Shown one piece after another: positions 1-64,000 of a DNA stretch of 64,000 nt (position 1 is the first letter of the stretch; each line of letters starts with the position of its first letter). The notes under the pieces were generated by a model. That model had not been told where the DNA came from and ran no database searches. It saw only the letters and a list, made by a program, of their open reading frames with translations. Source of the DNA: Blepharisma japonicum (Eukaryota > Ciliophora > Heterotrichea > Heterotrichida > Blepharismidae); NCBI GenBank assembly GCA_949751835.1, contig CATKHK010000076.1, forward strand, positions 1 to 64,000, read 5' to 3'. A program made the position numbers and the translations under genes.

Positions 1-106
1 ATAAATACATTTTTTATTAAAGGCAATACTTATAAAATTACGAGTTTTTAATATAAAATTTATGCAAGAAAGAAGAAAGAAAAGATGTTTATTTATCCCT
101 ACACTA

Positions 107-482
107 CTAGTTATAATTCTTTGAACCATCAAATTGCCCTAACTTTGAATCAAATTCCTTGAACTTCCCAGTCAAATGTTCCAATATATTTGGCAAACGC
201 TCTAATAAATAGAAGCATTTTCTTTCTAAACTTTTAAGTGCCTCTTCAGCTTCTTTCATTGCTTCTTTTTTTCAGACTAGCATAATTAATTATAGATTTA
301 GATAGATCTTCTTTGGCTTGTTGATATTTTAAAGACTCTTCTTTTTTATATAATTCTAAACTGTCACAAATCTTATTTTCAATTGTTTTTTCTAGAGGTG
401 AGTTTCTTTGCAATCTTTTAAAGAAATTAGATTTTTTCCAAGTGAATAAATAAAAAATGAGTATGACATTAACTTATATGAA
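107..482 (-). pseudogene. Coding-like relic with a frame change
   Basis: On the minus strand two overlapping frames carry coiled-coil-like sequence, one with KKEESLKYQQAKEDLSK and, shifted by one base at an A-rich run near 270, one with EALKSLERK and LLERLPNILEHL, ending at TAG 107-109. A single-base indel would join them. It may be the real C-terminus of the adjacent retroelement or a fragment of another gene. I do not recognise a domain. Confidence 0.35.
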
Positions 483-935
483 TTATGAATTACCTAAATT
501 ATGATGCCTTCTAGGAAGCCGTCCTAGTTTGAATCTCTTTATATTTTTTCATTCTTCAATATCGTTTTCTAATATTCCTGCTTCAATTAGTTCTTCTTCA
601 TATTCTTTGATTATATTTCCTTTCTTCTTTTTTAATTTTTAATCAATAATTTTTAAATTAACTTTTGTAATAAAGTCTACTCGTTTAAAATGATCCGACT
701 CTAGACCTGCAATTATTTTAAGTTCCGATACATCAGCTAGCATTCAAATGTGGGGTTTTACTTTCAAGTAATTAATTTCAATTGCATCTTTCAGTCTATT
801 AAGAAATGTTTTTCTTTCTTCTGAGAATCTTGGACAGAAATCCAAAATATGTTCTTCTGTTTCTTTCGTTTGGCAATTTTCACATAAATCATTTAGATGT
901 ATCCCATTATTTATTTTATAAATTCTGATTCTCAC
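483..935 (-). pseudogene. Retrotransposon ORF2, C-terminal zinc-knuckle part
   Basis: A Cys-x2-Cys...His-x4-Cys cluster (CENC, then EEHILDFC) resembles the knuckle found after the RT in many LINEs. The frame continues through TGA at 744-746 as Trp to a TAA at 639-641, and the same frame is open again from there to TAA 483-485 with Lys/Glu-rich coding-like sequence including a TGA-encoded Trp. The TAA at 639 may therefore be a premature stop in a decaying copy rather than the real end. Confidence 0.55.
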
Positions 936-1434
936 AGGTGCTATTCCATATCTTCATTGTGCTTTAATTCTTGTTTCTTCAACCAAATGAATATTTAATG
1001 TCCAAAATAAAGCCTTTCGATTTTCTTTTTCTTTCTCAAAAAGTTTAGATTTTAAATTTCAGTAATTCCTTAGTGTTTTTTTCGTAAGTGTTTGTTCTAA
1101 ATATATTTTCTCTCAATGTTTATTTATAACATTTTAAATTTTTTTGTGTCAATCATACTCTTTTCAATTTATAGTCATAATATTTTGTTCATATGGAAGA
1201 TCAATTTTGCATTTTTCTAGTAAATTTATGAATAGTTTCATAGTTTCTGTTTTTTGTGAAGTATATTGATCAAAAAATGGTTTGCAATTTCTAAGTTTTT
1301 CGCTAAATTATATATTTTCTTTATGAATCTTAAAGATATTATATCCATATGTTGTTCTATTGATGGAATTCCTAAATCCAGAAGTATTGGTTGTATAGGT
1401 GTGTGTCTATAAACATTACAAGCTCTTCTAATTA

Positions 1435-2500
1435 TCAGTTATACATAGTTTGAATGTTCTTAATCAAACAATTACTTCTATTTCTTGAGCATATTTCTAC
1501 TCCGTAAGTGCATCTAGGAATAAAAATACCTCGGTAACAGTTGACTAATATTTTACTTGGTATGTGTAATACTTTATTTGTATTTTGTAACAATAAACAG
1601 CTTGTGCTTCTTGCCTTGCTTTTTAGATATTTGAAATGGGCATGATCCAATCCCGTTCCTCTACAACTGCCCTTCATTATTTTTCCTAAATATTTATATT
1701 GTTCTATTATTGGTATTTCATTATTTTTAAAGTATATTTTAGGTAGTTTTTCTATAATAGTTTTTTGTTTTCAGCTCAGAATTGGTAGAATTGCTGTTTT
1801 TTCAGGTCCTATGTTAAGTGTTAAATTATTTTCAATCATTCAAGGGTTTAGATTATTGATCATATTTTCCAAATCTTTTACTGAATCGAAGATAAATGCT
1901 GTGTCATCAGCATATTGAAAATTAATCATAGTGCTTAGTTCATTTTTAGGTAAAAGTTGTATTTTTGAATGTTTGGTAGCTTCTTCTAGGTCATGAATAT
2001 ATATGTTAAACAAGAGTGGAGATATTGAACTTCCTTGTCTTACTCCTTTACTGATCGTTATTTTATCAGATTCCATATCATTTATAACTAACTTTGTTTC
2101 AGATTTTTGTAAAGTTTGGGATATGCAGATCAATGATTCTCTATTCATATTTTTATTTCCAAGCCTTTCTAATAGTCTTAATCTCTTAACAGAATCATAT
2201 GCTCCTGCAAAATCTATAAATAGAACATATAAATTTTTTGCTTTTCCACTTCGGTAAGCTCTTTTGTATTCTATACAACTCTTCAATAAGAATATTTGTG
2301 TTGCACACGATTTTTCTTTTCTAAATCCATGTTGTCGTTCTGAAATTTCAACTTTTTTTTCAATCCTTTTGAGTTGAGCTTTATCCAAAATTTTCATAAA
2401 TGAATTCATGAGTGTAATTGGTCTGTGTGATTTAAGTGATTTAGGGTCTCCTTTACCTTTATAAATTAGTAATGTCTTTCCGTCTAACTAAACATAATAT
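1435..2500 (-). pseudogene. Retrotransposon ORF2, reverse transcriptase part
   Basis: Reverse transcriptase core with the canonical blocks still readable: YKGKGD and RPITLMN (block 1-2), HGFRK, FIDFAGAYD (motif A with catalytic Asp), GVRQGSSISPLLFN (motif B), QYADDTAFIF (motif C, the YADD active site) and YKYLG further on. All three catalytic Asp residues are present. The N-terminal part of the RT domain between the endonuclease linker (2501) and the YKGKGD block is too short for the family and contains an in-frame TAG, so a deletion is likely there. The sequence continues past TGA (Trp) codons toward a third frame downstream of 1435. Confidence 0.85.
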
Positions 2501-3630
2501 TTAAGCTTTTTCTTTTTCATTTTCTTTGTAGCAATATGAAATCCAATTCCTAATATCATTTATCTTTCTATTTAAGATAATTACTTCTGGTCTCCTTGAA
2601 TAGTTAGGTTTTAAGTTTTCCTTCAAATTTAATGTTTCCTTTTGAATGCCTTGAGATATAATATTATCACATCTTTCCTGTAATTTCTTCAATTCCTCTC
2701 CTTCTAGTTTATATCATGTAATAAATGATTTTTTTTTAGTTTTAATTTCTTGCATATAGACTTCAGTAGTTATCAAAACATGATTAGTTTTAAGTGATGG
2801 TACTTCTTTATATTGAATTTCAGAATTTTCATTTGAGAAAATGTAGTCAATAATTGTATATCTTCCATTTCCTTTAAAAGTTGGCTATCTTGATCATTTA
2901 GTATAAATAATTCTTTTGTCTTAATAAAGTCAACCATAATCTTTCCTGATATATCACTTTTATCATTAAGGTAATTTTTAATATGGGCATTGAAATTACC
3001 CATTATTATGCATCTTTCATAATATATCTCTGTTTCTAAATTTTCTTGAATGTTTGCAAATATTTTCATATATTCGTTTAATTCTTCTTCTCCATGATTA
3101 CCTGTTAAAATTGGTGCACAAATCACAATTAAAAGAGTTTTATCAATGACAGCTGCTGTAATTCTATGTGATTTCGAACTAATAGAATTGATTGAATTTG
3201 CATACTTTTTATTTATTAGAATTCCAGTTCCACCTGAACCTCTGTTTCCAACCATCGGACAATTATTTCCTATTCATGTATATCCTTCAATATTTAAATC
3301 TCCTTTTAGTCATGTTTCTGCAATTCCTAGAACTGATATATCATGATTTATTAGTAGGTTTCTTAGCGTTTTTCTATAATAACTTGAATTTTCTATTCCT
3401 GTAATATTAATAAATCCAAAAATATTTCTAAGTGAATTCATGCATCTTCTTTTTAATTCTGGTCTCAGTCTCAGATCGAATCTTTCTTCAGTACTTTCTT
3501 GCAAGTTTGAGAGACATCCTCCAGATTCTCCATAGGGTTTTTGCCTATATACTTTAACGTATCCTTCATATTTGTATCTTTTTCCTTCTATAATTTCTTC
3601 TCTATATCTTGAAGTTTGGTCATATTTCAT
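2501..3630 (-). pseudogene. Retrotransposon ORF2, APE-like endonuclease part
   Basis: Exonuclease/endonuclease/phosphatase fold of the LINE type. Visible motifs in order are GIAETWLKGD, the glycine-rich RGSGGTGILI, a GNFNAH motif where the family normally has GDFN, and after a frame change IDYIFSN and TNHVLI, which match the end of this domain where SDH is usual. The frame changes close to 2880, where the reading PTFKGNGRYT continues the family pattern in the next frame. The Asp to Asn change in GDFN and the changed SDH motif, together with the frameshift, argue that this copy cannot cut DNA. The domain is followed by a charged linker ending at TAA 2501-2503. Confidence 0.8.
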
Positions 3631-3824
3631 GGTTTCTTTATAGGTTTAAATTTCAATATTTCTTTTAAATTTCCTTTTGGTTTATTTAGAATATTAAATT
3701 CTTTATTATCTTGCTCGATTTGATTTATGGATATTTTTGGTTTTTCAATAGGTGCATATGTATCAGAAGTGTATGTGTAGAGATTTGTTGGAATTTTTTC
3801 CGTTGTATATTCCATGTCCATCAT
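3588..3824 (-). pseudogene. Short ORF upstream of the retrotransposon endonuclease (possible ORF1 remnant)
   Basis: A 78-codon ORF starts with ATG at 3824 and ends at TAG 3588-3590 when TGA at 3627-3629 is read as Trp. It overlaps the first ATG of the endonuclease ORF (3630) in another frame. The product is hydrophilic, rich in Lys, Pro and Asn, with no domain I recognise. Its place fits an ORF1 remnant, or simply an N-terminal extension split from ORF2 by a frameshift. Confidence 0.4.
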
Positions 3825-4125
3825 ACAATTTGAGACAATTTATCTTTTCAATTCTATTGAAATTTTGGTAAACTAATTTTATTAAGTCATTTGTATGATC
3901 TATAGAAAATTAAAAATATTGTAAAAGTACTTTTATTTGTCTGCACTCTATCATAAAGTGATATCCCATTGAATATAGTGTTTGTATGCTTTAAATTCTA
4001 ATTGAGGTTCTATTTTGTAAGTAATACATATGTGTGTATATATAAAGGTAGAAGAAAGGAAAATATGGCCTTTAAATTTTTAAAATTATTAATCTTTAAT
4101 TTTTAATATTATTTACTAAGCTAGA
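3825..4125. other. Intergenic, AT-rich
   Basis: Lies between the start of the retroelement and the stop of the next minus-strand gene. Homopolymeric A/T runs; no gene or structured element seen. Confidence 0.6.
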
Positions 4126-5799
4126 TTATCGAATGTGTTTCTTTGGAAGCTTTGAATGGAGCATTTTTTTGACATCTTCTGGGATATCTTTAATTTTAAG
4201 TGCGTTTTCTATATGATGATATTGAAAAATGTAAGAATTTTTCTCATAAAATTCTTTTCAAGCTGCTGGGTCACTCATACATAATTTTAAAGAGTCTTTT
4301 AAAATATATGCACTTTCAGTCTTATTCGATTGCCTATCACAATAATCCAAAATTTTTGAATAAATTGGTTTTAAATAAGGAAAAATATTTTCTGGGATTT
4401 CCATTCCTGAGATATCAATTATAAATTTTCTTGTTTTATCGTCAGATTTTCCAATATCATCTAGCTCATTTAAAATTGCTATTTTCCACTTTTCCAGTTT
4501 TTCTTGCAAATCTTCCCTTGTCTGCAAAATTGATGATAAAATTTCCAATTTGATGTCTATATATTTTCTTGTTAAATTAATAATATTATCATTTAGCATC
4601 GCATCTACTGAAATAATATCAGTTAAAGGGATAGTCACTTCATTTTTGATAATAAAAATGTGTGAAATTTTATTAATAACGTCGAATTTGTGCCCAAAAT
4701 ATAGTCATTTGCAATTTTCTATTTGCTTTTTTAACGATTCGCCAACTTCTTCACTTACATTATTCATGAATTTTAGCAATGTAAGCAGATCTCCTGAATC
4801 CATTATTTCTGTCCCTATTTTAGTGGCAATCTCAATTTTCACTTTTTCAATTAACTCAGAGAACAAAGTAAAATACTTTTCTTTTTCTATTAATTCTTTA
4901 TTGAGATTTAATAAAAATTTTATATCAAATTGATCATAGCTCATCAATGATAAGATCCTCTGGACAGAAGTTTCCAATGGAACTAAATCTTTTCATTCTC
5001 CTTTGTTATAAAACTTTATGATTGAAAGAGCTTCTTCTTTTTTTCAAAGGGAAATAAAACTACTTATTTTGAAGAGATATTGCTGAATTTCATTATGAAA
5101 AAGAGGTATTTTTGTGAAAGAACTTATCAACTCCAAAATTTTTGCAGCAATTTTTGGGTCTAGTTCTCTAGATTGATTAATTCTTCTCAAAACAGCCCGT
5201 GACAATTCAAAATAAGCGTTTATTTTCGAATCTAAGAGTCCTTCTAGCAGCATCATACACTCTTCCAAGTCCAGGATAATTGATTTGTCTTTTATAATTT
5301 CCCGAACTTTATTCTCAACCTCAAAAACCTTTGTCTTAAAATGCGCCCAAGACCTGAAAAGAGAAATAAAGTCTTTCTTTTGATATAAATTGGAGCTAAT
5401 ATTTTCAATTATTTTCGCTTTCAAAGTCTTTCAATCATTCATGGCCAATTTAAAATGAAATCACTCATCTGATCTTTTATCTAGTTCCATTGCTAAATTA
5501 AAGAATTCGACTATTGAGATAGAGTCAAAACTTGAAGTTTGTGTACAAATTTTCCTTATGAGAATTACAATATCGATTTTTAACTGTGGTGAGAAGCTTC
5601 GAGGATGGCGATTTTCGATTATTAATTTCAGACCAAAAATTTTTTGCGCTAGAGATGTCTCTGCTAATGCAATTTCTTTGAAAAAGTGATTGAGACTTTG
5701 AGCTTGATTAAATTTGTATAAGAAAATTGATTTTTGTAATGCGATTTGGATGGGAGCTTTAGTGGAAAAGCTTCTTAAAGCTCAGCATATCCGAAACAT
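4126..5799 (-). CDS. Helical protein, probable mitochondrial matrix protein
   Basis: A 557-residue protein when TGA is read as Trp (for example at 5431-5433, 5461-5463 and 4258-4260). The N-terminus MFRICWALRSFSTK is Arg/Ser-rich, lacks acidic residues and looks like a mitochondrial targeting peptide. The rest is almost all amphipathic helix with repeated Leu/Ile spacing, in the manner of helical-repeat organelle proteins (FASTK/RAP or OPR types), but I see no signature that decides the family. The ATG at 5799 is chosen because it opens the presequence; the frame remains open a little further upstream without a better start. It ends at TAA 4126-4128. Function unknown; mitochondrial RNA metabolism or respiratory-complex work would be guesses. 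Confidence 0.7.
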
Positions 5800-5857
5800 A
5801 TTATTAAGAAATAATAAATAAAATGATTCAATAATATAAATAATAATTGATAATTTT

Positions 5858-8800
5858 TTAAATTTGAGAATCTTCTATTTTTAGCAAGTCTTCATCAGGA
5901 TTCATGTTTTCTTCTACGTATACTTGTGCAGGATTTCTCTTTTTACAGCAAACCATAAGTTTTAAAAGATCTAAACATTTTTTCTTAATTACCTTCAAAA
6001 CTCTGTATCTATCCAATGGTGCAGCTAAAATAGGTTTGATAACCCCTTCAAGTAAAACGGTAATAATCAAAGTAATTATAATGCTTTTAACGAGATTACC
6101 TTGCTGATTGTATGATAAATTGTTTGCATTTGAGCAGGCATTCCAAAACAAAAATAGCATTGCTGCTCAGCAAATTATATAAGAGATTTTGGATGTCTTG
6201 TATTTAACTTTCTCTTCTTTTAATAAGTCTGCCTTAGTGTAATTGCTAGGTAGAAAGTGGCCGAAAATCCCTGCAACTATTCCAATCAGAATAGAAATTC
6301 CAATAATTATGAGTTGAACTTCATTTATGGAAAGTATTGAAAAGGAACTATAATAATTATCTTTGTCTTCAAAGAAAAATACTGCTACTCATGCATCCGT
6401 AAAGGCAGTCAACATAAATAAGGTTAGTCTAGCTCTTCTAGAAAAATTCATACTTGTAAACCCAATTAATCCAAGCAGCAAATTATTTTTGATAAAATAA
6501 TAATAAAAAGTATCCTCATGAATAAAATCATTTTTCATTTGTTTTTCGAGAACCTCAGTAAAAATTCCATAAGAGTTTGAATTATAATAAAATATACTAT
6601 CATTGTTTTCTATAGTAAGAAACACTTGACTCTCTCCAACATCTTCGTTTTCCCCATTGTCTTCATGTCCTTCATTATTTTCTTCATCATCATTTCTAAT
6701 ATATGCTCCGGATTTTATTTGCATTATTATTCTTTTTATTATCTTTTCTGACGCTTCAATATGCAAATCTCTATTGCTAGCGAGATCTTTAATTTTTCTT
6801 ATAAATTTTTTTTCAGCAATTTCGTTATAGCAAGGTCTCCTAATAAAATAATAAAATTTAGAAAAAAATGTATCTCTTTCATGAAGATTATTTATCAAAT
6901 TATTGAGGTCTGCATCAAATAAAGTGAGGGATTTAATGATTTCTATATTATTTTTTAAAATTGCGTCTTGAGCTTGCTTAAGAATCCTTTTATCTGTCAT
7001 TAAAATGTCTAAAAATTTTTTATCATTCCTATCTGTAAGTTTTCTATCCACATCTTCTTTTATTTTTTGCGTAAAATATAATAATTTTTTCTTAATTAGT
7101 TTTATTTTGCAAAATTCTTCTACACTAGTATGATTTTCAATTGACGATTTTATTTTTCTCATGATATATTTTACCTTACTTTTCAAACTTTTGCAAGTAA
7201 GTGCATCAAGCTTCCCTAAGTCTCTAAATCCTAGTATATATATAAATGATAATAATATATTAACGATAAATGGAATGAATGAAAGACCAGAAAATATTTT
7301 AACACCAAGCCAGGTTTTTCCTTTTGTAAATAAATTTCATAATGTTGGGTCAGGAATTTGTGTAATCAAGCCAAGTTTTTTGCATATGCACTGATAGACA
7401 AAGTTTCCAAGGTCAACTGTTTTGCATGGATCATTACTAAAAAGTCCATTAATTAATACTTCACAGGTTGTTTCATATAACGCTAGCGCATTCGAGGGCA
7501 TAACAATAGTCACATTTGCATCAGCTGATTCTGATTCTTTTTCATAAGAATTATACTGAAATTTAGTAACGCTTGGCTTAACATAGGTGTTGTTCTGTGA
7601 TATCCCATAATTTAAATTTTGTTTCATTTCATAGCTTTGGCATCCAAATTTTGTAGAGTCAAAAGAGCAAGAATTAGCTGCATCATAATTATTTTGAAAT
7701 TTTGAAGGTAGCGCAGTGGTTACATCCTTCAAATTATTTAATACCGCAACAGCTTGATGGTAGACTTTATTATCATCATCATTTTGAACATCCACTTCAA
7801 AGCTAACAGCGCAATTGGATATTGAAATTTGCTCGCCCAATGTGATTTTACTTCGAGAAACAATTAATGAAGTATAGTATTTTCCACCAAAAGTTATGTT
7901 ACCTTCATTTGGGAGTGTTTGCTTTTGGTATTTATCTGATGCTTTATCAAAAAAATCAATAAATATATCATAAAAATCCAATGAAGTGTAATTGCTTTTG
8001 CCCTCGTCACTTAGCTCAGTAAATCTGTATGTAATAATGTCAATTTGTTCTAAAAATACTTCATAAGTGTCTTTATCAAGGGTATCTGTTTGATTTATGA
8101 TATTTGATAAGCTAGACGTAATATTCAGCATTAAAGTCTCTCCAAAATCTTCGGACTTCGTCAGAAAGACACTTATAACGTCAATTGCAGTGCTTACATC
8201 AACAAGAGTCATTTCTTTGCTTGAAACTCACTTGTTTAAAGCACTTAATAAATCAGTCACAATCTCTTCTGTTTTATTCTTATAGCTTGCATCCTTAAAC
8301 ACATATTGGGAAATTGCAACAATTTTTGAAATATACATTGTTGGATCCATATTTAACCCTGCATTTAGCAGTTTTTCAGTTTCTATTTTTGGATCTTGAT
8401 TTGTTTTTTGCACCGAAATCTTGTATGCAGTACTATTAAAAGTCCCTAAACTATCATAAACTCTTCCCAGGAGCGTTACACTTCCATTAGTTCCAATAAA
8501 GATGCTAAAGCTGTTACTATAAGTTTTTGGAGTAATTGCTACAGTGCTTCCATCATCATTTTGCTGCAAAATTTGATAAGAAATTGGGTTATTTTGCTCA
8601 GGATCTACATAATTTTGAAAAATTGCATTAAACGGAGTTTCTAAAGTACTCCCAATAGACGGATTTATTGCGAAGTTTCCATATTGAGGTGGACTATTTA
8701 CTGGTCTTTTGGTTTTTACATCAATTTTTGTATTGGTGGTGGTATCTTCAACTTCTATCGTAAACTCATATGTTTTTGTTGGAATTGTGACGCATCGCAA

Positions 8801-10516
8801 AATTGTATACGAAGATTGATTTTTATAAGTAGCAAGGTCTGAGTCTGATAGTTGAGGGTTACTATCAGTTTGAATTCACCTGAAAATCAAATTTGTTTGG
8901 TCTGGTATATTTGCCATAAATCTTATCATAGAAGATCAGTCAAAATAAGGATAGGGGTAAGAAACATACACAAGAGGAATAGTTGTTTGAGTTAAATTAT
9001 AGTAGCAATCCACACTATATACGTTTCCTACTATTTCAATAAAAATTTCAAAACTGCAGGAAGAATCAAAATTTCCAGTTCCTTGAAAGCGAAAGCTCCA
9101 AAAGGATTTATCGCTATTTGGTCCAAGAGAAGAAATTTTGCCATACTCACAGTCAACTAATGAATAATTCAGAGGATAATTAACTTGGCTAGACCCATTT
9201 TCATATAAAAGGGTAGCATTAAATATAATATTAGCTGTTCAATATACTTCTGTATTTACCCCTAAAACAGAAATCATTGGTATTTCTGGCATTGGGGTTA
9301 AAATCTTAGAAGTCTTAGCAGAAATACTATCAAAGGTAACTGTGACTGTAATTGTATAATTTTTAGTATCAGAAAATTTTATAGTAATTTCTTTTTGGTT
9401 TAAATTTACAGATGAGCTGATATCAGGGAAAATTGACCACGAATAGACAGGATTTTGTAAGCTACTATTTTTTGTAACATAATCTGCAGAAAAAGTTGAG
9501 TATTTATTGACCTGATAACTATCGGTATAGCTTATAATATTAACAACAAGAGAATCTTGAATGACATTTATTATTTTACCAATTGTATTAGTATATCCAC
9601 AGGAATCAGAAATTGTAAAATTCACCATAATATGGGTTTTGGAGGAATCTTGCACAGTATAATAGCAAATTGGAGAGTTTGAGTAAAATTCATTATCAAT
9701 TTTCCACTCATATATAAGTGTTCCGCTTCCATAAGATTGTGAGCCATCAAGAGTAATTTTATAGTCGCTGCATACACTTTCTGGAGCATTTATGATAGCT
9801 TGTATGCTCGTAGAATTGCATTGACAATAATTTTTATCATTTAGGCCTGTGTTGTACATGCATTTCGTACAAACAGCCGCATCATTATCACACTCAAGAC
9901 ATTTTGGATCATAACAATTATTGCAAATTCCTGTCTCGCTGCAAGTTCCTTTAATAATTTGCAAAGCATTTATTATCCCTTTATCAACAACTGAAATGAA
10001 TTCAAAATCCAACATTCCATCGTTTTGAGCAATATTATAGCTTGATGATTGAATTATCCCATTGCTTACACTGAATTCATAAAAAATATTTAAGGCTTTA
10101 TTTTTCCCTCCAACTTGCTTATATATATCTAAATACTCAAAAATACTTTCCCCACAAAAATTCATAGAAAAAACTCGCTCATTAGAAGAATCATACTCAA
10201 TTTCTGCAAATCTTAAATTCAATATATAATTCCCATCAGATAAACTCATGTTAAGCTTGTAGTGGGCATCGTAAGCAACCCATAACGCTGACATGTATAT
10301 ATCTTGGTCCTTTGTTCTCTGAATTGAAGAGGATGTTGTAAGATCACCGTAGTAATAACTTCCTTCTAAAGATTCACCTCAATATATAACTGAATCTGAA
10401 GAAAGAGTGCTCACACTGCTTCCAAATTTTTGAGCTTTTATGACTAGTGAGCTGTCAATTTGTGAAAATACAACAGCTACACAAAAAAGTAGATTAAATT
10501 TTATATCAACCTTCAT
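5858..10516 (-). CDS. Large PKD/REJ-type multi-pass membrane protein (polycystin-1-like ectodomain)
   Basis: A 1552-residue protein. It opens with a signal peptide (MKVDIKFNLLFCVAVVFS), followed by a beta-rich ectodomain, a Cys-rich stretch near residues 190-235 (CNNC, CLEC, CTKC spacing), then Ig/PKD-like modules with the PKD-type motif LDGSQSYGSG and YEWKID around 245-265, and a long REJ-like region. A Cys pair (CICKK) just before the first membrane segment near residue 1070 sits where a GPS site would be, but the match is weak. After it comes a long acidic cytoplasmic loop, then about five membrane segments between residues 1345 and 1485 and a Lys/Cys-rich tail ending in acidic residues. 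This layout recalls REJ/polycystin-1-family receptors; I do not see a polycystin channel domain. Many TGA codons are read as Trp. Likely a surface receptor or mechanosensory protein; inference only. Confidence 0.8.
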
Positions 10517-11337
10517 TGCTTGAATATTTAATGAGCTTATTTTTATGATAATTATGACATTGAGAATTAATTAATATAAAACATTCGAGGCATTCTAATT
10601 CCATATTTTTCTGATTATTATAGACAATTATTTTATCCCAGATGGATAAGCACCTTTAAATGCATTTTTTTAAATAGTTATTAAGAACGATTTTACTCAT
10701 TAATTATAAATTATGGTGTAATTGATTAATTTTTAGACTGAGGATGAAAGAGCATACCTCCTTCAATTGAATTTTAATAAAAGTTAATTAATGTTTTAAA
10801 ATTATTAAAATTCAATGATGGTTATATAAAATCAGATTTTTATAGGCTTAGAAATTATTATGTTCTGGATAATTTAAACATATATAATTTTAAATCTTAT
10901 TTGCATCATTAAATGGAGTCCCTTACTTTTGGATAACTAGATTGACAATTTAATTTTACTTATAGAGTAACCAGAAATTTCACTATTAATTTGAAAAATA
11001 AAAGCTCATTCTGAAATTAAATAAAGTCTTAATTGAATGCTTATTTATAAGGCTTTTAAAATTAATAGACCTAATTATAAAGTATTTTTAATTAATTAAC
11101 TTAGTTTTATTTGGGATCTACCATAAATTATCTCTAAATTATTAGCAAGCTTATATTTTAGTGCAAAAAATTAATGAACATTATCAACACCGAAATATTG
11201 CAACAAAGTTTTAACAATAAAAATTAATTTCACAAAATATTCAGTGGTTTTTCTAAGATCTTCTAATTATTTATAATTTCAAACTAATGTATACTTTTCC
11301 ATTTACTTAAAATAATTGTAGATTTATAATCAGATAT
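10517..11337. other. Intergenic, divergent promoter region
   Basis: About 820 bases of AT-rich sequence between divergent genes. No ORF, RNA gene or clear repeat seen. Confidence 0.6.
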
Positions 11338-12753
11338 ATGGAGCAGCCTAAAGTTTATTTTATCGGGGTCACCAGAAGTAAATCCAATGCACAAGACGGA
11401 AGAACACTTGTAGACTATTTTGATGAAGGTACGAGAGCATTTTCAGAATGCTCAGCAATCATTTGCTCATCATCCCAGCTAGCAATCGAGTATGCAATTT
11501 TAGCTCAAGAAAAAACATTGCTCCCAAGCTTCTATACGAATATTCTGACTGACGAACCTCTCCCGGCCATTACCATTCCACCAAAAATCACTGAGTTGCC
11601 AGCAAAATACTCCAAAAAACGAGGAAATAAAATTGTCCTCAACTTCGACAACCTCTTAAAAGACTTCAGCGAAGTTTTCATTTTTGTTGAAAGCGACTTC
11701 TTGGGCAAGCCAGAATGGAACGTCTTGGAGCCAATTAAATCCATTGGGTCAGCAGAGACTTATTCATTAGACCATAAGCTTCTGTCTCAAAGTGTGATAT
11801 CAGAGAACCATTTTCAGCAGGTGCAAGACCATATAAGAGCCTCAGTTAAAGAAGTTTTGCAAATACTTTTTAGAGATTACTCAGAAGAAGTAGTTGACAT
11901 GTGCATGAAATTGAAAGAAAAAGTCGACGAAGTGACAGGAAAAGCTAAAGAATTGTCACAAAAACTTGTTGTGACTCCTAAACCAAAAAATAATAGTTCA
12001 GACAAAGCAAGAGTTGAGGAGACTCAGGATAAAGTCAGAAAAACGTTTGAAAATTTGACAAGTCTCAAAAATGTAATTCTTAAAGCCCGTGACCATGCTG
12101 AAACCCTTTATCCACCTCCAGCAAAAGAAATTCCTGCAGAATTTTATCTCATTCGAAACGTGACTTTACAAGAAAGCGGGATGTGGGAAATCAAGCTTGT
12201 AAACACCACCCAAGACTATTTTCGTCAGCTCGAAATATGGTGTATAGAAACAAAACAAAAAATCTGTGAATTCAAGCTGGTAGAACCTGGCTCACGCATT
12301 AAGAAGATCATTACTATAAACATGTCTGAGGAAGAGTTTTTCTTTAAGCATTTGATAGCCCAAAGTGAAGGAAAAATTGTTTCTGTTGCTTATCCTGTGA
12401 CACCTATTCAATTGATAGGTGTAGAGCAAGATGAAGAAAAAGAAAATGAATTTATATGCACATTATCCAATATGAGTAAAAATCTTCATTTCAGGAAGCT
12501 TGAAGTCGCTTGTGCTCAATCCCCAGCAGTGTTTGCAGTTGATGACACCGGAATTAAATATGGAGAAGAAACAACAGCCACTGTTAAATTTGAGAAAACC
12601 CCGCATGAAGGCACATTTATCGTACTGGATGGAAATAAAATTGTAAGCAATAGATTATTGACTGGCTTGAAAGATGAAGAGGATAAAGAAGAAGAAAAAA
12701 GTGATGCAGGTTCAGAAGTGGATGAAGATCAGCAGAGTGGTGAAGAGGATTAA
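11338..12753 (+). CDS. Orphan protein with coiled coil, two beta-domains and an acidic tail
   Basis: A 471-residue hydrophilic protein with no TGA and no visible intron. Residues 1-175 look globular (PKVYFIGVTR start), 180-260 are helical and charged (probable coiled coil), and 270-440 look like two similar beta-sandwich modules, each opening with a pattern of the FYLIRNVTLQESGMW kind and a matching ENEFICTLSN in the second. The last 30 residues are a run of Asp, Glu and Ser. I do not recognise the family. The beta modules recall immunoglobulin-like domains of trafficking or autophagy adaptors, but that is only a shape argument. Start chosen at the first in-frame ATG. Confidence 0.75.
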   Translation: MEQPKVYFIGVTRSKSNAQDGRTLVDYFDEGTRAFSECSAIICSSSQLAIEYAILAQEKTLLPSFYTNILTDEPLPAITIPPKITELPAKYSKKRGNKIVLNFDNLLKDFSEVFIFVESDFLGKPEWNVLEPIKSIGSAETYSLDHKLLSQSVISENHFQQVQDHIRASVKEVLQILFRDYSEEVVDMCMKLKEKVDEVTGKAKELSQKLVVTPKPKNNSSDKARVEETQDKVRKTFENLTSLKNVILKARDHAETLYPPPAKEIPAEFYLIRNVTLQESGMWEIKLVNTTQDYFRQLEIWCIETKQKICEFKLVEPGSRIKKIITINMSEEEFFFKHLIAQSEGKIVSVAYPVTPIQLIGVEQDEEKENEFICTLSNMSKNLHFRKLEVACAQSPAVFAVDDTGIKYGEETTATVKFEKTPHEGTFIVLDGNKIVSNRLLTGLKDEEDKEEEKSDAGSEVDEDQQSGEED

Positions 12754-12810
12754 ATAATAATTTCTTTGAATTAGATTTAATAGAAAATAGTGGGAATTTA
12801 AATAAAGAAA

Positions 12811-13428
12811 TTAAGAAATTTGAGAATTTTTAAATGGGCTAACTATTGGACCTTTGGATGTTATCAATTTTTTGTCACCGAAACAAGCATAACCTTCTGA
12901 ATCTGTTTTAAGCCAAGGTAGACAAGTCTCTATAATTTTTTTCTTCGGGTTTAAAGTTGGCAAAATCAGCTCTTGCACAGGATCTTTTAATCCAAAAATG
13001 CCAACTCTTTCACCAGTGATAGCATTCTGAGGAGGTCTAAGCAAATCAACTTTGTTTTCCTGAGAAACAGCTAAAACCATTCCATTTGATAAGAATCCTG
13101 CAAGCTTTCTAGGCTTGAGATTAGCTACAACTAAAACTAGTCCACTCATAAATTCCAAAGGAACGTGTTTTTGCAGTCCAGATCCAATTTCTCTAGGCTC
13201 CCCTTCACCTATATCAATTTTTTCACAATAAAGTGAGTCACTATCCGGGTGATTCCAGCATTCAATAATTCGGCCTACACGAATATCTATTTGTAAAAAC
13301 ATTTCATCAATAGTAGGAGGGTCAGTCTTTTTAGTCTCTGATGTTGATGCTGTGTGGTTTGTAGAAAAAGCTAGATTATTTTCAAGTCTTTTTATAAGCA
13401 AATCAAGCAATCTTTTAGTTCTAAGCAT
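12811..13428 (-). CDS. EMAPII/Arc1p-type tRNA-binding protein
   Basis: A 205-residue protein that is almost entirely a C-terminal EMAPII-like module. The OB-fold tRNA-binding domain spans about residues 45-150 (IDIRVGRI, HPDSDSLYCEKID, GLQKHVPLE, LKPRKLAGFLSNGMVLA), followed by the EMAPII-specific extension starting LNPKKKI. Family members (AIMP1, yeast Arc1p, the tail of some TyrRS and MetRS) bind the elbow of tRNA and deliver it to aminoacyl-tRNA synthetases. Here no synthetase or GST-like domain precedes it, only about 45 polar residues, so it is a stand-alone cofactor. The stop faces that of the upstream plus-strand gene, 57 bases away. Confidence 0.88.
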   Translation of the reverse strand: MLRTKRLLDLLIKRLENNLAFSTNHTASTSETKKTDPPTIDEMFLQIDIRVGRIIECWNHPDSDSLYCEKIDIGEGEPREIGSGLQKHVPLEFMSGLVLVVANLKPRKLAGFLSNGMVLAVSQENKVDLLRPPQNAITGERVGIFGLKDPVQELILPTLNPKKKIIETCLPWLKTDSEGYACFGDKKLITSKGPIVSPFKNSQIS

Positions 13429-13448
13429 AATTTTTATTTTATTAGCAA

Positions 13449-15743
13449 TTAATCGTCGTTCATCTGCAAGTGTTTCAATTTTTGAGCAAGAGCCAAGGCT
13501 AAATTAGTGTACTCTTCATTTTGTGACGTTAGTTCTGAAGCTTCTTTACATGATTTTACAACAAAATACTGAGTATTGTCCAAAGTTGGGATTATTTTTG
13601 GGACATGGCAGATTAAATCAGACCCAGATGTAAACCCTCCTTCAAGATCCGGGAAAATTCCAGCTTTTCCTAATCCCCAGCCAAAGATTTTATTATTATT
13701 GCTGAGGCAGATCACATGGTTTTCTCCACATGCAATACTCACTATAATTTCATTATTTAATCCTTCTACCATAGTTGGATTTTTTTGCTTCAGATTTTCT
13801 GAATTTTCAATGCCTAACTGCCCATGCTCCCCACTTCCCCACACAAAAACTTTACCATCTTCAGTAAGGCAAGCTGAAAAGTTTGCCCCAGCTGAAATTT
13901 GTGTTACAAAAATTCCACTTAGGCAGTTTACTTGTGTAATTTCTTTACTCATATAATCACTTGTTATATTTTCATCAGGAATACCTAATTGGCCATCTTC
14001 TGCTCAGCCAAATGCATAAATGCATCCTAATGTATCTAACAATAAAGTATGAGCTTCTCCACAGGCAGCTGATTTAATAAAAATATCTTGATCAGTGAAA
14101 TACTCTAATTTTACAGGTCGAAGCGATACATACCCTTGCTCGTCTCTATACAGGTCTATTGACGGAACTCCTAGCTGATTTGCGTCCCCTCGTCCTCATG
14201 TATATACGTCTCCATTATCAGTTAAAGCTACTGTATGATACCCTCCACATTCTACATATACAATAATTTCTCCAGATAAATCTCTTATGAGTTTTGGAAA
14301 AGGATAAGAATTTGTGCTTCCTTGGCCTAAACAGCCAGAGGCTCCATAGCCTCAGCTCATCACTTTTCCTGCAGTGGTTACAAGTGCACAGTGTTCAAAC
14401 CCGCAAGAAATTCAGCAAACTTCAGAAATTGCTATACTTTTGGTGATTTTTTCAGAAAGTAGTAAAGGTCGACTGCTGGACTTTAATTTATTATCTGCTG
14501 ATACTTTGCTTTGATCTTCTAAGTACGAAAATTCTATATTTAACGAAGAGTTAAAGCCAGAAAAGCACACAGAAGAAATAATTTCTAAAGTATTCAGGGC
14601 TTCTGTTTGCTCTTCGCTAAATGAAATATCTTTTGAAGCGCAAATTACAGCTTTTTTTAGCAGTGGAGAATAAGGGTCAGGCCATTTGATCCCAGGCTCA
14701 GTTTCTATAGTTTCTATAAAGTCTGAGACAGAAACAGAAGAACTTCCTATCAATTTTTGTTTGAGCTTTACTATTGAAGGCTTGCTGTGAATCTGGCTTA
14801 AAATATTTTTTGATGCTGAATATCTAACGGGGTAGCATTTTATTACTTGAGGTTTTCCTTCATCTGGAAAGGAAATGCAAGATTCATCAGTCTCAAGCTT
14901 CTCTTCTTCCGTTATTTGTGGACTCAAGCCGAATTTTTGTATAAGTGATAATTCGCTTGCCCCTCTAAATGGACAAGATCCTCGAATATCCCATTCAATT
15001 TCGCTATCCCCAAATTTTCCTTTGAAGGATTCATCTTCTGAGATTTCTTGGTTTATCACAGTTGATAATCTCATGTTAAGCAGTGACGCCCTTGCATTTG
15101 TGTCAATTATTGATCTGGCCAGTATTGAAGTGAGCGAACTTCTTGAGGAAAACTCTATATTTTTTTCTTCAATTTTTTCTTGAAAATCCCTGTGAATTTG
15201 TTCTATTGCTTCTTTGTCGAAGATATCAGTGTCAATTATCTGCTTATCCTCGCTAGAAGATCCATATTGGCTTGATAATGAATTATTGTCAAATAGTTGA
15301 TTATTTAAGCCAGATAAATTCAAATTATTAGAGTTCGCATAAACGCTGAGCTGAGATTCTTGCTCAAACGAATTAAGCGGAACATCTTCAATCTATTTAA
15401 AATTTACCCTGCCTTTTGAATGATTTTGAGAGTTTTGCTGATTAAATGGGCTTGTTTGGGCTAATATTTGTAAGGCGTTATTTATATCTATTTCGTTTGT
15501 AAAAATAAGCTCATTTGCTTTTATTGTAGATCGAGGATCAGGTGAAAGTTCTGAGCTGCTTTTTAAAGTTGGGTATAAAAGTAAAGGATCTATAAGCAGT
15601 TGCAAATAATTTTGGGGAAAAGAAACAACAGTTTTTAAGCCAGTGTAATTTAATCCTGCTTTAAGCAGATAAGTAGATAAAGAGTTACTAAAAGAATCAA
15701 TCGATCGCTGAATTGTTCAATTTGAGTAGCCTTGAGTATCCAT
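13449..15743 (-). CDS. RCC1-repeat protein with long disordered N-terminus
   Basis: A 759-residue protein after removing the 15-nt intron at 15393-15407. The N-terminal 440 residues are Ser/Glu-rich and low in structure. From about residue 445 to 690 there are four to five RCC1-type blades with repeated patterns such as CGFEHCALVT, WGYGASGCLGQG, CGGYHTVALTDNG, WGRGDANQLG, CGEAHTLLL, FGWAEDGQLG and WGSGEHGQLG. The Trp in FGWAEDG is encoded by TGA. RCC1 propellers act as Ran exchange factors or as protein-docking modules; with fewer than seven blades and a disordered half this is more likely a regulatory scaffold than true RCC1. It ends at TAA 13449-13451, only 20 bases from the start of the tRNA-binding gene. 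Confidence 0.85.
15393..15407 (-). other. 15-nt intron in the RCC1 gene
   Basis: GTAAATTTTAAATAG in the coding strand, phase 0. Left in, it would end the frame at its own final TAG; removed, the frame runs on for hundreds of codons on each side. A lies at position 10. Confidence 0.85.
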
Positions 15744-16011
15744 TTTTATCGATTTATTTCTCGATTTGGCTCTTCATAATTTTTTTAATTGTATGAAGTA
15801 AAAAATAAAATATATTGGACGCGATCATATAAAAATAATTCAAATTTAAAATTGATAAAAAATACTTTTTGCGTATATGATGGCTATAATAGTAGAAAGA
15901 TTGGCAAATTAATTCATTTAGAAAATATACGCTGCCTTTGGGTATTATTTTCCAATTAAACTTGCGCGAAACAAACAGTAACTAAATAATTTGCTTAATT
16001 ATAACAAAAAT

Positions 16012-16878
16012 ATGTCATCGAAAACACCATATCACCGCTACTCGAACTCTAACCCATCTAAATGCCCCTTTTCTTTAAACCCTGCATGTCTCTCTGAAAA
16101 GCATATCCCAAAAATAAAAATTCCGTCATCAGATATCTCTCATGATTCGCCAAAAAACGCTTCATTTTATCCAAATTTTGCCTTCCAAACGTCTACTTCT
16201 AAGCCTCGACATAAGAGGACAATAAGCGGTGTAAATTCCATTATATGTGAACTTAATACCTTAACACCCAAAAACATTTGAAACTTGAGTACAGTTTCGA
16301 CACTGGCAATAAATACCAATCAAGGGTTCAGTAAGTGCACAGAATTTTTAAAAACAAGCCCAGGACAGTCCGATACTTATGCATCCACAGCTTCTGAAGA
16401 AGATTTTCGAGATTTGCCAAGAAATTCGAGCTCAACCGTTGATAACTCATTGCAAAATACTCCAAGTGCGTCTTATAATGAATTGTCCAATGAAATGGCT
16501 CTCATTAAAGCATCAGAAGAATATGCAAAAAGTTATAATAACAATAAAAAAATAGCTGTAAAGAAACAAATGCTTGAAATTTTGAACCTAAGAAAAAATG
16601 AAACTCAGAGATATAAATTTAGATTGCAAGTAGTCAGACAAATCCATAAAGAGAAATGGGATAAGAAATTAATTATTGCATTTAGAGAAAGTGATACAAA
16701 AGATTTTGGGGTTTATTGCAATGAATCAGGAACATTATTGAAGATTACTGATGGAAGGAAATTCCCAGAAAGGTTATTGATTTCGGAAATGAAAATTGCT
16801 TATTATTTCGATGTAAAAGAATGTAGATTAGTACAGTGCACACCAAGTAAAAGTGTAGATGCAGTTGTTTTGGCCTAA
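16012..16878 (+). CDS. Orphan protein with conserved-looking C-terminal domain
   Basis: A 288-residue protein reading through TGA (Trp) at 16279-16281. The first 165 residues are Ser/Pro/Thr-rich and probably disordered. The last 120 residues contain a basic helix (KKQMLEILNLRKNETQRYKF) followed by a beta-rich segment (FGVYCNESGTLLKITDGRKF), which could be a small globular domain. I do not recognise it. The first in-frame ATG is 16012; the region between it and the RCC1 start (15743) serves as a shared divergent upstream region of about 270 bases. Confidence 0.7.
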
Positions 16879-17383
16879 TTAATTAATACATTTTTGAAAT
16901 AGAATTATGCAAAGTTTTAATAGTTGAGATATGCAATGAGAAAGCAATTAAGAGTGTTTATTTAAGAAAACTAATTCATAATTACTTAATAAAAATAAAA
17001 AGTGAGTAAAATACTTGCAAATTTAATCATATAAACGCACACAAACTTTTTCACAATTGTCAAATCAAAGATTTGCATATAAACTAATTAATATTTTTTA
17101 ATCTTAAGATATTTGCATATTTCTCCTTGAAGATCATTAAAATACTGACAAAATAAAAAAAATATTTCAAAAAAGGTAGGATTCATTATAAATTTTGAAA
17201 TGGAATGAAATTCATAAAGATAAACGACAGAACTTCAAAAATTATTAAAAGAGAACATAAAGTTTCGGAAACTTTACAAAATATTAAAGACATTCACTGG
17301 ATCGAAACCAAAATGGAACAAATCAAATCACGCAAATTCAAGACAATTTTTCTTATTAAAGCGATTCATTGAAGACTACGCAG
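16879..17383. other. Intergenic, AT-rich
   Basis: Between convergent genes. Carries a few GC-richer bases near 17370-17400 that belong to the end of the MYB gene. No other feature seen. Confidence 0.6.
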
Positions 17384-17971
17384 CTACTCGTCACGGAGTG
17401 AGACATTAAAAAATTCAGAAAGACTTTTATTAGCCCTTTTAGCCTTTCTACAAAGGCTATTGAACCTGTTTTTAACGAAATTTTCGGTCCTTCCTTTCAA
17501 ATTTTTAGAAATTAAGCTCCAGCATTTTCCGTGCTTTAAAAAGAGCTTAACAAGTTCTAAATCTTCTTCATGGCTTCATTCAGTCTCTAATTTAATTTTA
17601 CTTTTAATGTCTGGGTTTACATGGTTGAACCATCTTTCACGACAATGCTTTCCATGGCGAATTTCTTCGCCGTTATGGACTTGCTTATTAATGAGATTCG
17701 CTATTTGAGCCCATGATTTAACTCCATTCTTAACCATAGAATTATAAAGTATTTCATCTTCTGGCTCTGTCCATTGTAAGCTTCTTGCTCCACGATTGGA
17801 ATTTTGAGGCTCTTCTTTCAGTTTCGCTTCATGAGTGATCGGCTCAAATGGAAAAACTGGAGTCATTTCTAGAGTTATAGGATTCTGGTAGTAAGGAACC
17901 CAAATAATGTTAGGTGCATCTATAAAGGATGAGTATAAATCTGGAATACAAAGTGTATTTTGATTCTTCAT
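17384..17971 (-). CDS. Two-repeat MYB DNA-binding protein
   Basis: A 195-residue protein. After a Pro/Ile-rich N-terminus, repeat one spans about residues 80-130 (LQWTEPEDEIL, SWAQIANLI, CRERWFNHVNPDI) and repeat two residues 132-180 (WSHEEDLELVKLF, CWSLISKNLKGRTENFVKNRF). The first Trp of the second repeat is a TGA (17576-17578), so a standard-code reading would cut the protein in half. The Trp spacing and the RTENFVKNRF recognition helix are typical of MYB transcription factors, which bind AAC-type motifs as two tandem repeats. The ATG at 17971 is used because the frame above it offers only a TTG. It ends at TAG 17384-17386. Confidence 0.88.
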
Positions 17972-18738
17972 ATTATAATAAAATCCACTCAAGGATAAAT
18001 TAAATATTTATTTTATGAATGTACTTTTTGAAAACAGCTCTGTCTATTTAAATTTTCTTTTATTTCTTTTGGCTTTTTTGCCATAAAATAATTAAATAGG
18101 GTGTCAGGCAAAGGAGTAATTATGAAGTGAATTAATTATAAATGAAGATGAATCTTACTACATATAAAATATATTGTATTATAAATTCTAATTTCTAATA
18201 TAAAAATAAATTTACTTATAATATCATGAAAGGTTATAATTAGATTAGTAAGCTTATTTTTATAATATATCTTCCTAATCACAATTATTAGAATTTTTAG
18301 CAATTTGACAATTTTTTTATAAATACATTTGGCGCTTTAAAAAGCTTTTACATTAGGTATATCTATGATACAAGGCCTTGCATCACTTAAGTCAAAATCA
18401 TTAAAAGCAGCTCTCTAGCATAGAGCCATCTTTATAATCTTTTACTTAAATATTAAATTAGATTAAGATCAGATAGAATGAATCATTTGAAAAAGATTTA
18501 TTATCTCAATTCAACTTAAAAATTTAAAAATAATGTAGATCAATAGTTTATGACCCATTATAAAGGATTTTAGAGCTGAAAAACCTGATAAAGCACTAAA
18601 ATTATTTTTGCTAATCTCTTGAGAGAATTAAAGGTTATATCTTTCCATATAAATAAAATTTAAACTTTAAAATAATTTTAAGTATATTTTTAATTATAGT
18701 TATTAATTTTTACAATTTTCTGGCATCAGTTTTCTCAT
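17972..18738. other. Intergenic, AT-rich
   Basis: About 770 bases between two minus-strand genes. A 17-codon plus-strand ORF starts at 18365 but nothing supports it. No RNA gene seen. Confidence 0.55.
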
Positions 18739-19302
18739 TTAAGTGACTTTCATCAATAAATTTCCATGGATTTTGACAAAAGTAAAATTTTTCCTCATTA
18801 ATGTTTCCATCTTTGGCAACTGCTTTTTAGGCGACTGTAAATAAGGCGACTTTATAGACTTACTTGGAGAAGAAGTTGCCTCACTTTTCATTCTTTTATG
18901 ATTAAAATTTATCAAGCACTCACCTTTTAGCATGCTAAGAGATTTTATTCTTTTCTGGCTTTTACTTTGATTGCTTACAGTTCTAGTCTTCGAGAGATTC
19001 ACTTTTGGTGTAAGTAGTATTTTTAAGCTTGTTTTATTTTTTTGGCCTATTAATGAGCCAATATTAGGATGCTTCCTTGTCAAATTATCTTGCAATATAG
19101 CAGATGTCATTTTTCTTGGAAAGGTATAAGTTTGGTTTACTTTTGACTTTAAAAATTTATTTTCAATTTCATTCCTAATGCAGTCATCAATTTCTGAGTT
19201 GTGATCAGTTTCTTGTAAATAGCTGTTCGATAAAGCACTATATGGTGTGCTAATTACTGAATCTGGGATATTTTTAGCTGCATAAAAATTCGCACTTAGC
19301 AT
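18739..19302 (-). CDS. Small basic orphan protein
   Basis: A 187-residue, Lys/Ser-rich protein with no TGA and no intron, ending at TAA 18739-18741. It contains several basic Ser/Pro stretches (SSPSKSIKSPYLQSPKK) that could be phosphorylation sites or microtubule/nucleic-acid contacts. No domain is recognised. The frame is open further upstream but overlaps the 3' end of the neighbouring gene in another frame, so the ATG at 19302 is preferred; this leaves 37 bases between the two genes. Confidence 0.6.
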   Translation of the reverse strand: MLSANFYAAKNIPDSVISTPYSALSNSYLQETDHNSEIDDCIRNEIENKFLKSKVNQTYTFPRKMTSAILQDNLTRKHPNIGSLIGQKNKTSLKILLTPKVNLSKTRTVSNQSKSQKRIKSLSMLKGECLINFNHKRMKSEATSSPSKSIKSPYLQSPKKQLPKMETLMRKNFTFVKIHGNLLMKVT

Positions 19303-19339
19303 GTAAAATGAATTATATGCAAAATATTTAAAGTATATT

Positions 19340-21508
19340 TTATTTATAATATTTTGACAAAACTTCTTGGAGTTTCTGCTTTTCTTTAGCAACATCTGCT
19401 TGAGCTTCTTGAATTTCCATGTCATAAGCTAGGCGATTTTGCTCTTCGTCTATATGTTTTTGTGCTTTTACTAAAATTCTATTATATAGTCTGTCAGAAA
19501 GATGAGAAATAAATGAATCCTTGACTTTGTGCATGACCTCTTTTTCAAATTCTTTTCCAACTTCTATCATTTCTCTACAGTTTTTGAACTCCAAAACCCA
19601 GTTATGCTTTTTTTGAAATTGAGAATTTTTCTGACTTTTGTCTTCCTTCAGCTTTCGCTCTAAAAAGATTTGAAATTTGTCTTCAAGAATTTTATTACAT
19701 TTTGCTTCAGTTTTAAATTTATTTTTCTCTTCAGCTCTTTTATTATATTCGCTTGATTTTCTGGCTGAGTCAAAACAATTTTCATTTTTTCTTGGAGTAA
19801 TTTGTGTACTTTTAGGCTTTATTGCTCGGGATTTATATGGCAATGGAGATACTGAATATACTTTATTTGATGGGGCGAGGATCTTTCTTACTGGACTCTG
19901 CTCAGTTTTAAGCTCAGACGAAAAATTTGGAGTATCATTATCATTGACTAGTGAAGGAATTTCAGGAGTAATTGAAATTCCAGATAAAATTTGTCGCTCC
20001 TTAGCAATATAGCCAGATTTTTGATAAAATCTTTGCAAGAGCGAAGATTTTGATGCTCCAGAATCGCTAGATAGTCGAGAAAATGAGCGAAAATTTTCGG
20101 ACCATTCAAAAGACGAAAATGAAGATTCATCGTAATAGACATAAGGACATTTTAGAGGATTATCTATGCACAAAGAATCCTGTACCGGAAGAAAGTTTGA
20201 ACTATCAGTTTCTATATGCTCATTAACTTCTTCTTGATTCGAAACTTTGATCTCATAGTATGCATAAGGGCATTTTAGAGGATTATCACCACATGAAGAA
20301 TTTTGTACTGGAAGAAAATTTGAACTATCGGTTTCAATATGCTCATTATTTTCTTCTACTTCTTTTAAGTCTTTAAGTGTAAACAATTTCTCATCAATAA
20401 TTTCAGGTGTTTGTGTGATTTCAAGAATATCCTGCTTATTTATATCTTCTACCATAATTTCAATGATATTTTCTACTTTTACTTCTACTTCTTTTTCTTG
20501 CTCTATGCTTTCTATTAAATTTTTATCAGAATTTGTAATTGTCTGAATATCTTCGTCGCATTGGGCCTGAGGGGCATCATTTTCATTAGTTTGAATTTCC
20601 TTTTTCGCATCTTCTTCGATTTTAATCGAACTGAAAATTCCTTTTAATAATTTTATCATTTCTGATGTTTTTGAATTTGAAGGCAATTTCGATAAATCAG
20701 CTTTTAAGAAATACTGGTGAGATTTTATGATATTTGCTATATAATTATTACCCTTTGAAATTCTTTTTCCTTTAAGAAACCCTGGCAATTTCTTTAGCAT
20801 TTGTACGATATGACTTAAATCATTGAAATAGGTCGTCATTTCTTTTTTCATATGTTCTTCGTTTGTTATTTTAATTTTTGGATCTATTTCACATAATAAA
20901 TAAGCGATACATCCTAAAATTTTATTCAAATCATGGCTATTTTTGGATTTTTTTCGATCCTAAATAAATATTACACTTATATTTTTTGATTTGATTGAAG
21001 ATACAGTTTGTTGATATTGCTGATTTTCATTTTTAGCTATAGAACAATTTTTTGATAAGAGACTTACTTTTTCTTCATTTGGCCAATTCAAACTTGCTTT
21101 TCGTCTATTAAAATTAGAAGCTGAGTTTCTTATCCCCTCAGTGCTTTTATTAATCTTTCTTAATTGCTGGATATCGACAGAATTTACTTTGGAATGAGTT
21201 TTCTTTTTATTAAAATTTGGAGACTGATCAACAGTTTTAGAGGTTTTTTCTTTTTCCTGACAATATTTCGTTTGTGCTTTATTTAGACCTATTTGCATTT
21301 TATTGAAGTTATGATTCAAGCTTCCACTACGGGAATGGCTTGTTGATGTTCGTGAAGAATTTGCTCGATTTGATAATAAAACACTTTCTTTATTAATTGC
21401 ATTTTCAAGTAATTTCTGTTTTGTATGTGAATAAATATTTGCAGGAAAATCACTTGATAAATGCAAAAGATTTGAGCTTAAACTTGTCGTTAGGCGAGTG
21501 GAGTCCAT
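19340..21508 (-). CDS. Charged orphan protein with a 41-residue tandem repeat
   Basis: A 717-residue protein made by joining two exons across a 15-nt intron at 20960-20974. The first 190 residues are Ser/Asn/Lys-rich. Residues 195-300 are helical; the centre is strongly acidic; around residues 385-470 a 41-residue unit starting NEHIETDSSNFLPVQ and containing DNPLKCPY occurs twice in tandem. The last 180 residues form a long charged coiled coil (FLERKLKEDKS, EIQEAQADVAKEKQKLQ). I recognise no family; the composition resembles cytoskeletal or basal-body proteins of ciliates, but that is a guess. Without the intron the gene would appear as two ORFs, the second lacking any ATG near its start, which strengthens the join. 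The start is 220 bases from the divergent sorting nexin. Confidence 0.78.
20108..20353 (-). repeat. In-frame tandem duplication, two 123-bp units
   Basis: Units at about 20231-20353 and 20108-20230, period 123 bases (41 codons). The copies differ at scattered bases, and NEHIETDSSNFLPVQ is identical in both proteins. Confidence 0.85.
20960..20974 (-). other. 15-nt intron in the repeat-containing orphan
   Basis: GTAATATTTATTTAG, phase 0. Its last TAG is the only stop separating two long frames. A at position 10. Confidence 0.82.
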
Positions 21509-21728
21509 TTATAATTTTGACTGTTAGATTAATGAATCTTCAAAATTTATTGATAAAGATTGATAATAGATCATTTTGAAAATGTAGTCACTTGGATTAA
21601 ATTCGCATTATAATATTATAAGATTTGCATGACTGAACTAAATAGCTCGCAATAATGAAGACCATATATTTAATTTATGCATCATAATGAAAATTTAGTT
21701 GAAAATTTTAAATAGCGCACCTAAGCAT

Positions 21729-23033
21729 ATGGAAGAGATAAAAATAAGTCAAGAAGACACCCAAAGAAAATCCATAGCCATTAGCAATCCATTATCATCT
21801 TCAGATTCTCGGCCAATTAGCAAATCAACAGCTCATACAGACGAAAATTTATCTGAAGAATATATTACTGAAATTTCTAATAAAAATTCCGAAAGTGTTC
21901 TTTATCTTGCTGAGCCAGAGTTAGATAATAAAATAGGAGTTTCTGTCTGCAGCTTCAATACAAAATCAACTTTGATGAAAAAACAAGTATTTTATATAAT
22001 TCAAGGCCATGATTCCTCAGGCTCTTATGAAGCACATAGGAATTATAAAGACTTTCGTAAATTAAGAAAAATTTTACTTCACAATTGGCCTGGGTGTTAT
22101 ATTCCTCCAGTCCCTCATAAACAAAATATTGTAAACGCTACATAGAGTAATTTTAGCCCAAGATCTATTGAGAAAATGATGAAGCTTTACAATTTATTCA
22201 TCAGTAGAATCGTCTCTTATAGCTACCTCTATGAGTCTGATGAATTTCAGCATTTTATTAGAAACCCAGGAGCTTATCGAAAATTGTTACTTAGAAAAGA
22301 GCCTTATTTAGACATTTCCAAAAAATTCAATGAAATTTTCCATGATTATTCAAAAGAAACTCGCAGCGATGCGAATGAAAAAATCCTAAACGAAGGAAAG
22401 ACTTTTTTTAAAATCGGTGTTGAGGCTTTAGAGAAATTTGAAAGCATATGCAAAATAAATGTTGATTATTTCGAAAGCTTTGAAGTTCAACTCACTCAGC
22501 TCATGCATGGAATAAACCATCTAAGCAAAATTTATCAGGAGCAATTTGGTAGCGTTAATCTGGAGATTTCTTCACGTGATATTTATTCAAATCCCTTTTT
22601 TGTATTGCTTGATTGAGTCAGATGAGAAATTATTGATTTAAAAGCAATGATCGAAGCAGTTGATACAAAAAAAGAAATTGATAAACGTCAACTAGAGACT
22701 GAGAAAAGATTGGAAGCAGAGAAGACACACATTGTAAAGTTGCAGACTGGAAAAAAGTTTTTATCTCAAATATTTTCGACAAATTCTCGAGAAAAAAACT
22801 CGCAAATTATTGAGAGCCATATAGACGAAATGCAAAAAGAAGTTATTGCATTATCAAATATCAGTTCAATTTCAGCAGCAAAGCTAGCAAATTTAGATTT
22901 ACCTAAGTTTAAGCAGTTAAAAGCTCAGAAATATGAAGTGATTTTGAGGACATTTGCTGGTAGCTCTGTAAGTGAATTTGAAAATATGATAAATCAAGTA
23001 AAAGAGATTGAGAGCGGGCTAGATAATAAATAA
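21729..23033 (+). CDS. PX-BAR sorting nexin
   Basis: A 429-residue protein with one 15-nt intron (22131-22145) and two closely spaced TGA Trp codons (22614 and 22623). Residues 55-165 form a PX domain that binds phosphoinositides: a basic beta-hairpin (VFYIIQGHD), the YKDFRKLRKILL helix and a Pro-rich loop IPPVPHKQ, with the intron cutting just after this loop, then FISRIV and LYESDEFQHFIRNP. From about 190 to the end comes a long helical region typical of a BAR domain (ANEKILNEGKTFFKIG, RQLETEKRLEAEK). The layout is that of retromer-type or endosomal sorting nexins (SNX1/2/5, SNX4, yeast Vps5), which tubulate endosomes. The ATG at 21729 is the first in frame. Confidence 0.88.
22131..22145 (+). 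other. 15-nt intron in the sorting nexin gene
   Basis: GTAAACGCTACATAG, phase 0, inside the PX domain; removal joins the Pro-rich loop to the rest of the domain. A at position 10. Confidence 0.9.
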
Positions 23034-23349
23034 TAGAGATGAGCATTTTAATTAAATTTAAGCAAAACAAGAAAATAAGTTTTTTATTTTCTCTGAGCTT
23101 CCATATAAAAAGTTCTCTGATTCTTGCCAAGGAGGTGCTAATATATTATAATAGTGCAATTAATACTTAGCATTACATAGAAGTGATTAAATCAAATAAT
23201 AATAAAAAAAAAATTTTGATAAAAATAAATAAATAAGCTTAAATAAATTATCATCCACTTCTAATAAAATTTATCTTATCAAATGAATATTATTTGCTAA
23301 AAAGCCTTTAAAATCTATTAAATTACTCTTAATCACCAGATATTTATAT
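23034..23349. other. Intergenic between convergent genes
   Basis: AT-rich, with long A runs near 23200. Nothing else seen. Confidence 0.6.
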
Positions 23350-23989
23350 TTAAATCATCTGTGAATTCCATGTGTGCATCATATCATGCAATCCTTTATT
23401 TTCTAAGGCTAAAATGGCATTTTCTCTATTAAGAGTTTCTAATTTTTTTGTAAGTTCCAATAATAATTGGTCTCGTTTTGAGTCTTTATTTATAATCTCA
23501 AGCATTATTGTCCTTTCCACCATTAGAGTTTCCTGAAACTATGTTGAATTTACCTTAAGAAGCATAAGTTCACTAGCATTGCCAATCATACGCTTCCAGG
23601 GTTCAATTTTGCATTCACCTTCTTGAAAATCTGTTAATTGTGATTGCTCTTCTAAATTGATTGAAGGAATTGTTCGGATCCTGGAATCTTTTGGGTGCTA
23701 CTTATATTTATACCATAATCGGCGTTGTCGATATTAGTGGGTCATCAATGTTAATTGATTTGCTTGGTTTTGGTGTGTATTTATCTTCTATAACTTCATT
23801 TCTAGGCTTACAAAAAGAGTGGGTTTCTGGGATATGGATTTGTTGATACAATGGCAATGCCATTGAATATCTTCTATCTTCATTAAAAGAATTTGCATCA
23901 AAATTGTAATTTAGTTGGATATTGACACCATTAGAGGCATTTCTATCAAAATCTGAATTAAATAATCCTTGCACTTTCCTGGTTCCCAT
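23350..23989 (-). CDS. Small orphan protein with two micro-introns and a C-terminal coiled coil
   Basis: A 202-residue protein built from three exons around a 16-nt intron (23698-23713) and a 15-nt intron (23539-23553). Exon one gives a polar N-terminus (MGTRKVQGLFNSDFDRNA), exon two an acidic stretch with CKIEPWKRMIGNA, and exon three a helical coiled coil (LELTKKLETLNRENAILALE). No family is recognised. The spliced length is an exact number of codons and both junctions restore a frame that is otherwise closed, which is the main support. The ATG at 23989 is the first in frame. It ends at TAA 23350-23352. Confidence 0.75.
23539..23553 (-). other. 15-nt intron in the small orphan
   Basis: GTAAATTCAACATAG, phase 0, ending in a TAG that would stop translation if retained. 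A at position 10. Confidence 0.8.
23698..23713 (-). other. 16-nt intron in the small orphan
   Basis: GTATAAATATAAGTAG. The only 16-nt intron found here; it is needed to restore the frame and has the A six bases from the 3' end, as in the 15-nt introns. Confidence 0.8.
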
Positions 23990-24607
23990 TTGATTATTAG
24001 GATTAAATTAAGAAATAATTCAACTTCCATTATGCAAATTTAAGAAATCCAGCTTTCAAATACACAAATTAAGCATCAGTATTTAGCTCAAGAATAATAT
24101 GATAATTATTGGATATATAATGGATCTCAATTATTATTTAGCGCCAAAGATTTTTATTTTGTGTTATAAATGAAAAATTATTTTATCAAGGAAAGAGTAA
24201 AAACTTTATTCTAGTAAAACTTCATTCTTAGTTCTAATCTTTTATCCTATAACTGCAAATGAAAAGCTTATCTTTTAATTAGAATTTCAATAATATTATA
24301 TTGATCTATTTCTATAATTTAAATTTTACTTTTTAAGAAATGATGCATTCAAAGCAGATCAATAAGACTCATAAAGAGGCAATTCTACATTTTTCTTAGA
24401 GCTCCTTTAATAAATAAATTATATACCCCAAATCACATTATGGAACTTTAATCCATTCAGGCCAAATCTCATTTCATTGCTTTTTAATGCTGCTTCTGAA
24501 GAAGGCCTTAATGCGCTTTTAAGGCTTCTTTATATAGAATCTTATTAAAAAATCAATAATACAGGGCAGTTTTTAGCCTAAAATTCTAATTTCCTTATAA
24601 GCAAAAA
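23990..24607. other. Intergenic, AT-rich
   Basis: About 620 bases between two minus-strand genes. No ORF or RNA gene seen. Confidence 0.6.
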
Positions 24608-27600
24608 TTAACTTAAAGTCTCATTAGTTTTAAACCTTAATTCACTTTTCTTCACCTCTGGATTCGGGAGTTCTATTGCAAGAGTTTTATCTTCATATCT
24701 CGGACAAAAGCATTCCTCAGAGTCTTCTAAAGGTCTTTGTGGCTTATATTCATGGGATTCTCCATAATTATAATAATTGGTTATCATCACCCTTGACTTA
24801 GGTTCTCTATTATCAAGCAAAAAATGTATCACTTCTTTACAAGTCCACGATTTTTTTATGTACACCGCAAGAGGGTTACAATAAATTTCAGTGCCCTTTA
24901 CATATGTAAAAACATTAATTTTCTTGTAATCAGGGTTTTGACGGAGCTCACTTTCTTTATTTAAAACTGCTCGAATACAAATCATGACATTTGAGTTCTT
25001 AGAGTGGACTGACAAATTACTAGAATACTCAAGTTCTTGAAGGATTGCTTTTTGTGGATGAGTTAAAAGCAGATACTTAACCTCTTCTAAACTCCCTAGG
25101 TCTATTGTTTTGTCAGCGTTCATGACGCTCATCACTTCGTTTTTGATTTCTTGATCAAAATCTTTTACAGTAGCTGTTTCAGGAAGAGTTCTTAAAAATT
25201 GATAATTCATATCGTAGCTTTGAGTTAGGTAATAACAGTAGATAATTATTTTATGCTCCAATTGTGGGATTGGGAATGGCATGATATCAAAGTACAAAAA
25301 ATTCGAATTTTCTATAATTGAAGCCAATGATGGATTGGTGCTTGATTTTTTGAATCTGAGAGGATTTTCTTCTTCGCTGTAGGGATAGGGCAGCTGCTGA
25401 GGAAATCTCATATGTGATTTTTTTGTATAAATTTGGATGTTGGCTGGAGTTATTGATGGCTCAAGAGGTCGAAAAATATCTGCCAGTTGCTGCATTAAAT
25501 CTTTTTGAAAATAAGAATACTTGGTTTTTAGTGGAAATTCATTACTATATTCAATGTTCTCCATAATTTGCTTAGAATAGCTCCTGTACCCATATTTTTC
25601 ATATTTATCGTTATATTTAGCAATAACATATATTTCATTGCATATCTCAGAAATAAATCGTTTCGCATCAATATAATTTGGAGGTAAAGGGTTTGGAATC
25701 ATTTCCCCAATCCAAGCATCTCCATTGTCAATTGCCACAAATTTCACTCCGAAAGACCCTCTTTTGCCTATGGAAATTTCGAAGTTTTTTTCTGGCTCGA
25801 AGCTATGGATTGCCATAATAAATTCTTTATTTTTTGGCTCTAGGGTCTTGCATTTTTCTTGGTGCAAATGCATGTTTTTTAGTTGCTCAGGGTCTGATCC
25901 ATAAATTTTGGTATAAAGTGATCCGCGAATGTCAGCTAATGTAGAAGAGTTCCTCAAAACGACACAGTCAATTAATTGTAATGAAGGAATTCCATTCTCA
26001 TAGGAGTATCACTTATAGAAAACCGTTGCTTTCTCGTTGTTAGAAGCGTTGCAATAGAGTGTATCTTCCATAATTTCAGTGCCTTCCGAATCTACTGTTT
26101 GATAGCCTGTATCTTCAATTTCTCTAGCGAATTTTCAGACTTGGCTGTCTTCAGTGTCCATTTCTTCACTCTGAACAAATAGAGGAGCATTATCTTCAAC
26201 TTGAATATATATAGCTTTTTCTCCAGTTGAGCCTAATTCTTTTTCCACTATATCATCTGGCTTTAACTCTTTAAACTCCCAATTTTTATATCCTGGTGCG
26301 AATAGCCACAATCTAATTTGTTTCTCAGTATATTTTTGCAGGAAATCTTTTAGAGCTTTTCCATTGTCCTTTTTATCAATACTAAGCCTATACCTTCTAC
26401 TTTTTTCAGTTGCATATATATTTTCACCATGTAAAAATGAGCTTGATGGAGATATGCCAGGCTTATCCCAACCAAAAATCATTTCAAAAGTGACGACAAA
26501 AATGTCGAATTTTGCATTTTTTAATTTTTTTTGCTCTTCGGCCAGTCTTTTCTCTTCAGTTTTTCTATTGATTATTTCATGAAGTTGCTCAGGGATATCT
26601 TCCCTATTCACTTCCCTCAAAATTTCGTCTTTTAGATTTTCATTAATATAAACAAGCATATATGCACTTGACTCATTTTTATTTGCGAGCTGCCTGATTT
26701 CTCCTTTTTCTGTTACTTCTGCAGTAGGGATTTCTCCACCAAAATTTGCTTCAATAGCTTGAGTAAGTAATGCAAAATCTACAGAATCGTCATTGAATTT
26801 ATATCAATTTTGATTAAGCTTCGGAGAAATATATGAATAATAATGCCCAGCAGCAAGATTTCCAGAATGGACTAGAATTGAAAATAGCCGATATTTATTG
26901 TTGCCTCGTGACTTTAGATTTACGTATTTATCAAGGTCAATTTCTTCGAAAAATTCATATCTGTCATTGATTTTCATCGTATTATCCATGAAGGAATTAT
27001 AGTCAAATCGTTTTAGCTGGATGAGTAAAACTGCTGGAAAATGATCAAAAATCACACCCTTTTTGGCATCTTGCTTGCCGAGGTTCTCTGCCTCATATTG
27101 ATTATCTCCCGTTAAATCCTCGATTTCAACATATTTTTCAAAACTTTCATAAATATCTTTGCAGCCTTTTACGTTTAGCTGAATATCAGTGAAAGTTTCG
27201 ACTCTTTCAGACTTAAAATCAACATTTGTGCAAGCAATATAATTAATCATCTTCCCCTCAAAAAGTCTTGAATAAGTGCCTTCCGCTGGAGTTCCTTTCA
27301 TTTTTCGTTCTAATGTATCGCTTAGCACACAATTAAATTCCTGCACGTCATGCTGTGTATTTCTCTCATCTAATCCCCAGCCAAAGCTAGCAATTAAGTC
27401 TTTTGTGGATGCTGCCTCTGAATAAAACTGAAGACTGTAGAAAACCTGCTGGAGTGCTAATGGTATTTGGTCTTGGTCTTCTTCGCCAGTTTTCATTGAA
27501 TATACAGCTCTTCTGAAGGGTGATAAGAAAAACAAAGTCTGAAGCAGACTATTCATATAGCATGTTGTGCCTTCATTAATAAGTCCAACATAGCCGGTTA

Positions 27601-28180
27601 ACTCTTTAGAATCATCATGAGGAGGTACAGGGTTAACTGTGATTTCGAAAATTGTAGGATGATTAAAATAGGTCATAAACTTATCATGCTCTATAAAATC
27701 ATTATAACCCCAATCTCTCTTCGAGAACGTAAAAGTTTTATGAAAATTCAAGCTCACTTTCTTTTCAGTTTTAAGGCCGTTTGACATGTGTGCTTCCATT
27801 CATACATACGCTGATCGCGTCAAAGTCCACATGTTCGGCTCAAAGTCCATCTCTACAAAGCATGAAACACACGCATTTCGATTAAAAAAAATCAGCACAC
27901 GCCACCTTATTCCATTTCCTGTAGAGAACCACTCAGAAAACTTAGGCTCTTTCTGGGTCCGAATTAGGTTTTTTATAGTTGGGAAGTACCAAAAGGCTTT
28001 AACATTTCCAGATTGCGACAGAAATGTATGGAATTCCTCTGAATTTTTGTCCTTAGGGAGCATTAAATAGTCTGATGTAAAGTTCGGAGCAAACTTTTTA
28101 GGTGGCATTTGAGAGGCGTCGAAGTCTCGTTGGCGCTTTAAAGAAGCATTTCTATCAAATGTGTTTTCCCGCTCCTGCAT
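24608..28180 (-). CDS. USP7: USP7/HAUSP-type ubiquitin-specific protease
   Basis: A 1190-residue deubiquitinase. An N-terminal domain of the MATH/TRAF type fills about residues 35-170. The USP catalytic core follows: the Cys box GLINEGTTCYMNSLLQT puts the nucleophile at Cys207, the His box HSGNLAAGHYYSY puts His446, and the third position is Asn463 in KFNDD, where human USP7 has Asp; Asn is also used by other USPs. The core keeps USP7-specific words such as QHDVQEF, EGTYSRLFEG and KINDRYEF. The C-terminal 650 residues match the tandem ubiquitin-like region that activates USP7. TGA codes for Trp at 27800-27802 and in the segment after the His box. USP7 removes ubiquitin from nuclear regulators; the length (human about 1100) and domain order make orthology likely. 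Confidence 0.93.
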
Positions 28181-28376
28181 AGATATTAATTACCATTTTA
28201 CACAAGAGATAACTAGCAATGAGCTTTTATATTTGTAACAAAGAATCTTACTTATTCTTATTAAATTTGGCATTTAGTAGTTATCTATGACCCAGTTTTA
28301 AATACCTGATTTTATTTTTTATAAACCTCAAATTTTTCATTAATCTTCCTAGTAATTTTATTAATGATGTTACAGC

Positions 28377-29123
28377 CTAATATGTGTTCATATCAAAATC
28401 GTATATAGGTGGCAGTCCTTGAGAAAAAAACTCAATCTCCGCCCCTTCGAATTCATAAAACTCTTCTTTATCTCCAGAACTCTCCAAATTCGAAATTTCT
28501 TTTTTAGTGTTTGTTAATAAATTCTCCAGTTGTTGCATCTGTGAAATTATTGTAAGCACTTTTCCCTCATTTTCTGAGTTTCCAGGTTCGGCTTTTTCCA
28601 TTTTTTCTTCACATTTCATCATGCTGTGGGATTTTATTTTTCTGATAGCAGAATAGAACCGATTTTTTATAGAGTTTTCTGTTCTGCCAGGGAGTGATTT
28701 AGCGATCATTGTTCATTTTGGGCCATACGTTTGATACATTTGGAAAATTAAAGAGTCCTCTTCAGGCTTCCATTCTCCCTTTTTAACATCAGGATTTAAA
28801 ATATTAAATCATCTCTCTCTGCACTGCTTTCCGCTACGGCCTTTTATGAATTTTGAACAATGTGACCATCGGCAAGGTCCTTCGTGTTCGACCCATTCCT
28901 TTAAACATTTGTCTTCTTGTGCTGACCATGGACCTTTAACAAGGCCAGGTTTCAGAATTTTAGACCATCTGTGGAGACATTGGATTGGGGTACGACCAGA
29001 AACGTGATCAGCAATCTGACGTCATTGCTTTTCGCCATAGTGATTGATGGCAGCTTTTAAAGCTTCGTCTTCATCGGGACTCCAGCGACCGTGCTTAACT
29101 ATTCCCCATTTGTTGTCAGACAT
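28377..29123 (-). CDS. Three-repeat (R1R2R3) MYB transcription factor
   Basis: A 248-residue protein with three MYB repeats: R1 (GRWSPDEDEAL, QWRQIADHVSGRT, CLHRWSKIL), R2 (GPWSAQEDKCL, RWSHCSKFIKGRSGKQCRERW) and R3 (GEWKPEEDSLI, KWTMIAKSLPGRTENSIKNRF). The central Trp of R1 and the last Trp of R2 and a Trp of R3 are encoded by TGA. Three repeats are typical of animal c-MYB and plant 3R-MYB proteins that control cell-cycle genes. After the repeats comes an acidic helical tail of 100 residues. R3 is close in pattern to the second repeat of the MYB at 17384-17971. It ends at TAG 28377-28379. Confidence 0.93.
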
Positions 29124-29450
29124 TTTAGTTGCCGATAACGGATAATTTATTACAAATAATAGTATTGATGATATGACAAGAAGGGAAGAACAATAAAAAA
29201 TAAATAAACTTACCCAAAGAATTTTAATAGAAAAAAGGAAATTAAGAAATTTAAAGAAAATAATTTTACGGAATAATTAGAAGATAAATAATTTAATTCC
29301 ATTTTACTGGCCATTTTTCATAATACTTTTTACTTCAATCGAACTTTTTCTACAAAAGTTTCAATCCTTTCTTTCACAAAATTGGTCCCTCATTTGATTA
29401 ATTGTTCAATAGAAAAATGGACAAATTCATCAGATTTAACAATTATATAT
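29124..29450. other. Intergenic, divergent upstream region
   Basis: AT-rich region between the MYB start and the next plus-strand gene; nothing recognised. Confidence 0.6.
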
Positions 29451-30008
29451 ATGATGAACAATCCTTCAAAAAATTTCAACTTAATTAAAGAAGGTTCTGA
29501 TTGCTCTATCTCTAAGAGAAAATACAATTCTTTAGTCACAAATAAGCCTCCGTTGCCGAAAATTAACAAGTCAAAATCTGATATAGGTGCTTATTCTTCG
29601 AAAAAGTGCTTTCAAGAGACTTCTGTTAACCAAAACTCTAATCTTCCTCTAAAAAAACTTGTTTCCACGAGAGTGGTCTTTGTTGGAGAGATGAAAATAT
29701 TTTCTGATAAAAAGGATAAAATCTGCGGAAATGATATAAAAATGTCAAATAGCGAGGTTTCGCAGAACAATTTATCTCTATATAAAAATTTACTAGAATC
29801 CAAGGTATCTATAATTTAGTTTTCTGAGATGATGAAGTCTCACAAACTTTTGCTTTTGGAATTTTTAAACAATGAAGAGAATGAGCAGAAATTCGAGCTA
29901 AGAAGCAAATTTAATTACTTAGTAAAGGAAAATAATTCACTTTCTATAGAAAATGAAAAGTTAAAAAGACTGGTTTTTCGAATCAATAGTTATGATCCTT
30001 ATAATTAA
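29451..30008 (+). CDS. Small coiled-coil orphan
   Basis: A 180-residue basic protein with one 15-nt intron (29805-29819). The first exon is Lys/Ser/Asn-rich and probably disordered (KPPLPKINKSKSDIG). The second exon, about 63 residues, is helical with heptad-like spacing (LLLLEFLNNEENE, IENEKLKRLVFR). No family recognised. The first in-frame ATG is 29451. The stop lies 9 bases before the ATG of the DnaJ gene, so both transcripts must have very short untranslated regions or overlap. Confidence 0.68.
29805..29819 (+). other. 15-nt intron in the coiled-coil orphan
   Basis: GTATCTATAATTTAG, phase 0, ending in an in-frame TAG. A at position 10. Confidence 0.8.
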
Positions 30009-30017
30009 AATATTAAT

Positions 30018-31022
30018 ATGATTCTAATTTATTTGCTACTTTTGGCTTTATCTAAGGCAAGTAGTGATTATTATGCTGTTTTAGGGATTCCAGAAGATGC
30101 AGATGATAAAGAAATCCAAAAGGCATTCAGGAAACTCAGCAAGTACCACCCTGATAGAAATCCTGGAGACAAAGAAACCCATGCAAAATACATCGAGATC
30201 ACAAAAGCATACGAGGTTTTGTCAGACCCAGACAAAAGACAAATCTATGATATTTATGGAGAAATGGGAGTAAATGATCCCGAGCGATTCAAGAAAAAGC
30301 GTGGAAATACTTCTAGATTCAATATAGAAGTCGATTTGGCAGATGTTTATAGTGGAGCTACCAAAGAAATCACTATAAAAAGAAACGAAATCTGCAAAAA
30401 ATGCAAAGGGACAGGAGCCAAAGACAAGAAAATTGCCTTATGCAGTGGCTGCGGTGGAAGAGGAACAAGGACTACCCAGCCAAATGGAGGAATGCGGATT
30501 CCATGTGAGAGGTGTGGGATGCGCGGATATGTAACTTTTATGTAGTTTATTTCTGAAAAATGCCAAGCTTGCAAAGGTCAGAAAGTAGTCTCAGGAATGA
30601 AGACTTTTACCGTTGAAATAGAGCCAGGTATGGATAGTGGAAGTGAAATAAAATTTGATGGCCAAGGAGAGCAAAATCCAGAATGGTTTCCTGGTGACAT
30701 AGTTTTTTCTCTTAGAGTTAAAAATCATTATAGATTTGAAAGGCAAGGAAACGATTTACATGCTACCGTCAGGCTTACACTTAGAGAGTCTTTATTAGGA
30801 TATAGTAAAGAAATCACTCACTTAGACGGACATATAGTTAAGATTGAGCATGAAGGAATTACACAGCCACAATCAGAGAAAATCATAGAAGATGAAGGAA
30901 TGCCAATGACAGAGATGAATTCACATAGAGGGAAGCTGATAGTGAAATTTGTGGTGGATTATCCAGAAAAGCTAACGACTGAACAGCAAAACCTTATCAA
31001 GCAGCTACTACCCGTTAATTAA
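30018..31022 (+). CDS. ER-type DnaJ (Hsp40) with zinc-finger domain
   Basis: A 329-residue co-chaperone with a 15-nt intron at 30531-30545. A signal peptide (MILIYLLLLALSKASS) leads directly into the J domain (residues 18-85), whose HPD motif appears as KYHPDRNPGD. A zinc-binding region with four CxxCxGxG-like units follows: CKKCKGTG, CSGCGGRG, CERCGMRG and, beyond the intron, CQACKGQK. The C-terminal substrate-binding beta domains include DLHATVRLTLRESLLG. The layout, without a Gly/Phe-rich spacer and with a signal peptide, fits ERdj3/Scj1-type chaperones of the ER lumen that stimulate BiP. No KDEL-like tail is seen (it ends LLPVN), so retention may depend on partners. Splicing is certain: the intron splits the zinc region. 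Confidence 0.93.
30531..30545 (+). other. 15-nt intron in the DnaJ gene
   Basis: GTAACTTTTATGTAG, phase 0, between the third and fourth Cys units of the zinc domain. Removal is needed to link two parts of one conserved domain. A at position 10. Confidence 0.95.
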
Positions 31023-31170
31023 TTTAGAGCTTACCTTATTTTTTTCAACTTAATATCAATTTTGATATGTGAAGTTAGTTTCTTCAATGAAAACAATTTT
31101 CACAATTAGTAATGTTTATGAAAAATTCGTAAATCATTATAAAAGTTAGGAAATGAGTTATTAATTCAGA

Positions 31171-32706
31171 TTATGCGGTTAAGCCGCTTTCGATTCCGTC
31201 TAATAAATGCTCCATGAATGTTTTGGTGACTTGGAAGTAGTTAGTAAGCTCGCTTTTGTATTGATAAAATGGAGACCTGTCAATTGTATCCCGAGACATA
31301 TACACATCTAAAGGTTTCTCTACTAGTTCGTGAAGATGTTCAGTATTTTCTTCAAGTTTTTCTTGGAGGTGTTCAAATAGATCTTTTTCTGCACCCGACT
31401 TCAAATAATATCCAAAGCAATAAGTCCATTTCAGTACTCTCCTACATTTAACTACTTGCTCTGCTGCTTGCTTTAAGAACTCTAACTCCCCTATTGGATA
31501 CTGTTTTAAGTCGTGCAATTCTTGCATTTTTTCTTCCATTGCTGGCACTTGTTTCTCTGAAGCGATTTTCTGTGCTTTATGATGGTTATTATATCTTTCA
31601 AAATACCAAATATATTTGTCCAGCTCAGTTTTTGCTTTTTCTCTCTTGTGCTCTTCTTGCTTAAACGCGCTGTTGGTCCCAGACATTAGCTCGTCATATT
31701 TATTGCATTTATAAAACCCTCCAGTTGCTGAGTTATGATCAGTCCAAGGTCCTAAGCACAGCCAACAAAATTCATGCCCACAGCCATTTACTTCCCTCCT
31801 GCAAGTCATATGGTTGCAGCCTTGATTTTTTTCTATCGGATTCCTGCATCTAGGACATTGTTTTGTGTTCGCAATAATCCAAGTGATATTTTCACTTTCA
31901 GCCGAATTCTTCACAACCCATTCTTTTACCAGGTTGCACGTAACTGGCCTATGAGCTTCTTCTCCACAAGCAAAACAAAAAACATACCCACATTTGCAGC
32001 CGATCTCATGGACACCTAGATTTTCATACTCAGCCACAAAATTGCAACCTGGTGCTGGACATCAATGATAAGCTTGATTTTGATTGATAAACTCTTCACA
32101 TTTTAGCCTTTTATAATTCTCAGCTTTTTCTCCTTTTAAATATCCCAAAATCATGCTTTCTGGCACTTTTAGAGGGCAGCTGTGCATAGGGCATTTTGAT
32201 CCTGTTATAATTCGCTCATATAAAAGATATTCAAGATATTGTCTCCAACAGCTCTTACAATAAGAATGCCCACACTGCAAGGCATCTCTGTTCACATTGT
32301 TTTCATAGCAAATTTGGCAGCAGCCTTCAGTTCCTCTTACCAATTTGATTGAGCCTAATTTTTTCCCTCTGCTCTGGGCTACTTTATAGCCTGCAGGCGG
32401 CAAAGAAATTCCTGCTTCAATACGGACTTTAAGTTCGTTGTCAAGTCAGGCGTCTTGCAGCTTGTGGAGTTTCCAGCGGAAATGAGAAAGCAAAATTAAA
32501 GCTTCATCTTTGGAGATTCCTAAAAGCTCTGAGTACTCTGAAACTAGTTCATTTACTCTTTGATCGATTTCAGAAATATGCATGATTGTATATGATCTTT
32601 GACGTAACAGTGCAGGCTGTGGCAAGTCATCTTCTTCATCAACTTCCATATCCCAGTCGCTTGACTCAGATGGTTCTGACATTTTAGGTTTTTTATAATT
32701 AAGCAT
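31171..32706 (-). CDS. Ariadne-type RBR E3 ubiquitin ligase
   Basis: A 511-residue protein with an acidic N-terminus, RING1 starting CCQICYENN and HSYCKSCW, an IBR domain opening at YHWCPAPGC (this conserved Trp is a TGA, 32062-32064) and containing CGYVFCFACGEEAH, and RING2 with CPRCRNPIEKNQGCNHMTC, whose last Cys (about residue 302) is the catalytic residue that accepts ubiquitin from the E2. The C-terminal 190 residues match the Ariadne helical domain that masks RING2 until activated by a neddylated cullin. Family: HHARI/ARIH1, plant ARI. A second ATG nine codons in (MSEPSESS) could also be the start. No intron seen. Confidence 0.95.
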
Positions 32707-34203
32707 TTAAATGATGGGAAAATCAGTGAAATGTAGAATGGGAAGAGTTATGCATAGGATAGTGGAAAATAGATTGATGGTATGATCTAAGGCTGAGTAT
32801 TTTGGCTGATCTTAGCACTGGAGTTTTATATCAATAAAATTTGAAATGGTTTTTAATAGCTAGGAAGAAGCTAGGTAAGCTTTAAAAACTTCATTTATGA
32901 TATCTGCTTATTAGTTGGCTTTATAATTAATAATCATAAAAGTGTATGAGAATCCTGCCAGGATTTTTTTATCTGAGAATTATTGATAAAAGAAGTGCTT
33001 AGAATTTTAGCTTATTCATCCGCAAAATCAATGATATTATATAAATCTTTAGCCTAGAAGCGTTTAGTTACAGAATGGACTTTATTGATTGACGAAGATA
33101 TATCTGTTTAGAAAAATTAGAAAGACCTCAATTGCGAAACTAAAGATTTTATCGGTTCTCTAAACATATTATTCCTAAATGGGAAAACTGCTCTACTTTC
33201 TAACTTTGCGTAGAGATAAGAAAGGGCAATCGCAAGAAGCTTAAGCGAATGCAGATAATAGAGATCCACTGGAAAATCAAAAATGAAGATTGAGCGAAAA
33301 GTCAAATTCTAATTTGGGAAATCTTTAGTGAATATATAATGTAAGAAATGATTATAAATAATTTAGTCAAATCTTTAGTGCTTTCTTTGCTAAACTATCT
33401 TGAAAGTTGCTCAAAAAGAAAAATTTTACTGCAAAAAAATTGAACAGTCAAAAATATTTAATACTTTTGTCTATTTTATCATTTTTTATAAAACTAGATA
33501 AGGCTATTAAATTTAATATATGCAGATCTTTTTAACTTCAAGCTTTAGTTTATTAATCATTTGTCTAGTAAGGATGAGGAAGGATTCATCGCTGTCTTTT
33601 GAGCCACTCATTTAAAGTTTATTTAATTCCCCCATTCTTATTAATCAAAAATACACCTAAAACCAGAGCAATTATTCAAATGCTTCTTATACTTAATGTA
33701 ATAGAATTCATTGATTCATCTTGGAATTGATTATCAAATGTACTATTTTACTAATTAGTTCACTCTCTTAGATCTGTTTAATTCATTCATCATTTTCTAA
33801 GTAGTTTATTATTTAGAATCATAGCGAGTTTTCATTTCTTCATAATTCCCAGAAGGTTTACATGCCTTTTCATTCATGTTGATCTGTATCAAACTCTTGG
33901 GTTATGAAGCCTAAAACTTCATCATTTTTTATTATGATTATTTGAGAGTAAAGATTTAAAAAGATTACAATTACCCTTAATTCGATACGAAAAATGAGAA
34001 GATGCAATAAAATAATTCTTAAAGAATTAATACAATAATTTTACTAATTTTTTAATTTAAGAAAAGCAGAAAGACCTCAAACACTCAAGCTAAAAGATAT
34101 TTTGGATTCTTTAAACATCTTGAACCTAGAATGGGAAAACTGCTCTGTTTACTATGAGCTTTGCGCAGAGAGAGAAAGGGAAATTGGGAGAAACTTAGAT
34201 CGG
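32707..34203. other. Long AT-rich intergenic region with a gene relic
   Basis: About 1.5 kb between divergent genes. It holds the decayed partial copy at 33110-33333 and otherwise AT-rich sequence with no open frame. The part from 34048 on is an open frame joined to the next gene. Confidence 0.6.
33110..33333 (+). pseudogene. Decayed partial copy of the neighbouring coiled-coil gene
   Basis: About 220 bases align with 34069-34290, the 5' part of the downstream coiled-coil gene: both share GAAAGACCTCAA, then ATGGGAAAACTGCTCT and a stretch ending GGGAAAT. The copy has in-frame stops and small indels in every frame. It begins after a 15-base string, GTTTAGAAAAATTAG, that fits the local intron pattern except for its GTT start, preceded by a short frame from ATG 33075. 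The parent gene has no match to this upstream part. Confidence 0.8.
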
Positions 34204-35292
34204 ATGCAGGAAGTAATGAAATCTGCAGGAAATATGAAAAAACGAAGGTTGAGTGAAAAGATTAGCTCTGATCTTGGGGAAATTATAAACTCATACCCGA
34301 ATATTCAAACTCTGCAAAATGAAAACAAAGGCCTCATCGGCATAAACGAACAGTTGAAAAAAGAAATTTGCATTAAAGACGTCACAATTGAACAACTAAA
34401 AGGAGAATTACACATCAAGGAAGAATTTTTAAAGAATTTTTCAGAAGAAAAGCAATCTCTTCTCGATATAAATTCAAAACTTATTCATGATGCAGTTGAA
34501 GCCAATGAGATTGCAAATATGGCCAAAAATGAAAACGTTTATAATCTCCTTAAGAACTCTGCTGATCTCAAAAAAAAGTTCCACCAATTAGTTGAACAAT
34601 CGCAGTCTCAAATCAAAGAAATGCAATTGAAAGATCAGGGAATTGATGTGTTGAAAAGTGAGGTTAACGAGTGTAATAAAAAAATCGAAGAATTAAACAA
34701 AAACTATCAACAAGAAATAGATTTATTGAAAAAGGAAAACTCAGAACTCAAAGAGTCGATGTTGAAATTGCAAGACGATTTCAAGGGAATGAGCAAAATG
34801 ATTCGTAAACTTAGAGCCACTATGAAAGAAGTTGTCCAAAAAGCAGGATCTGAAAGTATTGCGACAAAAAGAGAAGAAAAAACTAATCGAAACATCAGGG
34901 TTTCAATTGCTCACAGAGAAGCTATCATTGGGATAAAAAATGAAATAGTGAGAAAAATTGGTGAAACAGTGGGAATGCAATTTAATGATTTTAAAGATGT
35001 CCTGCTTGCTAAGTGGTCAAATGAAATTACTCAAGAGCTGATTGATCAAATTACGTATCAAGTGATCGCTAAATATCATATCTCAGAGGAAAACTGGCAA
35101 TATCTAATAAAGCAAAAATCAGATATAAATTCATATGTTTATGGAGGTCTAGCAATGAAAGCAAGCGAAATCGTTGAAACTTTTGACAAGATCAAGGATA
35201 ATAGAAGAAAAAACACCATCCTCTTGCAGTATTATTTCAATATTGAGCAAGATTTACTTGAGCGCTATCCAGAGATAATCCTAAGAACTTAA
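34204..35292 (+). CDS. Coiled-coil protein, start uncertain
   Basis: From the first in-frame ATG (34204) the protein has 362 residues. It is nearly all coiled coil to about residue 250 (ENKGLIGINEQLKKEI, INSKLIHDAVEANEIANM, NEKNYQQ-like heptads) followed by a more compact helical domain (HREAIIGIKNEIVRKIG, ITYQVIAKYHISEENWQYL). The frame is open back to 34048 with no ATG, and the region between is similar to the decayed upstream copy, so an earlier non-ATG start, a lost first exon or a broken first intron are possible. No TGA and no intron within. Family unknown; centrosomal or cytoskeletal roles are common for such proteins. Confidence 0.7.
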   Translation: MQEVMKSAGNMKKRRLSEKISSDLGEIINSYPNIQTLQNENKGLIGINEQLKKEICIKDVTIEQLKGELHIKEEFLKNFSEEKQSLLDINSKLIHDAVEANEIANMAKNENVYNLLKNSADLKKKFHQLVEQSQSQIKEMQLKDQGIDVLKSEVNECNKKIEELNKNYQQEIDLLKKENSELKESMLKLQDDFKGMSKMIRKLRATMKEVVQKAGSESIATKREEKTNRNIRVSIAHREAIIGIKNEIVRKIGETVGMQFNDFKDVLLAKWSNEITQELIDQITYQVIAKYHISEENWQYLIKQKSDINSYVYGGLAMKASEIVETFDKIKDNRRKNTILLQYYFNIEQDLLERYPEIILRT

Positions 35293-35494
35293 ATTCAATA
35301 TTCTTCCAATCCCTTGGTTCTTTAATAGTCTTAAAATGTTCAATACCTCTCGACATCTTAAATGTATAAGAACTCTCAGCAATTTTAACTCTTTTATGAT
35401 TCAATTTAAAAGCGTTAGATAAAATCAGTATTCTTTACTAGTTTAATTATTATTTCAGATAATTGAAGAGAGTCTCTTAGGCATAATGAATATT

Positions 35495-37567
35495 TTAATT
35501 ATTATTTTTCTTATTCTTAGGCTGTTTTTGAGGAGGAAGCCTGACTACTTTTAATGTTGGAAAATCTTCATCATATGACTTTGTGCTAACTTTACGCTCG
35601 ATTCCCTTAACAATTTTCTCTCTTTTTACTTCATCCTCAATAGCATTTCTTATCTCTATAACAGCTTGATTTAATTGGTTCCTTGGAATAATTTCATAGC
35701 ATGCATTTACAAACTCTTTTTCAGAAATTGTTCCTTCATTATAAAGCTTCAGCTTTTCTTTGATCTCTACAATAAAATTTTGTGTAACAGGCTTTGGAGC
35801 AGGAGGCTTTGGAGTTAGCAGAGAAGGATATTCAGATTCATAATGCAATGATTGCAATTCAGTTTCCAGAAGCTGGAAAATTTCTTGCAGCTTTGCTTGG
35901 TTTTTTACTTTTTCTCTTATAATGTTTTTCGCTTCATTTATTTCATTTCTTGGGACAAACTCAAGCATACTTTTAACGAAGAGTTTGGTATTAATGAGAT
36001 TATTATTAAGGATCACAACGTTTGCTGTCAAAGTCTTAGAGTAGTGATCCTCTGCAGCTTTTGCATTTGGTTCATTAACTAGTGATGGAAACTCTATTAA
36101 AGAAGAGCCATTGTTTTTTGCTTTTTCATTGCCTTTTTGATTATTTTTTTGTGGAATAACTTTTGTTTCTTCAGGTTCTTTCCTTGCTTTTGGCCTATAT
36201 CCAGTATTTTGTAGGATGTGAATTAGTTTTTCGCATAAAGAGTTTGATACAATATTAGCTCTAAGCAGTGAAATGAATTGGGAGTCAACATTAATACTTT
36301 CTTCATTGCAAAATGTCAAAAAATCTTCAGGAGTGGCTTCTCTTTTGTTTAGTTTTGTGATTTCTTCTAGAAGTCTATTTGACTGCTTGGAGTCTTCTTT
36401 AGCTTTTTTCTTTGGAGGACTTTGCTTCTGCTCTTCAATGGGCTTTAAACTAATTGGATGAACAGGCTGATTTGGATTAACTTTTGGAGCTGGCAATAAA
36501 GGATTTGGAACAGGGTTAGCCACATAAACTTTTGCCTTTGGAGCCTTTTGCTTACTTAAGCTTGAATTTGAATAGTCGACCCTTTGTACATCATTTGGGG
36601 ACTTTGATAAAGAGAGTGCAGGAAAATCGTTATTGTTTGGTTTTGGCTTCTGTTTTTTATTATATGAGGGAACAGTTGGCTCGGGTGGTGCAGGTGCTAA
36701 GGCAGGGAAATTTGAATCTCTTTCTTCTCGATTCATACTTGGCACAGAAAAGGTTTTCTCACTAGTATCGTTTATTGCAGGGACAAACTTGTCAGGCTCA
36801 TCATTGAATCTAAAGCCAACAGAAATCGCTGGCTGAAGTGAAGGATGCAATTCTCTATAATGATCCCTTAAATCCTCATATGTCATAAAAACTATATGCC
36901 TAGTTTCTCTACACATTTCTACTTCACATAGATAATGAGCTTGCCTATAATGTTTTTCAATAGTTTCATAATCACCAAACGCTGGTCTAACTTCTATAGG
37001 GCAAAGCTCACAAAAATAATGCTTTTCTCTGATGTGTTTCAGTAATTCTCGGTCATCATACAAAAATTGTGGACAAAGCTGACACTTTATATGGACGCTT
37101 TCTTTGTGTTGGGTTAGTGCTGTGTCATTGTATAAGGTCTGCTCTGCAGGAAACATTTTATTATGATTCATACAGAGCTCACAAAAAAATACGCCATGGG
37201 ACTGGATCATGTGATACCTGAACTTCTCAATTGATTTAATTTCGCAAAAGCAAAATCGGCAAATCAATTTTCTGAAATTTGTGAGCCTAATCATTTCTGT
37301 TGCGTCTTGAACAAACATACCAGTTTTGAAATCTTGTTCGAAGCCTTTTGGGCCTACATCTCCCCACATTTGCTTGGATAAATTTTCGTAATCAATACTC
37401 TGGTCAGAGACGACGAAAATTTTATCAGATGAATGACGGCACACAGGGCATCTTGTGTCACTTAGTAGGGATCTCATTCGGAATCAGCAAAGAGAGCATA
37501 CAGATTTGTGATTGCATTCAGGAACACCGACATAGAGTGACCTTTCAAAGCAAAGGACGCACTCCAT
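35495..37567 (-). CDS. ZNF598: ZNF598/Hel2-type RING and C2H2 ribosome-collision E3 ligase
   Basis: A 690-residue protein. The RING finger begins at residue 2 (ECVLCFERS, CNHKSVCSLCWFRMR, CPVCR), with a TGA-encoded Trp at residue 30. Then a run of C2H2-type fingers between about residues 100 and 245 (ICRFCFCEI, FFCELCMNHN, KCQLCPQFL, YFCELCPIE, YLCEVEMC), as in ZNF598 and yeast Hel2. The middle is Pro/Lys-rich, and three repeated helical segments near the C-terminus contain PRNEINEAKNIIREK and PRNQLNQAVIEI. The family recognises collided ribosomes and ubiquitinates small-subunit proteins to start quality control. The gene is the first of five on the minus strand; its start is 76 bases from the stop of the EF-hand gene. 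Confidence 0.88.
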
Positions 37568-37643
37568 ATTAATGAAATTTATATAGCCTTATTAGCTTTC
37601 ACCAGATTTTTACAATTTATGATGTCATAATAACTTACAAAAT

Positions 37644-39650
37644 TTATATATTTATAACTTTGCTAGGATTTTCTGGAGATTTCTCAAGAAATGAAATACA
37701 CTTTCGAGGAAGTTCACTTTTCGGAGTCATTAATGCTCCAATGAATTCCTATGTGAATCTTACATCAATAAATAATGACCTTGGAATTAATTCACAAAAG
37801 AGAGCAAAATCTATATTGTCTAATAGCTTATGCCTTTTTCCAAAAATACTTGAAAGGAATTCATTAACTAGGCTGCATATATCTTACATTTGGCACTCAT
37901 CATAAATTGGAGTGTTTTGAGGTAGAGACTCAGACATATCATTAATCTCATCACATGTGAGTATCCCATCCATATTTCTATCATACAAATCAAAAGCAAA
38001 TTTATTCTGATCTATACTATTTCCTTTGAAAATTTCATTAATTTTTGATAAAAAGCTCATTTTCGTAATATCAGTTCGATTTTTACCTGCCAAGATTCCA
38101 TAGAATAGCTTTGATACGTAATCGCATTTAAAGCCAAAAATTGTGGGCCACACTTCAATAGTCGATTTCAGAGAAATCATTTTTTCTTTACGAAATAAAG
38201 GACATTTCAGCATTTCGAATTTCTCCAGCACCATTTCGCTTTCTGCCAATTCAAATTTATGCATCAGCTCATCTAGATCTAAATAATATTGGTATCTTGG
38301 GTCCGATTTATAGGAATCTTTTAACTCTTCTTGATAGCGAATATCATATACAATGTCTTGGCTCAGTCTTCTTGTATGGCATGAAGACTCAGGCTTTAAT
38401 AAGGAAGAATTGATATTATAGCCTGTCAAATAATATATGATGTCTTGAAAAATCTGAGGCTTTCCGATGAAGCCTATTTTTAAAAAATCTTCAACAGTAA
38501 GAGCTTCAGGCTTTGTAGGATGGACATAAGGCACCCTTTTGGCTTCTTCATCTCCACTTGAAGCAGTACTGTGCCTCCTTATATGTGTTTTAGGTATTTT
38601 TTGGTTGTGGCCTTTTCTTGATTGTTTGTTGACCATTGATTCTCTTATCCTAACAATATCTTGATCATATAGATTACTACAATCTAAAGAAATTGCATAA
38701 TAGGCGTCATGAGTGCATATATATTTATCTTTGTTGAAATCAAAAAGCTCAAAGCAAAATTTCAAAATTTTGTTGTCATTGGAATTTATGAACTTTTCTA
38801 TTATCGAAGTTCAAGAATCAAAATTTTGATTTCCTTCGATCACAATTGCTTTTGCTATTACTTCAACCATTTCTTGAGGATATCGCTTCAATAGCCACTC
38901 CTTCAAAGCTTCATTAGTAACTCTTTGATCTCGATGAGAGCTTTCTTGTGTTTTTGATATTTTTAAAAAAATCTCATATAGTTCTTTGCTGGTTTTGTCC
39001 AACGGGTACTTATATACTTTTATTCTTAATGTCGAAGAGCGTCGCGAATTGGAACTTGCTCTTGATGCTGACCCTCTTCGGCTGTGCTTTATACTTTTCA
39101 AAGAATTTTGGCTTGTACTATTATCCTGCTTCACCTGAGGAGTCTTCAGTATCATATCTAGCACATTAATTTTCCCATCACTATCAGGCAACTTTTTATA
39201 AGCGTTAACAGAATGAACCTCAATACTTTTCAGTCTGCTTGGTTCCTTTAAATTAAAAGACATTCTGCTCGTGTTTATAGGAGTATTTATCTTCGTTAAA
39301 ATGTCTTGCTTGATAGCTTGCTCCTTAAATTGTTTATATATCTCAGGATGTTTCAGCAGACCTAATAAAAACTTCTGATAGAACAATAAAGTCTTATCAA
39401 TTGGAGGGAGAGTTAAAGACTCCCTCGGTGAAATTAAAGGATTATAGTGCTTTCCAATTAGCTGCGTTTTGTTATGAATTCTTGATTTTCCTGATGTCAT
39501 ATATGGGATTTCGTCATCATCTATAACTTCAAGAGGGTCTTCAGCGATATCCGTTAGTTTTCTAATTTTGCAGATTGGCTGGGAAACTTCAGGGACTTCT
39601 GTATTCAAAATTTGGATCTTTGGTGGCTTTTTCAGATTTAAATCTTCCAT
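37644..39650 (-). CDS. EF-hand protein with two C-terminal micro-introns
   Basis: A 658-residue protein. The N-terminal 270 residues are basic and Ser-rich (HSRRGSASRASSNSRRSS) with a helical segment. Two EF-hands follow, one with FDFNKDKYICTHD near residue 300 and one with LYDRNMDGILTCDEI near 570; calcium ligands Asp, Asn and Asp are visible in both loops. A TGA Trp at 38811-38813 joins two frames. The 3' end carries two 15-nt introns (37873-37887 and 37749-37763); without splicing the protein ends at NTPIYDECQM, with splicing it adds about 70 residues beginning ILVNEFLSSIFGKRHK. Start ATG at 39650 is the first in frame; upstream only TTG. Role unknown; probably a calcium sensor. Confidence 0.82.
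37749..37763 (-). other. 15-nt intron, last one of the EF-hand gene
   Basis: GTAAGATTCACATAG, phase 0, ending in a TAG. Both introns are needed to reach the TAA at 37644-37646. A at position 10. Confidence 0.78.
37873..37887 (-). other. 15-nt intron near the 3' end of the EF-hand gene
   Basis: GTAAGATATATGCAG, phase 2. It contains the TAA that would otherwise end the protein. A at position 10. Confidence 0.8.
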
Positions 39651-39703
39651 AAATATTAATTTTGAGTCTATTAGATCCCTATGAAAATGAACCAATAATT
39701 AGA

Positions 39704-39940
39704 TTAATCTTGCTTCACATATAGGACATTATTGCACCTGACTAAAATTTCCCCCAGAAGTCCTTTGTTTTCTCCTGCAATCCACTCAAAGGCATTTTGT
39801 AATTGCAAATTCAGATACTTGTCATAGGCGAGTAAAATCCCCCTGTATTCGGTTCCCCATTTCAGCTTCACGACCACAGGGTGTCCAATGCACTCAGCCA
39901 AAAATGGTTTTGGGTTCAGAGTTTCTGGGATTGCACTCAT
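39704..39940 (-). CDS. SNRPF: Sm protein F (spliceosomal snRNP core)
   Basis: A 78-residue protein that aligns end to end with Sm[38 protein letters not shown] (Sm1 motif), then [15 protein letters not shown] (Sm2 motif with the RCNNVLY signature). SmF is one of seven proteins forming the ring around U1, U2, U4 and U5 snRNAs. The gene has no intron, and sits 53 bases from the EF-hand gene's start and 46 from the kinase stop, in the same direction. In an organism that splices 15-nt introns, its core splicing proteins look ordinary. Confidence 0.95.
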
Positions 39941-39986
39941 AATTAAAAATTATTAATTCATGGCTATATCACAAATAATTAATAGG

Positions 39987-42164
39987 TTATCTCAAAAGAT
40001 CCTCTTCTTTATCACCAATTCTATTGAGGATCGTTGCTAAGGCATTTTTCAAGCCTATTTTAACATCTCTCATTGTTGGTCTTCTGTCAGGTGCTTCACT
40101 CCATGTTTCTCTCATAAGAGACACGAATCTTGGGAAGTTTCTTTCAACATCTTCTTGCACCCTTGGCTTTCTTAATTTTTTCTTTAATTCTTGATAAAAT
40201 TCTTTTTTCTCAAGCTTGTGTCCTTTCATTTTTTCTAAATAATCAAATGGTGCTCTTCCATGGCTGACAAAATACATGCTCATGCCAAACGACCAAACAT
40301 CAGCTTTCATTCCTGGGTTTTCTCCTTTAATTTGTTCAGGAGAGCAGTAAAGGAGCGTGAACCCTGGCTTGAATGATTTTCCTTCTTCAAGATGTTCACT
40401 CATACCAAAATCAGCAAGTTTTACTGTGTTTTCCTCGTTTAAAAACATATTATGAGGCTTGATATCAAAGTGGCAAATCTGTTTTGAATGCATGAACTCC
40501 AAGCCTAAGCTTGCTCCAAATAGCATTTCAATGCGCTCTTTCATACTTATCGTAGGACTCTTTTTAACATAAGTGTTAAGCCCACCGTTTTTGCAGTATT
40601 CAAGAACTAGACCCAATTTTTTGTCATACTCAACCACACCATATACCTTGACTATATTTTCATGTGGAAGGCATTTCATCATTTGAAGCTCTTTCGCAAT
40701 TCTTCGCTTTGCTTTGGATTCTGACTCTTTTACTTCTCTTGGGAACTTTATAGCAACTTCTTGCCCATGGAGTTCATTTTTATAGACATCTCCAAAGCCA
40801 CCATGGCCAATAATATTTTCATCAGCCAACAATTCTTTATTTTTGAAATTTTGGGGAGGGATCATATCCTGGGTATTTATTTGGTATTTCACATGACATC
40901 TATCTGATATCACTTGGCATAGCAGCGAGTTCAGCTCTTTTGACATCTTAATGTCATACTCCTTTGCACTTGGAGAGTTTTCTGATCGCTTATTAGCTAT
41001 TTTAGAAATATCTTTTGGGATGAACTGGAATTTTATCTTTCCAGGCTCGATTTCCTGAACTGAAATGTAGTTACTAGGAAAACTGATAAATTCCAAGTTC
41101 TGCTCATACATTTCTTTTAATGTATGCTTGATTTTATCCAGAAGCCCTCTATCAAACTCTGCGATTTCTAAAAACTTTTTAAGGGTGGAAGATTGGTAGC
41201 CTTCATATACGTATCCTTTTTCATTTCTACTCAAGTTTTGAAAGTCAAAGCTGTTACGAAGAATTTCGTTTGTTCTTATGAATTCTAATAATTCTCTTTC
41301 TTTTTCAAGGGTGTCGTTATCCCGCCTGCTAGAGCTTGAGTCTGAGTCGAGCACGCTACTATTATCTTCAGCTTGTCCAGATGAGTCAGATTCTGAGTCT
41401 GAGCCTTCTTCTCGTTTAGAGTCTTTATCATTTTCTCGCTTTTGTTCTCTTTCTTGGGCAGGATTGGCATTAGGTATCTTGCCTCTTCTTTCACTTTGTA
41501 TGACAAATTGTCTGGGCTCCACTGGCACCCCTTTTTGGTAGCAGTCAATTATTGACACAAGCCCAAAAGCGTAAGTTTTATATGAAGCAATTGATTTCAT
41601 TAAATGCTCTTTTACCAGGTTTCCTAAGCACTGAGGATCTAAAGAGTAGTAATAAGCTTTACTCTCAAAGACTAAGTATTTTTTTTCCTGACTTATATTA
41701 AAGCACCCGATCTGCATTCCATAATTTGATATTGTGATAAACTCTAATGCATATATCATCAAGTTTTCATCTGTAAATCTGAAGCTTTCATTATTTATCG
41801 TAAAAATCACTCTTACACAAAAGGTTTTTTCAGAAATTTCAATTACAAGGGGGAAAGTGCGTCATCTTTCACCAGTGCTTTGGCCTTGGTTCGTTATTGC
41901 GAACATAATGCTGAATTTTTTTTCGCTTTGATTTGTGCGATATCTCTGAAAGCCTAACTCTCTGACACTTGCTATTGTTATTTGGATCATATCGGCCATG
42001 CTTTGGGAATGATTGGGTACTGGGGCTGGTGAAGGATTTTGACCGGCTTGGTTTGGATGCTGGTTTCCCGGGCGGGAAGGTGCGCTGAATTGATCTTGAT
42101 TTCTAGACTGCACTGGAGAATTTCGAGGTTTTGATGGGTCTGATTCTGACGGTAAATTGGACAT
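39987..42164 (-). CDS. Protein kinase with atypical HFD catalytic motif
   Basis: A 725-residue protein. The first 60 residues are Pro/Gln/Asn-rich; residues 60-220 are globular with no domain I can name; an acidic Ser/Asp-rich linker (about 245-285) precedes helices, and the kinase domain fills about 455-710. It has the Gly loop GHGGFGDVY, Lys473 in VAIKF, Asp585 in the ADFG motif, SPEQ in place of APE and ADVWSFG. The catalytic loop reads HFDIKPHN, with Phe instead of the Arg of HRD, so it belongs among kinases that need no activation-loop phosphorylation. Closest pattern is the Ser/Thr tyrosine-kinase-like group. TGA at 41862-41864 is Trp and joins two frames. Confidence 0.85.
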
Positions 42165-42390
42165 TTAAAGAAATTTTATAACTATTTTTTACAATCAGCG
42201 GGGTTCTATTATTTAATTTTAAGGCATTTGACAAAGAAAATAAAAAATCGACAAGATTATAATGGATTAGCTAAATATAGGAAATTTATAAAAATTCTAC
42301 TAATTTGGTTGAGAAAATGGAAAAAACAATTGGCAAAGGCCATATATAAGTAATTATTATAGATTAGATAATGTTAGCATGTGCACAAAA

Positions 42391-43779
42391 TTATTTTGGA
42401 GATGATGTAAAGGCTTCTAGAATTTCATCAGGGATAAAGGCATCATGAGGAGCCAGCAGCTTCATGAATTCAGGTAAATCTATCTTATTGTTATTATCTG
42501 AGTCATATTCTTTAAATAATTGCTCTATAGTCGAGCTTCCCATGTATTCTCGAAATTCAGACCTGAGCTCCTGGAAATCTATTGTTCCGTCACGATTTTT
42601 ATCAATTTTTTCAAACAGACGCCTATAAGTATTAGCTGTCTCATAAGAGACTTTTTTCTTAACTCGATTGATATTGGCTCTTATGTTTGGTAATGGTGTA
42701 TGGTCTTTAGTTATTCACCTGAGCATTCTTTTTATTTGATTTTCATCAGAAGATCTGCAAGCAATACTAAGTAGATCTCTAAAAGTAAGCTCATTTTTTA
42801 TTTCAGCTCTAGCATCTGATTTTAGGTCTTCTACTAATTCTTTGTATCCTTCATGCCTAGAAAGCTCTTCTATGAGTTCTAAGTGAAAATTACTGTCAAA
42901 CGTGACTTTTCCTGACTGTTCGGCTCTCTGAAAAGCTGAATGCAAGCTCTCAATATAGTCTCGAGTATAAAGAGTGCTTTGGTTAGCTCGGACAAAGAAT
43001 TTTCTTTTCCTTGGGCTGTTCGAATTACCATGAACTTTCATTGTATTGATACTTTTCAGTTTTATTTTTTCTGAAATATCATATGATGCACTTTGTCTTG
43101 ATCTGTGAGGTGATTTCTGGCTTTCAGTCTTTGAATTTTTTGATAAATTGGACATTGGCTTAATAGTGTTGCTTCTCAATGGATGAGGAGGCTCATTGGT
43201 TTGAAGTAGCTCTTGGATTTCTTGGTTCATCCCAACTCAAGCAATAAGATCATCATAAGAAATTTTATTATTCGAAAACCTGTCTGCCCATGTAAAAACA
43301 TGAGCTGAAATGGCCTCAATTTCTTGATTAGTTGCATATGGACTCTTAGTGACACAAGCCACACCCCTTAGAAAGGATCGGCACATCACATCCATTTCAT
43401 CCTTGGAAATGACTTTATTGCCATCGAAGTCAAACATGAAAAGGGCTATTTTAACTTTTTCCTTCCATGAAATAGCTGCATAAATGACAATGACAGCCAT
43501 AACTTCCATGACATTGATTTTTCCTTTATTGCTGAATAGTCTCAAAATTTCAAATTCCATTCCCTCAGCATTTGTTGACCTAAAAATAATTCGAAGTCCT
43601 CCAATATTTGTGATAAAATCTCCAGGTTTTTGAATGCTAGTAAATTTATGAAAAGCTTGGAGGATTTCTTCTTTTGTTCCTGAGTAGAGTTTACATTTAG
43701 TTAGCATGCTGGCCAAAAAGTCTACTGGTCTTTGGAGATTCAAAATTGTGCTTCCTCCGGATGACAGAAATGAGCCCAT
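42391..43779 (-). CDS. N-myristoylated EF-hand protein
   Basis: A 462-residue protein. The N-terminus MGSFLSSGG fits the myristoylation consensus (Gly2, Ser6). A first calcium-binding half around residues 110-180 includes the loop DFDGNKVISKDEM; a basic Ser-rich linker (about 185-270) separates it from the second half, where the last 110 residues carry two clear EF-hands, DKNRDGTIDFQEL and DSDNNNKIDLPEF. The two TGA codons at 43237-43239 and 42715-42717 are read as Trp and each would otherwise cut the frame. Resembles calcineurin B, NCS or CBL-type sensors in general layout, but the long linker is unusual. Likely membrane-linked calcium sensor. Confidence 0.85.
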
Positions 43780-44365
43780 AGAGAAATGAGTGTTGAATTA
43801 TTATGGATAAATCGTTATTATTTTGAATTTTATTATGAGTTATTATTTTATATTATTACAATTAATTTCTATGACATAAATTTTAAGATATATTATTAAA
43901 ATATTTGCTAATGAAAGAATATTGCATGAAGATTTTCATAGCAAAAAATTATTTTATTCAAAAGTTTATCACTCATAAGCAAAAGTAAAGATTGATAGCA
44001 TATATTTAAGAGAGCTATTATATCTGGTTTAAGCTATACCAATTCAAATTGCTTGATGAATTAAACTAGTAAAAATCAACACAAAAATGGCCTATAATTC
44101 ATTCTATTTTTCTTAAAGAATTCAAAACCTACTTTGTTATAAAATCACCCAGCATATAATTTTAAAATTATGGAGATTAGCAAAGAAATATTTAAATTAT
44201 TGTGAAAAAGAAATAAAAATTGGCAGATCATCTACTAGCTAAGAGGAATTTATTCCTTTGCAATCAATGTCTCGTTTTGAGTTCTTTTGCACACAAAAAA
44301 AATGAATGCTATAATTATTGAGTTTCCAGTTCCATATTTTACCAACTTTTTGTTATAATAAAAAC
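43780..44365. other. Intergenic, divergent upstream region
   Basis: About 590 AT-rich bases between divergent starts. No feature seen. Confidence 0.6.
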
Positions 44366-45280
44366 ATGGGTATGCTAGTAAATGGTGAGTGGCAAGAAGC
44401 AGACAGCCATCCTGATGCAAGTGGATTTAAAGGAACCATTACGCAAGACGGTAGTAGTGGCTACAAAGCTGAGCCTGGGCGATATTATCTCTATGTTTCA
44501 TTAGTTTGTCCTTTCTCTCAAAGAACTTTAATAATACGCAAGCTTAAAGACCTTGAAAATGTGATAGGAGTTGTATTCACAAGCCCATTAAAAGGTGATC
44601 AAGGCTGGGGCTTTTCCGAAGAATATCCTGATACTCTACATCATTTCGAGCATCTCTATCAATTATATCAAATGTCAAGTCCACGCTTTACAGGAGCAGT
44701 CTCAGTCCCATGCTTATGGGACAGTCAAACAAATACTATAGTAAGTAATGACTCTGGAGATATTATGATAATGCTTAACGACTCATTTGAGCAGGGAAAT
44801 AATGCTGATTTTTATCCTGTCCATTTAAGGAGTAGCATTGATGAAATGAATCAATTTCTGTTGAAAATTAACTTTGGAGTGTACAGAACTGGTGGTGCTA
44901 AGACTCAACAGGACTATGAAACCCAAGTGGACTCTCTTTTTGAAGCTCTTGATAGAGCTGAGGCAATTTTGGAAAAGCAAAGATACCTTTTAGGTGATCA
45001 AATTACGATTGCAGACTGGAGATTATACGTGACCTTAGTCCGATTTGATGCAGTGCATTACGGTTTGATGAAATGCAATTTGAGAACATTGGAATCTTAT
45101 GAAAATCTTTCCAATTTTGTGAGAGAGTTATATCAAATGCCAGGAATGGCAGAATTAACTAATATTGATATTATAAAGAAAGGATATTACTATTCATTCA
45201 GCAATTTGAATCCATCGAGAATTTATCCAAAAGGGCCTTTCATTGATTTTTCAAGATCTCATAATAGAAATATTAAGTAG
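44366..45280 (+). CDS. Glutathionyl-hydroquinone reductase (Ecm4/omega-GST type)
   Basis: A 304-residue protein. The N-terminal thioredoxin-like domain has the active-site Cys48 in the motif YVSLVCPFSQRTL, and VSVPCLWD and SNDSGDIM of the glutathione-binding site. The C-terminal helical domain includes LGDQITIADWRLYVTL. The tail PSRIYPKGP matches the family ending NPSGIVPKGP of glutathionyl-hydroquinone reductases (yeast Ecm4, bacterial PcpF/YqjG), which reduce glutathionyl-hydroquinones to free hydroquinones. The length is a little under the usual 320-330. The ATG at 44366 is preferred since only TTG lies upstream. No TGA, no intron. Confidence 0.92.
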   Translation: MGMLVNGEWQEADSHPDASGFKGTITQDGSSGYKAEPGRYYLYVSLVCPFSQRTLIIRKLKDLENVIGVVFTSPLKGDQGWGFSEEYPDTLHHFEHLYQLYQMSSPRFTGAVSVPCLWDSQTNTIVSNDSGDIMIMLNDSFEQGNNADFYPVHLRSSIDEMNQFLLKINFGVYRTGGAKTQQDYETQVDSLFEALDRAEAILEKQRYLLGDQITIADWRLYVTLVRFDAVHYGLMKCNLRTLESYENLSNFVRELYQMPGMAELTNIDIIKKGYYYSFSNLNPSRIYPKGPFIDFSRSHNRNIK

Positions 45281-45817
45281 TTTCTTTTTTAATTATTTGA
45301 TCTTAAATTCTTCAGAGCTATTAAATTTTTTCTAAATAAATGCGATTTTAAAGGATGAAGAGAAGAAAATTAATGATCCTTTTTATCCCCACCACTTTTA
45401 AGATCGTTAAATGATGGCAAATCCATTTAGGATTTCTTGTGGAGAAAAAATCTATAATTTTTTATTTAATTTTGCTTCTGCTTATAAGTAATTACTCCAA
45501 GTAAGCAAATAGCAGCTAAGTATTTCCAAATTACAGTTAAGGCTGAAATAATAGCTTATAGTACAGCTCTAATTAAGCTTACTAATTAATCTAATTTTTA
45601 TTTAGCTTCTTTTAGCTCTGCTTTTTCTTTAGAGCATTCTCATATCTATAATAATCCTTTGTATTTCATCCAAAACAATGACCTTTGTGATTGCTCTATT
45701 ATTAGTTATATTCGCCAAATTTTGCTAACTCTACAAAAGATTAAAATCTCTTAGTTAAAAAACCGAGTTTTGTAATTATTAGTTTGAAAAAGATATTTAT
45801 TGTTAGCTTTGTTAATT
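45281..45817. other. Intergenic between convergent genes
   Basis: About 540 bases. It includes the stop-interrupted, protein-like minus-strand stretch described separately; otherwise AT-rich. Confidence 0.55.
45370..45760 (-). pseudogene. Stop-interrupted protein-like frame
   Basis: One minus-strand frame contains a helical segment (KEKAELKEAK), a likely membrane segment (VIWKYLAAICLLGVITYKQ) and a polar ending (MDLPSFNDLKSGGDKK), broken by eight TAA/TAG codons. If those were Gln the frame would be one continuous tail-anchored protein. About six or seven stops are expected by chance in AT-rich DNA of this length, so this may be coincidence, a pseudogene or a short ORF of 18 codons (45370-45426). 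Confidence 0.3.
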
Positions 45818-47581
45818 TTATATAATAATGTTCAACTCCTCAACAGGCAAATTTGCAATGCATTCTGTTAATAACATTGTTTTATTCTGATCCTTCGAAT
45901 GGATTTCTAAGCATTCTTTTATTCTTGTTGAAAGCATATCTGACCTTTTCAATGTATCCAAAAAGACTCCTTCTTGCTGGCTTAATGCTGAAATCAGCAG
46001 AATGATTTCAGTTAGAACTTTGACATTTGATATATAATGCTGAAAAACTCCGAGAAGCTGGTTTATAAATCCTTCTGGAATTGCCTCTGAAAAAGCTTCA
46101 ATTCCTTTTTTATGCGAAACAAGGCTTCTAAAAATATACAACACATATAACAGCAGATCTTCTTCATTTTGCCACCTCTCAAAAAGATTCCTCAGATCAG
46201 TCACAAAAGAGACTTCAGAAAGATGATATAAACAATTGTTGCTTTGCAAGGCATTTAAAATAAGTCGAAGCGTATACTCCATCATATAAGAAGAGCTTGG
46301 ATAAGAAGCAATAATAGCTCTAATTAACTCATAAAATCGTAAGTTGTTGCCTATTCTGTCTACCATTCCTTCTTGCAATGATAAATTGACGAGCGCTCCA
46401 ATGCAAGTCTTCACAAGCTTTGATTTCGTAAGGTTTCTTAAAGCAACTTCTGTAATAATTTCAATGCCAGCTGCTTGGACAATTATTTGTGCAATTGCTG
46501 GGTCTGTTGATATTGTCCCAAGAGCTGCTGAAATTTCTTTTAAAGGCAAAGAAAACTCGCCTCTGGTAAGCTGCTTAAGTTCTAATAAAAGAGGCTCTGC
46601 AACCAAACCTGCCAGTTGGTCTCTGAATTTTGCATTGACCACAATTCTTCTTATGATTCCTATCAAATATGTGATTTTTTCAATATCGCCTCCATTTCTT
46701 ATTGCTTCCAAAGCTTGCAAATGAAAATTTGAAGAAAATATTTCTTGTTGGATTTCTTCATTATCAATGCATGCCCTTCACAACAAAAATGAAGCTGATG
46801 GAGAAAGTTTCGGATTTTGGACACACTGTAGAGCTTGAGAAATCCCCCCAGAGACCCATATCAACAGCTGTTGATCGCTGCTGCCAGCAGTGCTTCCTAA
46901 AAGATATAAAGCTTTGCTCATAAGTTTAATATCGCCTGTATAGTTTGGGTTGGTTATCAATGCACATGAGGCTTGAATCACTGCTTTTCTCGTCAAATAT
47001 TCTCTTGCTTTCTCATTTTTGACAGCCATGTTCGCCATTACTTCACAAATCAGTGTAAGAATTTTGATTGACCCTTCACTTCTTGCAGATGCCTTCACAA
47101 GGTTTCTATACAGAGCTATTAGCATTTTTAAACTTCCTTTCCTTCGAAAGAAATTCGGGACTGTCTTCTGCTGCACAATCATGGCAGAAATTCTCAGCAA
47201 TAATGTTAGGATCCTCATATACTTTTCTGCTTGGTTGCTTTTTAATACAGAGTTTAAAAGTGAGAGAATGCAGGATACTAAATTTGGGCAAGCCGCAATC
47301 TTCACCTCAGCTTCGTCCATCCCTAGAAAATTGAATTCTTCAGAAAGGCCTTGGTTTTGGTAAATTACAAAAATCAATTTGAGGAGATTTTCAAGCCGTT
47401 TGGAGCTGGAATGCTGCAAAATCCATTCTGATACTGTATTTAAAAGTTCGTTGGCCGCCTCTGAAGATATGGTGGTTACGGTGTTTTCTGTAATTTGGAA
47501 GACTAAATCATTTATTTTGGAGCCTAGCTCTTCAGAATCTTCTCCTCTACTCAGGTATTCTTTTATTTCAGATATGGACAT
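45818..47581 (-). CDS. Armadillo-like helical repeat protein
   Basis: A 587-residue protein read through TGA as Trp between 46721 and 46790. It is all helical with about 40-residue periodicity and repeat words typical of armadillo proteins (LTLICEVMANMAVKNEKAREYL, KTCIGALVNLSLQEG, EYTLRLILNALQS). No other domain is visible. Such solenoids serve as protein-docking platforms; candidates include axonemal or trafficking adaptors, but the sequence does not decide. The ATG at 47581 is the first in frame (the frame is open above it with TTG only). It ends at TAA 45818-45820. Confidence 0.75.
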
Positions 47582-47759
47582 TAAAATTATGCAAAACGAA
47601 TACTGATTCAAGTAATAAAAAATATGCGAAAAGCTGTATAAAACAACGATTTAATAAATTATTGAAGGAAGTTTTTTTTTTCAATTTAGCTGTTAAGTTG
47701 ATGCGATTCTACCATTAAAGTTAAATGTTAAAACTATAATAAATTATATAGATCCATTA

Positions 47760-49292
47760 TTACTTCTTTCGGTTATCCAAATTGTACTTCTGGTACTTCG
47801 CAGCTATTCGAGGATAAAAAGTAATACCACCTCCATATGAATTATTCCTTTCAGCACTTGGAGTCGAGTAGTTTGTACGCACTCCATTGTCATCTCTTCG
47901 GTTTGCCCGGATTTCTCTTGGATCTTTTAATTCCACTATTTTTCAGCTTTCTCCATTGGTTTCTTTAAAGTAACTAACGTTCTTTTCGGATGGATCACCT
48001 TGCTCAACACCTGTTTCCCTATACAAATTTTCATATGGCTCATTCGGCATCTGTGATCTTATTTCAGACTCTATTGTGTTTAAGATTTTTTTCTTAGGTT
48101 TTCCATTGCCTTTGAATTCCTGATCTTTAAAATCCAAAGTTGTATCAAGAGTAGGTTCAGTAGCTAAATTTTTTACCTTGATAACAGTTCTCAACTCATT
48201 CCATGAGCCATTTACAGCAGCAGCAAATATATATCTTGTCAAACATACTAAGATGCCAATTCATGCTATGCAAATGCAAGCAATATCTAAATAAGGAGCA
48301 TAATCAATGTATTTATCAGTGAGCAAATAAATTGCTGGGACTCCGATTAATAGTAAAGTGAAGATTTCAGCAGTAAACACAAACCAGTTGTCCAAGTTAT
48401 ATTTAAAAGGCTTAACTCATATTATATACACCAAAATAATAATTTGAAAAAAACTGAGAGCGCCTACTTGAGCAAGAGGGTACTCTCATAATAGCACCAG
48501 AACTAGAGCAGCTAGTGCGCGCATTGTTAACAAAAGAGGATAAAACAAGTATTTAGACATTTTTGTATTCCCATAAAATTCTCCAACCAAAGTCATAATT
48601 ACTTCCAAGCATTTCTCAGGAGGTAGCTCATTAGTCATTTTCAGCCTGATCTTGATTATTGAAGGAACAAAAATTACAAAAACAGCACTTATAGTAAGAA
48701 ACATAAGTGATGTTAGCATACTTACAAATGGTATGGTTCCTTGAAATTCTGCATAATAAACTTGTAATACTGCACAAATCATAATATCAAAAAACACAAT
48801 CAAAGATACTCGAATCACTAAGGAATATTTCGCGTAACCTAAAACGCTTCTCATGACCTGCGAGTTCATACATAGCCCAAAAGCCATAAGAATAAGCAGA
48901 GAAATTATGCTAGCGCCTCACGCTCACAGCATTTCCTCAGCATTATTCAAGAAAACTGCTCCTTTAAACCCGAGTTTCAGAAATCTTTTTTGAGAAATAC
49001 TTGTACCAGTTGATTCTGGAATGAATGTATAAATATTATAAATTTCGAATATTTCGCTGAAAAATGAAGTAAATACGTCAGATTGGTTGAGATCGATAAC
49101 AGGAATGTATCTTAGAAACTGAACGTATGTAAGAGAATATCAGAGACTATAAAGGCTCCCTCCTCGGTTTACTGTGCCGACTGAAGCTAAAAACATAATT
49201 GTGAAAAGAGCAAGCACTACGTATCGAGTAACTTCTCCAATAACTGACACTTTTTCTGTATCGAAAGTATCAAGAGCATATGCTATTACCAT
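47760..49292 (-). CDS. Multi-pass membrane protein, probably the 3' part of a larger gene
   Basis: From the first in-frame ATG (49292) the protein has 510 residues. It has roughly seven or eight hydrophobic segments, including LALFTIMFLASVG, ASIISLLILMAFGL and a final cluster VGALSFFQIIILVYIIW and FTLLLIGVPAIYLL, then a polar cytoplasmic tail of 150 residues with Lys, Asp and Asn. The frame is open up to 49394 with a further hydrophobic run but no ATG. Such membrane bundles in ciliates often follow a long Cys-rich ectodomain, like the gene at the right edge; here that ectodomain is missing. Many Trp are encoded by TGA. Family not named. Confidence 0.68.
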
Positions 49293-49687
49293 TAGCAATC
49301 AGATATTTTTATAAGTTGAAAAATTAAATGATCCTCCAGGTGGAACATTGGAAAGGCTTGAAAATATAAAATGGACAACTACTATTAGGAGATTTTAATT
49401 AAATTAAGTTATTATAAGAAGTTCGTTATAGTTGCATATTATTAAGTTGAATTTCATTATCTTTAATGAATGCTTTAATAAAATGAATAGCAATGATTCG
49501 TGCATTCTTAAATAATTAGTTAAACATAAGCAAGTATCAGTAATTATTCATTTATACAAAATATTTGATAATTAAATGCTGTACATGATTAATAAAACCT
49601 GAATAAAATTTATATTTTTATATATCGGGAAAAAATCGTACATATTTTCTGTGTATTTAATTTTTGTAATTTCCACTAAAATCGAAT

Positions 49688-51307
49688 ATGTCTTTTGAAT
49701 CTTATCCAACATCAAGGACTCAACGACTAATAGCTGCGTATGGAATCAATCAAAATATTACTTTTCAATCCTCAAAAAGGGTTCCTTTTAATGCCCGTCA
49801 AAAATTATACATAGATTTAAGCAAAAATCAGCTTTCTCCAAAGCGTAACTTTAAACAACTATCAAGCAGAAAACCTCCCTTGGCTCAGATTCCAGAGCTT
49901 CCAATCAAAGACCTAACTAATCAATCTATGAACGTATCATCCTCATCAAAGAGGGTTTTTGAAAGTTTGCTATCTCACCGTGCAAGCAAACCAATAAATA
50001 TCTCCTTCAATACCCCTACTAATTCATCAGGGACTTTGAATAAAAGTGGGTTTTCAACTCAGAGAGCCTTCAAGATTTCAATGCAAGATATAAATTTTCC
50101 AATATCCACACATGAGTGCCTTAAGCTTTTAAGCCAATTCTTAACTGATCAAGAAAGATTGGAGATCCTTGAATATCAAGAAATTTATTATGTTGGAGAT
50201 GAAGTTTCCAAGCTGAAAAATTTTAGCAAGAAATATGATGACGAAAAAGGAAACTACAGAATTACTATAGGAGACCACATTGCCTATAGATATGAAATTA
50301 TAGAAAAACTAGGAAAAGGGTCCTTTGGACAAGTAATAAAATGCATAGATCACAAATCTGGAGAAATTATAGCGCTAAAAATGATTAAAAATAAAAAAAG
50401 ATTTAAAGCACAAGGACTGGTGGAAGTCAAAGTTTTGAATTTATTGAATATTCATGATAAGGAGGACAATGGAAATATTGTGAGGATGAAGGATTCATTT
50501 ACATTTAGGAATCATTTATGTCTCACCTTTGAGCTGCTTTCACTTAACTTGTATGAGTTCCTAAAATTAAATTCCTTAGAAGGCCTATCTTCTTCACTTG
50601 TAAGAAGATTTGCAATTCAGATTTTGGAATCGCTTAAATATATCAAATCGTTATCAGTAATTCACTGTGATTTAAAACCAGAAAATATATTACTTAAAAG
50701 TCCAACTCAGTCGGCTATAAAGTTGATTGATTTTGGATCCTCGTGCTTAGCAAACGAACGAATTTATACTTATATCCAATCAAGATTCTACAGAGCCCCT
50801 GAAATAATGCTCGGAATTCCATACACGTACGGAATTGATATGTGAAGTTTTGGATGCATCATAGCTGAACTTTACACAGGACATCCGCTCTTTCCTGGAG
50901 AAAGTGAGCACGAACAAATGGCAAGAATTATGGAAGTTTTAGGCCTCCCTCCTCAAAATCTCTTAGAAGTATCTTCTCGAAAAGGAATATTTTTTGATGA
51001 AGAAGGAGATCCATATATTATCCCAAACTCAAAAGGAAAAGTGAGATATCCTGAAGCAACTCCACTGCAATTAAGAATTGGAATTCATGACAACGGATTT
51101 TTAGAGTTTTTAGAAAGATGTCTGCAGTGAGATCCTGAGGTAAGAATGACTCCTGAAGAAGCTTTAAATCATCCTTGAATTCTCCAATCAAACAAAAATT
51201 GCTCGACAAATAAAAGTCGGCCAGTTTCGAATAGAAGAAAAGGAAGGTCATTTTTGAGTGAAGACTTTACGAGTTCTACGTTTAGAATGAATGTGTCAAA
51301 TTGTTAA
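49688..51307 (+). CDS. Class-2 DYRK protein kinase
   Basis: A 539-residue kinase. A Ser/Asn-rich N-terminus leads to the DYRK-homology box (KKYDDEKGNYRITIGDHIAYRYEI, residues about 181-204 in short form) and the kinase domain (202 to about 505): Gly loop GKGSFGQV, Lys231 in ALKM, catalytic Asp328 in HCDLKPEN, DFG at 348-350, and the activation loop YTYIQSRFYR with the self-phosphorylated Tyr (Tyr362). The Trp of the conserved DMWSFG is a TGA (50843-50845), and TGA occurs again in LQWDPE and HPWIL. Class 2 DYRKs (DYRK2/3, yeast Pom1) control cell polarity, growth and cell division. The stop is 7 bases from the stop of the convergent bromodomain gene. Confidence 0.95.
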
Positions 51308-51314
51308 TTTTTTA

Positions 51315-52271
51315 TTAGTATTCCATCTCATTATTATAATGGACTCTTTTAACTCGCTTTTCAGGAGCTTCTAAGTCTTCTAACTCCGAATGAGCTTGCT
51401 TTCTTGGGTATTTTAAGTGTCTATTACTATGAATTTCAGCTTGGTAAGAAAGCTTTACTAATTTTTCAAGTTCTCTTAGTGTTCTTGTTGACAATTTTGC
51501 AATATTAAACTGAGATATTGGTATGTTGGCTTTTCCCTTTGAAACTATTTGTTGTGCTCTAAGTGTATCATCTTTGTCAAGCCTTCTCAAATTAGCTGCA
51601 AGTATCTTTTTTTCATTCAAAGTCATTGGTCTGTCCATATAGTTTTTGATTATAGATTTATCCCGGTTCATTTTTCTGATTTCATCCCCAGGGACAAAGA
51701 GAAGGTCTTCAGCATCTTTGAACTGCTTCTCAAAATACGTAGCCATTTCAAGTGTAATGTAGAACATATCGCTGTTGCATGAGTTATAAGTGAACGAGTT
51801 AAGCCATATTCTTCTAATGTCAACTGCAAATTGCTGCGAATTTTCATAAACTCCTGCTTTTAAATTTCTTTCGACAGCTGATAAATCGATTGGGTCGTGG
51901 ATCACTTCAAGGTAGTCAGGCAAGTTTAATGCGACTGGGTCTACTGGCTGGAGAAATGAAGAACAGAGATTTTGTTTCTTCATGTTTTGCAAAATTTCAT
52001 AGCATCTTTGGGCGGCAAGTCCTCCAGTTTTCAAGCCTGGGTACTTATCTGTCCACTCTGAAGAGGTGTCTTCTTTATTCTTATTTTTCTTAGCTGTCTG
52101 AGAGTCCTTATGATGCTTGTTTTTGATTTTCTTTTGACTGCCTGAATGAGATGGCTTGAAAATATCTGGATCAAGCTTATATCCTACTGGCATGAGCTTG
52201 TTTATTTTTTTGAGATGTAGTGGCATAATAAAGATTTCTGGATTGCTTATATATGAATCTGAGGATGACAT
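51315..52271 (-). CDS. Bromodomain and NET-domain protein (BET-like)
   Basis: A 318-residue protein. After a Lys-rich N-terminus the bromodomain (about 90-200) shows FLQPVDPVALNLPDYLEVI, HDPIDLSAVERNL, and the acetyl-lysine-binding Asn in FTYNSCNSDMFY. The NET (extra-terminal) domain (about 225-285) shows RPMTLNEKKILAANL, and LSTRTLRELEKLV. Order and spacing match BET proteins of the single-bromodomain type as in plant GTEs, which link acetylated histones to transcription and elongation factors. The basic tail ends the protein. The gene has relics of itself in the upstream region (52466-53075). Confidence 0.92.
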   Translation of the reverse strand: MSSSDSYISNPEIFIMPLHLKKINKLMPVGYKLDPDIFKPSHSGSQKKIKNKHHKDSQTAKKNKNKEDTSSEWTDKYPGLKTGGLAAQRCYEILQNMKKQNLCSSFLQPVDPVALNLPDYLEVIHDPIDLSAVERNLKAGVYENSQQFAVDIRRIWLNSFTYNSCNSDMFYITLEMATYFEKQFKDAEDLLFVPGDEIRKMNRDKSIIKNYMDRPMTLNEKKILAANLRRLDKDDTLRAQQIVSKGKANIPISQFNIAKLSTRTLRELEKLVKLSYQAEIHSNRHLKYPRKQAHSELEDLEAPEKRVKRVHYNNEMEY

Positions 52272-52465
52272 AGCTGGTATTTTTATAAATCATTAAAACT
52301 CAAAATGAAAATTAAGATGAATTAGTAATTGAGAGTATTAGAATTGAATGCAATTTACAAAATTATTAAAGTATTATAAGTTTGAAAAATTTATTACCAT
52401 TGCATATGAATAATTGCTCAGAGATTCAGAAAAGATATCATGTATTATCTTTATCTCTTGACATT

Positions 52466-52640
52466 TCTTTAGATATGAATCTGAGGATGAAATAGTTTTA
52501 TTTTTATAATTTTCATTAGAACTCTAATGAAAACCAAGCAAGTATCTAGTTATTTAATTAGAAATTGATAGTATAGGACTAACGTTTAAATTTAAAAAAA
52601 TTAATGTGTTATAAATTCGAAAAAACTTATTAGCATTGCA
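52466..52640 (-). repeat. Decayed copy of the bromodomain gene's start and upstream region
   Basis: Aligns with 52246-52420: both share ATATGAATCTGAGGATGA and then TAGT/TAGCTGG and TTTTTATAA blocks, followed by a similar AT-rich upstream region. Copies differ by many substitutions and small indels. Confidence 0.7.
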
Positions 52641-52689
52641 CTCAGGGATAGAGAAAATTTTAAGATATTTAGATTTCTTAATCTTGCTG

Positions 52690-53075
52690 TTAAATTCAAT
52701 TTCGATAGCTGATAAATCGATTGGACTGTGGATCACTTCAATGTAGTCATGTAAGTTTAATGCAGCTGGGTCTACTGACTGAAGAAATGAAGAACAGAGA
52801 TTTTAGTTCTTTTTGCTCTGTAAAATCTTATAGCATCTTTATGTGGCAGATACTCCATTTTTTAAGACTGAGTACTAGTCTGTCCAATCTGTAGAAGAAT
52901 CTTCTTTAATCTATTTTTTTAATTGCCTATAGTCCTTATGATGCTTGCTTTTTATTTCTTTTGCCTACCTGAATGAAATGATTTCAAAATCTAGATCAAG
53001 CTTGTATCCTGCTGTCATGAACTTGCTTAATGATATGTGCGGCATAAAAGATTTCTTGATTGCTTAAGTAAATCC
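52690..53075 (-). pseudogene. Decayed copy of the bromodomain gene's N-terminal half
   Basis: About 385 bases similar to 51870-52245, from the HDPIDLSA region back to the gene start: shared words include GCTGATAAATCGATTGG, TGGATCACTTCAA and GAAATGAAGAACAGAGATTTT. Multiple stops and frame changes in the copy, so it is not functional. It lies upstream of the parent in the same orientation. Confidence 0.85.
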
Positions 53076-53515
53076 TTATAATATAATAGGCGGTGTTTTT
53101 CAACACAAGAGCTGTATTTTGCTCTATATTGAGCATCTTAATAAATCCAAATAAAGAACATGGCACTTAGATACGAAGATTAATGAATCTAAAAAGCTTC
53201 TAAACTTAAAATACAACTTCATCAGTACAGACTTCTTAGCAATTATGGCTTATTAATGAATTAACGAAGAAGATATGCATTGAATATATGAGGAGATTAT
53301 TCTGCTATTAGACTAATGCTTTACAGAAAAAAAGTTCGATTTCACACGATTTACAGGGAAACAATTTTAAAGCCATGCTTTGTCAATTTCCTTTAGATGT
53401 AACGCTAAGCAAAATATCTTTATTATACCTATTAATCTATTATTACCAATAAACTCTTAACAAATAAATTTGACGAGCTAATATAATTCTTTTTTTCACA
53501 ATTAATATATTTAAA

Positions 53516-54943
53516 ATGAACAGCACACTTACTTTTATGAGTGTCATTGTCATAGCAATTGTTGGTATTGCTATTTCTAAACTTCATAGAGAAAATAACA
53601 GCTCAGATTCTCAAATATCTCTTGAGACACTCCGCAAAGCAGCTTGCAATTCTGACCTCTTAAGTTATCATGACACAAACTGCAAAACTTTCCACTCTCC
53701 AAGCGAAAGCAGCTGCCAAGTAGCGGTAAGCTTTGCATCTATGATTGATTTGAGAGTTCGCTTATCTGAAGTCATAAAATTTCTAGATCCTCCTCAACAA
53801 GCAAAATATCACACTTCAATAGCAAACAAACAAGAGTTTGTTGAAACATTAGCGAGCTGCTTTTCTGATGGAACTGCTGCAGAGTTCAGAATAGACAAAA
53901 AAACTTATGATGAAATTTTAGGAATTATTGAAAAAATTCATTCACATAGGAATTTGGGAGGAAATGCAATGATGATGGCCATGAGACTGGCTCAAGAAGG
54001 CTGCAAAACATTTCTATCAAGCCCATTGACTGTGGAAATGACAAATTATTTCCATTCAAGCCTGATACCGCTGAATGATCTCATTGAAGTGTCTGATTAT
54101 CATATTGTGTTTGAATATGCTGAAGGAGAAACATGGGGAAAATTTACAGCTCCACGCAGCAATAGGTTTTATGCAAATCATGATATTGAAAATACTCATC
54201 CAAAAGCTTTTTCTGGCCTTGAAAACTTAGGAACAAAGGTAAATTTAGTAGCGATTGGAGGACTACAGCTAATCCAAGGCTCAGAACATGAAACAGAGTT
54301 CATTACAAGCATGATAAAAGTAATTGATAAACTTAATAGCCAGAAGGTTAAAATCCACGTGGAAATGGGAGACTTTCATAACAATCAGTTTTATGAAGAG
54401 CTTCAAAAAATCTTTATTAAGGCTGATTCAATTGGACTGAATGAGCAGGAGCTAGGAAAGTTACTGAGTTATTTAACTGGAGAGAAATTCAGAGGGTATC
54501 CATCAAAAGCAACTTTAGAAGCATATTTGCCAGATCTTGAACGATTGATTACAGTTCTGAAGCAAAAAGGTTTTCAAACCAACAGAATTCATTTACACAC
54601 CATTTACTCCCAGGTAGTTTGCTCAACCTCGGATTGGTCAGAACCTCTCATTTCTGCTGCAAGATCAGCTTTACTTTCAGGCCAATATGCCTGCAACACA
54701 ACTGACATTCAGCTCTCCACAGCCAAATTCTTCAAAGGCCCAGTTTCCATCCACTCAGAAAACAAGCAGCAAACAGTAGAAATTGGCTCTGGAAAAGTAA
54801 CTCACTGCTGGAATCCAATCAGCGAAATGAGATGCTGCCTAGCCCTAGTTCCTACCTGCACTCAAGTTGTCCAAGTCACTGCACTAGGCGACAACATCTC
54901 CGCCACTGGTTTGGCTTACCATAACATCCTGAACCAAGTCTAA
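53516..54943 (+). CDS. ADPGK: ADP-dependent glucokinase
   Basis: A 475-residue protein with an N-terminal membrane anchor (residues 5-22, FMSVIVIAIVGIAISKL) and a ribokinase-fold kinase. Family words visible are LGGNAMMMAMRLA, IVFEYAEGETWG, SNRFYANHD, LVAIGGLQLIQGSE, SIGLNEQELGKLL, HLHTIYSQ and, near the end, ALGDNISATGL with the catalytic base Asp459. The enzyme phosphorylates glucose with ADP instead of ATP. Animal ADPGK is an ER-membrane protein with the catalytic domain inside the lumen, and the signal anchor here agrees. No TGA codon is used. Human ADPGK is about 496 residues. Confidence 0.94.
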   Translation: MNSTLTFMSVIVIAIVGIAISKLHRENNSSDSQISLETLRKAACNSDLLSYHDTNCKTFHSPSESSCQVAVSFASMIDLRVRLSEVIKFLDPPQQAKYHTSIANKQEFVETLASCFSDGTAAEFRIDKKTYDEILGIIEKIHSHRNLGGNAMMMAMRLAQEGCKTFLSSPLTVEMTNYFHSSLIPLNDLIEVSDYHIVFEYAEGETWGKFTAPRSNRFYANHDIENTHPKAFSGLENLGTKVNLVAIGGLQLIQGSEHETEFITSMIKVIDKLNSQKVKIHVEMGDFHNNQFYEELQKIFIKADSIGLNEQELGKLLSYLTGEKFRGYPSKATLEAYLPDLERLITVLKQKGFQTNRIHLHTIYSQVVCSTSDWSEPLISAARSALLSGQYACNTTDIQLSTAKFFKGPVSIHSENKQQTVEIGSGKVTHCWNPISEMRCCLALVPTCTQVVQVTALGDNISATGLAYHNILNQV

Positions 54944-55005
54944 GATTTTTAAATTAACTTTATTGAAGAAAAAATGCTTATAATGAAATAGTAATAAACC
55001 TAAGA

Positions 55006-55572
55006 ATGACAGATGACATGGGAGAAGCCTTAACAATCACCGCCCTTGTGCTGGTATCCCTCTTTTGCATGGGATGCTGCCTGGTTTTATTTCGAAAAAT
55101 GTACAAAAGCGCCCAACGACAACGACTTGTATATGATCAATATTTCATCAGCTACATGCGAGCCAGAAACTATGCTGTGCTGCCTGAAAACTCTGTTATT
55201 ATTGAAGATGAGCTAGAAAGATGATTTCCACGAGCTCCTTTTAACCGGCAAATGGTGCAAGTGAGCGAAAGCACGTGTTGCATTTGCTTTGAAGAGTAAA
55301 ATTTATACAGCTTTGCAGACGATGCTTCTGTGAGGCAACTTACATGCAAGCATTTATTCCATGTTAAATGCATTGATGACTGATTTCAACGCAGGGAAGC
55401 ACCAATATGCCCACTTTGTAAAGTCAATCCATTCCTTCCTGTGGAGCAGCCTCCTATCCCACAAGTAAATGAACACCCAGAAGCCCTGCGGGGAGAAACT
55501 GAGCAGGGAGATCATGCTGCAATTTTATCAGGAAGGGATCTGGAAGACGAAGTTTCGTTTACTTTGCCATAA
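55006..55572 (+). CDS. Membrane-anchored RING-H2 E3 ligase
   Basis: A 183-residue protein with one 15-nt intron (55296-55310). A single membrane segment (residues 9-31, TITALVLVSLFCMGCCLVLF) is followed by a cytoplasmic part and a RING-H2 finger: CCICFED, then after the intron LTCKHLFHVKCIDDWFQRR and CPLCK. The intron lies just after the first Cys pair. Trp codons TGA occur at 55222 and within the IDDWF motif, where Trp is highly conserved in RING-H2 fingers. The acidic Pro-rich tail ends SFTLP. Likely an ER or endosomal ubiquitin ligase with an E2 partner; substrate unknown. The stop is 32 bases before the next ATG. Confidence 0.9.
55296..55310 (+). other. 15-nt intron in the RING-H2 gene
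   Basis: GTAAAATTTATACAG, phase 2. Removal joins the two halves of one RING domain. A at position 10. Confidence 0.93.
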
Positions 55573-55604
55573 TAACATTTATAAATAATTTTTGGTAAAC
55601 ATAA

Positions 55605-56165
55605 ATGTACGGGGCCAATATGAATATTAATAGGCGGGTTCCAATTGACCACTTGCCAAATCATGACTTGCAAAAGAAAGGAGCGGAAAGAGCCCACAGA
55701 AATGCAAAGAGCCAACGAGATTATATAAGAATTCTCAGAAGAAATGAAGCTGAATACCAAGTTAAGCAGCTAGCTGTAGGAATAGAAAGACCAGATCCTG
55801 AGTGGGAAGCAGAAATGAGACAAAATCCTGAAGAAGAGCTTTATTATAATGGAGAGGACCCAGAAAGCGTTTACGAAAATGTTATGATGCAATGCCCCAC
55901 ATTGATATGTACTGGAAAGATAATGCATCATATAATTGAAAACGGGCTTCATCAATATTACTGCACAGAGGCAAACTGCCAGGTAAACGTAGTTACAAAT
56001 GTGTATTACCAACCAGAAGAATTCTGCTCAAATATTGGAGAATCTGTAAGACATCATTTTTCTACAGGATGTAAGCTAATGCCTCAAATTTCCTTTGCAA
56101 ATCAGGAAATGGTAAGAGGAGTTCTTGTAGGGTGCAGCTGTGGCTACTGGAAATTTGCAATATAA
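55605..56165 (+). CDS. RPA-interacting-protein-like zinc protein (tentative)
   Basis: A 186-residue protein. The N-terminal half is charged (HRNAKSQRDYIRILRR) and the C-terminal half has a Cys/His arrangement: CPTLIC, YYCTEANC, a His pair (VRHHFSTGC), and an ending LVGCSCGYWKFAI. This resembles the C-terminal zinc finger of RPA-interacting protein (RIP/RPAIN), which imports replication protein A into the nucleus and ends with a similar C-x-C-G-W pattern. The match rests on the pattern only. No TGA and no intron. The gene is the third in a tight plus-strand run. Confidence 0.6.
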   Translation: MYGANMNINRRVPIDHLPNHDLQKKGAERAHRNAKSQRDYIRILRRNEAEYQVKQLAVGIERPDPEWEAEMRQNPEEELYYNGEDPESVYENVMMQCPTLICTGKIMHHIIENGLHQYYCTEANCQVNVVTNVYYQPEEFCSNIGESVRHHFSTGCKLMPQISFANQEMVRGVLVGCSCGYWKFAI

Positions 56166-56175
56166 AGACCGTATT

Positions 56176-57219
56176 TTAAATAATTAAAATTAGTAGCATA
56201 GTTAATTCTATCAGCTTAGAATGTGAAAGTCCCCAATATTGGGCAGTGTAGATTTCTTTCACACATGCATCATTATAGAGAATCTGCGAGTAGTTGTAGT
56301 ATTGCCAAGTAGCTTCTGTGATGTCTGTATATAAATTCAGCTTTTTCAAGCAGGTGTCTGATCCTCTTCTCACTGTGTTGCATTTTGTGTTTGATTTTTT
56401 AGATGCATAAACCCATCAATTGATCAGTTTTGTCCCAAGCAAATCGCCAATGAAAGGCTGACAATAAGATGCTTGAGTAGTGCCATAGGCACATTGGCAT
56501 TGGCTCAAAAATATGTTTGTTCCGTTATATCCTTGACATTGAATAGAACTTGTACAATTATAAGGAAACGAATTTACACTGGCAGGAGGCTTTAAACAGA
56601 TTCCAATAGTGCCCATCCAATTGTAGTTAGAGCAGTATGCAGAACTGCACATTTGTGAAAATCCTCCTGTACAGTCAGTGACAACTGACCCATATCCTAG
56701 CGAAGCATATTTTACACAGACCCCATTATTTGTGCTATATGTTTTATTGCAGCTCGCATAGTTAACGCAATCATATGAATTCCTGCATCCCGAAGCCCCA
56801 ACTGCGAGCTGAGTTTGGCACATATTTGTAGTGTTGCAAAACAGTCCAGGCTGGCATTGATCGCTTGTTAAGCATGCTCCGCCAGCACTTAACCCTTTGC
56901 AAACTTTAGATACACAATTTCCATATAGACAATCAGATGAACTAGTGCAAGTTTCTCCCGGGTATGACTTGGCAGAATTTGTAGAAGGACTCACAGAGCA
57001 TTGTCCTGTTGCAGTATTGCAATATTGATCTGATGATGTGCATGGTTTAAGATAGAATATGCCACTGTTAGATTGAATACAATAATTTGTAGGCATTGGG
57101 TAAGAACTTGGAGCGCATTGATAAGCTGAACACTTAACTGTAGCTTCAAGCGGACTAAGGTTGTGAGTTATGTGATAGCTGCTAATCAGGGGAATAAATG
57201 CAAGGATCAATGTAATCAT
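56176..57219 (-). CDS. Cys-rich secreted or surface protein
   Basis: A 347-residue protein joined across a TGA Trp at 56416-56418. It starts with a signal peptide (MITLILAFIPLISS) and has about 35 Cys residues in patterns such as TSSDQYC, SSSDCLYGNCVSKVC, GACLTSDQCQPGLFC and CSSAYC. These recall the dickkopf/colipase-like Cys-rich modules that are frequent in ciliate surface proteins. A short hydrophobic C-terminus (LIELTMLLILII) could be a GPI-attachment signal or a membrane tail. The usual start would be ATG 57219; upstream in frame only TTG occurs. Its start lies 19 bases from that of the divergent gene. Function unknown. Confidence 0.8.
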
Positions 57220-57238
57220 TATTCCATATTTATTCAAA

Positions 57239-58012
57239 ATGACAGATATTCAAGAAATTGAGCAGTGGGAAAAAGAGTTGAACGAAGAACTCAAAGGGCT
57301 GAAATTTTGCAAGCATAAGGTTAATGATGACGCTGAAATCCCTTCAGAAATAAAGTACAAGTTAGCTGATATCATTACTTCTCTGAAAGCGGGGATTATG
57401 AGAGTCCTCGTAAAAATATCAAAAATTAAGGGAAAAGACCTAGAAAATAGTGAAAATGAAAGCAAAGTGACGAAAATAAGGCATGAGTATATTCAAATTA
57501 TGAATAATGTAGACAGATTGCTGTCAACTGTTGGTGTCAAGAATTTTGAACCTCGATATCTGCACTCAACTTATAATTCTCGTCATAGGAGCTCATCACC
57601 TCAATGGGTGAAGCACACAGATGAAATTCTGGCTAAACAAAAAACTGAAAAATTCATTGAAAAAAGTAGCAGTGAGAAAAAAATCAAAACTCGCGGATTT
57701 TGGTCAAAAGAGTTTGAACAAATTAAAAAGATGCTAAAAAGTGTGAAAAAATATTCAAAAGCCCATAGGCACATTGAATATGAGGAAAAGTTGAGAAGTC
57801 TTCAAAGTGAAAATAATCAATTAAAAATAGATTTAGACAATTTGAAAAGTGAGCAGCAGACAACTTTTGAAAGCATTAGAAAATTGACAGAAAGGATAGA
57901 ATATTTAGAAAAAGGCCCACAAATTGCTTCGAGTGCAGATAAACAAGGAACTAAAAAAGAAAGATACTTGCTGAAGTCCCCCAAACAAGAAGAAGAAAAA
58001 GTTCAAGTGTAA
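57239..58012 (+). CDS. Coiled-coil orphan
   Basis: A 257-residue charged protein with a coiled coil at each end (QWEKELNEELKGLKF; LRSLQSENNQLKIDLDNLKS and RKLTERIEYLEKG) and a basic Ser-rich centre. No domain recognised. No TGA codon and no intron. It is divergent from the Cys-rich secreted gene. It ends at TAA 58010-58012, 18 bases from the stop of the convergent coiled-coil gene. Confidence 0.72.
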   Translation: MTDIQEIEQWEKELNEELKGLKFCKHKVNDDAEIPSEIKYKLADIITSLKAGIMRVLVKISKIKGKDLENSENESKVTKIRHEYIQIMNNVDRLLSTVGVKNFEPRYLHSTYNSRHRSSSPQWVKHTDEILAKQKTEKFIEKSSSEKKIKTRGFWSKEFEQIKKMLKSVKKYSKAHRHIEYEEKLRSLQSENNQLKIDLDNLKSEQQTTFESIRKLTERIEYLEKGPQIASSADKQGTKKERYLLKSPKQEEEKVQV

Positions 58013-58030
58013 ATGATAATATTAGCAGAT

Positions 58031-59149
58031 TTAATAGTTCTTCCTTGGAGATTCAGGTAGTAGACTAACTATTGGCAAATTGAAGTCTAGATCAGATGAT
58101 TTTGAAAACGATGGGGAAGCTTGAGTGCTATTTCCATAGTCAGCCATTGAGAGCTCGCTATTTCTGAATAGCCTTTTAGGCTTCCTTGGTATCTGCTTTA
58201 GAAATCTTGGCTCATCCTCTCCTTTCTTTGATTTTGTTAGGTTCTCCTCATTCATCGATTTATTCAGAAATTTATAATGCAGCCTTGGAGATGTCATTAC
58301 AGTTTTGACAGACTTCAATTCTTTTTGTAAAGAGCTAATTACATCATTTTGCTTTCGGTTAATCACCATCCTTATTTCTAACTCTTTGTTCACATCTCTC
58401 TTGAATTCTGAATATTTCTCTTTTATTTCTTTTATCTTGCCGTTGAGTTCTTTTTCTTTTTCAGCAAATTCTTTGTTCAAGCTTTCCACCTCTTCTTGGT
58501 GGCGGATTTCTTCTTCTTTTAACTGATCTTGAGCAATTTTCAGCTTCTCTTTGGCTTCATCAGTCTGCTGGTGGCTCATTTTTGAAAGCTCTTTTAAGGC
58601 TGTTTGTCTTACTCTTGTAGCTTTTAAATCTTTTTCCAGCGATAGAACTCGTGCATCTTGTGGAGCTTGCTTAGGAGTTGCTGGGATTCTCAGAATCCTT
58701 TGAGTAGATATGATAACCTCCTGCTCTGATACCATTTCTCTAAGTTTTGCTAATTCTAAGTCTTTGCCTATAAGAACAAGGTTAAGCCTATCGAACTCTT
58801 TCTTCAATTCCATGATATCATTCAATTGTTTTCTATTGATTTCTTCAATTTTTATTTGATATTCTCTGTGAAGTTTTTTTAACACCTGGTCAAGCAGATT
58901 TTGATATGATACTTTGGCAGCAGCTCGCACTCGGTCTATTAAGATCTGAAACCTTTCTTTATAATACGCTGACGGCGTATCATTAATCATTTTTTTCTCT
59001 TCTTCATCAAGACCAAGTGATGAAATCATTGGAGTTATTTCTTGGTCAGTTGGAAATTGAGGGAGGTTAAGTTTAGGAGATGTATCAAGGTCAAGCCAAA
59101 ATTCTGAGTCTGACTCACTTATGAGATCTGAGTTCGATAACGTTGACAT
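58031..59149 (-). CDS. Coiled-coil orphan, probable structural protein
   Basis: A 372-residue protein, acidic at the N-terminus and with a continuous coiled coil from about residue 85 to 290 (INRKQLNDIMELKKEFDRL, LKIAQDQLKEEEIRHQ, ELEIRMVINRKQNDVISSLQ), followed by a basic Ser/Pro-rich tail. No TGA, no intron. The composition resembles ciliate basal-body or centrosomal proteins, but no domain decides this. ATG 59149 starts at MSTLSNSDL. Confidence 0.72.
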   Translation of the reverse strand: MSTLSNSDLISESDSEFWLDLDTSPKLNLPQFPTDQEITPMISSLGLDEEEKKMINDTPSAYYKERFQILIDRVRAAAKVSYQNLLDQVLKKLHREYQIKIEEINRKQLNDIMELKKEFDRLNLVLIGKDLELAKLREMVSEQEVIISTQRILRIPATPKQAPQDARVLSLEKDLKATRVRQTALKELSKMSHQQTDEAKEKLKIAQDQLKEEEIRHQEEVESLNKEFAEKEKELNGKIKEIKEKYSEFKRDVNKELEIRMVINRKQNDVISSLQKELKSVKTVMTSPRLHYKFLNKSMNEENLTKSKKGEDEPRFLKQIPRKPKRLFRNSELSMADYGNSTQASPSFSKSSDLDFNLPIVSLLPESPRKNY

Positions 59150-59274
59150 TACACTTATAAAGAGAACACATATTATTCAGCCAAATCCATTTTAAGGAAT
59201 CAGATTGGTGACATTGTATTTTTAATAATATTCTGGGATAAACATATAAGATTTTCAACTAGAAACAGGATTAA

Positions 59275-60498
59275 TTAACATTTTTTATGTGAGAAGCTAA
59301 AGAAAATGATGATGACAGTAATATCATCAACTGAATCTTCGTTCAGTCTCCACCTTTCCAAAGCTTCGCTAACTAAATTATCACAGCAAATATCGCTTCG
59401 TCCAGCTTGCCATGTTTTGCCTACAATGTCTACAGCTTCTTCACTCGAAATGAATTCCCAAACCCCGTCAGATGCAATGATAGCGAACTTATCTTCAGGC
59501 ATAATTTGATGGTAGACAAATTCTGGCTCTGTTATGACTCCAACTTTATGAACTCGAGAGTCTCCTATTGACCTCGACATGGCTAATCCAGAAGCATGAA
59601 AATCATCAGTCCATACACGATCTGGGCCTAGTTCTTCACCATGAGCACTGTATTTTGGCTCAACTCTGCCGTTTGAGTTGAGTATCCTTGCTTTTTCATC
59701 AGGAAGGTTTGGCTTATGGTCCCTTGAAAGGTCTTTTGACCTTCATCCATCTTTAAAGCTTCCCAAAACAGCTCTTGAGTCACCTAAATTGGCACAGATA
59801 AGCTTTTCGCCACTTATTAAAATTGAATTCAGTGTGCTTCCTGATGACTCAATTGGAATTTTGCTTTCTTCCAGAGATTTTGAAACTTCAATAATAGATT
59901 TCTGCAGGCATAAAGTGATCTGGTTAGGATCTGGAAATGAAAAAGGTAAGTTGGACTCAACGAGTATAGGAAATTTCTCCTTTATGAATCCTGATACAAT
60001 ATGGCCATTTTTACCATGACCATCGCATACACTAAATAAATATTGGCCTTTGGCGCCTCGCAAAAACGGCCTTATAATGTAAGAGTCTTGGTTGTGAGAT
60101 TTAATTGATCCATCTCTTTCTCCAGTTCTTGATTTATATGTACATGAAATTACATAGTTTTTTAATCGAGAAAAAATTGTCGGCTGATCCGCTATACTTT
60201 GGGCTCTTCTCCCAGCACTCATAAGTCTTTTTCGACTTTCTGAAATGTTTCGCGTACTCTTTACTGATGGGTTACTTCTTGGCGGAATTATTCCTGGAAG
60301 ACGTCTGGGAACATTGTGACTTTCTGGCCTCCCTGAATTTAGTCGACTTGTATGTGTTGGCTTTTGAATTAGAAATTTCTTGCTAAGGATTTTTAAGTCT
60401 CTCAGCTCTTTGATTTCAGGTTGAGTTTGTGTTTTAGAAGCAGGGTCAGACACTATTTTAAATGATCTCAAACTACCAGGATGTGAGAGAATTGACAT
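59275..60498 (-). CDS. PP2C-family Ser/Thr protein phosphatase
   Basis: A 407-residue phosphatase joined across TGA Trp codons between 59743 and 59581. The N-terminal 110 residues are basic and Ser/Arg-rich. The PP2C core (about 115-400) shows the metal-binding motifs SHNQDSY, VCDGHGKNG, ANLGDSRAVL, LAMSRSIGD, IIASDGVWEF and DDITVII, so both manganese/magnesium sites are complete. PP2C enzymes act as monomers on stress or cell-cycle kinases. The basic N-terminus may target it. Length and motif order are normal for the family. It ends at TAA 59275-59277. Confidence 0.94.
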
Positions 60499-61175
60499 TT
60501 TTAGACTTGGTGTAAAAAAGTTTAAATTAAATATTTTTCAAAGTAAATTTATGGCAACAGACTTTCTGATTTAATTGGCAAAGGAGACAAATTTAGAAAC
60601 AAAATATTTTTAGGAAATATTTTTTAAATTGATGATCGATAGAATTATGACAAATAATTTTATCGATAAATTATTTAGAGAGATTGAAAAATAAATGTGG
60701 AAAGATACTTTTAAATCCTTTATTTTTTTATAAAAATAGAACTCTCTAAACCTATTTAAAAAGCCAAATTTTTATATTTATTACACATTTAAATTTCTTA
60801 AACAAAAATATTTATAAGGAGATCATTTAATTTATGAGGCACTATAATCTGACATTACTGAAAATTTTTTAAAAGTTAATATATATTTTTATAAACGCAT
60901 ATATCATTTTTAAGCAGTATTTCACATACGAAAATTAACCCACAGCGCAATATTATTACTTTGGATGGTAATAAATATCTAAATTTAAAATACTTTAACT
61001 ATATAATTAACTAAATAATAAAATAAATTTCAGTGTTTCATTTGTAAAGCATAAATTAATCTTGAGACAAAAATTAATTCCAATTACTTAAATTTGATTT
61101 GCGGATTTTGGGCCAAATTAGAAGTATAGTTCGGTTTATTGAAACTCTAATCCATTTAATATTATTTTTAAACAT
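60499..61175. other. Intergenic, divergent upstream region
   Basis: About 680 AT-rich bases. No ORF or RNA gene seen. Confidence 0.6.
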
Positions 61176-64000
61176 ATGATAAGAATTTGACTCTTCCTTT
61201 TCTTAAGACCCGTTTTTTCTCAAACATTTACTCTAATTCCCACAACTGGGACACCTCCAGGTGAAAGGCAATACCACATTATTGATTTATATGAAAAAGA
61301 CAATTCCCTAGTCACATTTGGAGGCAATCAAGGAGTTTCAAGACTTTATAATGATGTATGGAAATTTTCACTGTCGGACTCACGCTGATATGAACTTCAA
61401 GCATCTTCTCAAATGACTCCTTGTAAGCACTAAGCAGCACAAAGGTACAATCTAGGAGGTTTCGTTGACTCAAATAATGATTATCTCTATGTATTTGGTG
61501 GAAGTTCTGCCAATGGACCTCAGAATGATATGTGGCAGTTTGATTTAGTTAGCTATCAGTGGATGATTATATCCCAGAGTGGAAATACTCCAACCCCTAG
61601 GTCTCGCTTTGCATATGCACATTATAAAGACAAAAATGATAATAAGCTGAAATTTGCTATTTATGGAGGAACTTTGTCAACAGGCTATGATAACAGTTTA
61701 TATATGTAATAGATAATTAGATTTGATGTGGAAAGTACAACTTGGTCTCTTCAAAGTTCAGGAGGCGTTTCAGTGCCAAAATTAAACGCACCCACAATCC
61801 TATACTGAAGTGGATATATTTACCTCGCTGGAGGGCAAGGAGTTCATGGAACTACTTATGAGTACAATCGCAACTTTTTCAGATATGACTTGGCCAATAG
61901 TAAGTGGGAAGATCTAACAAGTAGTTCTAGCTCTTATAACTATAGGTATCTTACTGGAAGCGCTATATACAATGATGAATTTTATTTGCTTTTTGGCTGG
62001 TCTGATCTTATAGGAAAAGATCAATCAAATATTATGAAAGTAAGCTTAACAGGATCAAGCTATAGTTGGTCTAATGTAACAATAGTAGAAGATGAAAATT
62101 GAAGCATGATTCCTCGAGACTCTTATGCATTTTTTAGTAACAGCAGCGGTGTTGTTTATATATTTGGAGGCTATAGTTCAAGCTATAATGTAACGATTAT
62201 GAACAATTTAATTAAACTTGATCTAACTAGCTCAAAAATCAAATATACAATTTTAAGCTATGAATTTACAAGCCCTAGCCCTAGGAAAAGTCATTCATTG
62301 TGTTCCTCTGAAGCGGCATTATACTTATTCGGAGGCCAAAATGGAAATAACTATTATAATGATGTATGGATGCTGGACCCAGAAAATCCGAATTCATGGC
62401 AATCAATTCTGACTAATGGTGATATTCCATCTGCAAGATCAGGGCATGCTTCTGATTCTCAAGGCGACATAGTCGTCATATTTGGCGGATATGACGGAAC
62501 CTCATATTTGAATGACTTGTATTATTTAAACCTGATAACTAATAGCTGAAGTAAAGTCATCGCAAGCTCTACAGATTTGCCTGCAGGCCGGCTTGAAGCC
62601 TGTATGAAGGTTTACTTGCCTTATGTTTTCATTTTTGGAGGAAAAACTGAATCTGGAATTACCAATGACTTGTGGCTATATAATACAGGGACAAATGTTT
62701 ATACACTTTTATATGAAGTTGCCTTAGGGAATCGTCCTTTGCCAGTTTACGGGCATACGTGTGAGTTAACAGCTGATATATATGGGAATATCCTTTTTTA
62801 TACAATGCTAGGATCAACTGATGGAGAGCAACCTATTGGCAGTGTTGATGTTTATAATATGACTTTGAAACATTGGGTGAATTTGCATCTTGACGAAGGC
62901 GGTATCAATGCAAGAGCCAACGCTGCAGTGAAGCTTAATAAATATAACGAAGTTGGTGTCCTAGGTGGACAAGCATGAGGAACAGATCTAATGCCTAGCA
63001 TCTATGTTCTTAATCTAGATACGAATACGATTACTTCTCAAAACTCCATGCAAGACTATTTCTACTCATCTGCATCTACTTACTATAAGAAAAGCTTTTA
63101 TATTCAAGGAGGAGGGTCGGCTGCTGGGGAAGCAATGAGAGCATTTTTGGCACAAAGCAGCTTCATAAAAGTTGAGCTTGCTTGTGATACGTCCACAAAT
63201 ACTTCATGTCACTGGACTTGCAGCCCTGGAACTTATATTCAAAATAATGCTTGTGTGCCATGCCCTGAAGGAACCTATAACCCTACCTATGGCGCCACTT
63301 CTTGCATCAACTGTCCATCAGGAACATTTAATCCTGTAAAAGGTGCGAATACAGCTTATCAATGCTATCCGTGTGATTCAAGTACTTACAATTCATTTGA
63401 AGGCTCAGCTTCATGTCGAGCATGCCCTGTTAATAAATACTGCCCCGTTGGAAGTTCGAATCCTATTGAGACTGACTCATTCAGCACATATTCCTCAACT
63501 CAGCCATCATTATTTGATACCTCTTCTTATAACTCTGACTCTGATGAAGCTGTTAACGCTATGATAATTGCAGTTTGCTTGCTTTTCTTCATTATTTTTA
63601 TTCTATTTCAGTCCATCGCTATTTTTAGGGACAAGCTGGAAGGACTCGATCTCTACAAAGAAGAGCACAACTATCAACTTTTCCAAGTTATGATAAGAGT
63701 TGGCACCAAACTTGGAGGGACTTTTACAATATTTTTCCTGGTTGCTGCAGTTATTTTAATTTGCGATGCATGAATTGTGTATGCCAAAAATAACATATAT
63801 GAAGACAAATCGCTTGTGCCACTTGTAGCTTTGGAAAATGAGCTGACTGATTTCCCTGCAACAGTGAATATCGAAGCTGTTTTGTATAGATATGGAGGAA
63901 ACTGTGTGGATAACGGTAAGTGTGAGTCTTCGCTGCTTAAAACGCTTAATGAGATCTCTTATACTTGGATGGAAATGAAGTGCAGTTTATCTCAAGGAGA
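61176..64000 (+). CDS. Kelch-repeat, Cys-rich membrane protein, 3' end cut by the window
   Basis: At least 931 residues after removal of two 15-nt introns (61423-61437 and 61706-61720). A signal peptide (MIRIWLFLFLRPVFSQ, its Trp a TGA) leads to a beta-propeller of kelch repeats over residues 20-640: LVTFGGNQG, YVFGGSSANG, FAIYGGTLS, IYLAGGQG, YIFGGYSS, YLFGGQNG, VIFGGYDG and FIFGGKTE, each followed by a Trp motif such as DVWKF or NDMWQF. Then a Cys-rich GCC2/GCC3-like segment (CPEGTYNPTYGA, CPSGTFNPVKGA, CRACPVNKYCP) and at least two membrane segments (MIIAVCLLFFIIFILFQS; TIFFLVAAVILIC). TGA codes for Trp at many places. Probably a surface receptor or adhesion protein; the remainder lies beyond 64000. 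Confidence 0.9.
61423..61437 (+). other. 15-nt intron in the kelch gene
   Basis: GTAAGCACTAAGCAG, phase 1. It contains the TAA that would end the frame after the first kelch unit. A at position 10. Confidence 0.9.
61706..61720 (+). other. Second 15-nt intron in the kelch gene
   Basis: GTAATAGATAATTAG, phase 2. Retention gives TAA-TAG; removal links SLYI to FDVESTTW, a normal kelch end. A at position 10. Confidence 0.9.

What the first reader, a model, noticed from the sequence alone, without database searches (positions are those of the whole stretch)
30531..30545. Twelve micro-introns of 15-16 nt with an invariant A six bases from the 3' end
Eleven 15-nt and one 16-nt introns were found by frame repair: 15393, 20960, 22131, 23539, 23698 (16 nt), 29805, 30531, 37749, 37873, 55296, 61423 and 61706. 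Every one starts GTA, ends in AG, and has A at position 10 of 15 (or 11 of 16). The base at position 13 is T or C in each. That A is the only candidate branch point common to all, leaving five bases to the acceptor. Such geometry strains the normal lariat and spliceosome models.
Basis: seen in the sequence. Interest (0 to 1): 0.75.

Follow-up and report, generated by a model that had tools for sequence, protein, structure and literature searches.

The report
Known 15-base introns of heterotrich ciliates
These twelve 15- or 16-base introns with a fixed adenosine look real, but they match the normal introns of heterotrich ciliates (Stentor, Blepharisma), whose fixed branch-point adenosine is already in print.

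Summary
In detail: all 12 stretches exist and fit GTA…A(–6)…YAG. Each carries an in-frame TAA/TAG, and removing it joins two open frames. A blind search (GT…AG, no interior model, 333 kb of this genome) gave a spike at 15 nt. All 36 calls with length fixed at 15 had GTA and A10, 26 of them outside the window. Genome-wide, the word GTAATTTTTATATAG occurs 78 times; with any other base at position 10 it occurs 5 times.

It is not new. PMC9505925 reports for Stentor coeruleus 8173 of 8806 introns of 15 nt, 8005 of them with the branch A at position 10, and 16-nt introns with it mostly at 11. PMC9942806 reports 15/16-bp introns and UGA=Trp in Blepharisma stoltei. This genome also reads UGA as Trp. 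U1, U2, U5, U6, SF1, ISY1 and CWC25 were found.

The five-base branch-to-acceptor spacing equals that of Yarrowia (PMC2483917). Only the donor-to-branch spacing is extreme. Open: U2 complementarity is no better than in shuffled introns, so how the A is chosen is unproven. A divergent second U1 gene was noticed.

The parts
15393..15407 (-). 15-nt intron GTAAATTTTAAATAG, phase 0, in an RCC1-repeat protein gene (13449-15743)
   Evidence: blind
20960..20974 (-). 15-nt intron GTAATATTTATTTAG, phase 0, gene 19340-21508 (not scanned for families)
   Evidence: blind
22131..22145 (+). 15-nt intron GTAAACGCTACATAG, phase 0, inside the PX domain of gene 21729-23033
   Evidence: blind; PX domain 52.4 bits spliced, 46.4 retained
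23539..23553 (-). 15-nt intron GTAAATTCAACATAG, phase 0, gene 23350-23989
   Evidence: not called in the blind 15-nt run; its gene model also holds the 16-nt intron
23698..23713 (-). 16-nt intron GTATAAATATAAGTAG, A at 11, phase 0, gene 23350-23989
   Evidence: blind (L=16)
29805..29819 (+). 15-nt intron GTATCTATAATTTAG, phase 0, gene 29451-30008 (no Pfam family at E 0.01)
   Evidence: blind
30531..30545 (+). 15-nt intron GTAACTTTTATGTAG, phase 0, in the zinc-finger domain of a DnaJ gene (30018-31022)
   Evidence: blind; DnaJ central domain 33.5 bits spliced (cut-off 32.7), 27.4 retained; DnaJ_C unchanged, 125.0 and 124.9
37749..37763 (-). 15-nt intron GTAAGATTCACATAG, phase 0, EF-hand-like gene 37644-39650
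   Evidence: EF-hand models below cut-off; blind
37873..37887 (-). 15-nt intron GTAAGATATATGCAG, phase 2, same EF-hand-like gene
   Evidence: blind
55296..55310 (+). 15-nt intron GTAAAATTTATACAG, phase 2, inside the RING domain of gene 55006-55572
   Evidence: blind; zf-RING_2 48.9 bits spliced, 37.1 retained
61423..61437 (+). 15-nt intron GTAAGCACTAAGCAG, phase 1, in a Kelch-repeat protein gene (61176-63998, model open at the window's end)
   Evidence: blind
61706..61720 (+). 15-nt intron GTAATAGATAATTAG, phase 2, same Kelch-repeat gene
   Evidence: blind

Best explanation
The 12 stretches are ordinary U2-type spliceosomal introns of a heterotrich ciliate, most like Blepharisma. Donor GUA(A) is recognised by U1 and then U6. 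A10 (A11 in 16-nt introns) is the branch nucleophile that attacks G1 and leaves a 10- or 11-nt lariat loop with a 5-nt tail. The exon end then attacks after the nearest YAG. Shown here: the frame-restoring stretches, the fixed A, its genome-wide single-base contrast in one word, and the presence of canonical U1, U2, U5, U6, SF1, ISY1 and CWC25 genes. Inferred: that they are removed from RNA, that A10 is the branch nucleotide, that U2 bulges it, and that small changes in active-site proteins (CWC25 plug, ISY1 N-terminus) make room for the tight loop. The last point is the published conjecture for Stentor.
For: All 12 restore open frames and carry in-frame stops. Blind search: length spike at 15 nt and A10 in 36 of 36; in phases 0 and 2 it is 34 of 34, and none of those 34 needs A10 for its stop. 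GTAATTTTTATATAG, the commonest Stentor intron word in PMC9505925, occurs 78 times here against 5 for the three other bases at position 10. Retaining the intron as five residues lowers the PX, zf-RING_2 and DnaJ zinc-finger scores. U2 keeps GUAGUA in all three copies, one U1 keeps ACUUACCU, U6 (reverse complement of the match) keeps ACAGAGA. SF1, ISY1, CWC25 and U5 found. UGA is Trp here (238 TGA beside 411 TGG in long frames), as in Blepharisma (PMC9942806). The same intron anatomy is published for Stentor (PMC9505925). Bases around the A fit the human-like yUnAy (consensus recalled): y 25/36, U 27/36, A 36/36, y 24/36.
Against: No RNA reads or lariat data were available. Pairing with U2 in the canonical register averages 2.94 of 6, against 3.07 for shuffled introns, so U2 complementarity does not explain the site. 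For the Kelch gene (first 272 residues, both introns kept at once) three models score higher with the introns retained (PF24681 150.8 against 134.4; PF24981 93.6 against 91.9; Kelch_6 57.7 against 56.9), while Kelch_1, Kelch_3, Kelch_4, Kelch_HCF and Kelch_FKB95 score lower; in the RING protein seven of the nine models listed both ways fall and two below-cut-off models rise. The exonic depletion of GTAN9YAG is not specific to A10 or to 15 nt.
Confidence: 0.9

Rival explanations
1. Base 11, not A10, is the bulged branch nucleotide; A10 is conserved because it pairs with U of the U2 GUAGUA box and T9 with the next A.
For: Of the positions 7-13 tried as the bulge, 11 gives the most U2 pairs when G-U counts (3.86 of 6; position 10 gives 2.94). 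With Watson-Crick pairs alone position 7 is highest (2.81) and 11 second (2.58).
Against: Base 11 is T18 A8 C6 G4 of 36; branch nucleotides are nearly always A (recalled). No other helix position is invariant, and none of the 5 genome-wide exceptions at position 10 is G, which could wobble-pair with U.
Confidence: 0.04
2. The 15-mers are kept in the mRNA and the UAG/UAA inside is read through or bypassed.
For: Eleven of the 12 are multiples of three; this genome reassigns one stop codon.
Against: The 16-nt case shifts the frame. The 15-nt spike appears with GT...AG ends and not with ten decoy end pairs. Scores of the PX, zf-RING_2 and DnaJ zinc-finger models fall with the insert. Tiny introns of Blepharisma stoltei were identified from mapped RNA-seq (PMC9942856, passage).
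Confidence: 0.02
3. They are tiny germline-limited segments (IES) removed from DNA rather than introns removed from RNA.
For: Ciliates excise intragenic DNA precisely (PMC9942856, passage). Whether this assembly is somatic was not tested.
Against: GT...AG ends, fixed A at -6 and a 15-nt spike, as in published Stentor introns (PMC9505925). Most Blepharisma IESs are far longer (median 255 bp, PMC9942856, passage) and TA-bounded (recalled).
Confidence: 0.02

Closest known systems
Stentor coeruleus 15/16-nt introns (PMC9505925; PMC10946202 credits Slabodnick et al. 2017, not held, with the branch-point suggestion)
   Same: Length 15 (8173 of 8806) and 16 nt, GUA start, AG end, A at 10 of 15 and mostly at 11 of 16, AU-rich, major-spliceosome snRNAs; the commonest Stentor word recurs 78 times in this genome.
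   Different: Here UGA codes Trp; Stentor's standard code is recalled. A10 in 36 of 36 blind calls here, in 8005 of 8173 15-nt introns in Stentor.
Blepharisma stoltei tiny introns (PMC9942806, passages; details in its SI, not held)
   Same: Predominantly 15 and 16 bp, AT 66%, UGA=Trp, gene-dense; 18% multi-exon genes (PMC10946202, Table 1; here 9 of 38 window models).
   Different: Published assembly 41 Mb; this genome 45.2 Mb in 224 contigs. Species identity was not tested.
Yarrowia lipolytica introns (PMC2483917, passages)
   Same: Fixed short branch-to-acceptor spacing: ACTAAC plus 2 nt plus AG puts five bases after the branch A, as here.
   Different: Strong ACTAAC branch motif and rather long introns.
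Nyctotherus and Paramecium short introns (PMC2633312, passages)
   Same: GTA...TAG borders (Nyctotherus); introns that are multiples of three tend to carry in-frame stops.
   Different: 21-29 and 20-33 nt; no branch motif found in Nyctotherus.

Membership tests
Heterotrich tiny spliceosomal introns | Length 15 or 16 nt, sharply peaked | tested here: met
   Blind search, 17 of 27 at 15 nt; 36 calls at L=15 against 0-8 at eight other lengths. The 16-nt class rests on one good blind case.
Heterotrich tiny spliceosomal introns | GUA start, AG end, A at -6 | tested here: met
   12 of 12 in the window; 36 of 36 blind at 15 nt; 78 against 5 genome-wide for one word
Heterotrich tiny spliceosomal introns | Removed from RNA | not testable with these tools
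   No RNA reads; inferred from frames and domains
U2-type (major) spliceosomal introns | Major snRNAs present | tested here: met
   U1, U2, U5, U6 over Rfam cut-offs; U4 not searched
U2-type (major) spliceosomal introns | Branch A paired with U2 GUAGUA | tested here: inconclusive
   GUAGUA kept, but intron complementarity 2.94 of 6 against 3.07 shuffled
U12-type introns | U12 snRNA present | tested here: inconclusive
   No match, but no control genome rang either
Blepharisma nuclear genome | UGA = Trp, UAA/UAG stop | tested here: met
   TGA 238, TGG 411 in frames of at least 250 codons opened by TAA/TAG only
Blepharisma nuclear genome | Marker-gene identity | not tested
   None of the sequence collections offered holds named eukaryote genomes

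The most novel reading that the evidence does not exclude
In these introns the branch adenosine is chosen by a spacing rule (tenth base from the donor, five before the intron end) rather than by complementarity to U2. A10 is invariant in the sample, while U2 pairing around it in the canonical register is no better than in shuffled introns.
Probability: 0.3. Interest if true: 0.6.

Novelty: already known. Interest (0 to 1): 0.25.

Why it matters
It supports in another heterotrich genome, by a blind search and a genome-wide single-base contrast, that the shortest spliceosomal introns reported depend on one fixed adenosine. How a spliceosome forms a 10-nt loop and finds that A without clear U2 complementarity is open and testable, but the phenomenon itself is in print for Stentor (PMC9505925, 2022; PMC10946202 dates the branch-point suggestion to 2017).

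Tried and rejected
U2 complementarity as the reason for A10: the canonical register is not above shuffled introns. A register that skips one U2 base scored higher (3.58 against 3.08, reached by 10 of 2000 shuffles with G-U counted; 687 of 2000 with Watson-Crick pairs only), but it is one of several registers tried, so exploratory only.

Avoidance of cryptic introns in exons: GTAN9YAG is depleted in coding sequence (38 against a codon-shuffle mean of 69), but about equally with A10 (ratio 0.59) and without (0.53), and motif depletion is seen at several other lengths, so it is not specific.

Second U1 as a specialist for tiny introns: by Watson-Crick pairs 17 of 36 introns fit it better, 9 the normal U1, 10 tie. 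By duplex energy the split is 16, 18 and 2. Coding GTA sites split the same way by pairs (1070, 599, 603), so no specialisation is shown.

Selection for in-frame stops: all 22 phase-0 calls have T13, against 9 of 14 in the other phases, and uncalled phase-0 motif sites (5) are near the codon-shuffle mean (4.58). The blind caller needs stops, and P ranges from 0.001 to 0.5 with the T13 fraction assumed, so suggestive at most.

U12: nothing found, uninformative. A covariance model of the two U1 genes was built but never used in an answered search.

Full report
Observation. All 12 listed stretches are in the sequence as described, six on each strand. Frames were read with TGA as Trp, because frames of at least 250 codons hold 238 TGA beside 411 TGG. 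In that code every stretch interrupts a gene with an in-frame TAA or TAG, and its removal joins two open frames: phase 0 in eight, phase 2 in three, phase 1 in one.

Not circular. Its coding model was trained on long frames of the same sequence. It found 27 introns, 17 of them 15 nt long. Ten decoy end pairs gave 15-39 calls, with 0-2 at 15 nt; in total calls and total score the decoys were not worse (two scored higher), so only the length spike is informative (penalty -8). With length fixed at 15 it called 36 introns, and all 36 begin GTA and have A at position 10. Ten of these lie in the window and 26 outside. Lengths 12-14, 16-18, 20 and 21 gave 0-8 calls each (penalty -4). At the loosest penalty (-3) it was 38 calls at 15 nt, 38 with A10 and 37 with GTA, and 0-12 at the other lengths. 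Of the window's eleven 15-nt introns the blind run found ten, missing 23539. The 16-nt class rests on few cases: of 5 blind calls at L=16 only the window's own has both GTA and A at -6. The caller depends on in-frame stops. In phases 0 and 2 A10 is present in 34 of 34, and none of these needs A10 for its stop; both phase-1 calls do. Mean A frequency at positions 5-9, 11 and 12 is 0.25.

Genome-wide test. The bare motif GTAN6ANNYAG is not in excess over its backwards-read control (11,450 against 12,806 sites), since most such sites are chance. The word GTAATTTTTATATAG, given in PMC9505925 as the commonest Stentor intron, occurs 78 times (control 2). With C, G or T in place of A10 it occurs 5 times (control 4).

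Protein evidence. With the intron kept as five residues (X at the stop), the PX domain falls from 52.4 to 46.4 bits, zf-RING_2 from 48.9 to 37.1, and the DnaJ zinc-finger domain from 33.5 to 27.4, below its cut-off of 32.7; DnaJ_C does not change (125.0, 124.9). Two below-cut-off RING-type models rise with the insert. The Kelch gene, of which the first 272 residues were given with both introns kept at once, is mixed: five models fall, while PF24681, PF24981 and Kelch_6 rise. Of the other five intron genes, four were scanned: RCC1 repeats and EF-hands below cut-off were named, two had no family. Gene 19340-21508 was not scanned.

Machinery. The searches found three U2 genes, one U6, one U5 and two U1-like genes, one of the latter below the cut-off; U4 was not searched. 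GUAGUA is kept in all three U2 copies and ACUUACCU in one U1 (the second U2 read on its minus strand). U6, read as the reverse complement of the match, holds ACAGAGA. SF1, ISY1 and CWC25 domains are present. CWC25 begins MGLKFLNKKSW, so it keeps one of the three glycines that PMC9505925 gives for the human plug (Gly2-4). Its match to human CWC25 starts only at residue 8. ISY1 residue 10 aligns with residue 5 of a worm-type ISY-1 chain (8ro0), which leaves a five-residue longer, unmatched N-terminus. Both resemble the Stentor differences in PMC9505925. Start codons are predicted.

Mechanism. The simplest account is normal major-spliceosome splicing with A10 as nucleophile, giving a 10-nt loop and a 5-nt tail. 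Positions 1-4 (GUAA, A4 in 32 of 36) keep the donor, while the usual G5 preference (recalled) is absent (A12 T12 G8 C4). I infer that bases 5-9 are taken by the branch helix and cannot also serve U6. The A10 context fits the degenerate human-like yUnAy (recalled). Counting pairs with U2 does not help: the canonical register gives 2.94 of 6 against 3.07 in shuffles, and the register with base 11 bulged gives 3.86. I rank the base-11 reading low, because base 11 is mostly not A and A10 is more invariant than any pairing base. A spacing rule for A10 is the boldest reading left.

Known or new. PMC9505925 (abstract, passages and parts 1-2 of 3 of its Results read) reports this anatomy in Stentor: 8173 of 8806 introns of 15 nt and 633 of 16 nt; branch A at position 10 in 8005 and at 11 in 442; stringently conserved GUA; the 10-11-nt lariat with a 5-nt tail; and the steric question. 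PMC10946202 (passages) credits Slabodnick et al. 2017 with the branch-point suggestion; that paper is not held. PMC9942806 (passages) reports predominantly 15- and 16-bp introns and UGA=Trp in Blepharisma stoltei. PMC11441545 (passages) gives about 95% 15 bp and the rest 16 bp in heterotrichs. PMC10946202 finds a conserved A near the 3' end in Stentor, two Euplotes and Oxytricha but not in the other species it compared. On geometry, PMC2483917 (passages) gives Yarrowia a branch-AG distance of 2 nt after ACTAAC, which is five bases from the A to the intron end, exactly as here. PMC11291888 (abstract and passages) gives 46 nt as the minimal productive human donor-to-branch length, so the donor side is the extreme one. 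The organism was not identified by a marker gene; Blepharisma is inferred from code, base composition and introns.

Verdict. It is the normal, published intron of heterotrich ciliates.

Noticed in passing
L026:1501-1661 (G000:C17:419159-419319): A second U1 gene, 89% identical to the normal one, with 5' end UCAAUUACAAUGG instead of UCACUUACCUGG, which would pair with AUU|GUAAUU. It keeps the upstream GTCCCATAAnAAA box, the Sm-like site AAATTTCTGG (label recalled) and the downstream CCTTCAATAA, but stem-loop I folds differently and it scores below the Rfam cut-off (61.8 against 69.5). No specialisation for tiny introns was shown; one library search for ciliate U1 snRNA variants listed one paper, on diplonemids.
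   Followed up: partly
L023:1501-1693 (G000:C33:149801-149993): A diverged third U2 gene (130.8 bits against 161.2 and 156.9) that keeps GUAGUA and the upstream box.
   Followed up: no
blind-called 15-nt introns, e.g. 30531-30545: In-frame stop inside the intron in 35 of 36; the other has the stop across the 5' junction. All 22 phase-0 introns end TAG, against 9 of 14 with T13 in other phases. The caller favours introns with stops, so this only hints at selection for retained-intron stops.
   Followed up: partly
upstream of the snRNA genes in L021, L022 (minus strand), L023, L025, L026: Shared box TCCC(A/T)TAA(C/T)AAA about 55 bases upstream of the five U1 and U2 genes, probably a promoter element (inferred); U6 has GTCCCATAA at -62, U5 has TCCCATAAATAA upstream.
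   Followed up: no
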